This document shows positions 1-64,000 of a stretch of 64,000 nt of DNA, one piece after another. The position numbers and the translations under genes are program-made. This DNA comes from Anaerorhabdus furcosa (GTDB lineage Bacteria; Bacillota_I; Bacilli_A; Erysipelotrichales; Erysipelotrichaceae): assembly GCF_900167375.1 (NCBI RefSeq), contig NZ_FUWY01000001.1, positions 124,001 through 188,000 of the forward strand, given 5' to 3'. Each line of letters opens with the position of its first letter. The first letter of the stretch is position 1. The notes under the pieces are model-generated. The model worked only from the letters and a program-made list of their open reading frames with translations, did no database searches and had not been told where the DNA came from.

Positions 1-713
1 ATTTCTCTTAGCACATCAAAGCCATCATTAGATAGATCTGTATGTCCAAAGTATACTTTTCCTCCGTTGATTCCTGGACCCGACGCTAAATGTTTAATAT
101 ACTCAATTTGACTGAAATCATTTACAAAATATACCCAGATATCATTGGTCTTGAAATTATTACTTTGATACTTCACTTGTTCATTTAACTCTTTAAGTTT
201 CTCTATATACTTATCTGCTTCTTCATAATCATTCACCTGAATTGCAATAAAAAATGTAAATATCTTACAGTCAGTATTCCAGAAACTATCGCATTTACCA
301 TCATTAGCTAAGTTATCTTTTTCGTCTACGAAAAGTAGTATACCCGTGTTTAGAATTCCTTCTATCTTATCTTGATAAATATTGTTCATTTTTATTGTAT
401 ATTGAATTTGACTATATTCCCTTTTCTCTAATTCTTCCACTTTTAGATTCGTAGACAACTTAGTGCCTGATATTGGATAATCCGGATATTTATCACTCAA
501 TAATACATAACTGCATGATTTTACATTGCCATATTTCTTTTCCTCAACTACACGACAACTAAATTCATCAACTGTGAACTTATCATTGAATTCTTTCTTA
601 AAATTATTTACTATCGTATCTCTTAAAGTATCATCATCAATGTTCAAATAATCTACTTTAGCACTACATCCAACTAATATCATAATTAATATAGCAATTA
701 AATATTTTTTCAT
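1..713 (-). CDS. Lipoprotein of unknown function (3' end outside window)
   Basis: An open frame of 237 codons runs leftwards off the edge, so the C-terminus is missing. The start at 713 is preceded by AGGAG at a good distance. The N-terminus is a lipoprotein signal: Met-Lys-Lys, a hydrophobic stretch, then a lipobox LVGCS with the lipidated cysteine at about residue 16. The mature part is charged, rich in Asp, Lys and Tyr, with no domain I recognise. It is probably anchored to the outer face of the membrane. Function unknown. Confidence 0.75.
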   Translation of the reverse strand, partial: MKKYLIAILIMILVGCSAKVDYLNIDDDTLRDTIVNNFKKEFNDKFTVDEFSCRVVEEKKYGNVKSCSYVLLSDKYPDYPISGTKLSTNLKVEELEKREYSQIQYTIKMNNIYQDKIEGILNTGILLFVDEKDNLANDGKCDSFWNTDCKIFTFFIAIQVNDYEEADKYIEKLKELNEQVKYQSNNFKTNDIWVYFVNDFSQIEYIKHLASGPGINGGKVYFGHTDLSNDGFDVLRE

Positions 714-1040
714 CTTTTACGCTCCTAATTTATTAATAGCCGGTTAAGTAATTGAAATAATTCACTATTCCTTATTATATATATTATATAATTAACATTT
801 GTAATAAACCAACCATATTGGTCGCAATATTATGACCACTAATTATATTAATATTATTAGATTCTTATTTTGAATACCCATTACAATGGCATCCTAATAT
901 TTATGACCAAACCTTTGCTATACTATTGTGATGCAATACCTAGCAATCCTACTTATTTTACATACTTAACAAATTCTAGAATTGTATTTACTTAATGATA
1001 TTTATAGTTTCTACAATCGAATATCTTTGACAAAACAACA
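714..1040. other. Gene-free intergenic stretch
   Basis: Very AT-rich and broken by stops in all frames. It should hold the promoter of the leftward lipoprotein gene, but I could not pick a convincing -35/-10 pair. No RNA gene or repeat was recognised. Confidence 0.5.
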
Positions 1041-1066
1041 AAAAACCCTTTTTACAAAGGGTTTTT
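1041..1066 (-). terminator. Rho-independent terminator of the Asp/Ser tRNA pair
   Basis: Perfect 9-bp stem AAACCCTTT/AAAGGGTTT with a four-base loop and T-runs on both sides, so it could act in both directions. It lies just downstream of the leftward tRNA genes. A separate palindrome CGCGATA-TT-TATCGCG at 1071-1086 lies between it and tRNA-Asp. Confidence 0.7.
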
Positions 1067-1097
1067 TTGACGCGATATTTATCGCGGCACTTATAAA

Positions 1098-1173
1098 TGG
1101 CGGTCCGGACGGGAATCGAACCCGCGATCTCCTCCGTGACAGGGAGGCATGTTAACCGCTACACCACCGGACC
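1098..1173 (-). tRNA. tRNA-Asp (anticodon GTC)
   Basis: A 76-nt cloverleaf with encoded CCA. The acceptor strand GGTCCGG pairs with CCGGACC, the anticodon loop is CTGTCAC and the T-loop is TTCGATT. Confidence 0.95.
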
Positions 1174-1179
1174 ATATTA

Positions 1180-1270
1180 TGGCGAAGAAGGAGGGATTTG
1201 AACCCTCGCGCCAGTTTCCCGACCTATACCCTTAGCAGGGGCACCTCTTCAGCCTCTTGAGTACTTCTTC
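1180..1270 (-). tRNA. tRNA-Ser (anticodon GCT)
   Basis: A 91-nt class II tRNA with a long variable arm and encoded CCA. The acceptor GAAGAAG pairs with CTTCTTC and the anticodon loop is CTGCTAA, reading AGC/AGU. It is six bases upstream of tRNA-Asp and probably cotranscribed with it. Confidence 0.93.
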
Positions 1271-1369
1271 ATGTAATACTTAACAGTGCTATATCATAGT
1301 ACCATAAAGCATTTTTGAAGGCAAGTACTTTTTTCTTATTTTTTTAATTTTTTATAAGAGAAATTTCAA

Positions 1370-2083
1370 TTACATAATTGCTGCTTCAAGAGCGATTTTC
1401 ATCATATTTGTAAATGAATTTTGACGCTCCTCTGCAGTTGTAACTTCACTTGTTACAAAGCTATCTGAAATTGTTACTAAACATGCCGCATGTTTATTTA
1501 ATACTTTAGCATTGTGAAATAATGCAAAACTTTCCATTTCTACACAAGTACATTTCTTTTCATCAACTAAGACTTTAACATAATCCAATCCACCTTCACG
1601 ATAGAATACATCTGATGAATGAATACAAGATTCTATAACAGGAATACCTACTTGATTTGAAGCGAGTTTAATTTTCCCATTTAATACTTCAGATGGATAA
1701 GTTTTATCTTCTGTATATCCGCTTTGTACACGTGCATAACTTGATTCACTGTATGCACTATTTGCTAAGACAACATCAAATACTTTTAAATCTGCTGTAT
1801 ATCCTCCTGCTGATCCAATACGGATGATATTTTCAACTCCATATTGAGTATAAAGTTCATAAGAATAAATACCAATACTTGGCATACCCATTCCTGAACC
1901 CATTACAGAAATTTCTTTTCCTTTATATGTTCCAGTATAACCGAACATATTACGTACAGTGTTGAATTGTACAGGATTTTCTAAGAATGTTTCTGCGATA
2001 AATTTTGCACGAAGAGGATCTCCTGGCATTAATACTGTTTTTGCGATTTGCCCTTTCTCAGCGGCGTTATGTGGTGTTGACAT
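1370..2083 (-). CDS. deoD: Purine-nucleoside phosphorylase (DeoD type)
   Basis: Cleaves purine (deoxy)ribonucleosides with phosphate to give the free base and (deoxy)ribose-1-phosphate, a cytosolic salvage step. Its 237 residues match the hexameric DeoD family. Visible marks are the N-terminal PH near residue 4-5, GDPLRAK, the phosphate-loop region GSGMGMPS, EMESFALF with the base/ribose-binding Glu, and ISDSF with the catalytic Asp near the C-terminus. The start has GGAGG upstream. It lies 35 bases downstream of ddl on the same strand and is probably cotranscribed, although no metabolic link is obvious. Confidence 0.95.
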   Translation of the reverse strand: MSTPHNAAEKGQIAKTVLMPGDPLRAKFIAETFLENPVQFNTVRNMFGYTGTYKGKEISVMGSGMGMPSIGIYSYELYTQYGVENIIRIGSAGGYTADLKVFDVVLANSAYSESSYARVQSGYTEDKTYPSEVLNGKIKLASNQVGIPVIESCIHSSDVFYREGGLDYVKVLVDEKKCTCVEMESFALFHNAKVLNKHAACLVTISDSFVTSEVTTAEERQNSFTNMMKIALEAAIM

Positions 2084-2118
2084 AATTTTTCCTCCATTTT
2101 TCTAATTATATCAAGGTT

Positions 2119-3318
2119 CTAGCGCTTTGCACCTTTAGAACCTTTGCTACCTGATTCTGAATAATTCTCTAATAAGTTTGTATCATAAGAGAAAGTCATC
2201 TTTTCTTTTCTTCTATGACGATCTAATGCAATTTTTACTAGTTCATCCATCAATTTTGTAAAATCAATACCAACTGGACTCCATAAATAGAATGCCAATG
2301 AACCAGGAATTGTATTGATTTCATTCACCATGATGTCATGTGTTTCTCCATTCATCATAAAATCAATTCTACAAACTCCACTTGAACCTAGCACTTTAAA
2401 CACTTCTAAAGCCAATTCTTTTATTTTCACTGTTTCATCTTCACTTACTGCAGCTGGCACGATTCTTGAAGTACTTGCCATTCCTTTAGAACCAGAAGTA
2501 TCTTTTGTACTCTTTGATCCACCTTGGTATTTATCCTTGTAAGATAAGATTTCATCATTTTTCGCAACTTCTTCTAATTCACCAACTTGAGCACTGAAAC
2601 ATGAACCTAATACAGAAGCATTGATTTCTCTTAAGTTTGGCACCATTTTTTCTACAACTACTTTAAAATCAAAACTTCCAGTTTCATCAATTCCAGCTAC
2701 GAATTCTTCTTCATTATGAGCTATCACAATGCCTACAGAAGAACCAAGACATGCTGGTTTTAATACAAGTGGATAACCTAAATCACTTGCCTTTTTAATA
2801 TATTCTTCTTTTCTAGTTTCAAATTCATGCGCATATAACCAAAACCATGGTGTCATTGGAATATTTGAATTCTCTAGAATATGTTTCATTACTACTTTAT
2901 CTTGCCCTACCGCAGCTGAAATAACATCACATCCTGCATAGGGTAGCTTTAGCATTTCTAAATACCCTTGAAGTGTACCATCTTCTCCATTGGTACCATG
3001 AACTACTGGAATAGCGATATCAATAGTATTAATTGGTTTTGTAAATAAACCTTTCTTTACAGGCTCAATAAATACTTTTTGATCTCTTTTTACTAAAGTT
3101 ACTTGTGGTACTTTTGTAAGTAGTGCTTTCATATCTTTGTATTGAGATAAATCTCTTAACTCTTCACCACAATAGAAATCACGTGATTTTGAAATATAAA
3201 TAGGTATTATTTCATACTTGTCTTGATCCAAAGCTTCCATTGCTTGTTTAGCAGAAATAATACTTACTTCATGTTCTACTGATTCTCCGCCAAAAAAGAC
3301 TGCTACTTTTATTTTCAT
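2119..3318 (-). CDS. ddl: D-alanine--D-alanine ligase with extended omega loop and Ser/Gly/Lys tail
   Basis: ATP-grasp enzyme that joins two D-alanines for peptidoglycan precursors in the cytosol. Seen: the N-terminal GGESVEHEVSIISA, the glycine-rich ATP loop PACLGSSVGI near residue 190, RIDF near 317, and the metal/substrate segment NEINTIPGS near 332-340. At 399 residues it is longer than the usual 340-370. The omega loop (about 260-290) carries a low-complexity insert rich in Gly, Ser, Lys and Thr. The protein also ends in a similar SGSKGSKGAKR tail. The GGAGTGA ribosome site supports this start. The partner enzymes alr (34189) and the MurF-like ligase (4706) are also in the window. Confidence 0.93.
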   Translation of the reverse strand: MKIKVAVFFGGESVEHEVSIISAKQAMEALDQDKYEIIPIYISKSRDFYCGEELRDLSQYKDMKALLTKVPQVTLVKRDQKVFIEPVKKGLFTKPINTIDIAIPVVHGTNGEDGTLQGYLEMLKLPYAGCDVISAAVGQDKVVMKHILENSNIPMTPWFWLYAHEFETRKEEYIKKASDLGYPLVLKPACLGSSVGIVIAHNEEEFVAGIDETGSFDFKVVVEKMVPNLREINASVLGSCFSAQVGELEEVAKNDEILSYKDKYQGGSKSTKDTSGSKGMASTSRIVPAAVSEDETVKIKELALEVFKVLGSSGVCRIDFMMNGETHDIMVNEINTIPGSLAFYLWSPVGIDFTKLMDELVKIALDRHRRKEKMTFSYDTNLLENYSESGSKGSKGAKR

Positions 3319-3451
3319 ATATTCACTCCAATTCGATTACGTATATCATTATACAAAATTATTGACTACAATAACAGTCAAACTCAATGATTATTATTCA
3401 AAATTGTAATTTAGCGTACTATCGTGTACACTTTAATAAAGGAGACCTTCC

Positions 3452-4672
3452 ATGAATATCAACAAAGATGAAATGAAAAAAATAAAGCCTTATCTTTATT
3501 TAGCTACGTATACAGTATTATTAATTTTCGCAATTATTGCGATACCTAATTTTCTAAGTTTTCTCAAGCGATTAGTACAGTTGTTTATGCCTTTACTTTA
3601 TGCAATTGGTATTGCCTTTGTACTTAATATACCTTTGCGTATCTTTGAGAAATATTTAAAAAAATGGATTAAGGAAAAAAGTTGGTTTCACAATAAAATT
3701 CGAGGTATTTCTGTTACTCTTACACTTATTTTCGCTGCTGCAGTTCTCTATATCTTATTCAGTATTGTAGCGCCACAAATTGGTTCAAGTTTACAACTAC
3801 TTCTTCAAAATGGTACCAACTACATCATGTCAATTTTAAATAACTTTAATAAAGTATTGGAATTTTTCAACCTAGAACAACTTAATATAAACCTTGATTC
3901 AAACTCAATTAATCAATTTATTACACAAATGGGTTGGAATTGGGAAACAATTGTTAAAAATATGGGTGACTGGGCTATTGGTACAGGAACAAGTATAATC
4001 AACAATGCACTTGCATTCACTACTGAACTTGCAAATTGGTTTACAGGATTTATGCTTAGCTTATATCTACTCTCTAGTAAAGAGAAATTCATTCGCCAAT
4101 CTAGAAAAATTATCGTATCTATCTTTGGTTATAAATGGTCCTTAAAAATCTTTGAAGTTGGAGCAAAATCAAATCGCATCTTCAATAGTTTCATCTCTGG
4201 ACAACTTGTAGAAGCTTGTATTCTCGGTACAATTTACTTCATTGTATTGAATCTATTAAACTTCCCATTCGCAATGTTAATTAGTTGTGTTATCGCGATT
4301 ACAAGTATCGTCCCAATGTTTGGTGCCATGTTTGGTATGGCATTTGGATGTTTACTTATTCTTGCAGTACGACCTTTAATTGATATTGTTTGGTTTATCA
4401 TTGTATTCCAAGCCGTACAAACATTTGAAGGCAATGTAATTTATCCAAGAGTTGTAGGTAACTCAGTTGGATTACCTGGTATTTGGGTACTTCTATCCAT
4501 CATTGTACTTGGATCTATTTGGGGATTATTTGGTATGTTAATTGCAGTACCATTTACTGCAGTAACTTATAATCTTCTAAGTGAACTTGTAAACTACCGA
4601 TTAAAGAAACAAAAATTGCTTGTTACCACGGATTCTGTATATCCTGAAGATGAGCAGAAAATCGAAGAATAG
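3452..4672 (+). CDS. AI-2E family transporter
   Basis: Polytopic membrane protein of 406 residues with hydrophobic segments spread along its length and the conserved C-terminal region around PMFGAMFGM and GNVIYPRVVGNSVGL. Family members (YtvI/PerM/TqsA type) have been linked to autoinducer-2 export or to sodium/proton exchange. The substrate here cannot be told from sequence. AAAGGAGACC lies before the start. It is transcribed divergently from ddl and convergently with the MurF-like gene, with a terminator at 4675-4703. Confidence 0.85.
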   Translation: MNINKDEMKKIKPYLYLATYTVLLIFAIIAIPNFLSFLKRLVQLFMPLLYAIGIAFVLNIPLRIFEKYLKKWIKEKSWFHNKIRGISVTLTLIFAAAVLYILFSIVAPQIGSSLQLLLQNGTNYIMSILNNFNKVLEFFNLEQLNINLDSNSINQFITQMGWNWETIVKNMGDWAIGTGTSIINNALAFTTELANWFTGFMLSLYLLSSKEKFIRQSRKIIVSIFGYKWSLKIFEVGAKSNRIFNSFISGQLVEACILGTIYFIVLNLLNFPFAMLISCVIAITSIVPMFGAMFGMAFGCLLILAVRPLIDIVWFIIVFQAVQTFEGNVIYPRVVGNSVGLPGIWVLLSIIVLGSIWGLFGMLIAVPFTAVTYNLLSELVNYRLKKQKLLVTTDSVYPEDEQKIEE

Positions 4673-4674
4673 AA

Positions 4675-4703
4675 AAGGTGTTGTACAAATCGTACAGCAC
4701 CTT
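4675..4703 (+). terminator. Terminator between AI-2E transporter and MurF-like gene
   Basis: A 12-bp stem with one G-U pair (AAGGTGTTGTAC / GTACAGCACCTT) and a five-base loop, followed by CTTT. It lies between two convergent genes. Confidence 0.7.
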
Positions 4704-4705
4704 CT

Positions 4706-6298
4706 TTAATTGTTAAATGCATCTGGCAAATCATTTTCGAGTAATATTGTATCTTCTGGTGTTGCAAGAGTATAAACTAGTTGGAATGCTTCTCTTACAG
4801 TTTTACAAATATGGATGTGATTTGAATCGAATCCACTTTCTTCAAGTCCTAGTACAATAGGTTTTGTTTGCTGTACACCGACCAAAATAACAACATCGAC
4901 TCTATCTTTCATTTTCTTTCCAAACTCTTTATTGAGTTCATCTTGCTTTTCACCTAAATCAATCATACCTGGTGTAATCACAAATCGTTTATTTGGCATC
5001 ATTTTCATGACTTCAAGTGACATTGCAGAACCAACAGGATTTGAATTAAAGGCATTGTCAACAAAGGTATAACCGTTGATTTTCTTTAATTCCAAACGAT
5101 GTTCAACATATTTTACTTTTTTAACTGCTGATTGAAGCTCTTTCCACTCAACATTTAATTCTCTACTTATCGCAATTGCAGCACAAATATTTGCAATGTT
5201 GTGCTCACCCAATAATTTTGTTTCAAAAGTATAAGTACCCTCTTTTGTAACCACATCAAAGGTGCTTCCTTTTGGTGTGTAGGTGATATTTGTTGCATAG
5301 TAATCCACATTTTCATCATGAATTGCATAGCTTACTAAACGACAGTTATTTTTTATTGAATAATTGCGAATGTATTCATTGTCCATATTAATAATGCCAC
5401 AGCCATCTGCAGGTAAGTTTTCAATTAATTTCATTTTCTCTTTGATGATATTTTCTAACGATCCAAATGTGTTTAAATGTTGAGGACCAATTGATGTAAC
5501 TAAGCCAATTTTAGGATGAACAAAGTCGCATAGTTCTTGAATATCCCCCACATGGTCAGCACCCATTTCACAAATGAATACCTCATGAATAGGTTTTAAA
5601 TATTCGCGAATAGTACGTGTAATTCCCATAGGTGTATTAAATGAAGCAGGTGTCATCAATGAGTAAAACTTTTCCGATAAAATTTCTTGGAGAATTGTTT
5701 TGCTTGATGTTTTCCCATAACTTCCAGTAATTCCTATTTTAATGAGATTGGTTTGATTCTCTAATATTGATTTTGCATCATTTAAATATTTTTTCTTTAC
5801 AGCATTCTCAATGGGTTGTGTAATCCAATTCATAACCAATATCATCAACCAAACTCCCAAATAAGAATAAAGTAATCCCAACGTATCCCAATATGTTGTG
5901 AAGTTAAAAATTATAATATAGATTATAATATTTAAACATGTCATAACTACAATTTGTCTTTTTACGCGGTCTGTATAAACAAGTGGTTTAATGTATTCTA
6001 CTTTTAATTCGTTAAATATAGAATAGCATCCCCAAATAGAAACAATGGCTACCGTAACAACTTGATGAATTCCACGATCAATCACAAATGAAGACAATAC
6101 AATTAAAATTAGTAGTACTACTGGCAAAAAAGATTTCCCAGAAAATGATTTTATTGTCTTTTTAAGCCATGCAATATATCGTCCATTTTCGTAACGGTTT
6201 TGTTGAAACATATGCAATGCGTGTTTCATTGGTACCCAAGAAAATATGAGATAGACCACCAGCATTAATCCAAGTATTAAATAATAATTCTCAATCAT
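4706..6298 (-). CDS. Membrane-anchored MurF-like Mur ligase
   Basis: Residues about 1-165 hold roughly five membrane segments. From about 185 a Mur-ligase core begins: P-loop GITGSYGKTSSKT, the Mg/substrate region CEMGADHVGD, GEHNIANICAAIA, the linker EHRLE, and DNAFNSNPVG plus PGMIDLGEKQ, the MurF signatures (YNANP, ELGE). The usual soluble MurF N-terminal UDP-sugar domain is absent and the membrane domain stands in its place. The likely role is adding D-Ala-D-Ala (made by Ddl) to the UDP-MurNAc-tripeptide. A CapB/PgsB-like or wall-amidation ligase role cannot be excluded. It starts seven bases after the hydrolase gene, so the two form an operon. Confidence 0.8.
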   Translation of the reverse strand: MIENYYLILGLMLVVYLIFSWVPMKHALHMFQQNRYENGRYIAWLKKTIKSFSGKSFLPVVLLILIVLSSFVIDRGIHQVVTVAIVSIWGCYSIFNELKVEYIKPLVYTDRVKRQIVVMTCLNIIIYIIIFNFTTYWDTLGLLYSYLGVWLMILVMNWITQPIENAVKKKYLNDAKSILENQTNLIKIGITGSYGKTSSKTILQEILSEKFYSLMTPASFNTPMGITRTIREYLKPIHEVFICEMGADHVGDIQELCDFVHPKIGLVTSIGPQHLNTFGSLENIIKEKMKLIENLPADGCGIINMDNEYIRNYSIKNNCRLVSYAIHDENVDYYATNITYTPKGSTFDVVTKEGTYTFETKLLGEHNIANICAAIAISRELNVEWKELQSAVKKVKYVEHRLELKKINGYTFVDNAFNSNPVGSAMSLEVMKMMPNKRFVITPGMIDLGEKQDELNKEFGKKMKDRVDVVILVGVQQTKPIVLGLEESGFDSNHIHICKTVREAFQLVYTLATPEDTILLENDLPDAFNN

Positions 6299-6305
6299 TC
6301 AATTT

Positions 6306-7061
6306 TTACCCCTTATCCTTTTCAAAAAAAGCATCTAAAACTAAGCAAAATCTTCTACTTTGATGGAAATAAGCATAATGATCATCTCCTTCAAAAATAG
6401 CAAGACCGGCATTTTTCATCTTTTCTTCCATCACTTTTCCCATCCATAATGGCGTTGCATCATCTTGGTCTCCCCACACCAAGAGAACAGGACAATCAAA
6501 TTTATCCAAATAAGGCGCTAAATCCTCATTGACAATCTTTACAAAACTTTCACGCATAACACCACTGGTGTTCTTATAATCTGTTGAACCAAAGTGATTT
6601 TTTAATGATTCTTCTAACGTTTTAGAACCAGTCAATTGAACCGCTTTCTTCCCTAATTTATATACCTTGGTACGAAGTTGATACTCTAATCCGCGTTTTG
6701 GCAGTAAACCAGCAGCTCCTGTAAGTACCATTTTTCTTACTGGGTATAAAGCAGCATAACGAATTGAAACCCGACAACCAAATGAATGACCAATTAAAAT
6801 TGGATTCTCTATCTTATTTAATATACAAAACTGATGTAAGAATTCAGTATACTCTAAAACACCCCAAGCAGATGTAGGTTCGCTTGATTCACCAAAACCA
6901 GGAAAATCAAGATTAAAAACTCGAAAGTCTTTCGATAAATGATCTTGGATAAATTGCATCATTTGAGTGTTTTGTCCCCAGCCATGTAATAGAATTACAT
7001 CTTTACCTGATCCTTGTATTGTATAATTACAATACACACCCATAACATCTAACTTTGACAT
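6306..7061 (-). CDS. Alpha/beta-hydrolase
   Basis: Cytosolic serine hydrolase fold of 251 residues. The oxyanion segment HGWGQN is near residue 26, the nucleophile elbow GHSFGC near 92-97, an acid in VWGDQDD near 195-201 and the histidine in GDDHYAYFH near 225-233. The substrate is unknown. It is first in a two-gene operon with the MurF-like ligase (7-base gap). That points to a cell-wall or precursor role, but this is inference from context only. Confidence 0.85.
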   Translation of the reverse strand: MSKLDVMGVYCNYTIQGSGKDVILLHGWGQNTQMMQFIQDHLSKDFRVFNLDFPGFGESSEPTSAWGVLEYTEFLHQFCILNKIENPILIGHSFGCRVSIRYAALYPVRKMVLTGAAGLLPKRGLEYQLRTKVYKLGKKAVQLTGSKTLEESLKNHFGSTDYKNTSGVMRESFVKIVNEDLAPYLDKFDCPVLLVWGDQDDATPLWMGKVMEEKMKNAGLAIFEGDDHYAYFHQSRRFCLVLDAFFEKDKG

Positions 7062-7201
7062 CGCTTTTCCTCGTTTCCATATTATTGTACTTTAAAACGC
7101 ATACTTTTTAAAGAATAACCTAAATATGCGTAATAAGTAAAATAAGAATTGTAAATTATGTAAGAGAGGTATATACTATAAATATAGAGAGGTGACTGAC
7201 T

Positions 7202-7567
7202 ATGTTTGAATGGATTCCTGGAAATGCTTATTCTACAGTGGTAACATTGTATCCAAACAATTTCACTCTTAATAATACAGCTGCAACTTATTTCAATGAT
7301 GTACGATGGTGTTGCATTGGATTAGATAAGAAAGCACTTAAAGTGGCGATTAAACCCATCGCTAAAAGAGAAATCGATTTAAACCTTGTACCACTTGATC
7401 AACTACATAAAGTATCAATTGGTAAAGGATATGCACGAATTAGCAATAAGCTCATTCTCGATGAGATTGCAGCTTTACTTCATAAAGAATGCAATGGAAT
7501 AAAGTACAATGCAACATTCGATGAGAAAGAGCGTATGCTTATCATTGATTTGAAAGAATCAAGCTAG
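7202..7567 (+). CDS. Conserved-looking protein of unknown function
   Basis: 121 residues, soluble, with no signal peptide. GAGAGGTGACTG precedes the start. The pattern looks like a mixed alpha/beta domain with an N-terminal segment rich in Asn, Thr and aromatics. I recognise no domain. Only ten bases separate it from the nfeD-like gene and the SPFH gene follows, so it probably belongs to that membrane-organising operon. Confidence 0.7.
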   Translation: MFEWIPGNAYSTVVTLYPNNFTLNNTAATYFNDVRWCCIGLDKKALKVAIKPIAKREIDLNLVPLDQLHKVSIGKGYARISNKLILDEIAALLHKECNGIKYNATFDEKERMLIIDLKESS

Positions 7568-7577
7568 GAGAGAGAAT

Positions 7578-8003
7578 ATGGAATTTTGGTTATGGATATC
7601 TATACTGATTGGTTCAATTATCCTTGAAATAATCACTGTATCCCAATTAATCACAATTTGGTTTGCTGTTGGAGCATTAGGTGCACTTATTGCATTAGAA
7701 TGTGGAGTGCCACTTATAGGACAAATGATTATCTTCTTTGTCGTATCGGTTTTGTTTATACTAACCTGTAGGCCAATCGCAAAAAAATACCTAAGAGGGA
7801 ATATTGTTCCTACTAATGCAGATCGTGTAGTTGGACAACAAGCAAAATTGCTTGAATCTATTACCGACGAACATTGGGGTCTAGTTAAAATTCAAGGTGC
7901 AGAATGGCATGCCGTATCCGTTGATGGAAAAACGATTGAAAAAGATCATGTCATTGAAGTACTTGCCATTGAAGGTTCAAAATTAATTGTAAAGAAAATA
8001 TAG
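7578..8003 (+). CDS. NfeD-like membrane protein
   Basis: 141 residues: two to three N-terminal membrane segments (about 5-70), then a small beta-rich soluble domain of the NfeD/OB-fold type (about 80-140, with GQQAKLLESI and GAEWHAVS). Such proteins pair with SPFH proteins, as seen here where the next gene is one. GGAGAG lies before the start. Confidence 0.85.
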   Translation: MEFWLWISILIGSIILEIITVSQLITIWFAVGALGALIALECGVPLIGQMIIFFVVSVLFILTCRPIAKKYLRGNIVPTNADRVVGQQAKLLESITDEHWGLVKIQGAEWHAVSVDGKTIEKDHVIEVLAIEGSKLIVKKI

Positions 8004-8027
8004 TTCATTATATAAGGAGAAAATAAG

Positions 8028-8933
8028 ATGAATATAATTCAAATTTTAGCATTCTTAATTGTACTCGCAGTATTTGCAGCTATTATTGCATACTGCGTAC
8101 GCATCGTACCACAAGCAAGAGCCTACGTAGTAGAACGTCTAGGAGCTTATCACAAAACTTGGCACACTGGCGTTCATATTTTAGTACCTTTCTTTGATCG
8201 CATATCAAATAAAGTAACTTTAAAAGAAATTGTAAAAGATTTCGAGCCTCAACCTGTTATTACAAAAGATAATGTAACAATGCAAATTGATACAGTTGTT
8301 TATTTCCAAATAACAGATCCAAAGTTATATACATATGGGGTTGAGCGTCCACTAAATGCCATTGAAAATTTAACAGCAACGACATTACGTAATATTATTG
8401 GTGATTTGGAGCTGGATGAAACACTTACTTCTCGTGATATTATCAACACAAAAATGCGCGCTATCTTAGATGAAGCAACTGATCCTTGGGGAGTTAAAGT
8501 TGCTCGTGTAGAAGTGAAGAACATTATTCCACCACGCGATATCCAAGATTCAATGGAAAAACAAATGCGTGCTGAACGTGAACGTCGTGAATCAATTCTT
8601 CGTGCAGAAGGTGAAAAAAGAGCTGCAATTCTTACTGCTGAAGGTGAAAAGGAATCTATGATTCTTCGTGCTAATGCTAAAAAGGAATCCATGATTGCTG
8701 AAGCAGAAGGTGAAGCTCAAGCAATGGAAAGAGTCTTCTTAGCACAATCGAAAGGTATTGAAATGATTAACAATGCAGGACCAAGCAAAGGTTTCTTAAC
8801 TTTAAAAGGGTATGAAGCTTTACAACAATTAGCAAATGGTCAATCAACAAAAATTATTGTTCCATCTGAGTTACAAAATATCGCTGGAACACTAGCAAGT
8901 CTTGGGGAAGTATTAAAAGATCCTAAGAAATAA
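8028..8933 (+). CDS. SPFH/stomatin-like membrane protein (QmcA/prohibitin type)
   Basis: 301 residues. One N-terminal membrane anchor (about 5-25) is followed by the SPFH domain (VPQARAYVVERLGAY to about 190) and a helical Glu/Ala/Lys-rich coiled coil (about 190-250) with repeated RAEGEKR and AEGEKES motifs. Family members oligomerise at the membrane and form functional microdomains. The nfeD-SPFH pairing is classic. AAGGAG lies before the start, and a terminator at 8936 separates it from the convergent histidine kinase. Confidence 0.92.
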   Translation: MNIIQILAFLIVLAVFAAIIAYCVRIVPQARAYVVERLGAYHKTWHTGVHILVPFFDRISNKVTLKEIVKDFEPQPVITKDNVTMQIDTVVYFQITDPKLYTYGVERPLNAIENLTATTLRNIIGDLELDETLTSRDIINTKMRAILDEATDPWGVKVARVEVKNIIPPRDIQDSMEKQMRAERERRESILRAEGEKRAAILTAEGEKESMILRANAKKESMIAEAEGEAQAMERVFLAQSKGIEMINNAGPSKGFLTLKGYEALQQLANGQSTKIIVPSELQNIAGTLASLGEVLKDPKK

Positions 8934-8935
8934 AC

Positions 8936-8963
8936 AAAAAGGAAGAAATTAATCTTCCTTTTT
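8936..8963. terminator. Bidirectional terminator between SPFH and kinase genes
   Basis: An 11-bp perfect stem AAAAAGGAAGA/TCTTCCTTTTT around a six-base loop, with T-runs on both strands, between convergent genes. Confidence 0.75.
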
Positions 8964-10322
8964 TTCATCCTTTACTTGCTTCTTTTTTTCTTTCTTTGAC
9001 TGTGGTCTTGAAATTCTAAAGCATACACCATTCGTCAAGTTTTCCGCTTCTACTAAATAGTTATACGTACTGCACACACGATAGACAATCGATAAGCCTA
9101 AACCGAATTTTCCATCCGTTCCTTTTTCATATGGTCTAAATAATTTTTCCAAACGATCTTTTGACATTTGATCTCCATCATTTGAAATCATTAATTCATT
9201 CTCACTTAGTGTTAACTTAATTTCTGTTTTTGCATAACGTAATGCATTATCCAATAGATTCTCAACAACAATACGCCAAGGTTCTTCTTCACCATGAAAT
9301 GTTGCCTCATGAAGGTCTGCATCAATATTTATCTCTGGACGTATAACTTTGAGTGACATAATTACTTTTTCAATAATACTCTTCATATCAACGTTTGAAT
9401 CTTCATCATTATCAAGTAAATAACCCATCTTGTTGTACATGATTAAGCTATATACTTTCTTTTCTAAACGATTCGCATGCTCGATGATAACATCAACACT
9501 CTTTTCCAAAGTTTCATATGGGTAAATACCATCTTTAATGCTTTCCCCATAAGATTTAATGGTTGCGATTGGTGTTTTTAAATCATGAGAAATGTTTTGA
9601 ATCATTTCTTCTCGAATTTTCTTTTGGTTATCCAATTCAGCTTCCATCATGGTTAAAGCATCTGCTACCTCACCAATTTCATCACGTCGATCAATTCTTA
9701 ATTCTGCTTTTTCATTTCTTCGTATTCTTTCCATATAAATTCTTATTTGGTTTAACGGATAGATGAGTGAGGCTACCCATAACATCAAAATAACAAATAG
9801 AATCCCCACGACAAGTACATTCAAATTGATTACACTATTTACTAAAGCTGCTCTAAATTCTGTGCGGTAAGCATCTGTAACTAGTGAAATCAAATAATTA
9901 TTTTCATTGAGTTTCAAAATTGAATACATTGTTTTTTTATTATTGTATTCAAAGATAAAATCTTTATAGCCTTCTTTAACCAAAGGAATATTAGAAGAAA
10001 TATTATCGATTACTTCACTTGTCACATTTTGTTGACCTAATATTTCAAATCTGCTTTTCACTGAGTTGTAATAAATGTGGATAATATTACTTTCATTGGT
10101 TTCTCCAATTGTATCCAACGGAATGTTGTTGTTTGCATAAAAGACAACACTTTCCTGTGATCGATGTAACATTTTATACATTTCATTTTGTACGAATGTA
10201 TCAACTGAATCCGCAAGAAACACAAAGAAAAACAAACCAAAAACCGCTATTACAAAGAAAATAATTGTTAATAGCTGTTGTGACAATGATAATTCTTTTA
10301 TCCAAATTCTTAGTCTTTTCAT
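8949..10322 (-). CDS. Sensor histidine kinase
   Basis: 457-residue membrane kinase. TM1 spans about 18-37 and an extracytoplasmic sensor region about 40-160. TM2 spans about 166-188, followed by HAMP (about 190-240), HisKA with phospho-acceptor His246 in NISHDLKTP, and the ATPase domain with NLLDNALRYA (N box) and GLGLSI (G box). The C-terminal tail is Lys-rich. It overlaps the upstream response-regulator gene by one base (TAATG), so the two are coupled. The stimulus is unknown. Neighbouring glmM/cdaA suggest envelope signalling, but that is inference. Confidence 0.93.
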   Translation of the reverse strand: MKRLRIWIKELSLSQQLLTIIFFVIAVFGLFFFVFLADSVDTFVQNEMYKMLHRSQESVVFYANNNIPLDTIGETNESNIIHIYYNSVKSRFEILGQQNVTSEVIDNISSNIPLVKEGYKDFIFEYNNKKTMYSILKLNENNYLISLVTDAYRTEFRAALVNSVINLNVLVVGILFVILMLWVASLIYPLNQIRIYMERIRRNEKAELRIDRRDEIGEVADALTMMEAELDNQKKIREEMIQNISHDLKTPIATIKSYGESIKDGIYPYETLEKSVDVIIEHANRLEKKVYSLIMYNKMGYLLDNDEDSNVDMKSIIEKVIMSLKVIRPEINIDADLHEATFHGEEEPWRIVVENLLDNALRYAKTEIKLTLSENELMISNDGDQMSKDRLEKLFRPYEKGTDGKFGLGLSIVYRVCSTYNYLVEAENLTNGVCFRISRPQSKKEKKKQVKDEKKED

Positions 10323-10987
10323 TAACCTAAACGATAGCCAAATCCATAAATTGTATGAATACTTAAATTAGGCATCTTCTTTCTTAAACGTCTTAATGTA
10401 TCATCTACAACACGGTCTGATCCAAAATAATTGATATCCCATACTTTTTCAAGAATTTGTTCACGAAGAAATGCTGTTCCTTTATTCTTTACAAACAACA
10501 TAAGTAAATCAAATTCTTTAGTTGTTAATTCTAATTCCACACCATTTTCATAAACAGAGCGTTGTGATTCATCAATTTCATATCCATCAATTTGAATACG
10601 TGAATTATCATTTTTATAGGTCCTCTTTATTAAATTATTTACGCGCAATACCAATTCCTTTGGTGAGAATGGTTTTGTAATATAATCATCACTACCTTTT
10701 TCAAGTCCTATGATTCGATCAAATTCTTTATCACGTGCAGACATGAAAATGACAGGTACCTCTGGTGCATGCAAACGTATCTCCTCAATTAAATCAAAAC
10801 CACTTTTATCATCTAACATTATATCCAATACCCAACAATGTACATCATCATCACTAGTATGTTCAAAGGCATCGTCAAAAGTTAAATATGAGCGTACTTC
10901 ATATCCTTCTTTTTCTAGATATCGTTTAACTAACTCATTTAAATCTCTCTCGTCTTCAACAATACTTATTACTTTACGAGTTGTCAT
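10322..10987 (-). CDS. OmpR-type response regulator
   Basis: 221 residues. The receiver domain has acidic residues ED at 11-12, phospho-acceptor Asp55 in LDIML, Ser in FMSARD and Lys in ITKPF. A winged-helix DNA-binding domain (about 125-221) contains ELTTKEFDLL and RVVDDTLRRLRKK. GAGGTAAGC precedes the start. It is the first gene of the kinase pair. Confidence 0.94.
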   Translation of the reverse strand: MTTRKVISIVEDERDLNELVKRYLEKEGYEVRSYLTFDDAFEHTSDDDVHCWVLDIMLDDKSGFDLIEEIRLHAPEVPVIFMSARDKEFDRIIGLEKGSDDYITKPFSPKELVLRVNNLIKRTYKNDNSRIQIDGYEIDESQRSVYENGVELELTTKEFDLLMLFVKNKGTAFLREQILEKVWDINYFGSDRVVDDTLRRLRKKMPNLSIHTIYGFGYRLG

Positions 10988-11021
10988 ATGCTTACCTCAC
11001 ATTCTACTATCATTATACATA

Positions 11022-11046
11022 AGAAAAACTCATGTTTCCATGAGTT
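11022..11046 (-). terminator. Terminator of the cdaA-cdaR-glmM operon
   Basis: An 8-bp stem AACTCATG/CATGAGTT with a four-base loop directly abuts the glmM stop codon, followed in the leftward direction by TTTTT. Confidence 0.75.
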
Positions 11047-12381
11047 CTATTGAAATTTCTTTTCGATAACACGTACAACTTGATAAACACAGTCATGACA
11101 GATTTCATCATTCTCTGCTTCCACCATTACACGTACAAGTGGTTCAGTACCACTTGGGCGTACAAGAATTCGACCATTTCCTGCAAGTCTTGCAGTAACG
11201 TCATCAACTTCTTTTTGAATATCTTCATCTTTAAGTGCTGCTTCTTTATCTTTTACTGGTACATTTACAAGAAGTTGCGGATAAATCTTTAGCCCTTCAC
11301 AAAGTTCAGTCATATTCTTCTTTGTTTCAACCATGATTTCAAGAAGATTAAGTGCTGTTTGAAGACCATCTCCTGTTGTTAGGTGCTTTTTAAAGATGAT
11401 ATGTCCTGATTGTTCTCCACCGATGACGTAATCATTTTTTACCATATCTTCATAAACATATTTATCACCTACTGCAGTAATTGATGTATCAATTCCCGCT
11501 ACTTCAAGTGCTTTGAATAATCCTAAGTTCGCCATTACAGTGGTAACTGCTGTATTCTTATTCAATTCACCTTTAGCTTTTAAATATTTAGAACAAACAT
11601 AAATTACATGATCACCAGTAATTAATTCTCCTGTATGATCCACCGCAATTAAACGATCTGCATCTCCATCAAATGCAAGTCCTAGGTCGAAATTACCATT
11701 CTTGACTTTTTCTTGTAATTCTTCGGGATGAGTTGATCCACATTTTGTATTGATATTCACCCCAGTAGGATCATTATGAATCACCGAAACTGTTGCGCCT
11801 AAACGAGTAAGCAATTGAACTGCCGTGGTCGATGCACTACCATTAGCACAATCAACCGCAAGTTTTACCCCTTTTAAGTTTAGTGGATACGTTTGTTCAA
11901 GCCAATCAAGATATAACTCAAGTCCTGTTTGATAATTTATCACATGCCCAATTTTATCATCTGTTGCATATGTGATTTCTTCTTTACCATCAATGTAATC
12001 TTCTATTAATCCTTCGATGCTACTATCTAGTTTTACACCATCATGATTAAATACTTTAATACCATTGTCATAATAAGGATTATGACTTGCGGAAATCATC
12101 ACACCACAATCAAAATCTTTGTGCATTACAAGGTATGCAACTGCAGGTGTTGGACAATATCCAAGTAAATAAACATCTGCACCATTTGCAGTAGCACCTG
12201 CTGCTAGTGCTAACTCAAACATACTACTTGATAAACGAGTATCTTTTCCAATAAGGATTTTACCTAATCCTTTTTGTTTATAGTAATATGCTAAATATCG
12301 TCCTACTTTGAATGCTCTTTCAGCATCCAAATTCACATTGGCTTTACCACGAATGCCATCAGTTCCAAAATATCTTCCCAT
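11047..12381 (-). CDS. glmM: Phosphoglucosamine mutase
   Basis: Interconverts glucosamine-6-phosphate and glucosamine-1-phosphate for UDP-GlcNAc and peptidoglycan. 444 residues, as usual. Visible are YFGTDGIRGKAN at the start, the phosphoserine loop MISASHNPYYDNG near 100, the metal loop FDGDADR near 240, GEQSGH near 325 and the phosphate-binding RPSGTEPLVRV near the end. It is the third gene of the conserved cdaA-cdaR-glmM operon, overlapping cdaR by one base. In other Bacillota GlmM binds and inhibits CdaA, which links wall synthesis to c-di-AMP. Confidence 0.97.
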   Translation of the reverse strand: MGRYFGTDGIRGKANVNLDAERAFKVGRYLAYYYKQKGLGKILIGKDTRLSSSMFELALAAGATANGADVYLLGYCPTPAVAYLVMHKDFDCGVMISASHNPYYDNGIKVFNHDGVKLDSSIEGLIEDYIDGKEEITYATDDKIGHVINYQTGLELYLDWLEQTYPLNLKGVKLAVDCANGSASTTAVQLLTRLGATVSVIHNDPTGVNINTKCGSTHPEELQEKVKNGNFDLGLAFDGDADRLIAVDHTGELITGDHVIYVCSKYLKAKGELNKNTAVTTVMANLGLFKALEVAGIDTSITAVGDKYVYEDMVKNDYVIGGEQSGHIIFKKHLTTGDGLQTALNLLEIMVETKKNMTELCEGLKIYPQLLVNVPVKDKEAALKDEDIQKEVDDVTARLAGNGRILVRPSGTEPLVRVMVEAENDEICHDCVYQVVRVIEKKFQ

Positions 12382-13790
12382 TAGTTTGTTCCTACGCTTT
12401 CTTCCATTGTATTATCAACTTCACCTGATACAGTTACAGAAATTGTTGGTTGAGATACTGAGTATTTTACTAATGAACCAATTGGTTGTTCAACAGATAA
12501 CTTAAATTCTTGGTTACCTGGTGTTGCATTAGCCATATCAAAATAAACAACAATATCATCAACATTTACTTTATCTATATTTTCTTGTGTACCAAAGATT
12601 TCAACATCTACATAAGCTTGTCCATCAAGAGTAGTAAATTTATATTTATTTACATTGTTCTTGTATGAAATAGGTACATTTGGAATGATCTTAGTAACTC
12701 CATTAGCAAGTTTAACATCCATTGTAACTTGATTTACACTAGAAGATTTAACTCCTGTTGGAAGTGTGATTGGTCTTAAGACACTTGAATCTTTAGTTAA
12801 TGAAGATGCATCAAGTGTAACTCCTACTTCATTAATTTTACTTAATACTGATTCAGATGCATAAATCGTAACTGATTCATGATCCATTGTAATACTTTGA
12901 ATTGCCATACCATTCGGTACATCACCTACAGTCTCAACAATAATTGGTACTGTCTTATTTGGCGAGGTAACTGGTACTTTAACTTTCACTGTATTTGGTA
13001 CAATATCCGCATTTACTGGGACACCTTTTTTATCATATGCCACTAGTGTTGCTTCTTGTTCAAAATCACCTTCAACACCTGTAACATCAATTAATGCCTT
13101 AATGAATGCAATGCTATCTAATGTATCTTTTGAAGCACGTACATTAACTTTAGAATATTCAAATTCAGGTGTACCTAAACTATAAATACTATTCATCTTA
13201 TCTTGGTTAATGAAATCATAACCAATATCAAATTGACCAGTACTCTTCTTTTTAAGTGTCACAACAACATCCGTTGGATCTGTTTTAACTTGTACATTAT
13301 CCCCATAACCTTCTGCTTGAAGTCGAACAGTATGTTGTCCTTCTGTTAAGCCTTCAAGATTAGCAACAATAGTACCTTTTTGATTAGCTGCTGCATTTAC
13401 ATTTGATCCCTCACCAATAATTGTGATATTCGCTGTTGCAGGTAATCCAGAAATTTCAAAAGTATCTGTATTATAACGAGCAACAATTGGTACATTGTTT
13501 ATTGGTTTTGCATTAACTAAAGGATTACCGAAAATTGAATTTTGCGAGTTAAAGTTTACTGTAATATAAATTAAAATTGCTAATCCAAGGGATACGATAA
13601 CACTGAATCTTTGATTGAATAATACATTATCAATCCAAGAACTAAAACTTCTAATAACTCTAAACAATGAATCTTCAAAGTGAGCATATGTATTTACTAC
13701 TTTTTTACTTTGCTTAGCAATTTTATTTGCTAATTCAAGCTTGCTATCAGGATTGTTATCCTTGATTTTCTTATTCTTCATATTTGTCAT
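12381..13790 (-). CDS. cdaR: CdaR, YbbR-repeat regulator of diadenylate cyclase
   Basis: 469 residues with one N-terminal membrane segment (about 62-80), after a basic cytoplasmic stretch longer than usual. Then come several extracellular YbbR-type beta-rich repeats, each with patterns such as LPATANITIIG, IASVL-like linkers and VTVSGEVD at the end. CdaR partners CdaA at the membrane. It overlaps cdaA and glmM by one base each (TAATG), giving strict translational coupling. Confidence 0.9.
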   Translation of the reverse strand: MTNMKNKKIKDNNPDSKLELANKIAKQSKKVVNTYAHFEDSLFRVIRSFSSWIDNVLFNQRFSVIVSLGLAILIYITVNFNSQNSIFGNPLVNAKPINNVPIVARYNTDTFEISGLPATANITIIGEGSNVNAAANQKGTIVANLEGLTEGQHTVRLQAEGYGDNVQVKTDPTDVVVTLKKKSTGQFDIGYDFINQDKMNSIYSLGTPEFEYSKVNVRASKDTLDSIAFIKALIDVTGVEGDFEQEATLVAYDKKGVPVNADIVPNTVKVKVPVTSPNKTVPIIVETVGDVPNGMAIQSITMDHESVTIYASESVLSKINEVGVTLDASSLTKDSSVLRPITLPTGVKSSSVNQVTMDVKLANGVTKIIPNVPISYKNNVNKYKFTTLDGQAYVDVEIFGTQENIDKVNVDDIVVYFDMANATPGNQEFKLSVEQPIGSLVKYSVSQPTISVTVSGEVDNTMEESVGTN

Positions 13791-15745
13791 TACTTGCCAC
13801 CTCCAGCTTGTTTATTTGCCGGTTTGATATCAAGAACTTCTGTTACTTTCGGCTTTTCAATACTCATTGTATCTAGCATCGCAAATTGATCTTCCAAATT
13901 ATCATCAACTTGAATCAAATCTTCAATATTCTTATGTTGCGTTGTATGTAGTTCAGCAAGATTAATTTTTTTGATTTCACCTGTAAGTCCATTAATGTTA
14001 GCAGTTTCACTCTTGTCATTGAAATCCATTGCAAATTTAGGACGACTGTCAGCCTTCTTTGGTTGTTCAATCGGTTTAATAATATCTTCTAAATTGGTTT
14101 CATGAATCGGATGAGTCATAGAGTCTTTTACAACAGGTTGAGGAGCTGTTTGTTGAATTTTAGCTTGATTCCATGTCTTACCAGATTTAATAGCTTCTAA
14201 ACGAGCTTTTCTAATTTCATCACCTGTCATTTCAGATGTAATTCCTTCTGAAACTACTTTAGATTGAGCAGAAGGTACTTTATCACCCATTACACGAACA
14301 TGTTCATATCCACTGTAAGGAGTAGATTTTTCTTCTTTTATTGAAGTAAATTGTTGAGATTTATGGATTGCATTTGCATTATCCATTTCTTTCTTAATAA
14401 TTTCTTCGATTTTACCTGAATCAACAACTGCTTTTTCTTCACTTGGTGCCATAATATCTTCAACAATTGTTTCTTCAATAGGAGCCATAAATTCTTGTTC
14501 TGTTACTACTTCTTGTGTAGGATAAGATGGTGCTGGACGTTCCTTTTTCTTAGGAAGTTTAATGCTCGCTTCTTCTTCATCTAAAGCTTGATATGTTTGC
14601 GCTTCAATATCTTCTTTCGATTGAGGATTTACTTCTTTTTTCTTAGATTTGAATAAACCAAATTTTTTCTTTTCTTTAACTTTCGCTGTTGGTTGAACAA
14701 CTGTTTTCTCTTCAACTACAGGTCCATGAATTTCAATTTCACCAACTGTTGTTTCTTCAGAATCCGCTTCTGCCTCAGCATGACGTTTAATCGCAAGTTT
14801 ACTTAGAATTGCAGTATCAAACTTACTATCACGTTTAGTTTCTTGAGGTTGTTCTTTCGCTTTTTCTTCAACGATGTACTCTTGTGCAGGAACATCTTGA
14901 GGAGCTTCTTTTTCTATAATCAATTGTCTTTGAGGTGTTGGTTTAACATTTCTAACTTCTGTCTCTTCACCACAAATAACACGGAATAAATATTCTCTTA
15001 ATTGTTTACGATTTACTGTTAAAATTTTACCACCTTCAGTAATTGATACAGCACCAGTTTCTTCAGAAACAACAATTGTAACTGCATCTGTAATCTCACT
15101 AATACCAATAGCTGCACGATGTCTTGCACCATAACGAGAAGGTAAATCTAAGTTTGTTGGAGGGAAATAAGCACTTGCGCATGCAATGCGATCTCCTTGA
15201 ATAATAACAGCACCATCATGAAGAGGTGTTGAAGTTACGAAAATTGATGTTAAAAGTTCTGCAGTAACTACAGAATTGATTGGTGTACCTGTTTTTATAA
15301 AATCAGTTAATGAGTGGCCTTGTTCCAAACTGATTAAAGCACCAGTTTGATCACGCGATAAAAGCATTGTTGCTGTTACCAACTCATCTACAAGTTTTTC
15401 TTTTTCATTTCCAGTCAAAGTTGAAATACGTGAAAAAACATTACTCTTTCCAAGTTTTTCAAGCACTGATCTGATTTCTGGTTGAAATACAACGATAATT
15501 GCTAAGAACCCCCAGTTAAGAAATTGATCAGATAACCAAATAACGGTATCTAAACCTAAAAATTTAGCGACACCATTCACCACTAAAATAAGGGCAATCC
15601 CCTTAAATATTTGTATGGTTCTAGAGTTTGTTCTTACAATCTTAATTGCATAATATAACAACATCCACACAATGAATATATCAAGCACCATGCGAAAAAT
15701 CGTTTTTAGACTATCAAATGTTAAGCCAAGGTTGAAATTAATCAC
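13790..15745 (-). CDS. cdaA: Diadenylate cyclase CdaA with very long C-terminal extension
   Basis: Makes cyclic di-AMP from two ATP at the membrane. Three membrane segments lie within residues 10-90, and the DAC domain follows to about 260, with DGA at 177-179 and the RHR motif at 208-210 (YGARHRAAIG). CdaA is usually 270-280 residues; this protein has 651. The extra stretch of nearly 390 residues is Lys/Glu/Pro/Gln-rich, looks disordered, and contains short basic clusters (KKKFGLFKSKKKE). The start is GTG with a near-perfect AAAGGAGGT. A divergent promoter lies upstream at about 15771. Confidence 0.93.
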   Translation of the reverse strand: MINFNLGLTFDSLKTIFRMVLDIFIVWMLLYYAIKIVRTNSRTIQIFKGIALILVVNGVAKFLGLDTVIWLSDQFLNWGFLAIIVVFQPEIRSVLEKLGKSNVFSRISTLTGNEKEKLVDELVTATMLLSRDQTGALISLEQGHSLTDFIKTGTPINSVVTAELLTSIFVTSTPLHDGAVIIQGDRIACASAYFPPTNLDLPSRYGARHRAAIGISEITDAVTIVVSEETGAVSITEGGKILTVNRKQLREYLFRVICGEETEVRNVKPTPQRQLIIEKEAPQDVPAQEYIVEEKAKEQPQETKRDSKFDTAILSKLAIKRHAEAEADSEETTVGEIEIHGPVVEEKTVVQPTAKVKEKKKFGLFKSKKKEVNPQSKEDIEAQTYQALDEEEASIKLPKKKERPAPSYPTQEVVTEQEFMAPIEETIVEDIMAPSEEKAVVDSGKIEEIIKKEMDNANAIHKSQQFTSIKEEKSTPYSGYEHVRVMGDKVPSAQSKVVSEGITSEMTGDEIRKARLEAIKSGKTWNQAKIQQTAPQPVVKDSMTHPIHETNLEDIIKPIEQPKKADSRPKFAMDFNDKSETANINGLTGEIKKINLAELHTTQHKNIEDLIQVDDNLEDQFAMLDTMSIEKPKVTEVLDIKPANKQAGGGK

Positions 15746-15770
15746 TTTTTTACCTCCTTTTGCTCATGAT

Positions 15771-15779
15771 ATTATACCA
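15771..15779 (-). promoter_or_regulatory. Extended -10 element upstream of cdaA
   Basis: Reads TGGTATAAT on the minus strand, a TGnTATAAT extended -10 about 30 bases before the cdaA start. The -35 is poor. Confidence 0.5.
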
Positions 15780-15837
15780 TACCCTTTAGTTCATTGAAAA
15801 CTTAAAATAACCCCTATATTCCTATTATTTTTCAATA

Positions 15838-15846
15838 TGATATAAT
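15838..15846 (+). promoter_or_regulatory. Extended -10 element upstream of the TraB-like gene
   Basis: TGATATAAT (TGnTATAAT), 26 bases before the chosen start of the TraB-like gene. No convincing -35. It forms a divergent pair with the cdaA promoter. Confidence 0.5.
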
Positions 15847-15872
15847 AAATAAGCTAGAAATTGAGGAATATT

Positions 15873-17039
15873 ATGAATCAAAACATAACAAAAATTGAAG
15901 TCAATGACAAAGAAATATACCTAATTGGTACAGCACACGTATCCCATACAAGTCGTCAAGATGTAAAAGAATGCATTGATGAGGTACAACCTGACAGCAT
16001 TTGCATCGAATTAGATGATGAAAGATATGCTGCTTTTAATAACCCAAAACGTTGGGAAGATACCGATATTATCCAAGTAATCAAAGAGAAAAAAACAGGA
16101 TATATGTTAGCTAATCTTATTCTATCTTCTTACCAAAGAAGAATTGCAAAGAAGATGGATGTACAAGCTGGACAAGAAATGATTCAAGGAATTGAAAGTG
16201 CAAAAGAAACTGGTGCAAAACTTGTATTAGTTGATCGAAATATTCAAACAACCTTCAAAAGAATTTATCGTAAACATAATTTCTTTCAAAAGATCAAATT
16301 ACTTACATCCCTCATCATGTCAATTTTTGATGATGAAGACATTAGTAGCGAGGACATTGAAAATCTTAAACAATCTGAAGTCTTAGATGTTGCGCTTAAA
16401 GAAGTTGCAAAAGAATTTCCTGTTGTAGCAGAAGTACTTATTCACGAAAGAGATCAAGTGCTTGCATATAAGATTAAAAATGCACCTGGCAAGAAGATTG
16501 TCGCAGTACTTGGTGCAGCACATATTCCAGGAATTAAAGAAGAAATAGGAAAAACCTATGATATTAAGGAGTTGGAAAGCATCCCTGAAAAAAAGCCTTC
16601 TTCTAAAATCATGGGGTGGGTTGTTCCAATCCTCATTATCGCAATGATTATCTCAATGTTCAGTATTAATACAGAGCTTGGAATTGAACAAATTCGCAAT
16701 TGGATTCTTTGGAACGGTTCACTCTCTGCCATTGGTGTCTTACTTGCATGGGGACATCCACTAGCAATACTAACTGCATTTATTGCAGCACCCATTACAT
16801 CGCTTAATCCTTTATTAGCTGCTGGCTGGTTTGCAGGATTAGTAGAAGCTTTTGTCAAAAAACCCAAAGTTAAAGATTTTGAAAACATACTTGATGATGT
16901 AAATTCAGTAAAAGGATTCTATAAGAATCGTGTCACTCATATTCTATTAGTTGTTGTCTTCGCAAATCTATTTAGTACATTGGGTACGCTAATTGGTGGA
17001 TTTGATGTGGTGAAAAATTTCTTACAATCATTTATGTAA
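15873..17039 (+). CDS. TraB/GumN family membrane protein
   Basis: 388 residues. The N-terminal TraB domain has the signature LIGTAHVSHTSRQDV, a CIELDDERY segment and GAAHIPGI near residue 220. The C-terminal third has four to five membrane segments. The family is related to pheromone-shutdown TraB and to Tiki-like metalloproteases; the substrate here is unknown. I prefer the ATG at 15873 over a TTG twelve bases upstream, because GAGG sits six bases before this ATG. Confidence 0.85.
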   Translation: MNQNITKIEVNDKEIYLIGTAHVSHTSRQDVKECIDEVQPDSICIELDDERYAAFNNPKRWEDTDIIQVIKEKKTGYMLANLILSSYQRRIAKKMDVQAGQEMIQGIESAKETGAKLVLVDRNIQTTFKRIYRKHNFFQKIKLLTSLIMSIFDDEDISSEDIENLKQSEVLDVALKEVAKEFPVVAEVLIHERDQVLAYKIKNAPGKKIVAVLGAAHIPGIKEEIGKTYDIKELESIPEKKPSSKIMGWVVPILIIAMIISMFSINTELGIEQIRNWILWNGSLSAIGVLLAWGHPLAILTAFIAAPITSLNPLLAAGWFAGLVEAFVKKPKVKDFENILDDVNSVKGFYKNRVTHILLVVVFANLFSTLGTLIGGFDVVKNFLQSFM

Positions 17040-17067
17040 TACAACAGTTCGCTGTTGTATTTTTTTA
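17040..17067 (+). terminator. Terminator after the TraB-like gene
   Basis: An 8-bp stem TACAACAG/CTGTTGTA closed by a TTCG tetraloop, followed by TTTTTTT. Textbook. Confidence 0.9.
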
Positions 17068-17121
17068 TTCTTTCTGCTCATTACTTGTAAAGTAAAAGAA
17101 AAAAACCTAGTTACCTAGATT

Positions 17122-17541
17122 TTATTTTAGAAACTTTCTATTTCTTTTCACCATAAATAAAGTGAATACAAAATAGAAGATAAAAGTTAATGGTAAAGCT
17201 ACAAAAATAATCACAATACTATTATTTGAAACGCCACCTGTAGCTGAAGGATCTCTTGCTAAATTCATCTCAATAAAAACAACAACGCAGAATACGATAA
17301 ATCCAATAATAGCTGACATTAATACTTTATGAAAATATTGAAGCAATGCCAGCTCTTCATTTTTTCTTAATGTATACTCAGTGTAAAGAACATAACCAAT
17401 AACAAATAACGTAAAAATAACAGACAAGATATAATTTGCATACAACCAATTAAATCCAATTACCAATAATCCCAAAGGAATAAAATTTGTTAAATCTATA
17501 AAACTAACTAACGTATTATTTTTCCCCGTTTTACTCATCAT
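17122..17541 (-). CDS. Small membrane protein of unknown function
   Basis: 139 residues with four predicted membrane segments (about 18-36, 35-50, 65-90, 105-130) and basic ends. No family recognised. It overlaps the end of the upstream aminotransferase gene by 11 bases and has only a weak ribosome site, so translation is probably coupled. Confidence 0.7.
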   Translation of the reverse strand: MMSKTGKNNTLVSFIDLTNFIPLGLLVIGFNWLYANYILSVIFTLFVIGYVLYTEYTLRKNEELALLQYFHKVLMSAIIGFIVFCVVVFIEMNLARDPSATGGVSNNSIVIIFVALPLTFIFYFVFTLFMVKRNRKFLK

Positions 17542-18652
17542 ATGATCTCAAAAAAGAAGATAACTCTTCTAGTCCTTTTTCAAGGATATCTTTTCGTGTA
17601 CAATACCCCAAACGAGCATATCCTGGCATATTGAAGCGATTACCAGGAACTAAAAGAACGCCTTTCTCTTTCAATAATTGAATACAGAACTCTTCTGTTT
17701 CTACAGGAATATCTAATTTTATAAAAGAGGTAGAAACATTCTTTGGAAAAACCACAGATACACGTGGTTCCTTATTTACCCAATCCTTCAAAATAGCAAG
17801 GTTTTCTTGAACGATTCTTTTATTGCGTTCTAAAATAAGTGCTGCATTTCTTAGTGCATACGTCGCAATCATATCATCTAATACCCCCGCACAAATCATT
17901 GTGTAGTCACGGATTTTGCGAAAAATTTCTGCTACTTCTAAATTCGATACAACCCATCCAATACGAACACCAGGTATTGAATATGTTTTTGATAAACTAT
18001 TTGTAGCAATTCCTAAATCATATAAATCAACGATTGAAGGAACTTGTATCTCCTCTGTTAATGGTTTATACACCTCATCACACAAAATATATGCGCCTAC
18101 TGATTTTGCAATATCAACTAATTTCTTCAAATAGGTTTCATCCATAATACTTCCAGTTGGATTATTTGCATTATTAATACAAATCATTTTTGTTGTAGGA
18201 CGAATTAATCTTTGTAATTCATCTAAGCTTGGCAACCAGCTATCATCTTCATGTATTTGCCACAAGTCAACTTCTGCTCCAAATGATTTAGGAATATCTA
18301 TTAATTGTTGGTAAGTTGGATACATCGATATCACATGATCACCTGGATTAATCAAACCATACAACACAAGAAAATTTGCACCTGTTGCACCGTTTGTTTG
18401 CAAAACTTGCTCTGGCGTAACTTGCTTATACAATTTGCATACCTCAGCTTTAAATTCAGGTGAACCTTCAATCCACCCATAATTCATTTTCTTATTAAAG
18501 CATAAGTTCATAAACTCATTTTTATCTATTTGTATTGTTTGTAAAACTTCTTCCAAAGTCATTGAAGCAATGGAACTACCCGCAATATCATAAATTGCAT
18601 CATTCTCCCAAACATTTAACCAATCTTCTACACCAAACTTCGCAATTTCCAT
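17531..18652 (-). CDS. PLP-dependent aminotransferase, class I/II
   Basis: Fold-type I aminotransferase of 373 residues. NNANNPTGS is the cofactor/substrate loop, CDEVYKPL holds the conserved Asp/Tyr pair, and the PLP lysine is in NSLSKTYSIPGVRIGW. The substrate is not determinable from sequence. I chose the ATG at 18652 over one 30 bases upstream: GAGGTAGGGAG precedes this one, and the upstream ATG sits inside a TATAAT sequence that is probably the -10 box. Confidence 0.88.
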   Translation of the reverse strand: MEIAKFGVEDWLNVWENDAIYDIAGSSIASMTLEEVLQTIQIDKNEFMNLCFNKKMNYGWIEGSPEFKAEVCKLYKQVTPEQVLQTNGATGANFLVLYGLINPGDHVISMYPTYQQLIDIPKSFGAEVDLWQIHEDDSWLPSLDELQRLIRPTTKMICINNANNPTGSIMDETYLKKLVDIAKSVGAYILCDEVYKPLTEEIQVPSIVDLYDLGIATNSLSKTYSIPGVRIGWVVSNLEVAEIFRKIRDYTMICAGVLDDMIATYALRNAALILERNKRIVQENLAILKDWVNKEPRVSVVFPKNVSTSFIKLDIPVETEEFCIQLLKEKGVLLVPGNRFNMPGYARLGYCTRKDILEKGLEELSSFLRSYDE

Positions 18653-18680
18653 ACTCCCTACCTCGCTATATTCATTATAC

Positions 18681-18707
18681 ATAATAAAAGTGGTATTAAT
18701 ACCACTT
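18681..18707 (-). terminator. Terminator at the end of the MATE gene
   Basis: A perfect 20-base palindrome AAGTGGTATT/AATACCACTT that contains the MATE stop codon, followed leftwards by TTTATTAT. Modest T-run. Confidence 0.55.
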
Positions 18708-20030
18708 CAATTGTTTTCTTCGATAATAGATTGAAAATGCTACAGTACATAAAATCCATGTAACTGGGTAACATGCAATCAGCACAATGATGTCATGATA
18801 AGTTGGAACGACAAAGAATACCCAAAGAACTCTAACTAAACAAATTCCAATTGCACTTATAATAAGTGGACCCAATGAATCTCCAGAAGCACGAACAACA
18901 CTGGACAAGATTTCTATTCCTACCCAGAATATATACATCGGCGTTAAGAACCTTAACATCTGTAGACCAATCGCAATTACTGAATCATCTTGAGTAAAGA
19001 GTCGATAGAATCCATCAGCTGAGAAATAAAGGAATGCACTCATGACAATCGTAGATATTGCAGCCATGATCAAACATGTTTTTACACATTTTTTTACACG
19101 GTCAATCTTATGAGCTCCAAAGTTTTGTGCTGCAAAAGTCATTGCTGAAATTCCAAATGCATTCATCATCATCCAAAATAATCCATCGATTTTCCCATAA
19201 GCAGTATAGGCTGCAATGGTCGTGGTTCCAAAAGAGTTGATACTACTTTGGATAAAGATATTTGATATCGAATACATCATTGATTGTACACCAGCAGGAA
19301 AACCAATATAAATAATCTTTCTAAGAATTTCTGGATCAAATCTTAGTTTTCTAAAATCAAAATGATGCATATCTTTTGTTCTTGATAATGAAAATAAGAC
19401 TAAACAAGCACTGCAAAATTGAGAGATGATTGTTGCGATCGCAACACCTTGTACACCCATACCAAATCCCCTTACAAACAAGATATCCAACACAACATTA
19501 ATGCACGTCGAACAAATTAAGAAGTATAGTGGTTTTTTAGAATCACCAATCGCATTTAGGATACTTGCTCCAATATTATAGGTAAGAGAGAAAACAGACC
19601 CAAAGAAATAAATACGAATATAATCAAGAGACAACGTAAAAATTTCCGCTGGTTCTCCCATCATTTTTAACGCAGTTGGTGCAAAGAAATAACCCAAAAA
19701 CATTAATATAATTCCAAATGATATCGCAAGCGCAATTGCAGTATGAACCCCTTTAGAAGTCATTTCACGGTTTTTACCGCCATAATATCTAGAAATAATT
19801 ATACTTGCTCCTGATGATATACCTAAGAAAAATCCAACTAGGCAGTTAATGATCTGAGCACTTGATCCACCTACTGCAGCAAGTGCATTTGCACCCACAT
19901 ACTGACCAACAATAATTGCATCCACTGTATTATAAAGTTGTTGAAAGAAGGAACCTAACAAAATCGGAAAGAAGAAAATAAGTATTTGTTTCCATATGAT
20001 TCCATCCGTTATCTTATTCACTTTCTCCAT
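18696..20030 (-). CDS. MATE family efflux transporter
   Basis: 444 residues with 12 predicted membrane helices in two similar halves, starting with the MATE pattern IWKQILIFFFPILLGSFFQQ and VDAIIVGQYVGANALAAVG. Such proteins export drugs or metabolites using sodium or proton gradients. The substrate is unknown. GGGGG lies before the start. Confidence 0.92.
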   Translation of the reverse strand: MEKVNKITDGIIWKQILIFFFPILLGSFFQQLYNTVDAIIVGQYVGANALAAVGGSSAQIINCLVGFFLGISSGASIIISRYYGGKNREMTSKGVHTAIALAISFGIILMFLGYFFAPTALKMMGEPAEIFTLSLDYIRIYFFGSVFSLTYNIGASILNAIGDSKKPLYFLICSTCINVVLDILFVRGFGMGVQGVAIATIISQFCSACLVLFSLSRTKDMHHFDFRKLRFDPEILRKIIYIGFPAGVQSMMYSISNIFIQSSINSFGTTTIAAYTAYGKIDGLFWMMMNAFGISAMTFAAQNFGAHKIDRVKKCVKTCLIMAAISTIVMSAFLYFSADGFYRLFTQDDSVIAIGLQMLRFLTPMYIFWVGIEILSSVVRASGDSLGPLIISAIGICLVRVLWVFFVVPTYHDIIVLIACYPVTWILCTVAFSIYYRRKQLKWY

Positions 20031-20166
20031 TTTTTCATTCCCCCTTTCAAAAAAAATCTTAGATATAGTCTATCACTAGATGAATACTAAATTCAATAAC
20101 AATTTGTAATTTTTATTTATAAATATATGATAGAATAATTTTATTAAATTGATGGAGGAAATATTC

Positions 20167-20955
20167 ATGCAAAATTTCAACATTCACAGTCATACTTCTC
20201 GTTGTCATCATGCTGTTGGAAGTGATGAAGAGTATGTAGTAGCTGCAATTAAAAATGGTTTAAAGTACCTTGGATTTAGTGATCATGTTCCTTTTTCTAA
20301 CGACATCCCCGATCGCGATCGAATGAGAATGTCTGAAATGAATGAATACCTTACATCCATCCAAACTCTAAAAGAAAAATATAAAGATCAAATTACAATT
20401 TACTCAGGATTTGAATGCGAATACTTCCCCGAGTTAGATGATCACTATAAAGAATTATTAACCAAAGTTGATTATCTTCTTCTTGGCCAACATTACCCTA
20501 ATCAAACAGGTACAGATTTTTCAGAGAGTGCTACAGATGATGAAGTACTTCATTATGCAACATTAGTTTGCCAAGGTATAAAAACAGGTTACTTCTCCTA
20601 TGTTGCACATCCTGAATATTTCATGTTACCAAGAACTGCTTGGAGTAGTGCTTGTACAGAAGCAATTACCAAAATATGCAAAACTGCAAAAGAATTCAAC
20701 ATGCCACTAGAAATCAATCTAAAAGGGTTATCTTATGGAAAACATGATTTTGAGAATGAAACAACTTATTTCTATCCAAATAAAAATGCGATTGCGCTTA
20801 TTGAAAAATATGAAAATGACTGTGTTTTTGGATTGGATTGCCATGACCCAAAATATTATGACAAAATGAATGATTATATCCAAGAGTTTAAAAATGAATA
20901 TTCTCATGCAAACTTAAATATGATTGAAGATGTACACCAAATCATAAAAAAATAG
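20167..20955 (+). CDS. PHP-domain phosphatase, histidinol-phosphatase-like
   Basis: 262 residues. Metal-binding motifs of the PHP fold are visible: HSH at 7-9, H in SDHVPF near 43, E in GFECEYF, H in VAHPEYF near 155 and DCHD near the end. It resembles HisK/HisJ histidinol-phosphatases, but no other histidine gene is near, so the substrate is open. GATGGAGG supports the ATG at 20167 rather than an upstream in-frame ATG. Confidence 0.82.
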   Translation: MQNFNIHSHTSRCHHAVGSDEEYVVAAIKNGLKYLGFSDHVPFSNDIPDRDRMRMSEMNEYLTSIQTLKEKYKDQITIYSGFECEYFPELDDHYKELLTKVDYLLLGQHYPNQTGTDFSESATDDEVLHYATLVCQGIKTGYFSYVAHPEYFMLPRTAWSSACTEAITKICKTAKEFNMPLEINLKGLSYGKHDFENETTYFYPNKNAIALIEKYENDCVFGLDCHDPKYYDKMNDYIQEFKNEYSHANLNMIEDVHQIIKK

Positions 20956-20975
20956 AGAAATTATTCTCTATTTTT
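20948..20975. terminator. Bidirectional terminator between PHP and HAD genes
   Basis: A perfect 12-bp stem AAAAATAGAGAA/TTCTCTATTTTT with an ATTA loop that overlaps the stop codons of both convergent genes. Confidence 0.8.
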
Positions 20976-21738
20976 ATTTGTTAGAAATATATTCAATGCA
21001 CGATGCAACACTTTCGAAAACCTGTGTTGCTTTCTTTTTTACTGCAATATCGGCATGATGTAATGTGTATCCACCATAATATTCAATCATGGGTAAATCA
21101 TTAAATCCATCCCCAATGACATGAATTTCACCCTTTATTAAATGTGTTAGATTCTCTATTCCACTTTTTTTATCAATACCTCGTTTTGTAGCATCAATAA
21201 TGCCATTATTAAAATGAAAGTTTAATTCATCATTAAACAAACGAACACATTCATCATAGAGCATTTTCGTTTTCTCTTTTGTATTTGATTTAAAATAAAA
21301 TGAATTAATTTGTTTCGAATCTACAATATCATATCCATTTAACATTTCTGTATGAATTAACTCATTGTGATTTTTGTCTTCTTGTATTAATCCATCTTGA
21401 ATATTGCCAAACTCAATTCCGTTGCTTACACCAATCATATTTGCTTCATCAAGAAGTACATGGTGAATTAATTGCATTGCTGCCTCTGGTTCAATATTAA
21501 ATTGTTGAATCACTTCACCTTTATCATTCGCTATCACAGCGCCATTACCACCTACAATGAAATCATAATCAAAATTCAATGCTTTCAATTCATTACGAAT
21601 CATTCCTATGGATCTTCCTGTTACAATACCAAATTTATGACCACAACTTCTAAACAATGAAATTGCTTCCTTATCTTCTTTAGAGATTTCATTTTTGATT
21701 TTCAATGTTCCATCATAATCAGATGCTAAAATCATCAT
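20974..21738 (-). CDS. HAD-superfamily hydrolase, Cof type
   Basis: 254 residues. Motif I ASDYDGTL is near the start, motif II ITGRS near residue 40, motif III Lys in the KKSGIENL region near 190, and motif IV GDGFNDLPMIE near 210. Probably a sugar-phosphate phosphatase. I chose the ATG that overlaps the nagA stop (ATGA). A TTG twelve bases upstream is possible. It is the last gene of the amino-sugar PTS operon, suggesting dephosphorylation of an intermediate. Confidence 0.85.
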   Translation of the reverse strand: MMILASDYDGTLKIKNEISKEDKEAISLFRSCGHKFGIVTGRSIGMIRNELKALNFDYDFIVGGNGAVIANDKGEVIQQFNIEPEAAMQLIHHVLLDEANMIGVSNGIEFGNIQDGLIQEDKNHNELIHTEMLNGYDIVDSKQINSFYFKSNTKEKTKMLYDECVRLFNDELNFHFNNGIIDATKRGIDKKSGIENLTHLIKGEIHVIGDGFNDLPMIEYYGGYTLHHADIAVKKKATQVFESVASCIEYISNK

Positions 21739-22919
21739 TTTAGAAAACAACGCTCCATGAAGTTACTATTAAATAAATCTGTATCTTTTTGGCAATCATA
21801 AACACAATCACCTTCTGAATAAGTGTATTGAACATTGAAATCATCATCAATCACGACAAAGTCTGCATCTTTTCCTTTACTTAATTCACCCTTTGTTGTT
21901 GCTCCATAAACATGTGCTGGATTTTTTGATGCCATTTTAATCACATCTTCTAAAGAAATATCTAAGTTTGTTACTAAGTTTTTAATTCCACGAATAACTG
22001 GAAGTGTAGAGCCACATAATCTACCTGTGTCTGATAAACAGTATCCTTTGTCATCTATATTCACTTCAAACATACCTTCTAAATTGTAACGACCAATAGG
22101 TGCTCCTGACATCGGAACATTATCAGAGATCAGCAAAAACTTGTTGATTGCATCTTTCTTTGTCCTTAACATGATTTCTATCATTTCGTTAGAAACATGT
22201 AAACCATCCGCAATTAATTCATTGTATACATCATCATTTAAAAGACAAGCACCAAGTCCACCCATATTTCGATGATGGATACCCGACATGACATTTGCTG
22301 TGTGTGTTGTCACAGTAATCCCCCATTTAAACGATTCAAGTGCTTCTTGATACATTGCATTACTATGTGCAAATGCACAACGAACTCCATTTTTAGTAAA
22401 TAATTCAATCGCATCTTTTGCGTTAGGAATTTCAGGAGCTATTGCAACGAGCTTTAACATACCCCCTGCCTTGTCCATCATTTCTTGACAGTGTTTTAAA
22501 TCAATTTCAGGATGCCCTGTATCAATTCCTTTTTCACCTACACGGTTCAAGTATGGACCCTCTGTATGAATTCCTATCGGTTTTGCACCATCAATTTTAG
22601 TTTTTGATACACTTGCAATTGTATCAAGTAATGTGAAATCAGCAGTAGGTAAACAAGCCGTTACACCTTGTGATGCAACTCCTTTTAAGTAACCTCTAAC
22701 TTCTCTTTCCTTATCTACCGCATCGCCCATTAACCCAAATCCCATAGTCCCATGATTATGCGTATCAATAATTCCAGGAATGATTATATTATCACTTACA
22801 TCTTTGTCTACTTTTTCTTCACATGTTTTGAGTATATCTTTTATTTTTCCATCTTCAATTTGGATATACCCGTCCACTACTCCATCACTTGTGTAAATTC
22901 TCTTAGATTTAATTATCAT
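21735..22919 (-). CDS. nagA: N-acetylglucosamine-6-phosphate deacetylase
   Basis: Removes acetate from GlcNAc-6-P in the cytosol. 394 residues of amidohydrolase fold: IIPGIIDTHNHG (metal histidines) near 55, HTEGPYLN with the conserved Glu near 130, AFAHSNA near 187, THTANVMSG near 209, the catalytic Asp in LLISDNVPMSGAP near 265, and KGKDADFVVID at the end. The start overlaps the chbG-like stop as ATGA. Confidence 0.94.
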   Translation of the reverse strand: MIIKSKRIYTSDGVVDGYIQIEDGKIKDILKTCEEKVDKDVSDNIIIPGIIDTHNHGTMGFGLMGDAVDKEREVRGYLKGVASQGVTACLPTADFTLLDTIASVSKTKIDGAKPIGIHTEGPYLNRVGEKGIDTGHPEIDLKHCQEMMDKAGGMLKLVAIAPEIPNAKDAIELFTKNGVRCAFAHSNAMYQEALESFKWGITVTTHTANVMSGIHHRNMGGLGACLLNDDVYNELIADGLHVSNEMIEIMLRTKKDAINKFLLISDNVPMSGAPIGRYNLEGMFEVNIDDKGYCLSDTGRLCGSTLPVIRGIKNLVTNLDISLEDVIKMASKNPAHVYGATTKGELSKGKDADFVVIDDDFNVQYTYSEGDCVYDCQKDTDLFNSNFMERCFLK

Positions 22920-23731
22920 ATGATGATCTCCTTTATATCATTGTAATTAATTAACTCGATTTTATTTTCCTTAATAAACTCTTTTATTTTCGAAGATGTA
23001 GCTGCCTCTAAATCTTTGCACCTAATTATTGAATAAGTCGACTCATAAAGTAGTGCACTATCCACATAACCACAATGGCAAATAAAATAAGCTATCTCAT
23101 GTTCTAATGAATTTTCAAGAGCGGTAAGTAATTTATCCTCAACTTGTGTATTCACTTGTTCACTAATTGGAAATGGTTTCGGTGTCCAATCACATGGAAT
23201 CATGTGAATCTTATCATTTCTCATTGCTTTGCCCGAAAATACAAGTTCATATTTCTTTGCGATTTCCATTAATGCTTGAATTGAATTTTTAGTAACTAAA
23301 GAATGAGGGTGAATATAATCTGGCTTTCTACCCATTAGTTCTATAAATCTTAGAACTTGATTCTCTGTTTCCAAAAGTACTTCTTCATAATCATAGGGAT
23401 CAACATCAAACATTTGTTCAATTGAATGTTGATTGCCCTCTTTTCTCATTTTCTTCATTTGCACAGTTGAAGGTATAAAATGTCCATCTTCACGAATGAG
23501 TGAGGTGATTTTAATTTTATCTTTGGTTATAGGATAACCTGCAACAAGATTAATATCAATACCCACACTGATACCTTCTATATTTTTTATTAAATTTGCC
23601 GCTCTTTGACTACTCGGCATATTCACAAATAATCCAGTATTTCGAATTATTCCTTCTTGTATCCCTTTTATAATTCCATCAGTCACAGCATCTGTAAATC
23701 CATAATCATCACTTTGAAACAATAATTTCAT
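22916..23731 (-). CDS. ChbG/YdjC-type carbohydrate deacetylase
   Basis: 271 residues. It begins with the family signature LLFQSDDYGFTDAV (metal Asp pair), with HPHSLVTK and a late CHCGY as further metal/catalytic segments. ChbG of enterobacteria mono-deacetylates chitobiose-6-P so that it can be sensed and hydrolysed. Here the context (mannose-type PTS plus NagA) supports action on a phosphorylated amino-sugar oligosaccharide. GGGAGG supports the ATG at 23731. The gene overlaps its upstream neighbour by 23 bases. Confidence 0.87.
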   Translation of the reverse strand: MKLLFQSDDYGFTDAVTDGIIKGIQEGIIRNTGLFVNMPSSQRAANLIKNIEGISVGIDINLVAGYPITKDKIKITSLIREDGHFIPSTVQMKKMRKEGNQHSIEQMFDVDPYDYEEVLLETENQVLRFIELMGRKPDYIHPHSLVTKNSIQALMEIAKKYELVFSGKAMRNDKIHMIPCDWTPKPFPISEQVNTQVEDKLLTALENSLEHEIAYFICHCGYVDSALLYESTYSIIRCKDLEAATSSKIKEFIKENKIELINYNDIKEIII

Positions 23732-24623
23732 TATTACCTCCCACATAATGTTCTAATAAATTTCTTAATTTTTCTAAACGAACCATATCTATTTCATGAT
23801 CCTTTTTAGATTTTGTATTTTTTACTTCAAATTGCTTATTTACAATTTGACCCGAAGCAATTAATATACTTTTTTCATAAAGTCCTAATCGATTATTAGG
23901 TTCATTGGCATATATCTTTTCAAAGAAATTTAATTTTGACTTAATAAACATGGAGCAATCGACATCTTCTTTGTGTGCACATACAAGTTGTTGCCCTGCT
24001 GCTAAAGAATCTAAAATAACAACCGTTTGATTTATATTGACTGTTTCCTTTAATAATTTAAATCCATCAATAGACTCTGTACCATAATCAACTAAAGCAA
24101 TTGCAATATTTCTATCTTCAACTAATGAAAGTGCTAAGGCTAGTGAGGCACTATTTAAATTAAAATTAACTTTATTTGGATTTTCCTTAACAAGTAAGAA
24201 AGAAACAATCACACATGCAAAAAGTAAACCAATCGATAAGGTATAACCGAAATATTGACTTAACAAATTTGAATACAATAAATATGAAACAAATAGAAGA
24301 ATAGCTAGAACAATCATTCTAAAAATCAAGTCACAAGTTAAATAAAATACATTTTTCTTTGAGTTGAATGGAAAATATTTATTATTCATCATCATTGTCT
24401 TACGTGGTGTATCATAAGCACATGCAATGATTGTTTTTGCATTGTTTATATTTCCAATATATAGATTATTAATTTTCTTATTCATCACTTTCTTTGAAAC
24501 AACTTTGTATTCAATTTTTCTTTTCTTTAACATTTCAATTGTTTCTTCTAAAAAGAATAACTTTTGCTTCACTGTATTTCGTATACCTAGTGTTACTCCA
24601 TATAACATCATTAGATCTTTCAT
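23709..24623 (-). CDS. Membrane protein with a degenerate M28-peptidase-like fold
   Basis: 304 residues with no confident family. The layout resembles zinc aminopeptidases of the M28 type: TIIACAYDTP sits where the family has a His-x-Asp ligand pair, NSASLALALSL where it has the Asp-Asn/Ser-Gly ligand loop, and VDYGTESIDGFKLL where the catalytic Glu-Glu lies. Several ligands are replaced, however, and two membrane segments (about 100-145) are inserted. It is probably catalytically dead or altered. TTGGAGG supports the ATG at 24623. It lies between PTS IID and the chbG-like gene. Confidence 0.6.
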   Translation of the reverse strand: MKDLMMLYGVTLGIRNTVKQKLFFLEETIEMLKKRKIEYKVVSKKVMNKKINNLYIGNINNAKTIIACAYDTPRKTMMMNNKYFPFNSKKNVFYLTCDLIFRMIVLAILLFVSYLLYSNLLSQYFGYTLSIGLLFACVIVSFLLVKENPNKVNFNLNSASLALALSLVEDRNIAIALVDYGTESIDGFKLLKETVNINQTVVILDSLAAGQQLVCAHKEDVDCSMFIKSKLNFFEKIYANEPNNRLGLYEKSILIASGQIVNKQFEVKNTKSKKDHEIDMVRLEKLRNLLEHYVGGNNEIIVSK

Positions 24624-24639
24624 ATTTCCTCCAAGTATC

Positions 24640-24665
24640 AAAAGCTACGGAAGTCCGTAGCTTTT
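24640..24665 (-). terminator. Internal terminator/attenuator after PTS IID
   Basis: An 11-bp stem AAAAGCTACGG/CCGTAGCTTTT with a four-base loop directly after the IID stop codon. The T-run is short (TTTT), so partial read-through into the downstream deacetylase genes is likely. Confidence 0.65.
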
Positions 24666-24667
24666 AT

Positions 24668-25486
24668 TTAAAATATTCCAATAAATCCTCCTAATAAAGC
24701 AAATACGAATATTCCAATAATAAGTTGCGTTGGTCTTGCACCTTTCTTAATTAAGCTAACTAATAAGAATAACAACAATACACCAAGTAATCCTGGGAAA
24801 ATCGAATTGATTACATCTGCAACAACAACTGATGTTTGACCTACATTCAATGTCCAATTTAGAGGTACATTTACCATTTGCGCTGTCATTGCACCTACCA
24901 TCATTAGCCCTAATACAGAAGCTGATTTTGTTAATGCACCCATTAATCCAGATGAGAAGACAGAATCAATAAATGTTGTTCCATATGTGTATCCCCAATT
25001 AACAAAGAAATATTTGAATACTGATTGAGAAACTCCATACATCAAGATAAAGATAATTGTTCCTAGAATATTTCCTTGAGAACATAATCCAATACCAATA
25101 CCTGCTGCAATAATACGTAAACAGTTAAAGAATAAACTATCAAACATACCTGCAGTTGGTCCCATTAATGCTGCTTTAATACTATCAATTGTTTGCCCAT
25201 CAATTGAGTTTTTCTCTTTATGCTCTTTTTCCATTGCATAAGCTAAGCCTGCAATAAATGAGAACGGTACTGCATGGGTATTAAAGAAGTTTTGATGACG
25301 TAAATACGCCTCTTTCTTTCCTTCCATATCATCTTTATAAATAGATTCAATTGCTGGAGCCATTGTTGCGGTAAACCCATTTGCTTCCATCTTCACCATG
25401 TTAAATGATAAGAAAACTAGGTGAGACCGGAAGAACATTGAACGAAGAACCTTTTTCTCTTCAGTGCTAAGTATTTTCTTTTCCAT
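24668..25486 (-). CDS. PTS mannose/fructose/sorbose family IID subunit
   Basis: 272 residues. The N-terminal soluble part has SHLVFLSFNMVKMEANGF and a HQNFFNTHAVPFSFIAGL segment typical of IID. Several membrane segments follow in the C-terminal half with FVNWGYTYGT. With IIC it forms the membrane channel. It overlaps the IIC stop by one base (TAATG). Confidence 0.93.
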   Translation of the reverse strand: MEKKILSTEEKKVLRSMFFRSHLVFLSFNMVKMEANGFTATMAPAIESIYKDDMEGKKEAYLRHQNFFNTHAVPFSFIAGLAYAMEKEHKEKNSIDGQTIDSIKAALMGPTAGMFDSLFFNCLRIIAAGIGIGLCSQGNILGTIIFILMYGVSQSVFKYFFVNWGYTYGTTFIDSVFSSGLMGALTKSASVLGLMMVGAMTAQMVNVPLNWTLNVGQTSVVVADVINSIFPGLLGVLLLFLLVSLIKKGARPTQLIIGIFVFALLGGFIGIF

Positions 25487-26280
25487 TAGAAGAAGTCCTC
25501 CTCATTATTACTTACTGTTTTATTGGTTAATGAATTCTTTAAATCAATGATTCTTTTTTCAGTAAAGAACATCGTTATCGCAATTACGATACCAATGATT
25601 GCAATTGCAAGTGTGTTTAAACCTAAATATTTAACAAATACATATCCAAGAAAGAAGAAACAACCTACTTCTTTATTCCAAATCATAGATGTTAAAATCG
25701 CAAATCCTACCGCAAGCATCATTCCACTTGCTGCACCTAACCCAACCATTACCCAAGCAGGAAGCGAAGCTAAGAATGCACTTAATCCTTCTACTCCATA
25801 AGCAACTGCTGCAAATAAGATAACTGCATTAATTAATGGTGCTGTTAAACATGAGAATAGTAAGTTTTGAATTAAGAATTTCTTTGGTTTACATTCAAGT
25901 GCTAACTTTTCCCAATAAGCTGCAACACCTGCAAATAATGGTGTTAATAAACCAACTAATGATGCCATTACTGTACCAATAGGTAATGCAAGAGCTAATC
26001 CTGCTTCAATATTTGCACCTGTTAGTATTGTAAATGCAACTGCGATGATACTTGATGTTGTCGCATCTGCCGGAATAGATCCTCCTATTGCAGAGATACC
26101 CATGAAAATGGATTCCAATGCTGCACCCATAATAATACCTGTTGTAAAATCACCTAGAATTAATCCTGCGATTGGAGCAACTACGATAGGTCTGTTTAGA
26201 CATTGCCAAGATACTATATAAGGGTCTAAAACCGCAACGATATAGTAAGCTAGTGAAATTTGAAATGCTGCTGTTACCAT
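25486..26280 (-). CDS. PTS mannose/fructose/sorbose family IIC subunit
   Basis: 264 residues, almost entirely hydrophobic. The conserved N-terminal half includes NRPIVVAPIAGLILGD and GAALESIFMGISAIGGSIPA. It forms the sugar permease together with IID. AAGGAGG lies before the start. Confidence 0.93.
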   Translation of the reverse strand: MVTAAFQISLAYYIVAVLDPYIVSWQCLNRPIVVAPIAGLILGDFTTGIIMGAALESIFMGISAIGGSIPADATTSSIIAVAFTILTGANIEAGLALALPIGTVMASLVGLLTPLFAGVAAYWEKLALECKPKKFLIQNLLFSCLTAPLINAVILFAAVAYGVEGLSAFLASLPAWVMVGLGAASGMMLAVGFAILTSMIWNKEVGCFFFLGYVFVKYLGLNTLAIAIIGIVIAITMFFTEKRIIDLKNSLTNKTVSNNEEDFF

Positions 26281-26306
26281 AATTTATTCCTCCTTATAAA
26301 TAAATG

Positions 26307-26801
26307 TTATAGCGCTAATACTTTTTCTAATTTTTCTGGTGTATCTTCCGGGGTTGTTTGATAAATTGTTTCTACTTTATGACTTAAAATTTTCTTGAAA
26401 GTTTCTACTTCAGAATCATATGCATATAAATTAGAGCCATATGTCTTCCTAACTGCTTCACCCTGTTTTTTAGCAATTCTGCCATAGTTACCAATGTTAA
26501 TTAGTGGCACATTATTTATTTCTTCTAATATCATCAATAAATCTTCAGGATTACTTACAATTACTAAAATTTTTAAATCATTCGCACGTGGATCTTTCAA
26601 TAGAGCTATTGAATCTACAACACTTTTAATAGCTACCTTTGCAGTTGTTGGAGCTGCCATCATTAATGATTTTTGAATAATTGGATTTGCTGCTGCATCA
26701 TCATTTGCAACGATAATGCGATCTACTCCCAAATGACGTGACCACTTAATCGCAACTTGTCCATGAATCATTCTTTCATCTAATCTAATCATTTTAATCA
26801 T
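26307..26801 (-). CDS. PTS mannose/sorbose family IIB subunit
   Basis: 164 residues, cytosolic phosphocarrier. The phosphorylated histidine is His13 in RLDERMIHGQV. Full family length with the typical MAAPTTAKVAI region. It receives phosphate from IIA and passes it to the incoming sugar. Confidence 0.94.
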   Translation of the reverse strand: MIKMIRLDERMIHGQVAIKWSRHLGVDRIIVANDDAAANPIIQKSLMMAAPTTAKVAIKSVVDSIALLKDPRANDLKILVIVSNPEDLLMILEEINNVPLINIGNYGRIAKKQGEAVRKTYGSNLYAYDSEVETFKKILSHKVETIYQTTPEDTPEKLEKVLAL

Positions 26802-26818
26802 ATTTTAAATCCTCTTTT

Positions 26819-27223
26819 CTAAAAAAAATCACTTTGTTCTTCTACTTCTTCTGGCTTAACAACAACCAACATTTGACGACTCATTTCTACAATTTCATCT
26901 AATTCTGAATTAGTTATCGTCTCTCGATTTGCAACTTCAAGTACAAAGGCTAAATTAACTCCTGCTACAAGTCTTGTGTTTGGCTTATCCAAATATAGAA
27001 ACATAACCTGATTGACGCTTCCTCCATATAAATCGGACAACATCAACACCTCATCATCTTCTTTGACTTCTTGAAAGAAAGCATCAACATGTTCTTGCAC
27101 TGAATCTTGATTGATGTAAGCATCAAAGACAGTTACTTTATCTGAATTACCCAGTAGAATATCCAAAGAACTCTTCATTCCACTTGCAAGACATCCATGT
27201 GACGCTAAGAATATCTTCAACAT
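26819..27223 (-). CDS. PTS mannose family IIA subunit
   Basis: 134 residues. The phospho-acceptor His9 is in FLASHGCLASG, and LSDLYGGSVNQV near 75 is a family mark. I chose the ATG at 27223 (AAAGGGGTG upstream); an in-frame ATG 45 bases further up lacks a ribosome site. It is the first gene of the operon and lies downstream of the regulator. Confidence 0.92.
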   Translation of the reverse strand: MLKIFLASHGCLASGMKSSLDILLGNSDKVTVFDAYINQDSVQEHVDAFFQEVKEDDEVLMLSDLYGGSVNQVMFLYLDKPNTRLVAGVNLAFVLEVANRETITNSELDEIVEMSRQMLVVVKPEEVEEQSDFF

Positions 27224-27313
27224 GATTTCACCCCTTTCTTTTATGTTAGCGTTTTCATTTATAGTCATACTATAGCTTCACTTTTTTTATTTCTCCATAT
27301 TGTCTTTTTCATA

Positions 27314-27343
27314 GAAAAAAGGGAAATCATAAACTATTTCCCT
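27314..27343 (-). terminator. Terminator of the PRD regulator gene
   Basis: An 8-bp stem AGGGAAAT/ATTTCCCT at 27320-27343, followed leftwards by TTTTTT. It separates the regulator from the PTS operon, which therefore needs its own promoter in 27224-27313. Confidence 0.75.
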
Positions 27344-29337
27344 TACTTAAGTGAAATTGGTAGTGCTTTTAAACTATCTCTCACTATTTCAATTAATGTA
27401 TTTGAATTGCTTTGATCAATAATTAAACCTGTTAATTCAGTATTATTGGATATTTGGTAGAGTAAATCATTAATGAATCTTACTATTTCCAAATCGAATT
27501 TGAAGTCTACGCTTAATACAAGTACATCATTAATCTCTTTATCTCGCCATAATTTTGTTTGTTTCAAGTGATATAAATCCACAATTTGATTCATTGTGTA
27601 TTTCCTTTTAACAAACACGATACATATTTTTCGGTAACAACAAATTTCTGATGTTTGTTTTAATTCTTTCTCAATGTGATTAATTGAAGTTGATGAATTT
27701 GCAATTTTAAAACTAATTAGTTTTATAAATGATTCATAATTATCAAAGTCAAAATCATGGTAAATATTAATGTTAGGTAACTCCATTTTCTTTACAATGC
27801 TTTCTAACTGAACTCCTTTTAAAACAATTTGATTGTAAATATCATTTAGCTGTTGTTGTGTAGGTACATCATCAATGACTAGACACGGCCACTCATACTT
27901 ATAAGTAAAATATGGAAGACTCAATATGACATAATCATATTCAGTCTTTTTAATTCTTCGCATATCATAAAATTCATACACATCTAATTTTTCAAAATAA
28001 GTATTGAATCTTCCCTTAATTACATCTCTTAAATGATAACTCGCTTCAAATCCACTTTGTGTCGTTACCATTGCTTTAAGAGGTTTAAATGAAAAATTAA
28101 TTCGTGACAATATAATTCTAATTGCATTGGCTATACTTAAAATGGTAATTAGTGAAATTCTTTGTTTATATTTTTTATAAAATAAATCCCCATAATCCAT
28201 TGCAAAATTTGTGCTAAACAAACTATTTTTTATTTGTCTATCAAAGGTATGATAATTAAAAATTAAGTAGGATGCAGATTTAAATTCTTTTTGAATTATT
28301 AGTGGCGCTGAAACAGAAAATAAAATTCTTTCATAGTTTTTAACAAGACTCAAATCAACTTGATATTCATTTTTGATTAATTCAACATAATCTTGTATGA
28401 ATTCATTTACTTCTTCATAGATTAATTTGTAGTCTTTATTTAAATTAATTCCTTCTGCAATATTATCAAAGAATAAAAAAACAAGACTTAACGCAGTAAT
28501 TTCATTATCATCTACATCAAAATCATGAAATCGCTCGCGAAGACGATGAACAACTTTTTTGGCAACTCGATATTGTTTGAAAGTTTGAATCCATTTTATT
28601 TGTTCCTCTTTAAAAGTAACTTTACATTGAGAGTTAAATCGTGAACTCATCAAACATAAATAACGACTCAATCGTTGTTCATCTGTTATAAAACATCTCT
28701 CTTCTCGCATAACTTCAAGAAATATGTGACGGATATCATATCTTTCTTGGTCATCTCTATAGAAAAACTGTGTAAAATCAGAGCTTTTATAAAATGGAAT
28801 CGCTTCATGATAGTAAACTTCAAATAAGGATAGCATCAACATTCTGCGGTCAAACTCGCTACCCTTAATTAAATAACCACTTTCATTTTTCTTTCGAAAT
28901 GACATGTTAAAAGATTTTAATATCTCATTAACTTCTTGCATCTCTTCTTTTATAGAACTTTTTGTAAGATATAGTTCATCAGCAATATCGTCTATTGTTA
29001 AGTAGTTTGCTTCACAAATAATTCTCCTTAATATGTCATTTGTTCTATTTTTTTGAACCGTCAATGTTTCATTTTTGTACATAAAATGAATATTCATTTG
29101 ATCTTTTACTTGTTTATAACAATTGCGGTCAACAATCTCTAAATAATATCCCTTACCTTTACGTGAGTGCAATGTTGCTCCTGATGCTTTACAAAAATCT
29201 CTTAACTCACGGATATCATTTTTAATTGTTCTTTCTGTAACACACGCTTTTTCAGCAAGTTCATAGGATCGTACATATCCTGCTTGACTTGAAAGAATGT
29301 GAAACAATAATAGAATTCTTTTTTTCTCGTTTGCCAT
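27343..29337 (-). CDS. PRD-containing transcriptional regulator (BglG/MtlR/LicR type)
   Basis: 664 residues. An N-terminal HTH (about 5-60, YELAEKACVTERTIKNDIREL) and a second HTH (about 110-165, IDDIADELYLTKSSIKEEM) are followed by PTS-regulation domains (about 175-395). The C-terminal part resembles a PTS IIB-like domain (about 400-500) and a further degenerate domain. Such regulators are switched by PTS phosphorylation and control the neighbouring PTS operon, here 26819-27223 and downstream. The C-terminal assignments are weaker. Confidence 0.85.
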   Translation of the reverse strand: MANEKKRILLLFHILSSQAGYVRSYELAEKACVTERTIKNDIRELRDFCKASGATLHSRKGKGYYLEIVDRNCYKQVKDQMNIHFMYKNETLTVQKNRTNDILRRIICEANYLTIDDIADELYLTKSSIKEEMQEVNEILKSFNMSFRKKNESGYLIKGSEFDRRMLMLSLFEVYYHEAIPFYKSSDFTQFFYRDDQERYDIRHIFLEVMREERCFITDEQRLSRYLCLMSSRFNSQCKVTFKEEQIKWIQTFKQYRVAKKVVHRLRERFHDFDVDDNEITALSLVFLFFDNIAEGINLNKDYKLIYEEVNEFIQDYVELIKNEYQVDLSLVKNYERILFSVSAPLIIQKEFKSASYLIFNYHTFDRQIKNSLFSTNFAMDYGDLFYKKYKQRISLITILSIANAIRIILSRINFSFKPLKAMVTTQSGFEASYHLRDVIKGRFNTYFEKLDVYEFYDMRRIKKTEYDYVILSLPYFTYKYEWPCLVIDDVPTQQQLNDIYNQIVLKGVQLESIVKKMELPNINIYHDFDFDNYESFIKLISFKIANSSTSINHIEKELKQTSEICCYRKICIVFVKRKYTMNQIVDLYHLKQTKLWRDKEINDVLVLSVDFKFDLEIVRFINDLLYQISNNTELTGLIIDQSNSNTLIEIVRDSLKALPISLK

Positions 29338-29371
29338 GTCTCCATCCTCGTGCTTTTAGTTTACCGTAAAA

Positions 29372-29395
29372 AAAAGAAATGTCTAGTAACGACAT
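29372..29395 (-). terminator. Terminator after the patatin gene
   Basis: A short stem ATGTC/GACAT with a seven-base loop, then TTCTTTTTTT in the leftward direction. Moderate strength. Confidence 0.5.
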
Positions 29396-29402
29396 CTCAA
29401 TA

Positions 29403-30251
29403 CTACTTATTTAAGAATTTTTTCAAATCTTCTATCATTTCTTGTCCGCACTTATATCCAATTTCGTAAACAGCCTCTAATTTATTTTTGTCTTTTTCAA
29501 TTCTTCCTACAATTAATTTTTCTTTTGGTTGAATTACAAAGATGTTCCCTTTATCTTCTTGCTCTTCTATATAATCAACCGTTTCATTGTAGAGAAGATG
29601 TCTATTTTTCATGATTTCACTTACTTTGGGATACTTTGAATACACTAGTTTTGCAAGGGATGCTAGTTTATTTTCTGATTTGCGATATCCTCTAGGTTGT
29701 GTCAAAACAACCACATTTTTCATGTATCCATCTGACTCTATTTTACGAATCGGAATTGAATCAGTTAGACCTCCATCTAAATATTTCTTCCCATCAATCT
29801 TAACAATTTTAGAAAGAAATGGTAGTGATGCCGAGGCACGAAGATTGTCTATTTTGTATTTCATATCATCCAAGTGATGATATTCAGCTTTTCCAGTTTC
29901 AAGATTTGTGACAACTGCATATACCTTTGACTCACTTTTATTGTATGTTTCATGATCAAATGGATTTAAAATATCTGGTATTTCTCTATAAACAAAATCA
30001 GCACCAAACATATCCCCTGTGGTTACCAAACTATACACGCTGCAATATCTTTTATCATTGATATACTCAATGCTTATTGATTTCGCTCTTCCGCGTTGTT
30101 TTGATACATAACTACAAGCATGACATGCTCCTGCAGATACACCAATTACTTCAGGAAATTCAATTCCATGATCTAAAAAACAATCAAGAACACCGGTTGT
30201 AAACACACCACGCATTCCTCCACCCTCTAATATAAGTCCTACCTTTTCCAT
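29403..30251 (-). CDS. Patatin-like phospholipase
   Basis: 282 residues. The oxyanion hole is GGGMRGVF near 9-16, the nucleophile elbow GVSAGACHA has Ser near 40, and the catalytic Asp is in YLDGGLTDS near 160. Probably a lipid acyl hydrolase acting in the cytosol or at the membrane face. AAGGAG fits the ATG at 30251 better than a TTG six bases upstream. Confidence 0.9.
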   Translation of the reverse strand: MEKVGLILEGGGMRGVFTTGVLDCFLDHGIEFPEVIGVSAGACHACSYVSKQRGRAKSISIEYINDKRYCSVYSLVTTGDMFGADFVYREIPDILNPFDHETYNKSESKVYAVVTNLETGKAEYHHLDDMKYKIDNLRASASLPFLSKIVKIDGKKYLDGGLTDSIPIRKIESDGYMKNVVVLTQPRGYRKSENKLASLAKLVYSKYPKVSEIMKNRHLLYNETVDYIEEQEDKGNIFVIQPKEKLIVGRIEKDKNKLEAVYEIGYKCGQEMIEDLKKFLNK

Positions 30252-30296
30252 ATTCAATATCTCCTTGAGTCACAATCATTATATCGATTTTGCTCT

Positions 30297-30821
30297 TTAT
30301 TTTATACTCCAAACCCCTTTATTTTCTTGTTTAGCTATCTTTTCTGCTTTTTGTACAATTTCTGTATATTGGTAATCATCATACAAATATTTAACTTTAG
30401 CTAATCCCTCTTCAACCAGTTTTACTTGTAAAAGTTCTCCATCTATCCAAACCCAAGCTAATCTTCGATTGTATTTATCAACCTTTTCTTCTTCATATTC
30501 CACTTTTATAACTTTCGCATTTTGAAGAGCTTTGCACGTATAATTTGCAGCATCATCACCATAAGGATCCGCTGCTTTACCACCCTTTGCGATTTCAGGT
30601 GCATCAATCGCTAGAAATCGAACTTTTTCATCTTTGCCGTCAATATCAAAATGTGCTGTATCACCATCTACACATTTCGTTAAGAGTACTTTATTTGCTT
30701 CTAATGGTTGAGGTTTAAATTGTAATTCAGCAATAGTGACAACAAGAAATAAAAGTAAAAGAACAATAAAATATTTACTATTTTTCTTTTTATTCAATTC
30801 TTTCCACAGTTTCTTTTTCAT
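30297..30821 (-). CDS. Thermonuclease (staphylococcal nuclease-like)
   Basis: 174 residues. A membrane anchor or uncleaved signal spans about 15-32, followed by an SNase domain: VDGDTAHF (calcium Asp), RFLAIDAPE (catalytic Arg and Asp/Glu), and KYNRRLAWVWIDG (second Arg), ending with NKGVWS. Secreted or surface-tethered, it cuts DNA/RNA outside the cell. The ribosome site is weak. Confidence 0.9.
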   Translation of the reverse strand: MKKKLWKELNKKKNSKYFIVLLLLFLVVTIAELQFKPQPLEANKVLLTKCVDGDTAHFDIDGKDEKVRFLAIDAPEIAKGGKAADPYGDDAANYTCKALQNAKVIKVEYEEEKVDKYNRRLAWVWIDGELLQVKLVEEGLAKVKYLYDDYQYTEIVQKAEKIAKQENKGVWSIK

Positions 30822-30851
30822 ATCTACTTACCAACCTCAATTGCAATCATT

Positions 30852-32342
30852 TCATTCTTCAATCGATAATAAGTTATCATTATAAAACTTTGAAAAATAT
30901 GATAACTCTTCATTCATCATTTTTAATCCATATTTCTCAGCAAGTGTTCTTTTCTCTGAAAATAAATTAACACCTAGCCCCAATCGTTCTCCTTCTATCT
31001 CAATACCAAGACTTGCAAGAGTTGTTGGAAACATGTCGAATGTTGTAGCTGTGCGCATTTGAGTTCTATTTGTTTCAACTACACTATTTAAAATAACATT
31101 AAATACCGTACGATCTGATTTTTCAATATCATCAAATGTTTTTCTATTCATCGATAAATGATCACCTACAATTACAATCGTTGTATTTTCATAGAATTCT
31201 TGTTGTTTTACCCATTCAACAAACTCATAAACTTGTGAATCAGAACATGCTATTACGTTATAATATGGATCATCATAATCTACTTCACAAGATTCTTCTA
31301 AATACCCATCTTGAAAATGAGTATTAACTGTTAACATTGTTAAGTTAAATGGCTCTGGTTTTGATGATAGTTCAACTAATGTTTCTTTGGCATAATCAAA
31401 TAATTTTGAATCTTCATATCCCCACCACTCAAAATATCCTTTTGGTAATCTTCCATCATCAATCGCTGCATGATAGTCATCGATATTGTAATCACCATGT
31501 TGCATAAACAAGAGATTTCTTGCACCAAACTCTGCTTTAGACCCAATCAATAATTCCTGATTGTACCCTTCTGATTCTAAAATATCACCAATTGAATAAG
31601 CACCTGGTAAAAATGGTTTCTCCCCATAGTATTGATTTGAATCAATTGGAACACTTAGCGGTAATCCTGTTGTTTGTGCCACCATAGCAGCAATTGTCCA
31701 ACTAGCATTTTGTGGTACATACAAACCACCCATTTCATTTGTATTTGAAAAATTGACACCTTCCTTCGCATATTGCGAAAGATTTGGAAGTAAATTATCT
31801 TCCATAAACCCACCCATATCATTTGATAGATAAGTTGATTCCATTGATTCTAAAAATATGTAAATCAAATTGCGTTTATTTTCTGGAAAATTAAGATTTA
31901 CATCTCTACCATCCACATAATTTTCTTCAATAAAAGAAGATTGCGTCGTTATATCAATAACATAATCTAGTGCATTCACACGAAGCAGTGAAAAACATCC
32001 AAATACAACAAACACAATAATTGCTGAAACAATCTTCCTGCATCGAATTAATTCAAATATTTTCTTATCTTCATATTTTTTACAAAAGTATGATACCAAC
32101 CAAGCAATGACTATGGTTACAACTGCTGAAAATAAGAATGAATTTAAAAAGAAACTCTCTAAAATTGAACTACTAGTCCCTTCAATAGGAACTTTTAGAT
32201 GATACACAATTTCTGAAAATTCGATTGCATTAAATGTATCAATAGCCCAATCTGTACTTCTAATCATCAATATTGATAGAAATAGAAGGGTCATTGATAT
32301 AGCATATTGACCTATCTTCTTCCAATTTATAGTTCTAAACAT
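30852..32342 (-). CDS. LTA synthase/OpgB-like phosphoglycerol transferase
   Basis: 496 residues: three to four N-terminal membrane segments (about 10-120), then an extracellular sulfatase-fold domain. LIYIFLESMEST is the metal Glu region, NASWTIAAMVAQTTG has the likely nucleophile Thr near 216, and VGDHLSMNR has the Asp-His metal pair. The WTIAAMVA motif resembles OpgB (MdoB) more than classic LtaS. It probably transfers glycerol-phosphate from phosphatidylglycerol to a glycolipid or teichoic acid. GGGGAG supports the start at 32342. Confidence 0.83.
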   Translation of the reverse strand: MFRTINWKKIGQYAISMTLLFLSILMIRSTDWAIDTFNAIEFSEIVYHLKVPIEGTSSSILESFFLNSFLFSAVVTIVIAWLVSYFCKKYEDKKIFELIRCRKIVSAIIVFVVFGCFSLLRVNALDYVIDITTQSSFIEENYVDGRDVNLNFPENKRNLIYIFLESMESTYLSNDMGGFMEDNLLPNLSQYAKEGVNFSNTNEMGGLYVPQNASWTIAAMVAQTTGLPLSVPIDSNQYYGEKPFLPGAYSIGDILESEGYNQELLIGSKAEFGARNLLFMQHGDYNIDDYHAAIDDGRLPKGYFEWWGYEDSKLFDYAKETLVELSSKPEPFNLTMLTVNTHFQDGYLEESCEVDYDDPYYNVIACSDSQVYEFVEWVKQQEFYENTTIVIVGDHLSMNRKTFDDIEKSDRTVFNVILNSVVETNRTQMRTATTFDMFPTTLASLGIEIEGERLGLGVNLFSEKRTLAEKYGLKMMNEELSYFSKFYNDNLLSIEE

Positions 32343-32528
32343 AAAACATCTCCCCAAATCCAAATCTCTACTATTCTATCACAAATCTCTAAAATCTTGA
32401 GAAATGATTTGTATTTTCTCAAATGCAACCAAGAGTTTCCACTATGCAAAGCACTGTTGGTGGTGTGCAACCAACATTCTAAATAAAATTAAGCTATAAA
32501 CAAGTACTTATAGAAGTGAGGTAGAACT

Positions 32529-32696
32529 ATGTTATTTTGGTTATTTGGAATTATTATATCTGTTATAGGTTTAGCTTTGACATTACCATTTTGGATTCTT
32601 TCCGTTGTAATGTGGATACCCCTAATCATCTTAATCGTGGTGGGTGCAGTGGTCATTGCGATTGTAGGCTTTGCATTGAAACTTATTTTTTGGTAA
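32529..32696 (+). CDS. Small two-helix membrane protein
   Basis: 55 residues, almost all hydrophobic, with two membrane segments (about 3-22 and 28-52). GTGAGG lies before the ATG. It sits 34 bases upstream of the DUF4177-like gene, so the two are likely cotranscribed. No family recognised. Confidence 0.6.
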   Translation: MLFWLFGIIISVIGLALTLPFWILSVVMWIPLIILIVVGAVVIAIVGFALKLIFW

Positions 32697-32730
32697 TCCT
32701 ATGGGTTTATTTAGCAAGGAGAAAAGTAGA

Positions 32731-32937
32731 ATGGAAAAATTCGAATATAAAGTTATCACTGCTTTAGTTGAAAAAGATATGATAGATGGAGACTTTCAAG
32801 GTAGATTAAATGAATTAGGTATTCAGGGTTGGGAGCTTGTAAATGTAACTTCTTCTACTAATCTAGGAAGTAGTAAATATTCACTTATTGGTTTAACCAT
32901 GCAATGTATTGCAGTATTGAAAAGAAAACTAGATTAG
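32731..32937 (+). CDS. DUF4177-like small protein
   Basis: 68 residues with the family pattern: FEYKVI near the start, LNELGIQGWELVNV in the middle and an aromatic/basic C-terminus ending AVLKRKLD. Function unknown in the family. AAGGAG favours the ATG at 32731 over an in-frame ATG 30 bases upstream. Confidence 0.75.
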   Translation: MEKFEYKVITALVEKDMIDGDFQGRLNELGIQGWELVNVTSSTNLGSSKYSLIGLTMQCIAVLKRKLD

Positions 32938-32949
32938 TTTTCTTTTTTT
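32921..32949 (+). terminator. Terminator of the DUF4177-like gene
   Basis: An 11-bp stem AAAGAAAACTA/TAGTTTTCTTT with a three-base loop overlapping the stop codon, followed by TTTT. Confidence 0.75.
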
Positions 32950-32954
32950 ATGCA

Positions 32955-32979
32955 CAAAAAAAGTCGAATACTCGACTTA
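32955..32979 (-). terminator. Terminator of the six-gene tRNA cluster
   Basis: A 7-bp stem AAGTCGA/TCGACTT with a four-base loop, followed leftwards by TTTTTTT. It lies just after the last tRNA of the leftward cluster. Confidence 0.8.
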
Positions 32980-32988
32980 TTTAGCGAT

Positions 32989-33062
32989 TGGAGCGGATAG
33001 CGGGAATCGAACCCGCGTAGTCAGCTTGGAAGGCTGAAGTTCTACCATTGAACTACATCCGC
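32989..33062 (-). tRNA. tRNA-Gly (anticodon TCC)
   Basis: 74 nt with encoded CCA. Acceptor GCGGATG and anticodon loop CTTCCAA. Last gene of the leftward Val-Thr-Tyr-Gln-Lys-Gly cluster. Confidence 0.95.
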
Positions 33063-33066
33063 AAAT

Positions 33067-33142
33067 TGGTGTCCCGGAGAGGAATCGAACCTCCGACCCA
33101 CTGATTAAAAGTCAGTTGCTCTACCGCCTGAGCTACCGGGAC
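33067..33142 (-). tRNA. tRNA-Lys (anticodon TTT)
   Basis: 76 nt with encoded CCA. Acceptor GTCCCGG and anticodon loop CTTTTAA. It is a different isoacceptor from the half-tRNA at 61517. Confidence 0.95.
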
Positions 33143-33151
33143 AAAATAAAT

Positions 33152-33227
33152 TGGCTGGGGCACCTGGGATCGAACCAGGGGAATGTCAGAGTCAAAGTCT
33201 GATGCCTTACCGCTTGGCTATGCCCCA
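33152..33227 (-). tRNA. tRNA-Gln (anticodon TTG)
   Basis: 76 nt with encoded CCA. Acceptor TGGGGCA pairs with TGCCCCA, and the anticodon loop is CTTTGAC. Confidence 0.95.
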
Positions 33228-33286
33228 ATCAAATGCAACTAACCGCGTTATATTTTTTTCTCCCCGAGCTATACTTGAGTAGAAAA

Positions 33287-33371
33287 TGGTGGAGAGGGGC
33301 AGATTCGAACTGCCGAACTCTAAGAGAATTGAGTTACAGTCAACCGCGTTTAGCCACTTCGCTACCTCTCC
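33287..33371 (-). tRNA. tRNA-Tyr (anticodon GTA)
   Basis: 85-nt class II tRNA with a long variable arm and encoded CCA. Anticodon loop CTGTAAC and acceptor GGAGAGG. Confidence 0.94.
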
Positions 33372-33384
33372 AAGTTTAAATAAA

Positions 33385-33460
33385 TGGTGCCGACTATAGG
33401 AATCGAACCTACAACCTATTGATTACAAATCAATTGCTCTGCCAATTGAGCTAAGTCGGC
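33385..33460 (-). tRNA. tRNA-Thr (anticodon TGT)
   Basis: 76 nt with encoded CCA. Acceptor GCCGACT and anticodon loop TTTGTAA. Confidence 0.95.
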
Positions 33461-33517
33461 ATGTATGTTGAGGGCGGTTTCTTAATCCTCTATAATAAAC
33501 TTGTTGCTTCAAAAAAA

Positions 33518-33593
33518 TGGTGGAGGTTGACGGGCTCGAACCGCCGACCCTCTGCTTGTAAGGCAGATGCTCTCCCAACTGAGCTAAACCTCC
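33518..33593 (-). tRNA. tRNA-Val (anticodon TAC)
   Basis: 76 nt with encoded CCA. Acceptor GGAGGTT and anticodon loop CTTACAA. It is the promoter-proximal gene of the cluster. Confidence 0.95.
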
Positions 33594-33750
33594 ATTTATT
33601 TTTAGTGCTTACTTAATATATCATACCAAAAAACCCAAGTCAACACATTAATGGAAATTTCTTCACTTTTTTGGTATACTTTTTTTGTTGAAAGGAATAT
33701 AAGCAAACATAGGCTAAATAAACCTGTGTTTCATATATTGGGTAACACAT

Positions 33751-34179
33751 ATGTTAAAGGTATTTAATACGGAAGCACTATCAAGAAATCAACGTTTTCA
33801 AAGAGGAGTCCTTGCAGGAATTATCGCTACAATTGTTCTAATGATTGGTTATGGTTGGCTATCTCAAATATTAAGAATTGAATTTTCTGTTGCTTTCCTA
33901 TTAATAGGATATGCAATTGGTTGGGCAATACGTACTTATGGTCGTGGTGTACAATTAAAATTTTCTATACTCGGTGCCATCTGTGCTGTGGTATGCTTTA
34001 TTGGAGCTGATATGATTAGTTATTTTGGATTTGGTGTTTTTACAGATTTAAATCTATTCATTGGTGCTTTCCAAACTTATTTAAGAATTTTATTAAATGT
34101 TAACTTTAATTCATTACTTGGTATCTTATTTAGGGTTGGAGGAGTTTACGCAGCATTCTACAGTTCAAGAATTGTTTAG
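33751..34179 (+). CDS. Membrane protein of unknown function upstream of alr
   Basis: 142 residues with four membrane segments (about 20-40, 45-60, 72-92, 120-140). No family recognised. The ribosome site before this ATG is weak. A hairpin AACATAGG/CCTGTGTT (one G-U pair) at about 33705-33730 lies in the leader and may affect expression. It is nine bases from alr and probably in the same transcript. Confidence 0.65.
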   Translation: MLKVFNTEALSRNQRFQRGVLAGIIATIVLMIGYGWLSQILRIEFSVAFLLIGYAIGWAIRTYGRGVQLKFSILGAICAVVCFIGADMISYFGFGVFTDLNLFIGAFQTYLRILLNVNFNSLLGILFRVGGVYAAFYSSRIV

Positions 34180-34188
34180 GAGAGAAAC

Positions 34189-35295
34189 ATGTACAGAGAG
34201 AGTTGGGTTGAAATCAACCTTGATGCATTAAAGAAGAATTTTGAATACATTCTTCAAAAATCGAAGAAAGAGTTAATTTGTGTCATCAAAGCGAATGGAT
34301 ATGGTAGTGGTGATCAATATATTATACAAACTGCTATTGAATCAGGAATTCGCTTTTTTGCAGTGTCTAGCTTAGATGAAGCTATTGTTTTAAGAAATGA
34401 GGGTTGTCGCGAAAAGATACTTATTTTAGGTTACGTTGATCCAAAAGACATTGACTTGTGTATCGAATACAATATTTCTACAACCGTCGTTTCGTTAGAT
34501 TGGCTTAAAGAAGTTATAAAAAAAGATGTACGAGGCTTAATCGTCCACATTAAAGTTGATACTGGGATGAATCGTATTGGTCTTAAAAAGATAGAAGAGT
34601 GTAAAGAAGCCTTATCCCTTTGTCTTCAAAATCAAATATTACCTGAGGGAATTTTTACTCATTTTGCTTGTTCCGATGATCCAAATCAAACATTAACACT
34701 GAAACAATACAACCGTTTTGTTGAACAAGTAAAATCTCTTGATTATAATTTCGATTATATTCATTGTGATAATTCCGACGCTTTGTTGTCATTGGATGAA
34801 GATTTCACTAATTATGGTCGTCTTGGCATTTCTATGTATGGTATTAGTGCACATGATAAAACACTTCACCCTGTCTTCTCTTTATATTCAGCAATATCTT
34901 GTATAAAAGAAGTTGATGAAGGTGAAATTATCAGCTATGGTGCGACCTATACAACAACATCAAAAGAGATTATCGCAACACTACCAATTGGATATGCAGA
35001 TGGTTGGTTAAGAAAAAATCAAGGACGCTCTGTATATATCGAGGGTGAATTAGCTCCTATCGTTGGAAGAGTTTGCATGGATCAATGCATGATTCATACA
35101 ACCAAGTTTTATCCAGTAGGTACTAAAGTTGAACTTTTTGGACAACATATCCCTGTACAAGAAGTTGCCAAAGATTTAGAAACGATTCCTTATGAAATAC
35201 TAACTAACTTGAGTGAGAGATTAACAAGAGTCTATATCAAGAATAATAAAACGATTGCAGTTAGTAATGCTCGTTTAGAAAGATCATTAAAATAG
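34189..35295 (+). CDS. alr: Alanine racemase
   Basis: Makes D-alanine for the wall, in the cytosol. 368 residues: PLP lysine Lys34 in ICVIKANGYGSG, the barrel region KVDTGMNRIGL, HCDNSDALL, GRLGISMYGI, and the catalytic Tyr in ISYGATY. RVCMDQCMI is near the C-terminal domain. AGGAGAG lies before the start. Its product feeds Ddl (2119). Confidence 0.97.
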   Translation: MYRESWVEINLDALKKNFEYILQKSKKELICVIKANGYGSGDQYIIQTAIESGIRFFAVSSLDEAIVLRNEGCREKILILGYVDPKDIDLCIEYNISTTVVSLDWLKEVIKKDVRGLIVHIKVDTGMNRIGLKKIEECKEALSLCLQNQILPEGIFTHFACSDDPNQTLTLKQYNRFVEQVKSLDYNFDYIHCDNSDALLSLDEDFTNYGRLGISMYGISAHDKTLHPVFSLYSAISCIKEVDEGEIISYGATYTTTSKEIIATLPIGYADGWLRKNQGRSVYIEGELAPIVGRVCMDQCMIHTTKFYPVGTKVELFGQHIPVQEVAKDLETIPYEILTNLSERLTRVYIKNNKTIAVSNARLERSLK

Positions 35296-35321
35296 GATAT
35301 CCTAATGGATATCCTATTTTC
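35291..35321. terminator. Bidirectional terminator after alr
   Basis: A perfect 12-bp stem AATAGGATATCC/GGATATCCTATT with a TAAT loop and T-rich 3' side, between convergent genes. Confidence 0.8.
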
Positions 35322-35322
35322 T

Positions 35323-35850
35323 TTAAATTTCAATTTGCATCAAGATTTCTTCATCCATAGTTAACACGATAAATTCATCTTCACTCAATACACCATAACT
35401 CTTATCATATCCACCCTTTGGAATAGAAATTGATCCTGGGTTACAATAAACAACACCCTCTTCTCTTTCAGCTACAGGAATGTGCGTATGACCACTTAAA
35501 ATAACATCAAATTTCTTATCCGGTATGTTTAGATGACCATGTGTTAAGCATACTTTTTTATCACCTAACATGAATTCATAATTATCACTCATCATTGGAA
35601 ATTCTAGAACCATTTGATCTACTTCACTATCGCAATTACCTCTAACCGCTAAAATATGATCTTTCATTAAGTTTAATATACCAAATACTTCTTTTGGATT
35701 ATAATCTTCTGGCAAATCATTTCGAGGACCATGATATAGAAAATCCCCTAAGCATAAAATCTTATCTACTTTCCCTTCTAAGAATTTCTTTTGTATAAAT
35801 TGTGCCGCTTCTAATGAACCATGTATATCTGAAAAAACTAAATATTTCAT
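35323..35850 (-). CDS. Metallophosphoesterase, YfcE/MJ0936 type
   Basis: 175 residues. Metal motifs are FSDIHGS near the start, CLGDFLYHGPRN near 35, RGNCDSE near 70, CLTHGH near 105 and LSGHTHIP near 120, then CNPGSISIPKGG. The DLPEDYNP segment is typical of YfcE-like phosphodiesterases. Cytosolic, with the natural substrate unknown. AAGGAG lies before the start. Confidence 0.9.
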   Translation of the reverse strand: MKYLVFSDIHGSLEAAQFIQKKFLEGKVDKILCLGDFLYHGPRNDLPEDYNPKEVFGILNLMKDHILAVRGNCDSEVDQMVLEFPMMSDNYEFMLGDKKVCLTHGHLNIPDKKFDVILSGHTHIPVAEREEGVVYCNPGSISIPKGGYDKSYGVLSEDEFIVLTMDEEILMQIEI

Positions 35851-36029
35851 ATGTAGGTACTCCTTTTATAAATTAATTATAATTTAAAATTACTGACATT
35901 TCAAAAGATACGCGCTATAATAAAATCACTTTAGAAAAGGTATCCTTTGGACCCTTATTCGTTTATAAAGTTTATATCAAACCGATTTCAATTCATTGCA
36001 TTCCATTTAGGAAGTGATAGGAGGAACTT

Positions 36030-36647
36030 ATGAAATCTAAACAACTTAAACCTTTTGTTTTTCTAGCATTTTTTATCGCAATCGAAATTGTACTGATGCT
36101 TACTCCCCTTGGATTTATTCCACTTGGAGTCATTCGCGCGACGACTTTGCACATTCCAGTAATTCTTGCAGGTATTTTGCTTGGCTCCAAATATGGAGCT
36201 GCAGTTGGATTTGTGTTTGGCTTAATGAGTCTAATCATTAATACATCACAACCCACAATTACTTCTTTTGTTTTCTCACCTTTTGTATCAATAGGGGGAA
36301 CAAGTGGTAATTTTGCAAGTTTGCTTATTGTGTTTGGTCCTAGAATCTTTTTGGGATTCTTTAGCGGATGGTTGTATCAGTTTTTTAATCGCTTTAAATG
36401 GAAACCAACATTGAATGTAGCACTTACTGCTATCATCAATACATTAATTCATACCTTATTGGTTATGGGACTCATTTTCATCTTCTTTGGTGGTTCATAC
36501 GCTGCTGCAAAAGGTGTCTTGGTTTCTCAACTTATGAACGTTTTAATTGCCGTAATCACAACCAATGGTATTGCCGAAATGATTGTTGCAGCTGTTCTTG
36601 TTACAGCATTATATAAAGCATTAAAACCTATTGTAGAGAGGAATTAA
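36030..36647 (+). CDS. ECF transporter S component, probably for pantothenate
   Basis: 205 residues with six membrane segments and the S-component pattern LTPLGFIPLGVIRATTLHIPVILAGILLG in two parts, then GPRIFLGFFSGW. It captures a vitamin and works with a shared ECF energising module encoded elsewhere. Pantothenate is inferred because the next two genes, two to three bases apart or overlapping, use pantothenate (CoaBC, CoaX). AGGAGGAAC lies before the start. Confidence 0.82.
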   Translation: MKSKQLKPFVFLAFFIAIEIVLMLTPLGFIPLGVIRATTLHIPVILAGILLGSKYGAAVGFVFGLMSLIINTSQPTITSFVFSPFVSIGGTSGNFASLLIVFGPRIFLGFFSGWLYQFFNRFKWKPTLNVALTAIINTLIHTLLVMGLIFIFFGGSYAAAKGVLVSQLMNVLIAVITTNGIAEMIVAAVLVTALYKALKPIVERN

Positions 36648-36649
36648 TT

Positions 36650-37849
36650 ATGAAAAAATGTATTGTCATTGGTGTTACAGGTGGTATTGCAGCATTCAAA
36701 GCTTGTCAACTTGTAAGTAACCTAAAAAAGAAAGAGTATGAAGTACACGTTATTATGACCAAAAATGCAACTGAATTTGTTGCACCCTTAACATTTGAAT
36801 CGCTAAGTGGTAATCGAGTTAGTGTTGATACATTTGATCGTAACTTCGAATACAATGTTCAACATATTTCACTCGCTAAAAAAGCCGATGTCTTTGTTAT
36901 AGCTCCGGCAACTGCAAATGTTATCGCTAAAATAGTGCATGGCTTAGCAGATGATATGCTAACAACTACCTTCTTGGCAGCATCCTGCAAAAAAATCATT
37001 TGCCCCGCTATGAATACGGGTATGTTAAATAATCCTGTTACTGTTGAGAATATAGATAAGTGCAATCAGCTAGGTTACATGATCGTTGAAGCAACAAGTG
37101 GTCTACTCGCTTGTGGTGATGAAGGAAAAGGAAAGCTTGCTGATGTACAAACCATCGAAGATGCAATTGAATATGCATGCTCTCCCAAACCTCTACTTGG
37201 AAAAAAAGTTCTTGTAACTGCTGGTCCTACGCAAGAAGCAATTGATCCTGTTCGCTTTATTACAAATCATTCTAGCGGAAAAATGGGATACGCTATCGCA
37301 AAGGCAGCACGAAACCTTGGCGCAGATGTCACTTTAATCAGCGGTCAAACTAATTTAGAGCCTTGCCCTATGATAAATACAATTCAAATTAAAAGTGCCA
37401 AAGAAATGTTTGAAGAAGTTAAAAAATACGCTAGCAATCAAGACTGCATTATTAAAACTGCAGCTGTTGCTGATTATACAGTAAAAGAACCTGCTCTTAA
37501 TAAAATAAAGAAACAAGGTGAAACACTCACATTAGAATTAAGTAAAACTGATGATATCCTTGCCTACCTTGGTAAGAATAAACAAGCGAATCAAATATTA
37601 TGTGGATTCGCTATGGAAACAGAAAATCTAATTGAGAATGCTTCAAACAAATGTATCAATAAAAACTGTGACTTGCTTATCGCAAATAGCATTAATGAAA
37701 AAGATTCTGGATTCCAAACAGATACAAACAAAGTTGTTATCATTCGTCCTCAATCCATCACTCACCTTGAATTAATGAGCAAAGAGGAGTTAGCTTACCG
37801 AGTACTCGAAGAATGTTTTAAAGGAGAAGACTATGTTACTCACAATTGA
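36650..37849 (+). CDS. coaBC: Bifunctional phosphopantothenoylcysteine synthetase/decarboxylase
   Basis: Joins 4'-phosphopantothenate to cysteine and decarboxylates the product for CoA. The N-terminal flavoprotein (about 1-180) has VTGGIAAFKACQL, ISLAKKAD (catalytic His), PAMNTGM and GLLACGDEGKG (catalytic Cys). The C-terminal synthetase (about 185-395) has TAGPTQEAIDPVRFITNHSS and KTAAVADY. It starts two bases after the ECF gene. Confidence 0.95.
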   Translation: MKKCIVIGVTGGIAAFKACQLVSNLKKKEYEVHVIMTKNATEFVAPLTFESLSGNRVSVDTFDRNFEYNVQHISLAKKADVFVIAPATANVIAKIVHGLADDMLTTTFLAASCKKIICPAMNTGMLNNPVTVENIDKCNQLGYMIVEATSGLLACGDEGKGKLADVQTIEDAIEYACSPKPLLGKKVLVTAGPTQEAIDPVRFITNHSSGKMGYAIAKAARNLGADVTLISGQTNLEPCPMINTIQIKSAKEMFEEVKKYASNQDCIIKTAAVADYTVKEPALNKIKKQGETLTLELSKTDDILAYLGKNKQANQILCGFAMETENLIENASNKCINKNCDLLIANSINEKDSGFQTDTNKVVIIRPQSITHLELMSKEELAYRVLEECFKGEDYVTHN

Positions 37850-38612
37850 TGTTGGCAATACAAATATAACGATGGGTATTTTTGATGAAGATACCTTAGT
37901 AGGTAATTTTAGACTTACTACAAAAACACCAAGAACTTCTGATGAATATGGTATTTGTTTAAGTACCTTATTAGCTAAATACAATATAGACTCCGAACAA
38001 ATTGAAGATGTAATTATTTCTAGCGTTGTGCCAAAAGTGATGTATTCACTAAATAGTTGCATAATCAAATATTTAAACCGCACACCGATCATTATTGGTC
38101 CTGGTGTCAAAACAGGTATTCAAGTGAATTCAGATAATCCTAGAGAAGTTGGTGCAGATCGCATAGTAAATGTTGCCGCAGCTTATCACACTTATCATCA
38201 ACCTTGTTTAATCATAGATTTTGGAACTGCAACTACATTTGATTATGTATCAGAAAAGGGAGTCTTTGAATATACTGTGATCTCACCAGGTATTGAAATC
38301 TCTGCCCAAGCGCTTTGGAATCAAACCGCAAAACTTCCAGAAATCGAAATAAAAAAACCAAATCAAATCCTATCAAAGAATACCATCAATGGTATGCAAT
38401 CCGGAATTGTATTTGGTTATATTGGTCAAGTTGAATATATTGTTAAACAAATGCTCAAAGAGTTAGGAAGAAAAGATGTAAAAGTTATTGCTACTGGTGG
38501 ACTTGGAAAAATCATCTATTCTGAAACTGATTTAATTGATGATTTCATTCCTGATTTAGCCTTCAGAGGCATGAAAATTATTTACGAAAGAAATAAGAAA
38601 GCTGTAGTTTAG
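37833..38612 (+). CDS. coaX: Type III pantothenate kinase
   Basis: Phosphorylates pantothenate, the first step of CoA synthesis. 259 residues of ASKHA fold: LTIDVGNTNITMGIF (phosphate loop), GADRIVNVAAAYH, IDFGTATTFD and ATGGLGKII. It overlaps coaBC by 17 bases. With the ECF transporter this makes an uptake-to-CoA operon. Confidence 0.95.
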   Translation: MLLTIDVGNTNITMGIFDEDTLVGNFRLTTKTPRTSDEYGICLSTLLAKYNIDSEQIEDVIISSVVPKVMYSLNSCIIKYLNRTPIIIGPGVKTGIQVNSDNPREVGADRIVNVAAAYHTYHQPCLIIDFGTATTFDYVSEKGVFEYTVISPGIEISAQALWNQTAKLPEIEIKKPNQILSKNTINGMQSGIVFGYIGQVEYIVKQMLKELGRKDVKVIATGGLGKIIYSETDLIDDFIPDLAFRGMKIIYERNKKAVV

Positions 38613-38634
38613 TCATCTAGATTACAGCTTTCTT
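38597..38634 (+). terminator. Terminator of the coaX operon
   Basis: A 10-bp perfect stem GAAAGCTGTA/TACAGCTTTC with a 16-base loop that includes the stop codon. Short T-run, so moderate. Confidence 0.5.
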
Positions 38635-38714
38635 CACATAAAATTCAATCAACACTCACTTTATCCTCAAATAAGTCGTTTAATCTAAACTTACTTACTA
38701 TGAGGGAGAGTACT

Positions 38715-40343
38715 ATGAAAAAGACTAGTTTTAAAGCGGTAAAACATTTACCAAAGAAGATAAGAATTCTTATGATCCTTGTATCATTAGTTTGTGCAGG
38801 AATACTCATTACAACTATTTTTAATAAGGTTTCTGCAAAAACTACAAGTCCAAAGAAACAAGATGAAAGTTATGTACGTACGTTAATATTACAAAAAAGT
38901 AATTTAGAAGAAACAGTTAGTGCAACTGGTAACATCGAAAGCCAAGATACAAGTAGTGTGACAAGTAATGTCGAGGCAGCTATACAAGATGTTTTTGTTC
39001 AAGTTGGGGATACTGTTGAAGAAGGAGATGTAATCTGTACATTAGATTCATCCGAACTACAAAAAAAGATTGAAAAAGCAAGAGACTCACAATCAACAAA
39101 TAAAGAAACAAATCAAACTAATTATGATAATGCATTAGCTGCAAAAGATACTGCATGGAATAATTACAATTCACAAAAAACAACTACTGATAACGCATAT
39201 ACTGCATATCAAAAAGCATTGAGCGAATATCAAGTCGTAGAAAATTCAATTACTACACAACAGAATATATTTAATAGCGCTCAAAGTAATCTACAAGATA
39301 AAGGGATTACACTAAATCAAAAAGAAGGCTCATGTCTTGCGAAAGGATATCAATCAGATTGCAGTGATGCAACAAGTTCAACTGAATATACAGAATATAC
39401 AACTGCAAAGAATGATTATGATTTAGCAAACCAAGAATTTGAAACAGCAAAAACAAATTTAGATCAAGCTAAATCAAATTCAAACTATCAAGAATTATAC
39501 AATGCAATGACATCTACTAAATCAGCATATGATAGTGCAAATTCACAACTATCCAAGTTACAAGAAACTTTTAGTAGTGCAGATGCAAAAGTAAGCGAAA
39601 CATATAAAACACTTACATCTACTACAAGCTCTGCTTCTGATTTAAATGATTTATTAGAACAACTTGAAAACTATACACTAAAAGCAAAATCAAGTGGTAA
39701 AGTAACTTCTTTAAATGCCACAATCGGTAGTAAAGCAAGCGGTACAATTGCAACTATACAAAATACCAATTCATTGAAAATGACATTCTCTATCGATGAA
39801 TACGACATTCAAAAAATAGCTGTTGGAATGACTGCACGTATTACAAGTGATGCAGTTGATGAAGAGTTAACGGGTGTTGTAACTCAAATATCACCTGTTG
39901 CAACTGCTGGATCACAGGGTTCATCTAGTGGTTTCCAAGTCGAGGTAGAAATTACTTCTTCAAATAGTACGCTTCTTATTGGTATGAGTGCAAAAGTTGA
40001 AATATTAATTTCTTCTACTGATGATGTCTTCACAGTACCACTTGATGCCATCGAAGAAAAAGAAGATGGAACTTCTATTATTTATGTAAAGAATGAAAAA
40101 GGTGAATTTGTTGAAACTGAAGTTACTGTTGGTAATAAAACAGATTACTATGCAGAAATCTCTGGTGCCAATATCAAAGAAGGCATAGAAGTTCGTGCAA
40201 GTGCAAATGAAGAAGAAGCAACTGTCACTGACAGCAATATGAATTCATTCTCTGAATCTGGTGGTCCTGCAATGAGTGGTAATGTCATTATTACCGAATC
40301 GTCTGGTGGTGCTATGCCTGGCGGACAAGGAGGTCGACCATAA
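38715..40343 (+). CDS. Membrane-fusion-protein-like subunit of an ABC exporter (MacA-like)
   Basis: 542 residues. One membrane anchor (about 15-38) precedes a split biotinyl-lipoyl/barrel-sandwich domain (VSATGNIESQDT to CTLDSSEL, and LKAKSSGKVTSLNATIGS). Between the halves is a long helical hairpin rich in Ser, Thr, Gln, Asn. A beta-barrel and membrane-proximal domain follow, ending in the Gly-rich tail GGAMPGGQGGRP. It works with the ABC ATPase and permease that follow. GAGGGAGAG supports the start at 38715. Confidence 0.9.
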   Translation: MKKTSFKAVKHLPKKIRILMILVSLVCAGILITTIFNKVSAKTTSPKKQDESYVRTLILQKSNLEETVSATGNIESQDTSSVTSNVEAAIQDVFVQVGDTVEEGDVICTLDSSELQKKIEKARDSQSTNKETNQTNYDNALAAKDTAWNNYNSQKTTTDNAYTAYQKALSEYQVVENSITTQQNIFNSAQSNLQDKGITLNQKEGSCLAKGYQSDCSDATSSTEYTEYTTAKNDYDLANQEFETAKTNLDQAKSNSNYQELYNAMTSTKSAYDSANSQLSKLQETFSSADAKVSETYKTLTSTTSSASDLNDLLEQLENYTLKAKSSGKVTSLNATIGSKASGTIATIQNTNSLKMTFSIDEYDIQKIAVGMTARITSDAVDEELTGVVTQISPVATAGSQGSSSGFQVEVEITSSNSTLLIGMSAKVEILISSTDDVFTVPLDAIEEKEDGTSIIYVKNEKGEFVETEVTVGNKTDYYAEISGANIKEGIEVRASANEEEATVTDSNMNSFSESGGPAMSGNVIITESSGGAMPGGQGGRP

Positions 40344-41062
40344 TGAATAAGTATCCAATTATTCAATTAGATCACATTATAAAACGCTACTTTGTTGGAA
40401 AACCAAACGAATTAGAAATTCTTCATGGTTTAAACTTAAAAATTTATCCTGGTGAATTTGTAGCAATTGTAGGTGAATCCGGTAGTGGTAAGTCGACTTT
40501 GATGAATATCATTGGTGCATTGGATCGACCAACTGAAGGTGAGTACATATTAGATGATATTCCGATATCAAAAGTAAAAGACACTGAGATATCTCATATA
40601 CGTTGTAAGAAAATCGGATTTATATTTCAAACATTTAATTTAATTGGAAAATTATCTGCAATTAAAAATGTTCAGTTACCCATGTTATATGCTGGAGTAA
40701 GTAAAAAAGAAAGTTTAAAACGATCAAAGGAATTACTTGAACTTGTGGGTATGAAAGATCGTATGAAGCATCAACCTAATGAGCTCTCAGGAGGTCAAAA
40801 ACAGCGTGTAGCGATTGCAAGAGCAATTAGCAATAATCCAACCCTTCTTCTTGCCGATGAGCCTACAGGAGCTCTAGATTCATCAACATCACGATCAATC
40901 ATGGACTTATTTCATAAACTCCATCAAGAAAAACAAATGTCGATTGTTTTAATAACACACAGTCAAGAACTCGCAAAAGAAACAGAACGCATCATTACAT
41001 TAAAAGATGGACAAATTATTAGTGATTGTAAAGGTGAAGGTTATCATGAACATTTGGGATAA
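40343..41062 (+). CDS. ABC transporter ATP-binding protein (MacB/LolD type)
   Basis: 239 residues: Walker A GESGSGKSTL, Q-loop FIFQTFNL, signature LSGGQKQRVAIARA, Walker B LLLADEPTGALD, and the H-loop histidine in LITHSQE. It overlaps the upstream stop by one base and the permease gene by 17 bases. It powers export through the MacB-like permease. Confidence 0.95.
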   Translation: MNKYPIIQLDHIIKRYFVGKPNELEILHGLNLKIYPGEFVAIVGESGSGKSTLMNIIGALDRPTEGEYILDDIPISKVKDTEISHIRCKKIGFIFQTFNLIGKLSAIKNVQLPMLYAGVSKKESLKRSKELLELVGMKDRMKHQPNELSGGQKQRVAIARAISNNPTLLLADEPTGALDSSTSRSIMDLFHKLHQEKQMSIVLITHSQELAKETERIITLKDGQIISDCKGEGYHEHLG

Positions 41063-42317
41063 CATACTTCTCGCACTTCAAAGTCTAAGAGTAAATAAAA
41101 TGCGTGCGCTCTTAACAATGCTTGGAATTATAATTGGAATTAGTGCTGTTATTGCTATCGTTACATTAGGTAATTCAATGACTACCTCAATTACCGATTC
41201 AATGTCAAGCTTTGGCATTCAAAACGTTAATGTTTCTTTAGTCGAAAAATCATCTACAAATACAAGTGAAGGGATGACTTCTATAAGAATGTTTTCAAAA
41301 CCTTCTTACGATGATGAAGATTTAATTTCAAATCAAATGATTGATGACTACCGAAAAGTATTTTCAAATGAAATTAAAGCAATTTCGATATCTGAAAATT
41401 TATCCCAATCCAAGATTACAAAAAATCAAAACACTGCAACCGTTAATTTAGTAGGTACTAATTCAGACTACCAAATCGCAAATAACATTGAGTTAGTTAC
41501 CGGAAGATTTATTAATCAATCCGATATGGATCTTGAAAAATTGTTATGTGTTATCTCGACTGAATTTGCTGAAGATATTTTCGGTACAAGTGCAAATGCA
41601 ATTGGTCAAACAATTGAATTGACTCTAAATGGTTTTTCTAAAACATTTACCATTGTCGGTGTTTATCAATATGATTCCAATGGACAAGTCATGAGTTCTT
41701 CGTCTATAACCACTGATTGCTACATACCCATTACCACAGCTAAGAAATACACAAATTCTCAAGCAGGATATAGTTCCTTCACTGTTGTAGCAAATAGTGA
41801 AGTGGATAGTTCTTCATTTTTAAAGAACACAACTTCATTCTTTCAAAGTTATTATACTTTAAATGATTCATATACTGTTTCTGCTTCAAACATGGAAAGT
41901 ATGCTTGAATCTATGACCGAAATGTTATCCACCATTACTCTTGCTATTGCCGCCATTGCTGCGATTAGTTTGTTGGTAGGTGGTATCGGTGTTATGAACA
42001 TCATGCTCGTTTCCATCACCGAAAGAACTAGAGAAATAGGAACTAGAAAAGCACTTGGCGCAACCAACAGAAATATACGACTTCAATTTATTGTAGAAGC
42101 CGTGGTGATTTGCTTAATTGGTGGATTGCTTGGTGTAATTCTAGGTATAATAATGGGTTCAATCGGCTCATCACTCATGGGTTACCCTGCAACCACAAGC
42201 ATATCAGCTTGTATAATTTCTGTAGTATTTAGTATGAGTATTGGTGTTTTCTTTGGATATTATCCAGCTAACCGTGCCGCAAAGATGGATCCAATCGAAG
42301 CATTACGTTATGAATAA
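41046..42317 (+). CDS. ABC transporter permease (MacB/FtsX type)
   Basis: 423 residues. An N-terminal membrane segment (KMRALLTMLGIIIGISAVIAI) is followed by a large extracellular MacB-type domain (about 50-295) and three C-terminal membrane segments. The mechanotransmission/coupling region has SITERTREIGTRKALGAT, and the protein ends MDPIEALRYE. AAAGGTGAAGG supports the ATG at 41046. The exported substrate is unknown; peptides or antimicrobials are usual. Confidence 0.93.
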   Translation: MNIWDNILLALQSLRVNKMRALLTMLGIIIGISAVIAIVTLGNSMTTSITDSMSSFGIQNVNVSLVEKSSTNTSEGMTSIRMFSKPSYDDEDLISNQMIDDYRKVFSNEIKAISISENLSQSKITKNQNTATVNLVGTNSDYQIANNIELVTGRFINQSDMDLEKLLCVISTEFAEDIFGTSANAIGQTIELTLNGFSKTFTIVGVYQYDSNGQVMSSSSITTDCYIPITTAKKYTNSQAGYSSFTVVANSEVDSSSFLKNTTSFFQSYYTLNDSYTVSASNMESMLESMTEMLSTITLAIAAIAAISLLVGGIGVMNIMLVSITERTREIGTRKALGATNRNIRLQFIVEAVVICLIGGLLGVILGIIMGSIGSSLMGYPATTSISACIISVVFSMSIGVFFGYYPANRAAKMDPIEALRYE

Positions 42318-42347
42318 AATTTAGACTTTGCATATTTTATGCCTTAC

Positions 42348-42379
42348 AATGGAGGTATCAACTTTGATATCTCCATTTT
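42348..42379 (+). terminator. Terminator of the MacAB-like operon
   Basis: A 12-bp stem AATGGAGGTATC/GATATCTCCATT with one G-U pair and a six-base loop, followed by TTTTC. Confidence 0.65.
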
Positions 42380-42404
42380 CAAACTTTAGAAAAGAGTTAT
42401 TCAT

Positions 42405-43838
42405 ATGGAAAGAAAAATTGTTAAAAATTATATTTATAGTGTCATCTATCAAATGTTAATTGTAATAATGCCTCTTATTGTGACACCTTATACAACTCGT
42501 GTAATTGGTATTAATGCATTAACAATTAATACAAATACCACAAATCTTGTTCAGTGGTTTGTATTATTTGGAATTATGGGAATCAATATTTACGGTAATC
42601 GTGAAATTGCAAGGGTTCGTGATGATTCTACAAAATTATCAAAAACATTTTTTGAAATTTTCGCAATGCAAGTATTTAGTATGCTCATTGCTTCATTAGC
42701 TTTTTTCTTTTACATCTATATCATTGGCGATCAATACCAAACAATTCTTCTTATACAAAGTATTTCACTACTTAGTGTAGCTTTTGATATTACTTGGTTC
42801 TTTTATGGTGTAGAAGATTTCAAAAGTGCATCAATTAGGAATATGATAGTCAAAATCATTGGTGTTGTTCTCATCTTTATGCTAGTAAAAGGTCCTAATG
42901 ATTTATTTATATTTGTATTAATTAACACATGTACTGGAGTTCTTGGCCAAATCATTATGTGGTTACAACTCAAACAATACATTCATTTTGTACCTATTTC
43001 TCTAAAAGGTATTATCCAACATATTAAACCAAATATTGCCTTATTTATTCCTCAAATCGCAATTAGCGTATATTCCATTTTAGATATCACTATGCTTAAA
43101 ATTCTTGGACCTGTCTACGTTGAGACAAACCTTTATGAGCAAACACAAAAATTTGTAAAAATGTTTTTATTCTTTATAACTTCAATTGGAACAGTTATGT
43201 TACCACGTGTATCAAATGTCCACTCTAAAGGTGACAGGGTTGCAGTAAATAACTACCTCAACAAAACATTGCGCCTGGCTTTATACCTTTCAATTCCTAT
43301 GATCTTTGGAATAAGTGCAATGATACAAAATTTCGTGGATTGGTTTCTACCTGAATCTTATCAAATTGTTGGACTACTCATCCAATGCACATCACCTATT
43401 ATTTTATTTATATCCTTAAGTAATGTATTTGGAACTCAATTTCTTGTACCTACAGGAAATACAAAACCCTACACACTTTCTGTTGTAGTGGGAGCTATTG
43501 TTAATTTCTTAATCAACTGGACTCTTATTCCTACCTATGGTGTATTTGGCGCTATTATTGGTTCTGTGGTTGCTGAATTAAGTGTTACACTTGTTCAATA
43601 CTTTTATATTAAGAATAGAATTGATTTTGACTTTAAAGTAAAGGAATTATTTATTGTATGCATCGCTTCACTTATCATGTTTATCCCTACACATTATATT
43701 GGTGTTTTTCTAGGAGCTAATTTCTTTGTTAATCTTTTACAAATATCCGTAGGAATCTTAACATACTTTTTAATTCTATTCTTATTTAGAGCACCACTTC
43801 TTAAAGAACTTCCCCTCAATCTATTTAAACGCAAATAA
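42405..43838 (+). CDS. Polysaccharide flippase (Wzx/RfbX type, MOP superfamily)
   Basis: 477 residues with 12-14 membrane helices. The start YSVIYQMLIVIMPLIVTPYTTRV matches oligosaccharide flippases. It moves lipid-linked repeat units across the membrane. No glycosyltransferases are nearby, so it stands alone and its cargo is unknown. Confidence 0.88.
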   Translation: MERKIVKNYIYSVIYQMLIVIMPLIVTPYTTRVIGINALTINTNTTNLVQWFVLFGIMGINIYGNREIARVRDDSTKLSKTFFEIFAMQVFSMLIASLAFFFYIYIIGDQYQTILLIQSISLLSVAFDITWFFYGVEDFKSASIRNMIVKIIGVVLIFMLVKGPNDLFIFVLINTCTGVLGQIIMWLQLKQYIHFVPISLKGIIQHIKPNIALFIPQIAISVYSILDITMLKILGPVYVETNLYEQTQKFVKMFLFFITSIGTVMLPRVSNVHSKGDRVAVNNYLNKTLRLALYLSIPMIFGISAMIQNFVDWFLPESYQIVGLLIQCTSPIILFISLSNVFGTQFLVPTGNTKPYTLSVVVGAIVNFLINWTLIPTYGVFGAIIGSVVAELSVTLVQYFYIKNRIDFDFKVKELFIVCIASLIMFIPTHYIGVFLGANFFVNLLQISVGILTYFLILFLFRAPLLKELPLNLFKRK

Positions 43839-43864
43839 AAACGGTGATTTTAAATCACCGTTTT
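43838..43864. terminator. Bidirectional terminator between flippase and gadC
   Basis: A perfect 12-bp stem AAAACGGTGATT/AATCACCGTTTT with a three-base loop between convergent genes. Confidence 0.85.
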
Positions 43865-43879
43865 ATTCTTCAGTTATTT

Positions 43880-45352
43880 TTATTCATCACTACCATCACT
43901 TAGGTCTGGCATTTTTTGACCAGCTGGAAGTGGGTTTTTCTTTCTCATAAAGTGATAAATAATGAATGGTATAAACAATACTGCCACAAAACTAACTGAA
44001 AGAATAGTTAAGTAAGTTGTCGATACACCTGGACCAGATAATTGAGATGGAGGTACAAATGAAATACCAAATGCGATAATTGATAAAATTAATCCTGAGA
44101 ATCCAAAGAATAAACGAATACCTTTACTCTTAGAAATTTGGAATGCACGTGGTAGATCATCATGTTTTAATACAAACACAATGTATGCGACAAAGAAAAT
44201 GATATATGCAATGATGTAGATAACTACAGTCAATGAAATTGCTGTGAAGAATGATAAGTTATTGTTACCACCTCCACCAAATGTTAAGATAGCTGTCCAA
44301 ATTGTTACGATTACTCCTTGAAGTAATAAGAACTTTGTTGGTACACCTTCTTTATTTGTTGCTGATAATGATTTTGGTAATAACCCTTGTTTACCAGCTA
44401 CTTGCATTCCCCAAGAAGGTCCTACAACCCAAGCTGATACTTCGGCAATAACACCACCTGCAATTAATAATGCGATGATTCTTACTACCCAATCTAATCC
44501 TTTACCAAAATGTGCTAATAATCCGCTATATCCTTGTAATACACCTGTTGATAGTCCCAATTTATCTGCAGGAACAACTGCACCAATTGAGATACCTCCA
44601 ATTGTATTAAGAATAATTGCTAATATAACTAATCCAAGAATTGCTAATGGATAATCACGTTTAACGTTTGTCATTTCGTTTGCATGAGTTGCTGATGCTT
44701 CAATACCTGCATAAGCAAGGATGAATGAAACGAATACGACTAATGTATTTAATTTAGAAAAATCTGGGATCATAGAACTAAGTTCTAATGACATGCTGCT
44801 CTTTCCACCAGTTGCAAAGTATGCAATTGCTAGAATAAATAAGATTACTGCTGGAATCATAATTCCAATACTAAATCCAATTTTTGAAATTTTGGCTGTT
44901 AACTTTGTACCTTTAAATTGCGAGAAAGTTAAAGCCCAGAATACGATAAGTACACCGAAGAATCTTACCATTGGGTCATTGTTTAATGGTGCCCAATTCA
45001 ATACATAAGATAATGCACTTAGTATGAAATAAATCATTGTTACAAATCCAACTGTGATTTGAAACCATTGGAAGAAAATGTTGGCAAAGCCCCATTTTTC
45101 GCCGAGGACATTACCAGACCAAGAGTATACACCTCCTGTATCCCATCCTTTTACTGTTGCCATTTCAGCTGCACATAGTGCTACTGGCAAGAACCAGAAT
45201 AGACCACCTACAATTAGAAAGAACACCAATGATAATCCAGATGATGCAAATGTTGGATATTCATATACAGTCATTACCATCGTTGCTGTTAAAGCAAAGA
45301 ATCCAAATAATGTTAAATGTTTTTTGGTATTAACTGGGTTTTTGTTAGACAT
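43880..45352 (-). CDS. gadC: Glutamate:GABA antiporter
   Basis: 490 residues with 12 membrane helices, APC superfamily. VKGWDTGGVYSWSGNVLGEKWGF near 65-87 and AGIEASATHANE near 215 are typical of GadC. It exchanges external glutamate for internal GABA, removing a proton per cycle with GadB. The short charged C-terminus (KMPDLSDGSDE) may be the pH-gating plug. It is 28 bases downstream of gadB with AGAGGAG before its start. Confidence 0.93.
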   Translation of the reverse strand: MSNKNPVNTKKHLTLFGFFALTATMVMTVYEYPTFASSGLSLVFFLIVGGLFWFLPVALCAAEMATVKGWDTGGVYSWSGNVLGEKWGFANIFFQWFQITVGFVTMIYFILSALSYVLNWAPLNNDPMVRFFGVLIVFWALTFSQFKGTKLTAKISKIGFSIGIMIPAVILFILAIAYFATGGKSSMSLELSSMIPDFSKLNTLVVFVSFILAYAGIEASATHANEMTNVKRDYPLAILGLVILAIILNTIGGISIGAVVPADKLGLSTGVLQGYSGLLAHFGKGLDWVVRIIALLIAGGVIAEVSAWVVGPSWGMQVAGKQGLLPKSLSATNKEGVPTKFLLLQGVIVTIWTAILTFGGGGNNNLSFFTAISLTVVIYIIAYIIFFVAYIVFVLKHDDLPRAFQISKSKGIRLFFGFSGLILSIIAFGISFVPPSQLSGPGVSTTYLTILSVSFVAVLFIPFIIYHFMRKKNPLPAGQKMPDLSDGSDE

Positions 45353-45380
45353 ATTAAATCTCCTCTCTTAACACTACTAA

Positions 45381-46787
45381 CTAGTGTGTAAATCCTTGTT
45401 TTCCTAACATTGATTTACCTGCAGTATCAGTGTGAGTATTCTTTTCAAGATAATCAATTGCCATTGTTAAATCTTGTATTAATGAGTCACGCATTTCTGC
45501 AGAAAAATCTGCACGGATAACAAATCTTTGAATTACTGTACTTTGTAAATTAGCTGGCAATGTATATGCTGGAACTTGCCATCCCTTCATAGCCAAACGA
45601 TCTGCTAATTCATATAAACTCCATTTATGATTTTCAGGATTCTTTAAGCGATAGCAAATTACTGGAACATTATCACCATCATTGTAAATTTCAAAGATTC
45701 CCATTTTTTCAATTTCTCTTGTAATACTTACTGCCATATCACGAGTATGTTGTTGAACAAGTTTTAAACCATTCATGCCATATCTCATAAAGATATAGTA
45801 TTGTCCAATTATTTGACTTCCTGAACGTGAGAAGTTAATAGCCATTGTTGGTTCTTCACCACCTAAGTAGTTAACATAGAAGATTAAGTTTTTAGGTAAG
45901 AACTCTTGGTCTCTCCATAAAACCCAACCAACACCTGGATATACTAATCCATATTTGTGTCCTGAAGTACTGATTGAACGAACGTTTTTCAAACTGAAAT
46001 CCCATTCAATTTCTGGATGAACAAATGGGGCAAACATTGCACCTGATGCACCATCCACGTGGATACCAATTTTAATTTTTGCTGTTTTATTATATTCCTC
46101 AATTAGCTTATCTAAAGCCTTGATGTCATCAAACTTTCCTGTATAAGTAATTCCTAATATACCAACTACACCGATTGTATAATCATCAACGTAATCTAGA
46201 ACCTTATCAATGTTTAAACTCATGTGTTGTTCATCAAGTGGAACTTCTCTCATTTCGATGTCCCAATAAACACAGAATTTTTCCCAACAAACTTGGAATC
46301 CTGAAGAAATAACTAAATTAGGTTTCTTCGCATTGATATCAATTCCTGCTTTTTCTGCTTCTTCACGCCATTTGAATTTCATTGCAAGTCCACCAAGCAT
46401 ACATGCTTCTGATGATCCTACTGTTGAAGTACCAAGTGTTGTACCATTACTTGGTGCGTGCCAAAGATCTCCTAGAATATTAACACAATAATTTTCTACT
46501 TCAGTCATCTTTGGATATTCTGATTTATCGATAGCATTAATTGCCAAACATTCAGACATTAGCTTATTAGCTTCTGGCTCCATATATGTTTGACAGAATG
46601 TTGCAAGATTTTGTCTTGCATTACCTTCATCAATTAATTCATCACTAATCAATCTGTAAGCAACTTCTGCAGGGATAGATTCTTCATTTAATTTGTTTTT
46701 AGGGAAGTTTGTATCCTCTGTAAATACTGCTAGATTTGGTGTTAGACTCTTAGAGTCTTTTTTTAGGTCTTTTTTAAAATGTAACAT
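45381..46787 (-). CDS. gadB: Glutamate decarboxylase
   Basis: PLP enzyme of 468 residues that converts glutamate to GABA and CO2, consuming a proton. The family signatures are GSSEACMLGG near 127, HVDGASGAMFAPF near 245, the PLP lysine in TSGHKYGLVYPGVGW near 275-289 and the C-terminal region ending LGKQGFTH, which carries the closing histidine typical of GadB. Its ribosome site GGAG lies inside the end of a small upstream reading frame (46794-47036). Confidence 0.96.
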   Translation of the reverse strand: MLHFKKDLKKDSKSLTPNLAVFTEDTNFPKNKLNEESIPAEVAYRLISDELIDEGNARQNLATFCQTYMEPEANKLMSECLAINAIDKSEYPKMTEVENYCVNILGDLWHAPSNGTTLGTSTVGSSEACMLGGLAMKFKWREEAEKAGIDINAKKPNLVISSGFQVCWEKFCVYWDIEMREVPLDEQHMSLNIDKVLDYVDDYTIGVVGILGITYTGKFDDIKALDKLIEEYNKTAKIKIGIHVDGASGAMFAPFVHPEIEWDFSLKNVRSISTSGHKYGLVYPGVGWVLWRDQEFLPKNLIFYVNYLGGEEPTMAINFSRSGSQIIGQYYIFMRYGMNGLKLVQQHTRDMAVSITREIEKMGIFEIYNDGDNVPVICYRLKNPENHKWSLYELADRLAMKGWQVPAYTLPANLQSTVIQRFVIRADFSAEMRDSLIQDLTMAIDYLEKNTHTDTAGKSMLGKQGFTH

Positions 46788-46793
46788 GTTTTT

Positions 46794-47036
46794 TTATGCT
46801 CCTTTTTTTGGGTAAATCTCGATTTCCAATAATAACCATTTTTTCTTGCTGAGCACGCTCACCCCACTTCCTTCTATTTGAACAAGATAACGATTATTAT
46901 GGTCAGTAGAGAGTTGTTGAAACGAATAAACATTTGCTTTATCGCAATCAAATTTCAATCCTTCTCTATCGATAAATTCACAATAACACTCGATATTTAT
47001 ATGGTCAATTAATGTGATTTACTCAAAAGTATCCAT
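46794..47036 (-). pseudogene. Small reading frame upstream of gadB, interrupted at codon 6
   Basis: In the frame from an ATG at 47036, an 80-codon sequence runs to a TAA seven bases before the gadB ATG. It is broken only by a TAA at codon 6 (47019-47021). The remaining 74 codons are open. They read like a real protein, with alternating hydrophobic strands near the end (RYLVQIEGSGVSVL, KKKWLLLEIEIYPKK). The gadB ribosome site lies in its last codons, as in an operon. It may be a gene inactivated by one nonsense change, or a gene starting at a non-standard codon after the stop. No family recognised. Confidence 0.45.
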
Positions 47037-47426
47037 TAACATTACTCTATAAGTTTAGTTATAAAAAATTATTTACATGTCCTTTATTCATGCTATTTAA
47101 AAACTATTAACACATTGTACTGGTTTTATTTTTTACCAATAAATAAATTTTAAAATCACATAAAGTTTAAACAAAATATTAAGAAAAATTAATAGAACAT
47201 TAAAGTAAAAACTTAGTTTTTCTTTTTAAAATCAAAAGAATATTGAATTAAAAACAAAAAGAAAATGAATTTATTTTCCATTAAATTCATCTTCTATTTC
47301 TTTTCATTTTTCACTTGTTTTTTTAGTTTTATTTATCATTTATACAAAACAATAGTGCACTGTTGATTCATCCATTTCTTTGTGTTATGTTATACAAATA
47401 AAACACTATTTAGGGAGAGCAATTTA
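47037..47426. other. Long AT-rich region between gadB and a lipoprotein gene
   Basis: About 390 bases with many A- and T-runs and no open frame. It must hold the gad promoter (leftwards) and the lipoprotein promoter (rightwards; TATACAAAT near 47392 is a possible -10). The A/T tracts could make curved DNA. No regulator binding site recognised. Confidence 0.4.
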
Positions 47427-47996
47427 ATGAAAAAATATTCTATGATTTTCTTATTATTACTTACATTAACACTTACCTCATGTACAACTACCCAAAAAAA
47501 CAGTATGTCGTTAAAACCTAGTCAACTTTCTAAAGAAACAAATGAAATTTTGGATTTATTTGATGATAACATTTACTTTTATGATCTCTCTGTTAATGAC
47601 AAGGTGAAATCTATCACTATACAACTTTGGATATATCAAGAAAATCAATGGGTGGAAAGTGGAAATATTTCAGGTGATTTAAACTGTAAAGAAGGTCGAA
47701 TCGCAATTCGAATAACAGAGAATAGCTTCGAATTAATTACAATTGACAAAGATGGACATAGTAAATATTCTACACCTTCTCTTGATACAGACTTCAAAGA
47801 TTCTATCTCTACCCAAGCAACTGCTCTTAGTAATGAAATACCTTTAGAACTAAATAAAGAAACTACTATTTTTGTGAAAACTGGAACTGATAAAAACACA
47901 ATTGAATCTACAAATAACATGGATGATTTTAGAGATAGTGATTGTAATACCGGTATCGCAATTACAGTAACTGTTTCTGATAAGATTCTTGAATAG
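47427..47996 (+). CDS. Lipoprotein of unknown function
   Basis: 189 residues. A signal with the lipobox LTLTSCTTT gives the lipidated Cys near 19. The mature part is Asp/Thr/Ser-rich with a beta-like pattern (VKSITIQLWIYQENQWVESG, GIAITVTVS). AGGGAG supports the ATG at 47427; an ATG 45 bases upstream has no site. It is transcribed away from gadB. No family recognised. Confidence 0.75.
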   Translation: MKKYSMIFLLLLTLTLTSCTTTQKNSMSLKPSQLSKETNEILDLFDDNIYFYDLSVNDKVKSITIQLWIYQENQWVESGNISGDLNCKEGRIAIRITENSFELITIDKDGHSKYSTPSLDTDFKDSISTQATALSNEIPLELNKETTIFVKTGTDKNTIESTNNMDDFRDSDCNTGIAITVTVSDKILE

Positions 47997-48028
47997 AAAA
48001 ATGATCATAATGCTCATAAAAACAATCA

Positions 48029-48058
48029 AAAAATATCCTACTGGATATTTTTATTTGT
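48029..48058 (+). terminator. Terminator of the lipoprotein gene
   Basis: A 10-bp stem AAAAATATCC/GGATATTTTT with a TACT loop and a T-rich tail. Confidence 0.75.
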
Positions 48059-48124
48059 TTAACCGCACGAGAACTTCTTACTAATAAACTAGAAAAGTCT
48101 ACTAAATACTAAAAGACATACGTA

Positions 48125-48455
48125 TCAAACTAATCCTTTTAACGTGTATTCTTTAAGTACTTTTGTTGACCATTGCCTAAATTTAACTCCTTTCACTGAG
48201 TTAACTCTATAACCTATGGATATTATTGCATCCAAATTGTAGACTTTAACATTATATCGTCTACCATCACTAGCAGTTGACAAGGAATTCTCGGTAACTG
48301 AATTTCTGTTAAGCCCACAACATTTAAAAATATTTTTCAAGTGTAATCCAATATTATCTGTAAAGCAACCAAACAGTATCGTTTATTTTGTCTACCTTAA
48401 CTCTAATTTCTAATTCTCCATCTTCAAAACTAACTATATTATTTAGTTTCCTCCC
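48125..48455 (-). pseudogene. RhuM-family remnant
   Basis: Fragments of a RhuM-type protein (a DNA-binding-like family often found on islands and prophages) lie in more than one frame. Near 48380-48450 the minus strand reads FEDGELEIRVKVD and NDTVWLL before a stop. A shifted frame then gives LHLKNIFK, SVTENSLSTASDGRRYNVK, YNLDAIISIGYRVNS and FRQWSTKVLKEYTLKG before a stop at 48125. The C-terminal half is missing. It is a decayed, truncated gene, 107 bases from tRNA-Thr(GGT). Confidence 0.75.
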
Positions 48456-48518
48456 TATATCCTCCTACCTATTTATTAGTAAAAGAGCGATAATTCCCTA
48501 TAACTATTAAAGATAAGC

Positions 48519-48549
48519 ACACAAAAACCTGTGCATTTGACACAGGTTC
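48519..48549 (-). terminator. Terminator of tRNA-Thr(GGT)
   Basis: An 8-bp stem AACCTGTG/CACAGGTT with a seven-base loop, followed leftwards by TTTGTG. Confidence 0.7.
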
Positions 48550-48561
48550 GTTTAATTTAAA

Positions 48562-48635
48562 TGGTGCCGCCTGGCAGAATTGAACTGCCCGCTCATCCTT
48601 ACCATGGATGTGTGTTACCACTATACCAAGGCGGC
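48562..48635 (-). tRNA. tRNA-Thr (anticodon GGT)
   Basis: 74 nt with encoded CCA. Acceptor GCCGCCT pairs with AGGCGGC, and the anticodon stem CATCC/GGATG encloses loop ATGGTAA. It stands alone with its own terminator. Confidence 0.88.
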
Positions 48636-48668
48636 GCTATTCTATAATAACTAAATAGCTAGTAAATA

Positions 48669-49235
48669 TCAAGAAAATATCTTCATTAATTCTTGATAAA
48701 CTAATGATAATGGTAATCCCATGATTGTATAATAATCACCTTTTATTTCACTAACAAAGCAGCCACCAAAGCCTTGTATACCATATGCCCCCGCTTTATC
48801 CATTGGTTCTTTGGTTGCGATATACTTTTTGATTTCTTCATCACTTAAATTGTTGAAAGTAACCTCGCTAATTGAACAATATTTATTTACTTTTTCATGG
48901 TCCATGATGCACACACCAGTTAATACCTTGTGGGTATTCCCTGAAAGAAGTTTTAACATCGCGAAGGCATCCTCCTCATTTTTCGGTTTACCCAGTACTT
49001 TATTATTGTAAACAACAATTGTATCTGCGCCAACAACTACCGTATCATCGTGTTTATCCGCAATAACTTTTGCTTTACGATAAGCTAAATGTTTGATTTC
49101 TTCTACTAAATCTCCATTCAAATCCATTGTTTCATCAATATCTGCAACCTCAATGGTAAAAGGAAGCCCAATAACTTCCATGAGTTCTTTTCTTCTTGGT
49201 GATTGACTTGCTAGAATTAAGTTACACTTTTTCAT
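48669..49235 (-). CDS. maf: Maf-like nucleotide pyrophosphatase
   Basis: 188 residues. The N-terminal signature is LASQSPRRKELM, then VVGADTIVV with the catalytic Asp near 70, GKPKNEEDAF, HKVLTGV, and GAYGIQGFGG near 150. It hydrolyses non-canonical or methylated nucleoside triphosphates. GAGG lies before the start. Confidence 0.94.
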   Translation of the reverse strand: MKKCNLILASQSPRRKELMEVIGLPFTIEVADIDETMDLNGDLVEEIKHLAYRKAKVIADKHDDTVVVGADTIVVYNNKVLGKPKNEEDAFAMLKLLSGNTHKVLTGVCIMDHEKVNKYCSISEVTFNNLSDEEIKKYIATKEPMDKAGAYGIQGFGGCFVSEIKGDYYTIMGLPLSLVYQELMKIFS

Positions 49236-49301
49236 ATTTCATCCTCTAATCTATTATAAGCATGGTATAATAATTTTAACAATATTTGAAGGAGAAATGA
49301 A

Positions 49302-50204
49302 ATGAAAAAACCAGTTTTAGTAATTTTAGCTGCGGGAATGGGAAGCCGTTATGGCGGACTTAAACAAATTGATACAGTAGGAAATAATGGTGAATCTATT
49401 ATTGACTTCTCTATTTATGATGCTCATGAAGCAGGATTCGAGAAAGTTGTCTTAATTATTCGTAAAGAACATGAAGAAGCTTTCAAACAATGTCTAACAG
49501 ATAAAGTTTCAAAACATATGGAAGTAGAATTTGCATATCAAGATATTAATGATGTACCTGAAGGGATTAAAGTACCTGAAGGTAGAGAAAAACCTTGGGG
49601 TACTACTCATGCTTTATTAGCACTTAAAAACTTAGATGCACCTTTCGCAATTTGCAATGCAGATGATTATTATGGTAAAGATGCATTCAAAGTAATCTAC
49701 GACTTCTTAGCTAATGAAGTAAGTGATGATAACTATGGTATGGTTGGTTACTTGTGCAACAATACCTTAACTGATAACGGAACTGTAACACGTGGTCTAT
49801 GCGAAAATACAGATGGCTACTTAACAAAGATTGTTGAAATTCAAAAAATTGCTAGACAAGATGGTAAACCAGTATTCGAAGAAAATGGTGAATGGAAACC
49901 TCTATCTGATGACGCAGTTGTTTCAATGAATTTCTGGGGATTTACACCTAAAATGATTGAAGATTGTAAGCCAATTTTTGAAAACTTCATTAAAAAGGGA
50001 TTAGAAGAAAATCCAATGAAATGCGAACATGTACTACCTACAGCAGTTGGACAACTAATTGAAGAAGGTAAATGTAAAGTTAAGATTATGAGTAGCAAAG
50101 ATCTTTGGTTTGGTGTTACTTATAAAGAAGATAAACCTGGTGTTGTTGCTAAACTTCAAGAATGCAAAGATGCTGGCCTATATCCTTTTGATTTATGGAA
50201 ATAA
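49302..50204 (+). CDS. Sugar-phosphate nucleotidyltransferase family protein
   Basis: 300 residues. The N-terminal NTP-binding loop ILAAGMGSRYGGLKQ and the metal-binding NADDYYG near 120 identify the NTP-transferase fold. It probably activates a sugar phosphate with a nucleotide, but the sugar is unknown. AAGGAG lies before the start. It stands alone, with a terminator at 50208. Confidence 0.85.
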   Translation: MKKPVLVILAAGMGSRYGGLKQIDTVGNNGESIIDFSIYDAHEAGFEKVVLIIRKEHEEAFKQCLTDKVSKHMEVEFAYQDINDVPEGIKVPEGREKPWGTTHALLALKNLDAPFAICNADDYYGKDAFKVIYDFLANEVSDDNYGMVGYLCNNTLTDNGTVTRGLCENTDGYLTKIVEIQKIARQDGKPVFEENGEWKPLSDDAVVSMNFWGFTPKMIEDCKPIFENFIKKGLEENPMKCEHVLPTAVGQLIEEGKCKVKIMSSKDLWFGVTYKEDKPGVVAKLQECKDAGLYPFDLWK

Positions 50205-50207
50205 ACT

Positions 50208-50236
50208 AAACCGTGTACTAATCCTACACGGTTTTA
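50208..50236. terminator. Bidirectional terminator between nucleotidyltransferase and ABC genes
   Basis: A 10-bp stem AAACCGTGTA/TACACGGTTT with a seven-base loop between convergent genes; it includes the stop codon of the ABC ATPase. Confidence 0.8.
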
Positions 50237-50970
50237 TTTTGATTAATTGATTGAAGAAACTGTTTAGTTCTATTTTCTTTTGGATGATTGAAAAATGTTG
50301 TTACATCATTTGCTTCAATAATCTCTCCTTGATCCATAAATACAATTTTAGTTCCAATCTTCTTAGCAAATTCCATTTCGTGCGTCACAATGATCATCGT
50401 CATTCCCTCTGCTGCTAAATCTTGTATTACCGATAATACTTCATGAGTAAGTTCTGGATCAAGCGCTGAAGTAGGTTCATCAAACAAAATAAGTTCAGGT
50501 TTTGTCGCTATAGCACGTGCTATAGCGACTCTTTGTTGCTGACCACCCGATAACTCATGCGGGTAATAATCATATCTTTGTGATAATCCAACTTTATCCA
50601 AAGATTCTTTTCCTATTTCATTCGCTTTCTCTTTCGACATTTTTCTTGCTACTATGAGTCCTTCAGTCACATTTTGTAATGCAGTTTTATTTCTAAATAA
50701 ATTAAAGCTTTGGAAAACAAATCCCGTTCTTTTTCTTATTTTCAAACTATCTTTCTTCGTTACTTTATCAAGTTCATACACTTCATCATCAAAGTTTAAA
50801 ATTCCGCTATCTGCATGGGCCAACAAATTAATACATCGTAATAATGTTGTTTTGCCAGATCCACTTGGTCCAATTATCATCACCACATCTTTTTTATTTA
50901 CATCTAAATCAATGCTTTTTAATATCGTATTATTACCAAATGTTTTTCTTAAATTCTTTATTTTCAACAT
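50224..50970 (-). CDS. Amino-acid ABC transporter ATP-binding protein
   Basis: 248 residues: Walker A GPSGSGKTTLL, Q-loop FVFQSFNLF, signature LSGGQQQRVAIARA, Walker B LILFDEPTSALDP, H-loop VTHEMEFA. It belongs to the polar amino acid uptake (GlnQ/TcyC-like) class. Last gene of a four-gene operon, eight bases after the permease. Confidence 0.94.
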   Translation of the reverse strand: MLKIKNLRKTFGNNTILKSIDLDVNKKDVVMIIGPSGSGKTTLLRCINLLAHADSGILNFDDEVYELDKVTKKDSLKIRKRTGFVFQSFNLFRNKTALQNVTEGLIVARKMSKEKANEIGKESLDKVGLSQRYDYYPHELSGGQQQRVAIARAIATKPELILFDEPTSALDPELTHEVLSVIQDLAAEGMTMIIVTHEMEFAKKIGTKIVFMDQGEIIEANDVTTFFNHPKENRTKQFLQSINQNKTV

Positions 50971-50978
50971 TTCTTCAC

Positions 50979-51641
50979 CTAGTATTCTAATTTGAAAGTT
51001 GATTCCAATTTATGTTGTAGTTTTGTTAGTACTGTACAGATGATTAAATAGATTAATCCCACTTCACAATACAAAGCAAAAGGTTCATAAGTTCTTGCAA
51101 TAATTCTCTGTGTTGCCATTAACATCTCAAGGATTGTTATATTTGATGCAAGAGATGTATCTTTAACTAGACTGATTAATGAATTACTCAAAGATGGAAA
51201 TGCTATGCGTAAAGCTTGTGGCAAAACAATGCGTATCATAATTTGAGGAGTTGTCATGCCCACACAATAACCTGCCTCTAGTTGTCCTTTAGGTATTGCT
51301 TCAATTGCCGCTCGAATTGTTTCAGAATCATAAGCACCCGTATTTAATGCAAATACAATTACCGCTGCTGGAAATGGATCAATTAATATTCCCAGGTTAG
51401 GTAGACCATAAAAGATAACATAAAGTTGTACTAGCAGAGGTGTTCCTCTAATAATCCATACATAAAATCTTGCAATCTGATTTAAGATTTTATTATTTGT
51501 CATTTGCATCATTGCAATGAATAACGCAAGTAGTATTGCGATTGAAAACGAAATGATTGTAAGTGGTATTGTCATCGTTAAACCAGGTACGACTATCTTC
51601 CAAAATGAATCTATAAGAATTTCTATTAATCTTTCATTCAT
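50979..51641 (-). CDS. Amino-acid ABC transporter permease
   Basis: 220 residues with about five membrane segments and the HisM-type loop YDSETIRAAIEAIPKGQLEAG, contacting the ATPase. The weak ribosome site suggests coupling to the upstream binding-protein gene nine bases away. Confidence 0.93.
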   Translation of the reverse strand: MNERLIEILIDSFWKIVVPGLTMTIPLTIISFSIAILLALFIAMMQMTNNKILNQIARFYVWIIRGTPLLVQLYVIFYGLPNLGILIDPFPAAVIVFALNTGAYDSETIRAAIEAIPKGQLEAGYCVGMTTPQIMIRIVLPQALRIAFPSLSNSLISLVKDTSLASNITILEMLMATQRIIARTYEPFALYCEVGLIYLIICTVLTKLQHKLESTFKLEY

Positions 51642-51650
51642 TAGCTTTGC

Positions 51651-52439
51651 CTATTGATTTACTAAATCAACACCAAAGTATTGATTTGATAGTTCACTTA
51701 GCTCTCCTGATTCTTTAAGTTCCATAATGATTTTATTAATCTCATTCATTAATGATTCTGTATTCTCATTTTTTCTTAGTGGTATTGAAACAAATGATGC
51801 ATCAGTCGTTAATGCAGCAATTTTAATACTTGCATTGGGGTGCTCTTTTATGTAGTCATAGTAAGATACTTCAGCATTCAATGTAGCATCAACTCTACCC
51901 GATAATACAAGTTCCATTGTTTGACTTAAATCATCAACACCTGTTGGATTTGCACCATAACTCTCAGCTAAAGTTGCATAAGTACTAGCTAGAGTATTCG
52001 CAGTTTGTTTACCTTCTAAATCTTCAAAAGAATGAATACTATCATTGCTATTTTCTACTATAATTGCCGTTTTTATATATGCATAAGGTTCTGTAAAGTC
52101 ATATTTCTCTTTTCTTTCATCTGTAATCTCTACGCCATTAATTACTAAATCGTAACGACCAGCATCTAATCCCGCAAATAAGCTATCCCACTCTGCCTCA
52201 ACGAACACTGCTTCTACACCTAATTTATCTGCAATTAATTTTCCTAATTCAACATCAAATCCAACTAATTGATCATCTTGGTTATGATATGTCCAAGGTG
52301 CCCATGTGCCTTCTGTCGCAATTACTAGTTCACCTTTTTCTTGAATTTGTCTTAATAAATCCATGTCATTGCTTTGTTTTGCTGTACATCCAACAATCAT
52401 AAATACAAATAAAATTAATACTAAAAACTTCCTTTTCAT
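51651..52439 (-). CDS. Amino-acid ABC transporter substrate-binding lipoprotein
   Basis: 262 residues. The lipobox is FMIVGCTAK (Cys near 18), followed by the type II periplasmic-binding fold: GELVIATEGTWAPWTYHNQD, LVGFDVELGKLIADKLG, DLVINGVEITDERKEKYDF. The ligand is a polar amino acid, possibly cystine; this is not decidable. AAAGGAG lies before the start, which overlaps the upstream small gene as ATGA. Confidence 0.93.
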   Translation of the reverse strand: MKRKFLVLILFVFMIVGCTAKQSNDMDLLRQIQEKGELVIATEGTWAPWTYHNQDDQLVGFDVELGKLIADKLGVEAVFVEAEWDSLFAGLDAGRYDLVINGVEITDERKEKYDFTEPYAYIKTAIIVENSNDSIHSFEDLEGKQTANTLASTYATLAESYGANPTGVDDLSQTMELVLSGRVDATLNAEVSYYDYIKEHPNASIKIAALTTDASFVSIPLRKNENTESLMNEINKIIMELKESGELSELSNQYFGVDLVNQ

Positions 52440-52678
52440 TTTTTCTCTCCTTTGATTTTGTTATCAATTTGATATACTAAATAATCTAAACAATCGATAC
52501 ATTTTTGACTTTCATGCACTTGCTCTAATAATTTTTTTCTATGCTTTGCCAGTAAATATTTTTGTTCATCTTTATAACCTTTTTCATTACAATTCATAAA
52601 ACACGTTATCGTATCACAATCACAACCAGCATCTTTTAAATTCTGTTCTATTGCTTCTTTAGAATTATTATTTTTCAC
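52436..52678 (-). CDS. Small cysteine-containing protein coupled to the ABC importer
   Basis: 80 residues, soluble and helical, starting at GTG with GGGGATG upstream. Cysteines come as CDCDTITCFMNC (about 19-30) and CIDC (about 60-63), an arrangement that could bind metal or respond to redox. The rest is charged and probably coiled coil. The stop overlaps the binding-protein start by four bases. Similar small proteins exist in Bacillota, but I know no function. Confidence 0.75.
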   Translation of the reverse strand: MKNNNSKEAIEQNLKDAGCDCDTITCFMNCNEKGYKDEQKYLLAKHRKKLLEQVHESQKCIDCLDYLVYQIDNKIKGEKK

Positions 52679-52808
52679 TTGATCATCCCCATTTCTTTAT
52701 TACACTGAGAATCTTAACACCCCGATAATGTAATAACAAATACTTATATCAAATAGCCAACTATGCTTGACAGGTATAGTACAATAGAACTATAAGAGAG
52801 GGTATCCT

Positions 52809-53684
52809 ATGGAACTACGCGTATTAGAATATTTCTTAGCAGTAGCACGCGAACAAAGTATTTCTGGTGCTGCTGAATCATTGCACTTATCACAACCAAC
52901 ACTTTCAAGACAATTAAAAGACATGGAAGATGAACTTGGAAAACAACTTATAGTTCGAGGCAATCGCAAAATCTCATTAACTGAAGAAGGTATGATTTTA
53001 CGTAAGCGTGCCGAAGAAATTTTGGATTTAGTGAGAAAAACAGAAAACGAAATCCAAGTATCAGATGATTACATTAGCGGAGATATTTATATTGGTACTG
53101 GTGAAACCCATGCTATGCAACTAATTGCAATGACAGCAAAAGAAATTCAAGAAATATATCCCAATATCCATTTTCATATTGTAAGTGGAGATTCAGTTGA
53201 TATTATCGAGAAACTCAATCGTGGCTTATATGATTTTGCAATATTACTCGGCGAAATTGATACAGCAAAATATGATTCAATTGAATTACCTTGTAAAGAT
53301 ACTTGGGGTGTACTTACAAGAAAAGATTCTACCCTTGCAAAGAAAAAAGAGATTCACCCACAAGATTTATGGAATGAACCCCTTCTTTTATCAAGACAAT
53401 CTGTTAAGCAATATGGTATACCCACATGGCTTAAAAGAGATATAACTAAGTTAAATGTTACCGCAACATATAATCTAATTTACAATGCCTCTCTCATGGT
53501 TCAAGAACGAATGGGGCATGCGATTACGCTTGATCATTTAGTTAATACTTCTGGAGATAGCGAATTATGTTTTAAACCATTATCACCATCACTAGAAATT
53601 GGTATGCATATCGTCTGGAAAAAATACCAAATCTTCTCAAAACCAACAGAAATCTTCTTATCAAGACTCCAAGAAAAATTTTAA
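52809..53684 (+). CDS. LysR family transcriptional regulator
   Basis: 291 residues. The N-terminal winged HTH is at 1-60 (LEYFLAVAREQSISGAAESLHLSQPTLSRQL in pieces), and an effector-binding domain spans about 90-290. It is divergent from the amino-acid ABC operon across 130 bases, so regulation of that operon is the obvious guess. The effector is unknown. Confidence 0.92.
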   Translation: MELRVLEYFLAVAREQSISGAAESLHLSQPTLSRQLKDMEDELGKQLIVRGNRKISLTEEGMILRKRAEEILDLVRKTENEIQVSDDYISGDIYIGTGETHAMQLIAMTAKEIQEIYPNIHFHIVSGDSVDIIEKLNRGLYDFAILLGEIDTAKYDSIELPCKDTWGVLTRKDSTLAKKKEIHPQDLWNEPLLLSRQSVKQYGIPTWLKRDITKLNVTATYNLIYNASLMVQERMGHAITLDHLVNTSGDSELCFKPLSPSLEIGMHIVWKKYQIFSKPTEIFLSRLQEKF

Positions 53685-53693
53685 TCCAAATAA

Positions 53694-53733
53694 AAAATCG
53701 TGTTTAGCATTGCTAGCCACGATTTTGTTTTTT
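53694..53733. terminator. Terminator after the LysR gene
   Basis: A 9-bp outer stem AAAATCGTG/CACGATTTT with an inner small hairpin TAGC/GCTA, followed by TTTTTTT. Strong rightwards; it also covers the stop of the convergent small gene. Confidence 0.8.
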
Positions 53734-53949
53734 TAACTCTTCTTTTGAATATATTTGTTGATAGTGAGTTTTTCTATATCTAAGATAAAATAACGTACAG
53801 AAAATTACTGGAATGATTACAATCAAAATATTAATAAGAAGTTTATTATCAAAAATTGAATAAAACATGAGTAGAAGTATTTCCGAAAGAGCAGTTAAGA
53901 ATAAAATTGCGAATTCAAGAGTTTCTTTGACAGCATCAGACTTAATCAT
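53713..53949 (-). CDS. Small membrane protein of unknown function
   Basis: 78 residues with two membrane segments (about 12-33 and 36-55), then a basic cytoplasmic tail with KKQNRG at the end. A GGAGG-like site lies before the start. No family recognised. Confidence 0.6.
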   Translation of the reverse strand: MIKSDAVKETLEFAILFLTALSEILLLMFYSIFDNKLLINILIVIIPVIFCTLFYLRYRKTHYQQIYSKEELKKQNRG

Positions 53950-53994
53950 CTCATTACCTCCAAGTTGTACTTACAGTATATCATATTAAATTCA

Positions 53995-54486
53995 TTAGAA
54001 TGATTCGTTACTATCATTTCTCCAACCCTTGCATACATCTATCCAACAATTAAAGTTTGAGAATCTTTCTAGCTCATCTATTGTTAATTCAATTGTACTA
54101 TTTCCACTACCACATCCTGGAAAAACAGTTTTGAATCGTTTAAGAGAATCATCTAGATATACCACGATGTTTTCCTTAATTGCAAAAGGACATACTCCCC
54201 CAACTGCATGACCTACAAGTATTTCAACATCCTCAGCTTTAATCATTTTTGCTTTTGTATGAAAGCAGTCCATGTACTTACGATTATCAATTTTTGCATC
54301 TCCTGCACTTACTATAAGTATAGGCCTATCACTAACAAGGAATGCCATTGTCTTCGCAATTCTTGCAGGTTCAACATTCAACGCTATCGCTGCCAACTCT
54401 ACTGTTTCACTTGAAATAGGAAACTCTATTATTTTTTCTTCCATATTGAACTGTTTAAAATAAGCTTTCACATTCTCAATCGACAT
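53995..54486 (-). CDS. YbaK/EbsC family aminoacyl-tRNA deacylase
   Basis: 163 residues of YbaK fold: the conserved AKTMAFLVSDRPILIVSAGDAKID (in parts), VGHAVGGVCPFAI, and CGSGNSTIELT. Such proteins remove mischarged amino acids, for example Cys from tRNA-Pro. The ribosome site is weak. Confidence 0.9.
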   Translation of the reverse strand: MSIENVKAYFKQFNMEEKIIEFPISSETVELAAIALNVEPARIAKTMAFLVSDRPILIVSAGDAKIDNRKYMDCFHTKAKMIKAEDVEILVGHAVGGVCPFAIKENIVVYLDDSLKRFKTVFPGCGSGNSTIELTIDELERFSNFNCWIDVCKGWRNDSNESF

Positions 54487-54636
54487 AATACTTCATTTTC
54501 TATTTATTTGTTTTATCATTTCAGCAAATAAATACTCTCCTCCATTAATTTATTGTCTATACTCTTTTATTTTATTATCACCATATGATAGATAACACTT
54601 AATTAATCTTATACTAGCTAAAACTACATTCATTTT

Positions 54637-55995
54637 TTAGTTTTCTGCTTTATTAGTTTTTCCTTTTTTCATTATCATTAATATGATTCCAAGAATAAAT
54701 CCAAGGCACGCAGGGATTACCCACCCCATACCGATACCAAAGAATGGTAAATTACTACCAATAGAAATGCTTTTTTGAACCAACGAAGAATCGCGGATAA
54801 ATGGTGGGCAAGCGTTTAAGCCATCCATGATTGCTGCAATTAATGTAAAACCTGTTGTCATCTGATATACAATTTTATCGTGATTAAAGAATGATCCAAA
54901 AATCGATAATAAAATTAATGTCATCGCAAGAGGATATAAGAACATTAAAACAGGAATTGAAAACTCGATAATTTTTGTTAAACCAACATTTGCAAATAAA
55001 CATGCCATCGCACTAACTGTAATTGCAAATACTAAGTATTTACCTTTTGGAAACAACCCAACAAATGTTTCAGAGAAAGATGATATTAAACCAATTGCTG
55101 TTTTTAAACAAGCTACGATAACTATTGCTGCTACAACAATACTACCGAAATTTCCTAAGTAATAATGAGTTATTTGTGCTAACGCAATTCCCCCATTTGC
55201 ACTTACTTCCAGTTGACCTACACTCATTGCACCCATATATGCTAATAGACTATAGATTAGTCCCATTAAAATAATTGTTAAGATACCCGATTTAACAGTA
55301 TCCATCGCTATATTCTTAGGTTCATTTACACCCTTACTTCTAAGTGTTGTAATAACAATAATGCCAAATGCTAAACTAGCTAAAGCATCCAAAGTATTAT
55401 ACCCTTGAATAAAACCTGTAAAGAAAGGTTGAGTTTGATAACTAGTTTGTACTGCCATATCATTTATTGAACCCATTGGATTTGTAAACGCAATCGCAAA
55501 GAGAATAAAAAGTAAAATCAAAAATAATGGATTTAGAACTTTACCTACATAGACAAGCAGTTTAGATGGCTTTCTTGCATAAAAACAAGCAACCACAAAA
55601 AATACAATGCTAAATATTGCTAGAACAACGCTTATATTTGAAGCATCAAGAAAAGGAGCAATACCAATTTCAAACGATGTTGTCGCAAGACGTGGTAATG
55701 CAAAGAAAGGACCAATAACAAGATATAAAAGAATTGTAAAAATATATGCATACTTTTTACCTACTCTACTCGCCATGTCAAATAATCCTTCACTTCGTGA
55801 TATCCCCATCGCTATGATTCCTAAGAAAGGCAATCCAACCCCTGTAATTAAAAAACCAATATTTGCCAAGAAGACATTCCCACCTGCCTCTTGTCCCATG
55901 TGAACAGGAAAAATCAAATTTCCTGCTCCAAAGAATAATCCAAACAACATTGAACTAATATAAAAATACTCTTTGCCCTTTAATTTTCTATCCAT
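54637..55995 (-). CDS. brnQ: Branched-chain amino acid transporter BrnQ (LivCS family)
   Basis: 452 residues with 12 membrane helices. The opening [22 protein letters not shown] and [15 protein letters not shown] are typical. It imports Leu, Ile and Val with sodium or protons. GGGG lies before the start; no T-box or other leader RNA was seen upstream. Confidence 0.94.
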
Positions 55996-56144
55996 GCTTA
56001 TACCCCATTTTACATTCTCATTAACTTAAATAAGTTTTTACTATTATATTCTATAAAATGACTCATTACAAATAAGAAATAAATATCACTGTACTTATGC
56101 ATAGATAATTGCATTTTGGTAATTTATCTTTCCATTTTCAAAGA

Positions 56145-56168
56145 AATAAAAAGTGACTTGCGTCACTT
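56145..56168 (-). terminator. Terminator of the DUF308 gene
   Basis: A 7-bp stem AAGTGAC/GTCACTT with a four-base loop, followed leftwards by TTTATT. Confidence 0.65.
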
Positions 56169-56175
56169 GTTTGAT

Positions 56176-56766
56176 TTATCCCTTCGCTATCATAAGCGCT
56201 ATTGCTTCAATCAATAATATAATACCACTTACTATTAAATAAATTCCCGACATCCACTCAAATGTCAACGTAGTCACAAATGGACTAATAATAAAGAAGA
56301 ATGCAAGGATAATATTTAGCCAGCCACTGAAAGTAATCATTCCAGTTTTGTATTCTCCAGCCATTTTCAATGATGATGCGAAATTCAGTTTATTAAATCC
56401 TGACATAAGCAATACTATTGCGAATATCATAGCCAAGAAATTAAGAATAACTCCTACTGTTAATGCTTTCGAATCCCCCATCCATAGAGTAAGAATCCAA
56501 CCAGCAAATAAAATATTAATAATCGCTAATACTAAATCCCATGCACTTCTACTTTTCGAACTAAAGTAACGAACTAAAATATATATTCCTTCAATCCCGA
56601 TTCCAATTGCAATTAATATTCCTGCACCAATACTCACTGCAAGAGGATTAATAAATAATAAAACGCCAACAGCTATCATAAGGATAGCAGCAATAATTCC
56701 AGAAAGAGCATGGCGTTTTAGCATGCCTTCCATCGATGTTTCCATAGTAAAATCTTGTCTTAACAT
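56176..56766 (-). CDS. DUF308 (HdeD-like) membrane protein
   Basis: 196 residues with six membrane segments in three similar pairs, each with patterns like ILMIAVGVLLFINPLAVSIGAG. This is the HdeD/DUF308 arrangement, linked to acid resistance in enterobacteria. AAAGGAAA lies before the start. Whether it works with gadBC is unknown. Confidence 0.82.
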   Translation of the reverse strand: MLRQDFTMETSMEGMLKRHALSGIIAAILMIAVGVLLFINPLAVSIGAGILIAIGIGIEGIYILVRYFSSKSRSAWDLVLAIINILFAGWILTLWMGDSKALTVGVILNFLAMIFAIVLLMSGFNKLNFASSLKMAGEYKTGMITFSGWLNIILAFFFIISPFVTTLTFEWMSGIYLIVSGIILLIEAIALMIAKG

Positions 56767-57837
56767 AATTTTTTCCTTTCAATACAAGTTGGTTTTGACA
56801 AAGCGGGTCATATCAAGATTTAAATCTTGGTAATAATATTTGTCACTACTTGGTTAATTTCATTATAATACGCTTTTTTATAAAACACGTGGATTTCACT
56901 CTTTCAATCATTTCTCATTTAATAATTATAAGTCACTTAATAGCTAAGAATAAGTTAATAAAGCCAATTATGTATGAATTATCTCAATACATAATTGAAG
57001 CCAAAAAAAGCAACAATCTATTATGATCGTTGCTTCATTTACTAATGGTGTGAATAGGGGTATGAGTTGCGAACCCTATACTTCTTGTTACTTACGATGA
57101 TATTATATCATAAAATATAATTTTGCATACATCATCTTATACCTAATAGATATTATACAAACTACAGTTAATCATTAATAGAAATGTCCCCGAATTACGA
57201 TAATAACCTTAAATCGTTTTGAAATTCTCTCTGCTTTGGCAACTTCACTCTATGTGCACTTTCACCACAGATTACTAGCATATGCCTGTCATACCATAAA
57301 AAACATTTATTTTACTTACTTTAAAAATATCCACAGTTTTGCAAGATGTTTTTAATCAATTTTATAATACCCCACTAACTGTTTTAGGTCTTTACTAAAT
57401 TGTTTTCAAACTGTTCAATCAGTTTGAAATGTAAATTTAAAAGAATGTGAAAAATAACTAGCAAAGATCTCACCATTAATATCAATTTTCCTAACCTACT
57501 AATTTAAAATGAATTTCAGTACCGTAAAATGAATTTTTGAACAATACCTCTTTAAGATTGAATTCATACATTTCATTTAGCTCAATGACAAAAGTAAAAA
57601 TCTTTAAAATAAACCTCACAATTACCACATGCACAAAACAATCACAATGTGATAAAAACTTTAAATATAGTGTTGTTTGGATTATCATTTTAACATCATC
57701 AAATTAACAACAAAAATCATTAATTACGAGAGAACTCTTTGAATCAATATATTCAAAATTCATATTATAATCCCATCCGCTTTTATACTAAATATGTATC
57801 CGAATTATCATTAAGTATTATAAAATTAATATTAACT
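56767..57837. other. Gene-poor start of the variable region
   Basis: More than 1 kb, very AT-rich, with no reading frame I can support. It holds a leftward terminator and tRNA-like 3' end (57003-57085). A GGGGACATTTC stretch at about 57184-57195 looks vaguely like an insertion-sequence end but cannot be assigned. A 65-codon frame at 57491-57688 has odd composition and no ribosome site. Confidence 0.5.
57003..57085 (-). other. Possible decayed tRNA 3' end with terminator
   Basis: On the minus strand a sequence ending in CACCA (57045) has a T-loop-like GGTTCGCAAC 20-30 bases before it. It is followed by a strong hairpin, AAGCAACGATC pairing with GATTGTTGCTT, and TTTTTTT (57002-57036). That layout matches a tRNA gene end plus terminator, but the arms do not pair properly, so it would be a remnant. 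Confidence 0.35.
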
Positions 57838-59496
57838 TCAGACATTAGTAAGTTTCTCAATAATATCTTTTAGTTTTATTACTTCTATCTTAGATTTTTT
57901 AGAGTCGTTATCTATATAATATTTTTTATCTTCTCCACTATTTACAATTTTAAAAATATAACCTGTTTCTTGTTCAACCGCTGAAGTCATTTTTGTGCCG
58001 TCCTTTATATCATTCATAAGATCCCAGCATATAATAGTATCTACATTTTCAAAAGAATGATTAAAGCAATCTTTTTTTAATTTATACTTTAATTCTACAT
58101 AAAAATACTCACAATCTTTTAAAGGTTGATCACTATTTTTTCTAGCTAAAATATCTATCCCTTTATACGTATTATAATCAATTGGCTCGAAATTAAAATA
58201 TTCTCTTTTCAAAGTATAGAGTGAAACAAAAATCGCATATGTTTCTTGCTCATTATTAGGTTCATAAAATGAACATCCACAGAATGTTATTTTCTTTTTT
58301 TCTTCTATCCGTCTTTTTCTTGCATTAAATTCTTCTCTTTCCACCTCCATAGTTCTCTTTTCATTTTGCCATGATTTCAATGCATCTAAACAATTATTTT
58401 TATAGAGATCTATATTAATTTCTTGAATAAATTCTTTAATTTCTTCTTCTAATGCATTCAATTCCTCAACCGAAGTATTTGTTATTGATCCTCTATTTGC
58501 AGTAAGTTTAAAATGCTGTGAATTTACAAATCCATGAATCATTACAAACGAATTTGATCCGGTTCCAAAGTTAGAAATCCACTCATTCACTCGCTGCACG
58601 GGAATATAGTCTTTACACAAATAGATTCCGTATCTATCCGAAACTTTATATCTTCCTTTTTGGGTTTTCTTGGCCCCAAGCATCGGATTGTAATTTTTTT
58701 TAGCAGAATCTCCTTCAACATAGATCACAACTTCGTATTTAAAATAGGGATACTTTTCCAAGCAATCACTTTTCTCATATTTCTTAACAAAATAATCACA
58801 AGCATCAACGTCATGCAACTCAAATAATTCATTAATATTATCATTGACTTTCGGAAATCTATGACCAAATTCAAGTTTCTCATATTTATCCCGATCTAAC
58901 CCTTTTAACTTTATGATACAACTACTTAATTCAAGTTTCCCAAATTCTTTTTCAACAGATCCATGCTTAGTAAACCAATAAATATAATCTTTCACAATTT
59001 CATGCGAATACTTCGAATAATCTCTAGAATAATTTGTGAGTTTAATTCGTGTTCCTCGTTCACATTCGTGTAAACTCTTGAACTTAGGTGCATGAAGTTT
59101 TCCTCGTTTTAAGGCATCATAAGGTTTATCGCAGTAAGAGTAATAATGTTCCTCACCTGTTGATGTCCATATTTCAATTTTCTCAGACCTTAAGTAAATT
59201 TTTGTACCATGTCCTTTTTCTCCAATCTTCTCCTTATTTTCTTTAGAAGAAGAATTACCTAAGCTCCAAAAATTTTCTTTTAACATTTTTTCAGACATTC
59301 CACTGCCATTGTCTATTATTTCAATTGTAAAAATGTCTTCAGTCATCTGAAATATTAATGAAATCTCCGTCGCTCCATGATCATAAGCATTGGAAATACC
59401 TTCTCTTGTCACTTCTAAAGGATCTCCAAAATCACCTGTTATTTCACTGAATTCCCCTACACTGTTAACTTCAGGAATAATTTCTATTTCATTCAT
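57838..59496 (-). CDS. GHKL ATPase fused to a PD-(D/E)XK-like nuclease domain
   Basis: 552 residues, intact. The N-terminal Bergerat-fold ATPase (about 20-200) has its N box at REGISNAYDHGA (Glu32, Asn36, Asp39), G1 box DNGSGM (62-67), G2 loop LGNSSSK...GEKGHGTK (79-99), and GTRIKLTNY near 148. A transducer-like region with HFKLTANRGS and a helical Glu/Arg-rich linker (about 345-402) follows. The C-terminal part (about 410-550) has GIDILA (Asp448) and FYVELKYK (Glu468, Lys470), the spacing of a PD-(D/E)XK active site, then VDTIICWDL. No H box, so not a histidine kinase. It resembles MORC/MutL-like ATPases and GHKL-type restriction enzymes, but no methyltransferase is adjacent. It is probably an anti-phage or DNA-targeting protein. 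Confidence 0.8.
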   Translation of the reverse strand: MNEIEIIPEVNSVGEFSEITGDFGDPLEVTREGISNAYDHGATEISLIFQMTEDIFTIEIIDNGSGMSEKMLKENFWSLGNSSSKENKEKIGEKGHGTKIYLRSEKIEIWTSTGEEHYYSYCDKPYDALKRGKLHAPKFKSLHECERGTRIKLTNYSRDYSKYSHEIVKDYIYWFTKHGSVEKEFGKLELSSCIIKLKGLDRDKYEKLEFGHRFPKVNDNINELFELHDVDACDYFVKKYEKSDCLEKYPYFKYEVVIYVEGDSAKKNYNPMLGAKKTQKGRYKVSDRYGIYLCKDYIPVQRVNEWISNFGTGSNSFVMIHGFVNSQHFKLTANRGSITNTSVEELNALEEEIKEFIQEINIDLYKNNCLDALKSWQNEKRTMEVEREEFNARKRRIEEKKKITFCGCSFYEPNNEQETYAIFVSLYTLKREYFNFEPIDYNTYKGIDILARKNSDQPLKDCEYFYVELKYKLKKDCFNHSFENVDTIICWDLMNDIKDGTKMTSAVEQETGYIFKIVNSGEDKKYYIDNDSKKSKIEVIKLKDIIEKLTNV

Positions 59497-60039
59497 ATCC
59501 AGTTCGTCACCCTCGTTTATTAGATCATGAATTACAGTAAATTACAAGATCTTTTCCATAATTATAATCTCCTATAATACTTAAAATAACTTTAAATGCA
59601 TATGTTCTACTACCTCATTTTGAAAATATAAGATTTATCCTAAATGATTTAAATAAAACATTAGTTTAATTTTTCTTAATTATGAAAGATCTTGTTTTAA
59701 TATGAAAATCCATTAGCATGTCATTTTTACAAATTTACAACAAAAAATCAGAACTTTTGATAATATTAATTCATGTGACAGTGACAAAAGAAAGTCAAGT
59801 AGAGTTTATTCTAATATTTGCTAAATAAATAGTTCTAGCCTAATACTTCCTTTCGTATTGAGTATATAAAAAGCGGTTATTTAAAACACTCAATTTATAA
59901 TGGTAAGTCCTTGGGTTGGTAAAAAATGTATTCATTTTGCTTCTCTATAGTTAATAAAAAGCATTAGTTCTTCACTATAGCTCAACATATAATTTCATAC
60001 TTTTTATTTTTATGGTGCCATATTTTTTTAATTCTATGA
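59497..60039. other. Gene-free stretch with a decayed attachment site
   Basis: Should contain the promoter of the leftward GHKL gene. No open frame is supported. The only recognised item is the decayed tRNA-Lys 3'/terminator copy at 59868-59915, described separately. Confidence 0.5.
59868..59915 (-). repeat. Decayed copy of tRNA-Lys(CTT) 3' end plus terminator (old attachment site)
   Basis: Aligns without gaps to 61484-61531 with 39 of 48 bases equal (counted by eye). It includes the tRNA end TGGT..TCCTTGGG and the start of the flanking terminator hairpin at the same spacing. The match ends in the T-arm, so it is not functional. Confidence 0.65.
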
Positions 60040-60800
60040 TTACTTTATACAGTATCCATTTGCATTATGCAATATTTTTTCCCACCTGGTTGAAAAGTCA
60101 TATTCGTTTGGAACACAGGCACCATTCTTCTTCATAGATTCCCCTAATTTAAATACAACTCTCTCGCCTAATTTTTTATTTGGATTGAGTAACATGAGTA
60201 TGTAAATGAAATAGAATGTAGTGGAATTATCGACAGGTTCTCCATTCAAAAAATTTTCATTAACTATGGCTGGTTTGATGGTGTGCTTAAAACTAATATA
60301 AACGAGTGAAGTGGCAACATAGATTTCTAAGATATGCCGCACTATGATAAAGGCGATTCAAGTCTAAAGGACTAATATTTGAATAACCATCTATCTTTTT
60401 ATCTTTTAACTTTAAAACAGAATAAAATCTGGATATATCTCCAAATGACATTATTTCACCATTGCCCATAGCGGTATTTCACCATCATATTTATTCCTAT
60501 GATGTGCAACAATTAGATTTTTATCGTTTTTTCTGCTATATCATTCATTTTTTTAAGAATCCTTAAGCTGTCACCATAGTTGCTGTAATTATCTAAGTTC
60601 CTATATCCCATTCCACCATATTTTAATGAAAAACTATAGGAAATTTGTGTTTTCAAATATACTTCAACATCACTTATTATTTCGAATAATATACCTCTTA
60701 ATTCTTTGTCAAATTTATATATAATATACATTTTCAAAACTAACCTTATCTTTAAATTTACCACATTCATCTAAAAAATCAATCATATAGCCACTAAGCG
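60040..60800 (-). pseudogene. Abi_2 (AbiD/AbiF-like) abortive-infection pseudogene
   Basis: Pieces of an Abi_2 protein lie in several frames on the minus strand. YMIDFLDECGKFKDKVSFEN comes first (about 60740-60800). A shifted frame gives YKFDKELRGILFEIISDVE and LKTQISYSFSLKYG, then IPLWAMV before a stop. Another shift gives EIMSFGDISRFYSVLK and AAYLRNLCCHFTRLY. The frame ending at 60040 carries the C-terminus. At least three frameshifts and a missing N-terminus show it is dead. Abi_2 proteins stop phage growth by killing or arresting the infected cell. Confidence 0.78.
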
Positions 60801-60897
60801 TAGATTATCAAGTTAAATTGGACAGTGAAAGAAAGCATGAATGAAATATAATGGAAATGAGAGATGATTTGTGATGGTCTTGAAAGGAGGTCATTTT

Positions 60898-61143
60898 ATG
60901 ACTGGCACAAATAAACATTTAACCTATGATGATCGTCTTAAACTATTATCTTTTGTTTCTAAGAATTATAGTATGTGTAAGATTGGAATGATTTTAGGTA
61001 AATCACCTTCCTCTATTTCTCGAGAATTAAAAATCAATTGTTATCGTAAATGGGTCTTCAATGACAATGATACCTTATGTACGCATGCTCGTACCTATCC
61101 AAGTATTAAACGTGGTTGCAATCAAACCTGTAAGCTTTATTAG
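60898..61143 (+). pseudogene. Truncated IS30-type transposase
   Basis: AAAGGAGG is followed by 81 codons matching the N-terminal HTH of IS30-family transposases: HLTYDDRLKLLSFVSKNYS and KIGMILGKSPSSISRELK, then the Cys-containing segment. The frame stops at 61143 without the DDE catalytic core, so only a fragment remains. It abuts integrase remains immediately downstream. Confidence 0.8.
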
Positions 61144-61151
61144 CTTGAACC

Positions 61152-61443
61152 TTGCCCTCGTTTATTAAAAGCGCCTTGGGTTTGTTTGTTGATGATGAAC
61201 CATTATCAAATACAACAATACAACGAATCTTCGATAATGGAATAAAAACCTCAGGAGTTAAAAAGATACGTATACACGATTTAAGACATTCTCACGCAAC
61301 AAACTTAATCAATGCAGGTGGCAAACATAGTAGCAGTATCAAAACGCCTAGGACACAGTGATATATCAATGACATTGCGAGTATACACACATCTAATGAA
61401 AAGAAGTGAAGATGAACTTATCGCAATATTAGAAAATAAATAA
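61152..61443 (+). pseudogene. Tyrosine integrase C-terminal fragment, frameshifted
   Basis: The first part reads TTIQRIFDNGIKTSGVKKIR then IHDLRHSHATNLINAG (catalytic His/Arg box). A frameshift near 61320 follows, and the other frame gives VSKRLGHSDISMTLRVYTHL with the second His and the catalytic Tyr, to a stop at 61441-61443. The N-terminal three quarters are missing. Such integrases (Tn916/phage type) insert at tRNA genes, and a half-tRNA lies 74 bases downstream. Confidence 0.85.
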
Positions 61444-61471
61444 ATGGTACCAAAGTGGTGCCATTTTTACT
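61444..61471 (+). terminator. Terminator after the integrase remnant
   Basis: An 8-bp stem ATGGTACC/GGTGCCAT (one G-U pair) with a five-base loop, then TTTTT. Confidence 0.7.
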
Positions 61472-61480
61472 TTAGACAAC

Positions 61481-61507
61481 AAAAAAAAGTGGCTATTTAT
61501 ACCACTT
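61481..61507 (-). terminator. Native terminator of the tRNA-Lys(CTT) gene
   Basis: A 6-bp stem AAGTGG/CCACTT followed leftwards by TTTTTTTT. It sits just downstream of the half-tRNA and is also preserved in the decayed copy at 59868. Confidence 0.65.
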
Positions 61508-61516
61508 ATTTTTTAA

Positions 61517-61561
61517 TGGTGACTCCTTGGGGGATCGAACCCCAGACCCACTGATTAAGAG
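61517..61561 (-). other. tRNA-Lys(CTT) 3' half: attachment-site duplicate
   Basis: 45 bases read as a perfect 3' half of tRNA-Lys with anticodon CTT: the loop from its first base (CTCTTAA), anticodon stem 3' strand TCAGT, variable loop, a fully paired T-arm TGGGG-TTCGATC-CCCCA, the acceptor 3' strand AGGAGTC and encoded ACCA. The 5' half is absent: the sequence to the right turns into unrelated A-rich DNA exactly at the anticodon loop, a common integrase crossover point. It is therefore an att site rather than a working tRNA. Confidence 0.8.
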
Positions 61562-61695
61562 ATAAAAAAATCTATTAATAATCAAAGAAATATCAACAAA
61601 TTTCTCATTCTTGCCAATAATTAATAGTTGATATAATGAAAAAATAATTCAATTCTTCAGTTAAATCATTTTTCTATAAACTACATACATATAAA

Positions 61696-61716
61696 AGTGG
61701 GTTGTATAAACCCACT
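61696..61716 (-). terminator. Terminator of the small secreted-peptide gene
   Basis: A perfect 8-bp stem AGTGGGTT/AACCCACT with a five-base loop and TTTTAT leftwards, 17 bases after the peptide stop codon. Confidence 0.75.
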
Positions 61717-61732
61717 CCTATTCATAGCTCCA

Positions 61733-61930
61733 TCATACTGGTCCATCATCAATCATTCTAAATTTTGAAGTACAGGGAATCGGACTATCTTTTGACAACT
61801 TACCAGTGTTAACATCATAAATACAAGGTTTTATATTATTACTTGTATTTACAATAATCTGATTATGACTTCCAAGTACTAGCATCAAAATAATTGAACA
61901 GTTGAGAATGGTCTTCATTATTTTTTTCAT
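61733..61930 (-). CDS. Small secreted peptide precursor (candidate)
   Basis: 65 residues. Met-Lys-Lys and a hydrophobic stretch (about 7-20) form a signal peptide. The remaining 40 or so residues are polar with two cysteines bracketing PCIYDVNTGKLSKDSPIPC. AAGGGAGA lies before the ATG and it has its own terminator, so it looks like a real short transcription unit. It is divergent from the XRE-TPR regulator 169 bases away, the layout of peptide-pheromone systems. A bacteriocin-like or signalling role is inference. Confidence 0.6.
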   Translation of the reverse strand: MKKIMKTILNCSIILMLVLGSHNQIIVNTSNNIKPCIYDVNTGKLSKDSPIPCTSKFRMIDDGPV

Positions 61931-62099
61931 TCTTCAGTCTCCCTTCTTATATATATTATACTTTATTTAGCAATAATTAAGATTTAGTTTGTGTTATAGA
62001 TTTAAATAATTAATTCATCTTTAAGCACATTAAATTACTGTCTATTTATAACACTCAATCATTTGATAGTGTGATACCATTAATGTAGAGGTGAAAGCT

Positions 62100-63299
62100 A
62101 TGGAAAATTATGGGGTTGCATTAGGAGTGCTTGTTAAACGCGAAAGACTAAAAAACAATTTAACAGCGCAACAACTAGCAAAAAAAGTAAATTTTTCAAG
62201 AAGCTATATTTCTAGAATTGAAAACGGAGTTTTAGTAGATGATTCAATCTACAAAAAGATAATGGCTTATTTTCATTTGCCTTATTATGGTATTAGTGAA
62301 TGCCAAGCACATGAAAATAAACTTGATTATGCTTATTTAGACTTCATATATATAAAAGATAAAAAGAAGAATATTTCAGAATTACTCTTTCAACTAGCTG
62401 ATTACAAGTATTCTCCACTATTCGCTAAATACATGATTATACAACTTATTTATTATGTTACTTACCCCGAAGAAAACCAACAAGAAAAAGAAACATTCTT
62501 AGCTGAAATATTATCACTAGTTCATTCCTTTTCACCAAATCATCAACAGATTATTTATGATTATTTAGGATTTGATTTTATGTACAGTAATGTATCAAAA
62601 GCAAAAATATATTTTGATAAAGCAATCGCTTGTGGAGTATTCAATGAGTCGACGAGTATGTTATACTACCATATTAGTGTCTTTCAATATCGTTGTAATC
62701 ATTTATGTTTAGCATTCTCATTCTCCACGAAAGCTTTCAATCAGTTTAGCACTGAATTAAATTATAAAAGACTATTCTATACTAAATTTCATATTGCTAA
62801 CATCTTCATGCTTGATCAAGCTTACGATAAAGCAATAGGAATGTATAAAAAATTGATAGATAATGATGCAGTAGAAGATAAGTCAATTGTATTTTCAAAT
62901 CTCTCTTGGGCATACTACAGCATTAAAGAATACGATAAGGCAAAACTTATGATTTCAAAATGTACACATAAAAGATTTAGTTATTACTTCAATTCAATCT
63001 TAATTAACGCGGCTCTAAAGAATACTTCTGATGCCTTATCACTAATTAATGAGTTTTTGAAAAAATCAAACAATAATATAGAAAGGCAAATTATTTTCAT
63101 ATTAAAGTGCAAGATAACAAGTCAATATTCAGACGATTTTGAACAACTACTAATCACCAGCTATAAACAAGCAAAGAATTCATTTGATATTACAATTGTC
63201 TCACTTTTAAATTCGTACTTGGTTGATTACTTTATTTTAAATCGCGAATATAAGCAAGCTAATTATTATTTAAGAGAATTATTTAATTCTAAGTTATAA
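62100..63299 (+). CDS. XRE-type regulator with TPR-like domain (RRNPP/Rgg-like)
   Basis: 399 residues. The N-terminal HTH (about 8-62) has RLKNNLTAQQLAKKVNFSRS and YISRIENG. A long all-helical domain (about 85-399) has TPR-like repeats (for example AKIYFDKAIACGVF, AYDKAIGMYKKLI, EYDKAKLMISK). This architecture binds short peptides in Rgg, PlcR and MutR regulators. I chose the ATG at 62100, which has AGAGGTG at a better spacing than the GTG nine bases upstream. It probably controls the divergent peptide gene and/or the C39 gene. Confidence 0.82.
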   Translation: MENYGVALGVLVKRERLKNNLTAQQLAKKVNFSRSYISRIENGVLVDDSIYKKIMAYFHLPYYGISECQAHENKLDYAYLDFIYIKDKKKNISELLFQLADYKYSPLFAKYMIIQLIYYVTYPEENQQEKETFLAEILSLVHSFSPNHQQIIYDYLGFDFMYSNVSKAKIYFDKAIACGVFNESTSMLYYHISVFQYRCNHLCLAFSFSTKAFNQFSTELNYKRLFYTKFHIANIFMLDQAYDKAIGMYKKLIDNDAVEDKSIVFSNLSWAYYSIKEYDKAKLMISKCTHKRFSYYFNSILINAALKNTSDALSLINEFLKKSNNNIERQIIFILKCKITSQYSDDFEQLLITSYKQAKNSFDITIVSLLNSYLVDYFILNREYKQANYYLRELFNSKL

Positions 63300-63304
63300 A
63301 TTCC

Positions 63305-63340
63305 CATAACAAAAGGTCGCTTAAGTGACCTTTTGTTATG
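63305..63340. terminator. Strong terminator after the XRE-TPR gene
   Basis: A perfect 14-bp stem CATAACAAAAGGTC/GACCTTTTGTTATG with an eight-base loop. The T-run lies within the stem end, so it may act in both directions. Confidence 0.65.
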
Positions 63341-63496
63341 CTCACTCTAAAACATTTTTCACTTGAAATATAGTTTATAATTTAATTATAAGTACTAACA
63401 AGAAAGGTGGTTGATTCGCTTGCCAAACAGGTATGAGAATGGAGATAATTCAATAATCATTAATATGCTTAATTAAAATAGAAAAGGAGAAATGAA

Positions 63497-64000
63497 ATGA
63501 AAAAAATTTTGATTGGCATTGTTACTTGTTGTTTGTTTGCTATCTCATTTAGTGGCAATGTATTTGCACTTGATGGAACTGGCGAAGATCCTGGTTTTAC
63601 ACCAAATGATCCACCTGGTACAAACGTGCCTGACGATTTCACCATAGACACAACTTATCGTGTTGAACCAAGACCTTCAAATCTACCATACACATTCACT
63701 GAACATCATTTATCACGTGGATATATAGTAGATTCACGTTGGACCACTGATGGTCTTTCATACTATAAACAAGGTGATTATCCTAATAATTATTATGGGG
63801 CAGATAACTGCTCTGATAGTATTGCTACAAGTGGATGTGCTTTGACAGCTTTAGCTTCTGTAGTAAGTCGCTATGGAAAATATTACAATCCACCTGAACT
63901 AAATATATTTTTAGGTAAAGGAGCATTCAACGGATGTTTATTAAACTGGATTACTGCTGCTAATCGCTTAAGTTTGTCATATCAAAAAGATGACTTTGCA
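63497..64000 (+). CDS. Secreted C39-like cysteine peptidase (3' end outside window)
   Basis: 168 codons are present and the frame is open at the right edge. The signal peptide is residues 1-25 (ends about VFALDG). A Pro/Asp/Gly-rich stretch (about 26-50) is followed by a C39_2-type domain: YYKQGDYPNNYYG, ATSGCALTALASVVSRYGKYY with the likely catalytic Cys near 115, and PPELNIFLGKGAFNGCLLNW. AAAAGGAG lies before the ATG. The catalytic His/Asp would lie beyond the edge. Probably extracellular. Confidence 0.8.
   Translation, partial: MKKILIGIVTCCLFAISFSGNVFALDGTGEDPGFTPNDPPGTNVPDDFTIDTTYRVEPRPSNLPYTFTEHHLSRGYIVDSRWTTDGLSYYKQGDYPNNYYGADNCSDSIATSGCALTALASVVSRYGKYYNPPELNIFLGKGAFNGCLLNWITAANRLSLSYQKDDFA

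Follow-up and report, generated by a model that had tools for sequence, protein, structure and literature searches.

A paraMORC3-like GHKL ATPase-nuclease gene at a tRNA-Lys(CTT) integration hotspot of Anaerorhabdus furcosa, a candidate single-gene phage defence

Introduction

The paraMORC3 proteins, described in 2008, join a GHKL ATPase and an S5 domain to a C-terminal restriction endonuclease (RE) fold with an E-D-ExK set (Iyer et al., 2008; PMC2292703). They are sporadic and laterally mobile, are known mainly from Proteobacteria and Bacteroidetes, show similarity to RecB-like nucleases and include a stand-alone subset (PMC2292703). More recently, VcSduA (VC_00276) of Vibrio cholerae, a Shedu type I-D protein with a GHKL ATPase that is filed in Shedu via DUF4263, was reported to protect Escherichia coli and V. 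cholerae from phages. The substitution E27A or K557A abolishes this protection, which indicates that ATPase and nuclease residues are both needed (PMC12137116; Nature Microbiology, 2025).

We analyzed a stretch of 64,000 nucleotides of A. furcosa (contig NZ_FUWY01000001.1, positions 124,001 to 188,000; hereafter the window), which contains a gene of comparable layout, the target of this study. A reading of the sequence alone (the sequence-only reading) had proposed this gene as a candidate anti-phage system.

Results and Discussion

Comparison With Described Systems

Compared by published description, the target protein and paraMORC3 have in common the ATP-site motifs, the C-terminal E-D-ExK set, a sporadic distribution with lateral mobility and, for one subset of paraMORC3, the stand-alone state, and paraMORC3-like is a fitting label for the target by architecture as described. 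VcSduA and the target are alike in being single genes that encode an N-terminal GHKL ATPase, a clamp-like middle and a C-terminal PD-(D/E)XK nuclease (layout taken from the description), and the location of VcSduA on a genomic island, where it acts independently of a neighboring system, is a further likeness. Given the stand-alone paraMORC3 proteins of 2008 and the phage-blocking VcSduA of 2025, the architecture is thus not categorically new. It had also been stated that such proteins usually come with a methyltransferase or partners. In this form the statement is not supported, as stand-alone genes have been known since 2008 (PMC2292703) and VcSduA acts alone (PMC12137116).

The difference from VcSduA lies in the nuclease, which is DUF4263/SduA_C in VcSduA, whereas the target carries the signature DYxTxxGID - VE(L/F)K - HS - CW. 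Even at E values as high as 10, Pfam did not place the SduA_C model (PF14082) on the target or on any of five relatives, and the comparison of the target with a profile of four Shedu C-termini reached 1.5% in hhalign. Since SduA_C was detected neither by Pfam nor by profile comparison, the target was not filed as Shedu, and membership through SduA_C was rejected. The target nuclease could conceivably be related to SduA_C, at the level of the fold only. Shedu chains were absent from the VIA-align list for the C-terminal model, an absence that proves nothing, and a Shedu sequence (L022) found no match among PDB sequences. Judged from its sequence, the target is a protein of paraMORC3-type architecture with a nuclease domain outside the SduA_C model. 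Separately from the target, the host genome encodes a classical Shedu SduA of 405 aa (L025:844-2061; G000:C4:459225-459734).

Some homologues also gave weak matches to MzaB, TmtA or prokaryotic MORC, which are GHKL ATPases of defense systems. These ATPases are parts of multi-gene systems. An assignment to MORC proper was rejected, as the S5 motif GhXhhpXXRhl is not present: the corresponding segment, GIYLCKDYI (residues 290-298), has Ile298 in place of Arg.

Gene Integrity and Domain Organization

The open reading frame was exactly as previously delimited; it lies on the minus strand, which the sequence-only reading had left unstated, and a check of the sequence found E32, N36, D39, DNGSGM (62-67), GEKGHGTK (92-99), GIDILA (446-451) and FYVELKYK (465-472) at the residues where the sequence-only reading had placed them. 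The features of the gene are as follows.

57838..59496, minus strand: GHKL ATPase-PD-(D/E)XK nuclease gene (552 aa, intact ORF, ATG start)
59507..59514, minus strand: Shine-Dalgarno sequence GAGGGTGA, 10 nt before the ATG, read from the sequence
58867..59496, minus strand: GHKL ATPase domain, about aa 1-210 (E32, N36, D39, DNGSGM, GEKGHGTK), by Pfam PF13589 and VIA-align
58471..58866, minus strand: middle (S5-like transducer) region, about aa 211-342, by conserved blocks, with approximate boundaries that we infer
58303..58470, minus strand: long helical linker, about aa 343-398, with predicted helices 343-366 and 369-398
57841..58293, minus strand: PD-(D/E)XK nuclease domain, aa 402-552 (E416, D448, E468, K470), by model, VIA-align and invariance

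At the local base composition, 552 open codons would arise by chance with a probability of about 8e-25, and selection keeping the gene intact is plausible. PADLOC, the Pfam nuclease models and PHROG made no confident call for the protein.

Residues 30-100 matched Pfam HATPase_c_3 (PF13589) at 4.7e-9, a domain found in all six proteins scanned together (the target and five relatives). The model of the N-terminal 210 residues superposed on MutL, TRAP1, TopoVI-B and GyrB with VIA-align Z values of 14-15 (15.4 to MutL, 15.3 to TRAP1). The Pfam match, this superposition and the presence of all ATP-site motifs support the GHKL ATPase. The alignment to Hsp90/MutL spans about 270-310 columns, which includes a middle region modeled with low confidence (low pLDDT). 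This region has conserved GIYLCKD and LTANRG blocks, and we infer that it is an S5-like transducer.

The C-terminal region had been read as a PD-(D/E)XK nuclease, and the predicted fold, its nuclease neighbors and the invariance of the catalytic residues agree with this. The model of residues 402-552 (pLDDT 87, pTM 0.85) runs in the order helix, three strands, turn, strand, which is that of PD-(D/E)XK enzymes. When it was aligned by VIA-align with 994 PDB chains, the first nine rows were all PD-(D/E)XK nucleases; Z values were 5.3 for EndoMS, 5.0 for a related Pyrococcus nuclease, 4.4 for FokI, 3.9 for MspJI, 3.6 for AspBHI and 3.1 for Cap4. As these values are modest (3-5), the case was built on the agreement of the matches and on the positions of the motifs. 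Foldseek alone gave no significant match for this model, and the profile of the domain gave only chance matches among PDB sequences. Residues E412, E416, D440, D448, E468, K470, H480 and C490-W491 are invariant in 6/6 bacterial proteins, down to 23% overall identity in a protein of a Priestia plasmid, the C-terminal part of which reached 97.7% in hhalign. The E-D-ExK set of the RE fold corresponds to E416, D448 and E468-x-K470.

Distribution of the Family and the Methyltransferase Question

Full-length homologues were found in a Nitrospinales MAG (46% identical to the target protein, the nearest), on a phage-like contig of 127 kb (40%), on a Caballeronia plasmid (38%) and on a phage contig (36%). 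Among 392 genomes of the host phylum, a true member was present in one, that of the host itself; the weak matches in these genomes are shorter than 100 residues and were set aside as belonging to different GHKL proteins. A search of Nitrospinota recovered no further family member, and viral scans with the archaeal rows and with the C-terminal domain yielded no further loci. Annotated phages contained no homologue at 1e-5, and looser limits brought only GHKL matches such as RIIA. The scatter of full-length relatives and the single member in the host phylum argue for horizontal transfer, and this pattern of sequences indicates that the target gene travels on mobile DNA among bacteria that are distant from each other.

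The relatives are not consistently located in defense islands: two stand beside toxin-antitoxin pairs and two in phage-type elements. The Nitrospinales copy adjoins a Phd/PIN pair, in a small toxin-antitoxin-plus-GHKL stretch flanked by apparently chromosomal genes, and the Caballeronia copy lies beside a RelE/antidote pair on a mobilizable plasmid. The phage copy (L014:7998-9698, in IMGVR_UViG_3300027965_000183) is between a central tail fiber J-like (tail-tip) gene and an endolysin gene, and in the phage-like element a tyrosine recombinase (integrase) gene and an HTH gene are upstream of the homologue. The GHKL part of the homologue in IMGVR_UViG_3300027965_000183 also matches phrog_6203, of unknown function. 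A divergent GHKL protein of 740 aa with the same nuclease domain is encoded on Priestia megaterium plasmid p1 (L027:4288-12453), near an AspBHI-N/HNH modification-dependent enzyme and two TIR genes, with dcm 5 kb away; this stretch is likely a defense cluster.

No linked methyltransferase was found among the ORFs around the target gene, as the sequence-only reading had observed, and none adjoins the gene at the four full-length bacterial homologue loci. This bears on whether the target could be a restriction endonuclease of the HgiDII/BbrUII type, the protecting methyltransferase of which is unlinked or lost. These type II enzymes (NF050001) form the nearest NCBIfam and the best curated full-length family, and the match takes in the GHKL region and some of the one after it, a likeness of up to about 190 aa. 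In principle, the C5 and N6 methyltransferases of the host genome, both unlinked to the target gene, could serve the target protein, and an N6 methyltransferase is located about 6 kb from the Caballeronia homologue. However, the target reached 33.7 bits over residues 30-222 only, against a curated cut-off of 550 (24-45 bits across matches), and the C-terminal domain was left unmatched. Also, a sequence-specific enzyme without protection would kill its host, and a methyltransferase is adjacent at 0/4 homologue loci. We therefore consider a restriction enzyme of this type unlikely.

Setting at the tRNA-Lys(CTT) Gene

The following features were found next to the target gene.

59889..59915, minus strand: decayed third att copy, 27 bases (score 17; shuffled sequences reached at most 13)
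60513..60770, minus strand: Abi_2 fragment (profile 34-86 of 184)
60898..61143, plus strand: N-terminal fragment of an IS30-type transposase (HTH_38), 81 aa, by profile match
61152..61361, plus strand: C-terminal fragment of a tyrosine integrase (Phage_integrase profile 101-144 of 172)
61505..61561, minus strand: att copy of 57 bp from the 3' part of tRNA-Lys(CTT), a perfect repeat of G000:C2:196719-196775

Profile coverage showed that Abi_2, the IS30-type transposase and the integrase are indeed fragments, as had been reported. The 57-bp copy perfectly matches the end of the intact tRNA-Lys(CTT) gene (G000:C2:196731-196806). Immediately to the right of the decayed stretch, and extending past the end of the window, an integrative mobilizable element (IME) of 11.3 kb lies between the perfect 57-bp repeats, from window position 61505 to G000:C2:196775 (L037). 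It encodes a relaxase, a MobC/NikA-like protein, an integrase, an HTH protein and a LytTR/sensor-kinase-like pair. The locus is a tRNA-Lys(CTT) integration hotspot at which elements accrete, and the target gene lies in its older, decayed layer. The decayed mobile setting that had been described is thus real, but what was called an island is one layer of a larger accretion. A further candidate att copy near 57.05 kb scored 12, inside the shuffled range, and was discarded. In the integrase ORF of the 11.3-kb element (L037:13986-15581), only the N-terminal part matches Phage_integrase; the remainder resembles RepA/helicase-type sequence, and the detached integrase C-terminus corresponds to window positions 61152-61361.

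This setting raises the question of whom the gene serves. As cargo, it would help its own mobile element (a prophage, plasmid or IME) to exclude superinfecting competitors, rather than serve host immunity as such. The homologues in a phage tail/lysis module, near an integrase in a phage-like element and on a mobilizable plasmid are in keeping with cargo, as is the position of the target itself in an accreted tRNA-Lys site, whereas the Nitrospinales copy lies between apparently chromosomal genes. The molecular act would be identical to that of the explanation preferred below, and we regard a purely element-serving role as quite unlikely. Decay of the surrounding genes might also suggest that the target is itself decaying or, as MutL-like ATPase and EndoMS-like nuclease folds occur in mismatch repair too, that it is a DNA-repair or housekeeping factor with no part in defense. 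Yet its frame is open throughout, every ATPase and nuclease residue is intact, and its distribution, sporadic across phyla and near-absent from its own phylum, is unlike that of a repair gene, which makes this the least probable of the alternatives, and very unlikely.

Archaeal Branch

Homologues from Haladaptatus (L012:11983-13539) and Natrinema (L013:11989-13545), 28-30% identical to the target, keep the ATPase residues and have lost D448, E468 and K470. As two archaeal relatives are thus without nuclease residues, the core role of the family may be other than cutting. Each of the two genes begins just where a DpdA-like transglycosylase gene ends, and the Haladaptatus cluster, which adds DpdJ-, DpdK- and DpdC-like genes, resembles the Dpd/BRIGADE systems of haloarchaea (PMC12458937). 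In two further plasmids of haloarchaea, the genes behind a related transglycosylase are instead a hypothetical one and one for a BREX-type ATPase. Since that ATPase follows the transglycosylase there, the archaeal GHKL protein may stand in for it, a lead drawn from sequence at two loci. More broadly, we tentatively propose, as a possibility somewhat short of even, a hitherto unrecognized bacterial single-gene, methyltransferase-free defense family with its own PD-(D/E)XK domain (VELKYKL-NHSF-ICWD) and a haloarchaeal branch that stopped cutting and turned ATPase partner of a DpdA-like DNA transglycosylase in Dpd/BRIGADE-like clusters for base modification, in which one clamp would serve for destroying or for marking DNA.

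Proposed Function

The explanation we prefer, and consider probable, is that the target is a self-contained, mobile, ATP-gated clamp-nuclease that would restrict invading DNA alone, on sensing the state of this DNA. What was observed in its favor is that the gene is intact and has an ATPase site, that its C-terminal domain is predicted to fold as a nuclease and has conserved catalytic residues, that its setting is mobile and that no methyltransferase is linked to its relatives. Counting against it, the relatives are not regularly found in defense islands, the nuclease Z values are modest and Foldseek alone gave nothing significant, the middle region is modeled with low confidence, two archaeal relatives have lost the nuclease residues, and the unlinked methyltransferases of the host might serve the protein. 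By analogy with VcSduA, a precedent of the same layout, phage defense, or defense against mobile DNA, is the most likely function; the anti-phage direction first suggested is supported, and the target stands as a candidate. Upon ATP binding, two subunits would probably dimerize via their N-terminal GHKL domains, like MutL, Hsp90 and TopoVI-B, and the S5-like middle region would clamp around DNA, the presumed substrate. The long helical linker could then signal closure of the clamp to the C-terminal PD-(D/E)XK domains, which would cut DNA in a metal-dependent manner with E416-D448-E468-x-K470. Self/non-self recognition, which the sequence-only reading had singled out as a problem, is a real one, but it is not new, as VcSduA has it in common. 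We suggest that the state of the DNA (ends, replication forms or topology), rather than a methyl mark set from next door, may gate the clamp.

The target would be a compact and rare defense candidate overlooked by present catalogues. If it is active, restriction by a single protein under GHKL gating has evolved with nuclease domains of more than one kind, and the shared logic would then be the ATP clamp and not the nuclease. With the nuclease-dead archaeal relatives beside DpdA, the use of the same clamp for DNA modification and for DNA destruction becomes testable.

Follow-up and report, generated by a model that had tools for sequence, protein, structure and literature searches.

We found that the right-hand end of the window, a stretch of 64,000 nucleotides from the genome of Anaerorhabdus furcosa (G000, contig C2, positions 124001–188000; 2.41 Mb in 11 contigs), very probably holds part of an array of integrative elements that accreted in tandem at one tRNA-Lys(CTT) gene, at its 3' end, with an older, decayed element (E1, 59868–61504) lying outward of a newer one. 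The newer element lies mostly to the right of the window and was read in a rightward extension (L003, contig positions 180001–200000), where a position plus 56000 gives the window position. A first-pass annotation of the window had proposed repeated site-specific insertion at one tRNA gene, with the older insertion partly erased; an intact gene carrying the same 57 bp and related elements at tRNA-Lys(CTT) genes, both described below, support that proposal. The features within the window, from left to right, are as follows.

59868–59915, minus strand: decayed att copy, the remains of the tRNA-Lys(CTT) 3' end and its terminator, forming the outer border of E1 (39/48)
60040–60342, minus strand: C-terminal remnant of an Abi_2/AbiD-like gene (PADLOC AbiD, E 6e-5, profile positions 208–276 of 277)
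60513–60770, minus strand: N-terminal remnant of the same Abi_2/AbiD-like gene (Pfam Abi_2, E 1.2e-11; PADLOC AbiD, E 4e-16)
60871–61143, plus strand: N-terminal remnant of a transposase, putatively IS30-like (Pfam HTH_38, E 2.7e-10)
61152–61443, plus strand: tyrosine integrase remnant, C-terminal part, interrupted by a frame break (Pfam Phage_integrase, E 1.3e-7)
61484–61504, minus strand: terminator hairpin region of the inner att copy, unlike the hairpin of the intact gene (from the sequence)
61505–61561, minus strand: perfect 57-bp att repeat, from the anticodon loop to the 3' end plus a T-run (100% identical to L003:16719–16775)
61611–61621, plus strand: TTGCCAATAAT at the left end of the newer element, a candidate arm site for its integrase (sole exact copy in the window)
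62091–63299, plus strand: cargo gene for an HTH regulator with a long C-terminal part (Pfam HTH_3, E 1.9e-9)
63497–64000, plus strand: cargo gene for a C39-peptidase-like protein, running past the window end (L003:7497–8282; Peptidase_C39_2, E 3.3e-4, under the curated threshold)

A single intact tRNA-Lys(CTT) gene was found in the genome, at L003:16731–16806 on the minus strand, adjoining tRNA-Glu and tRNA-Asn genes. The first-pass proposal depended on a tRNA-Lys(CTT) gene elsewhere in the genome sharing the half-tRNA sequence, and such a gene is present, 11.2 kb to the right. A whole-genome search with the 17-bp tRNA 3' end, allowing up to 2 mismatches, returned two places only, namely this gene and the window copy. 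The two copies of the 57-bp repeat (L003:5505–5561 and 16719–16775), 11,214 bp apart, show no difference. Within the repeat, the half-tRNA proper (61517–61561) matches the 3' part of the intact gene exactly and stops in the anticodon loop, as had been described before. Outside the 57 bp the two perfect copies diverge, both in the hairpins beyond the T-run and in the sequence beyond the anticodon loop. The earlier description of 61484–61561 as one copy takes in the terminator; identity to the surroundings of the intact gene is confined to 61505–61561.

We then compared the outer copy, 59868–59915, with 61484–61531 and reproduced the reported ungapped match of 39 of 48 positions, terminator included; when every 48-mer of the window was compared, on either strand, the runner-up reached 27/48. 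The local alignment score was 51 against the window att copy (500 dinucleotide shuffles: mean 15.7, maximum 29) and 29 against the copy at the intact gene (shuffle maximum 29). Because the region is AT-rich and terminators resemble one another, chance or a common terminator motif might be thought to produce this likeness, but the distance to the runner-up over 64 kb and both strands, together with a score far above all 500 shuffles, makes such an origin scarcely credible. In its 48 bp the outer copy retains the acceptor/T-stem part together with the terminator but lacks the anticodon part, which counts against the accretion model. An Rfam search of 56700–62000 gave no match at the gathering score. 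Further outward, a candidate third copy near 57040–57090 (hairpin, AATGGTG and GCGAACCC) was rejected with a score of 18 (shuffle means near 15; maxima 34 and 25); the stretch at 57000–57110 has a hairpin followed by a sequence resembling a tRNA 3' end, which is not significant against tRNA-Lys(CTT). Directly outside the outer att copy, 57838–59496 encodes a GHKL-ATPase protein (HATPase_c_3) with weak likeness to BbrUII/HgiDII restriction enzymes, which may be part of a still older island.

Between the inner and outer copies, we recovered the Abi_2 and integrase remains named in the first-pass annotation, along with the HTH_38 remnant at 60871–61143, which we take to be the N-terminus of the IS30 transposase reported there. 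The integrase remnant is oriented towards the tRNA gene, and its second piece continues in another frame down to a stop codon that lies about 60 bp away from the 57-bp repeat. Gene remnants with an integrase stop this close to the repeat are the expected leftover of a decayed element whose integrase lay at the tRNA-side end. No relaxase was detected in the four E1 ORFs scanned, and of the integration and transfer genes only the frame-broken C-terminal piece of the integrase remains. This piece most resembled the integrase of G160 (45% over 56 aa), in a match too short for classification. Neither that G160 locus (L149) nor six others of the same batch showed a tRNA gene, so these relatives do not explain the presence of E1 at a tRNA gene. 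Comparison of the ends of E1 with those of the newer element revealed no likeness, a further point against the accretion model, and suggests that E1 was another kind of element. With its length of about 1.6 kb, E1 is best read as an older CIME (cis-mobilizable element) that the newer element displaced outward. As in the definition of a CIME given in the excerpted text of PMC5704250, att copies lie at both ends and the integration and transfer genes are lost or broken; unlike in that definition, one att copy (the outer) is badly decayed, the inner being perfect, and mobilisation in cis is therefore doubtful.

To the right of 61561 lies the fresher element, which the first-pass annotation had not recognised. 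It is bounded by the 57-bp perfect direct repeats, one of them inside the tRNA gene, and encodes an HTH regulator, the C39-like protein, a lipoprotein, a LytTR response regulator, a GHKL kinase, a relaxase, MobC, an integrase-like ORF and an HTH gene. Its mobilisation genes were identified by profile matches (Relaxase PF03432, E 2.4e-34; NikA-like, E 7.5e-14; MobC, E 1.2e-10), and an excisionase-like ORF of 69 aa (L003:15583–15792), named by its position and by reading, aligns to its counterpart in G037. Pfam searches of 10 of the 13 listed ORFs with a length of 80 aa or more revealed neither a gene for a conjugation pore (T4SS) nor a phage structural gene. Exact matching of the 45-bp half-tRNA against viral contigs found nothing, and relaxase searches of viral contigs and plasmids returned no close relative. 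Within the 20 kb read, TTGCCAATAAT occurs exactly three times (L003:5611, 16532 and 16574), in the same direction and always near the ends of the element, and with one mismatch allowed at five places against 1.3 expected; the copies may be arm sites of the integrase. At L003:9098–11979, the LytTR regulator and the GHKL kinase are accompanied by a small peptide with a signal-like start and without a Pfam match, perhaps a peptide-signalling or bacteriocin set.

The first-pass annotation had also pointed to the right of the window for further copies, and besides the intact gene we found there a decayed copy of the element end. L003:8903–8970, which has lost about 50 bp, aligns with a gap to 16595–16713, the end of the newer element on the tRNA side, with a score of 78. 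Among 980 window pieces of 260 bases used as a control, the top two scored 122 and 120, which we took to be those containing the window att copy, and the next reached 44.9. A half-tRNA is not recognisable at L003:8903–8970. The presence of a decayed element end inside the newer element suggests a third insertion event, and the simplest reading of the alignment would be that the newer element is itself composite; a duplication inside the newer element is the alternative.

The integrase-like ORF of the newer element (531 aa; L003:13985–15580) is broken. Integrases match residues 17–286 and DnaB-like helicases about 277–417; alignment with the complete 361-aa integrase of G033 extends from residue 4 to about residue 300, and that with Rep proteins of G209 and G160 starts at about residues 282–296. 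The integrase part thus ends near residue 287 and passes in frame into a Rep/DnaB-like part, and the HxxR box is absent, indicating an integrase cut and fused in frame to a Rep/helicase-like end, without its catalytic end. Since the newer element has no complete integrase of its own, we regard it as a decayed, IME-like element. The integrase of G037 (L138:7725–8633) is also cut in frame; in this case the fusion partner is a relaxase C-terminus, and the two parts have a few bases in common at the junction. Chance could account for both of the two fusions being in frame (1 in 9). We consider it decidedly unlikely that tRNA-Lys(CTT) elements recurrently become fixed, perhaps under selection, when an in-frame fusion with a rep or relaxase gene lying downstream truncates their integrase; in this scenario, the DNA-binding N-terminal half that was kept might still bind att and block excision or further insertion after catalysis was lost. 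Fusion by a deletion between two accreted elements was considered and dropped, as an intact parent is lacking. In a literature search no paper on this locus or on such integrase fusions stood out, which is no proof of absence.

Next, we examined the 272 genomes of the family, 22 of which, including that of A. furcosa, contain a match to the 531-aa ORF. Leaving A. furcosa aside, the top three integrase matches (G033, G053, whose integrase is cut by a contig end, and G037:C45) are of the same kind; each reads away from a tRNA-Lys(CTT) gene at a distance of 1.5–1.8 kb, the same place and direction as here. G033 differs in having downstream rep and relaxase genes of another kind, judged by reading its ORFs, so modules have probably been exchanged. 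In G037 a 50-bp half-tRNA repeat is present, with copies 8.4 kb apart. Seventeen stretches around integrase matches (one from the own genome) had tRNA-Lys(CTT) in 8 cases, other tRNA genes in 5 and none in 4; weaker relatives of the integrase thus use other sites too. In A. furcosa itself, L144 (contig C4, 415000–434000) carries another integrase of this broad kind, with a match along almost its full length, next to a tRNA cluster whose last gene is tRNA-Phe. Conversely, 18 tRNA-cluster stretches of other genomes contained no integrase match and no exact Lys half copy, indicating that most such clusters are free of this kind of element, within the limits that contig ends set for some.

A CTT-half pattern matched in 230 of the 272 genomes, a count in which one mismatch admits tRNA-Lys(TTT). 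Among the pattern matches listed, which run to about G129, we examined seven stretches of six genomes with at least two same-strand CTT copies on one contig, leaving out G000 and G037, already analysed, and G060:C85, where the copies are 154 bp apart. One intact gene with one or two half copies was present in four of the seven (G074, G111:C157, G116 and G119), half copies only in two (G102 and G111:C100) and two full genes in the last (G056). Terminator-like hairpins follow the half copies in the examined stretches, and the terminator of the 59868 copy is in this respect normal. In G111:C157 (L179), two half copies and the intact gene lie in one direction within 9.1 kb, likely another array of elements. 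An empty site, sought via the tRNA trio, BrnQ and the ABC transporter of the right flank, was not found; the Lys-Glu-Asn trio is conserved in many relatives and its neighbours are not. Traorella (L051) retains the right-flank genes, with the tRNA absent nearby.

We considered whether the newer element alone represents a site-specific insertion, the 59868 copy being a segmental duplication of the tRNA end and its terminator and the debris being transposon-borne. The higher score of the 59868 copy against the 61484 copy, terminator included, than against the copy at the intact gene favours such a duplication. However, the integrase C-terminus ending beside the inner copy speaks against it, and half copies in relatives bear terminators too, so that terminator likeness does not single out duplication; we judge this explanation improbable. 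It is likewise unlikely that the elements are remains of a prophage or satellite phage rather than IMEs: integrase, xis-like and repressor genes are common to phages, and PHROG integrase and DnaB-like matches were obtained, but the newer element carries a relaxase and MobC, and phage structural genes are missing among its searched ORFs.

We therefore prefer tandem accretion, for which the following history is proposed. E1 would have recombined into the tRNA gene by a crossover in the anticodon loop, rebuilding the 3' half of the gene from its own att site and displacing the original 3' end and terminator to 59868, where they would have decayed because nothing used them. Deletions and a transposon may then have removed most E1 genes, leaving a CIME of about 1.6 kb. 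Later, the newer IME-like element would have targeted the rebuilt gene end, leaving 61505–61561 as a border and the intact gene 11.2 kb away; 61505–61561 is the att site common to both elements, closing E1 and opening the newer one. Finally, an in-frame deletion would have joined the integrase to the end of the Rep/helicase-like gene, a truncation after which the newer element should no longer excise by itself.

This mechanism is already known, and the present locus is a new case of it. As far as the excerpted text of PMC5704250 goes, tandem accretion of IMEs and CIMEs is described in streptococci, and tRNA-Lys(CTT) of Streptococcus agalactiae is named as a site for many IMEs. There, IME_Sag2603_tRNAlys with a decayed ICE has the same target, the tRNA-Lys 3' end, and resembles our locus in the tandem of an IME and a decayed element, the common att site and distantly related integrases; our locus differs from it in belonging to another bacterial family, in the newer integrase being itself broken and in the older element being reduced to its present size. 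For the family studied here, these observations mark tRNA-Lys(CTT) as a target of repeated insertion, where layers that differ in age lie together. They also indicate that when an insertion displaces a tRNA end, the terminator stays attached to it and decay follows. This would help to place island borders correctly in related genomes.
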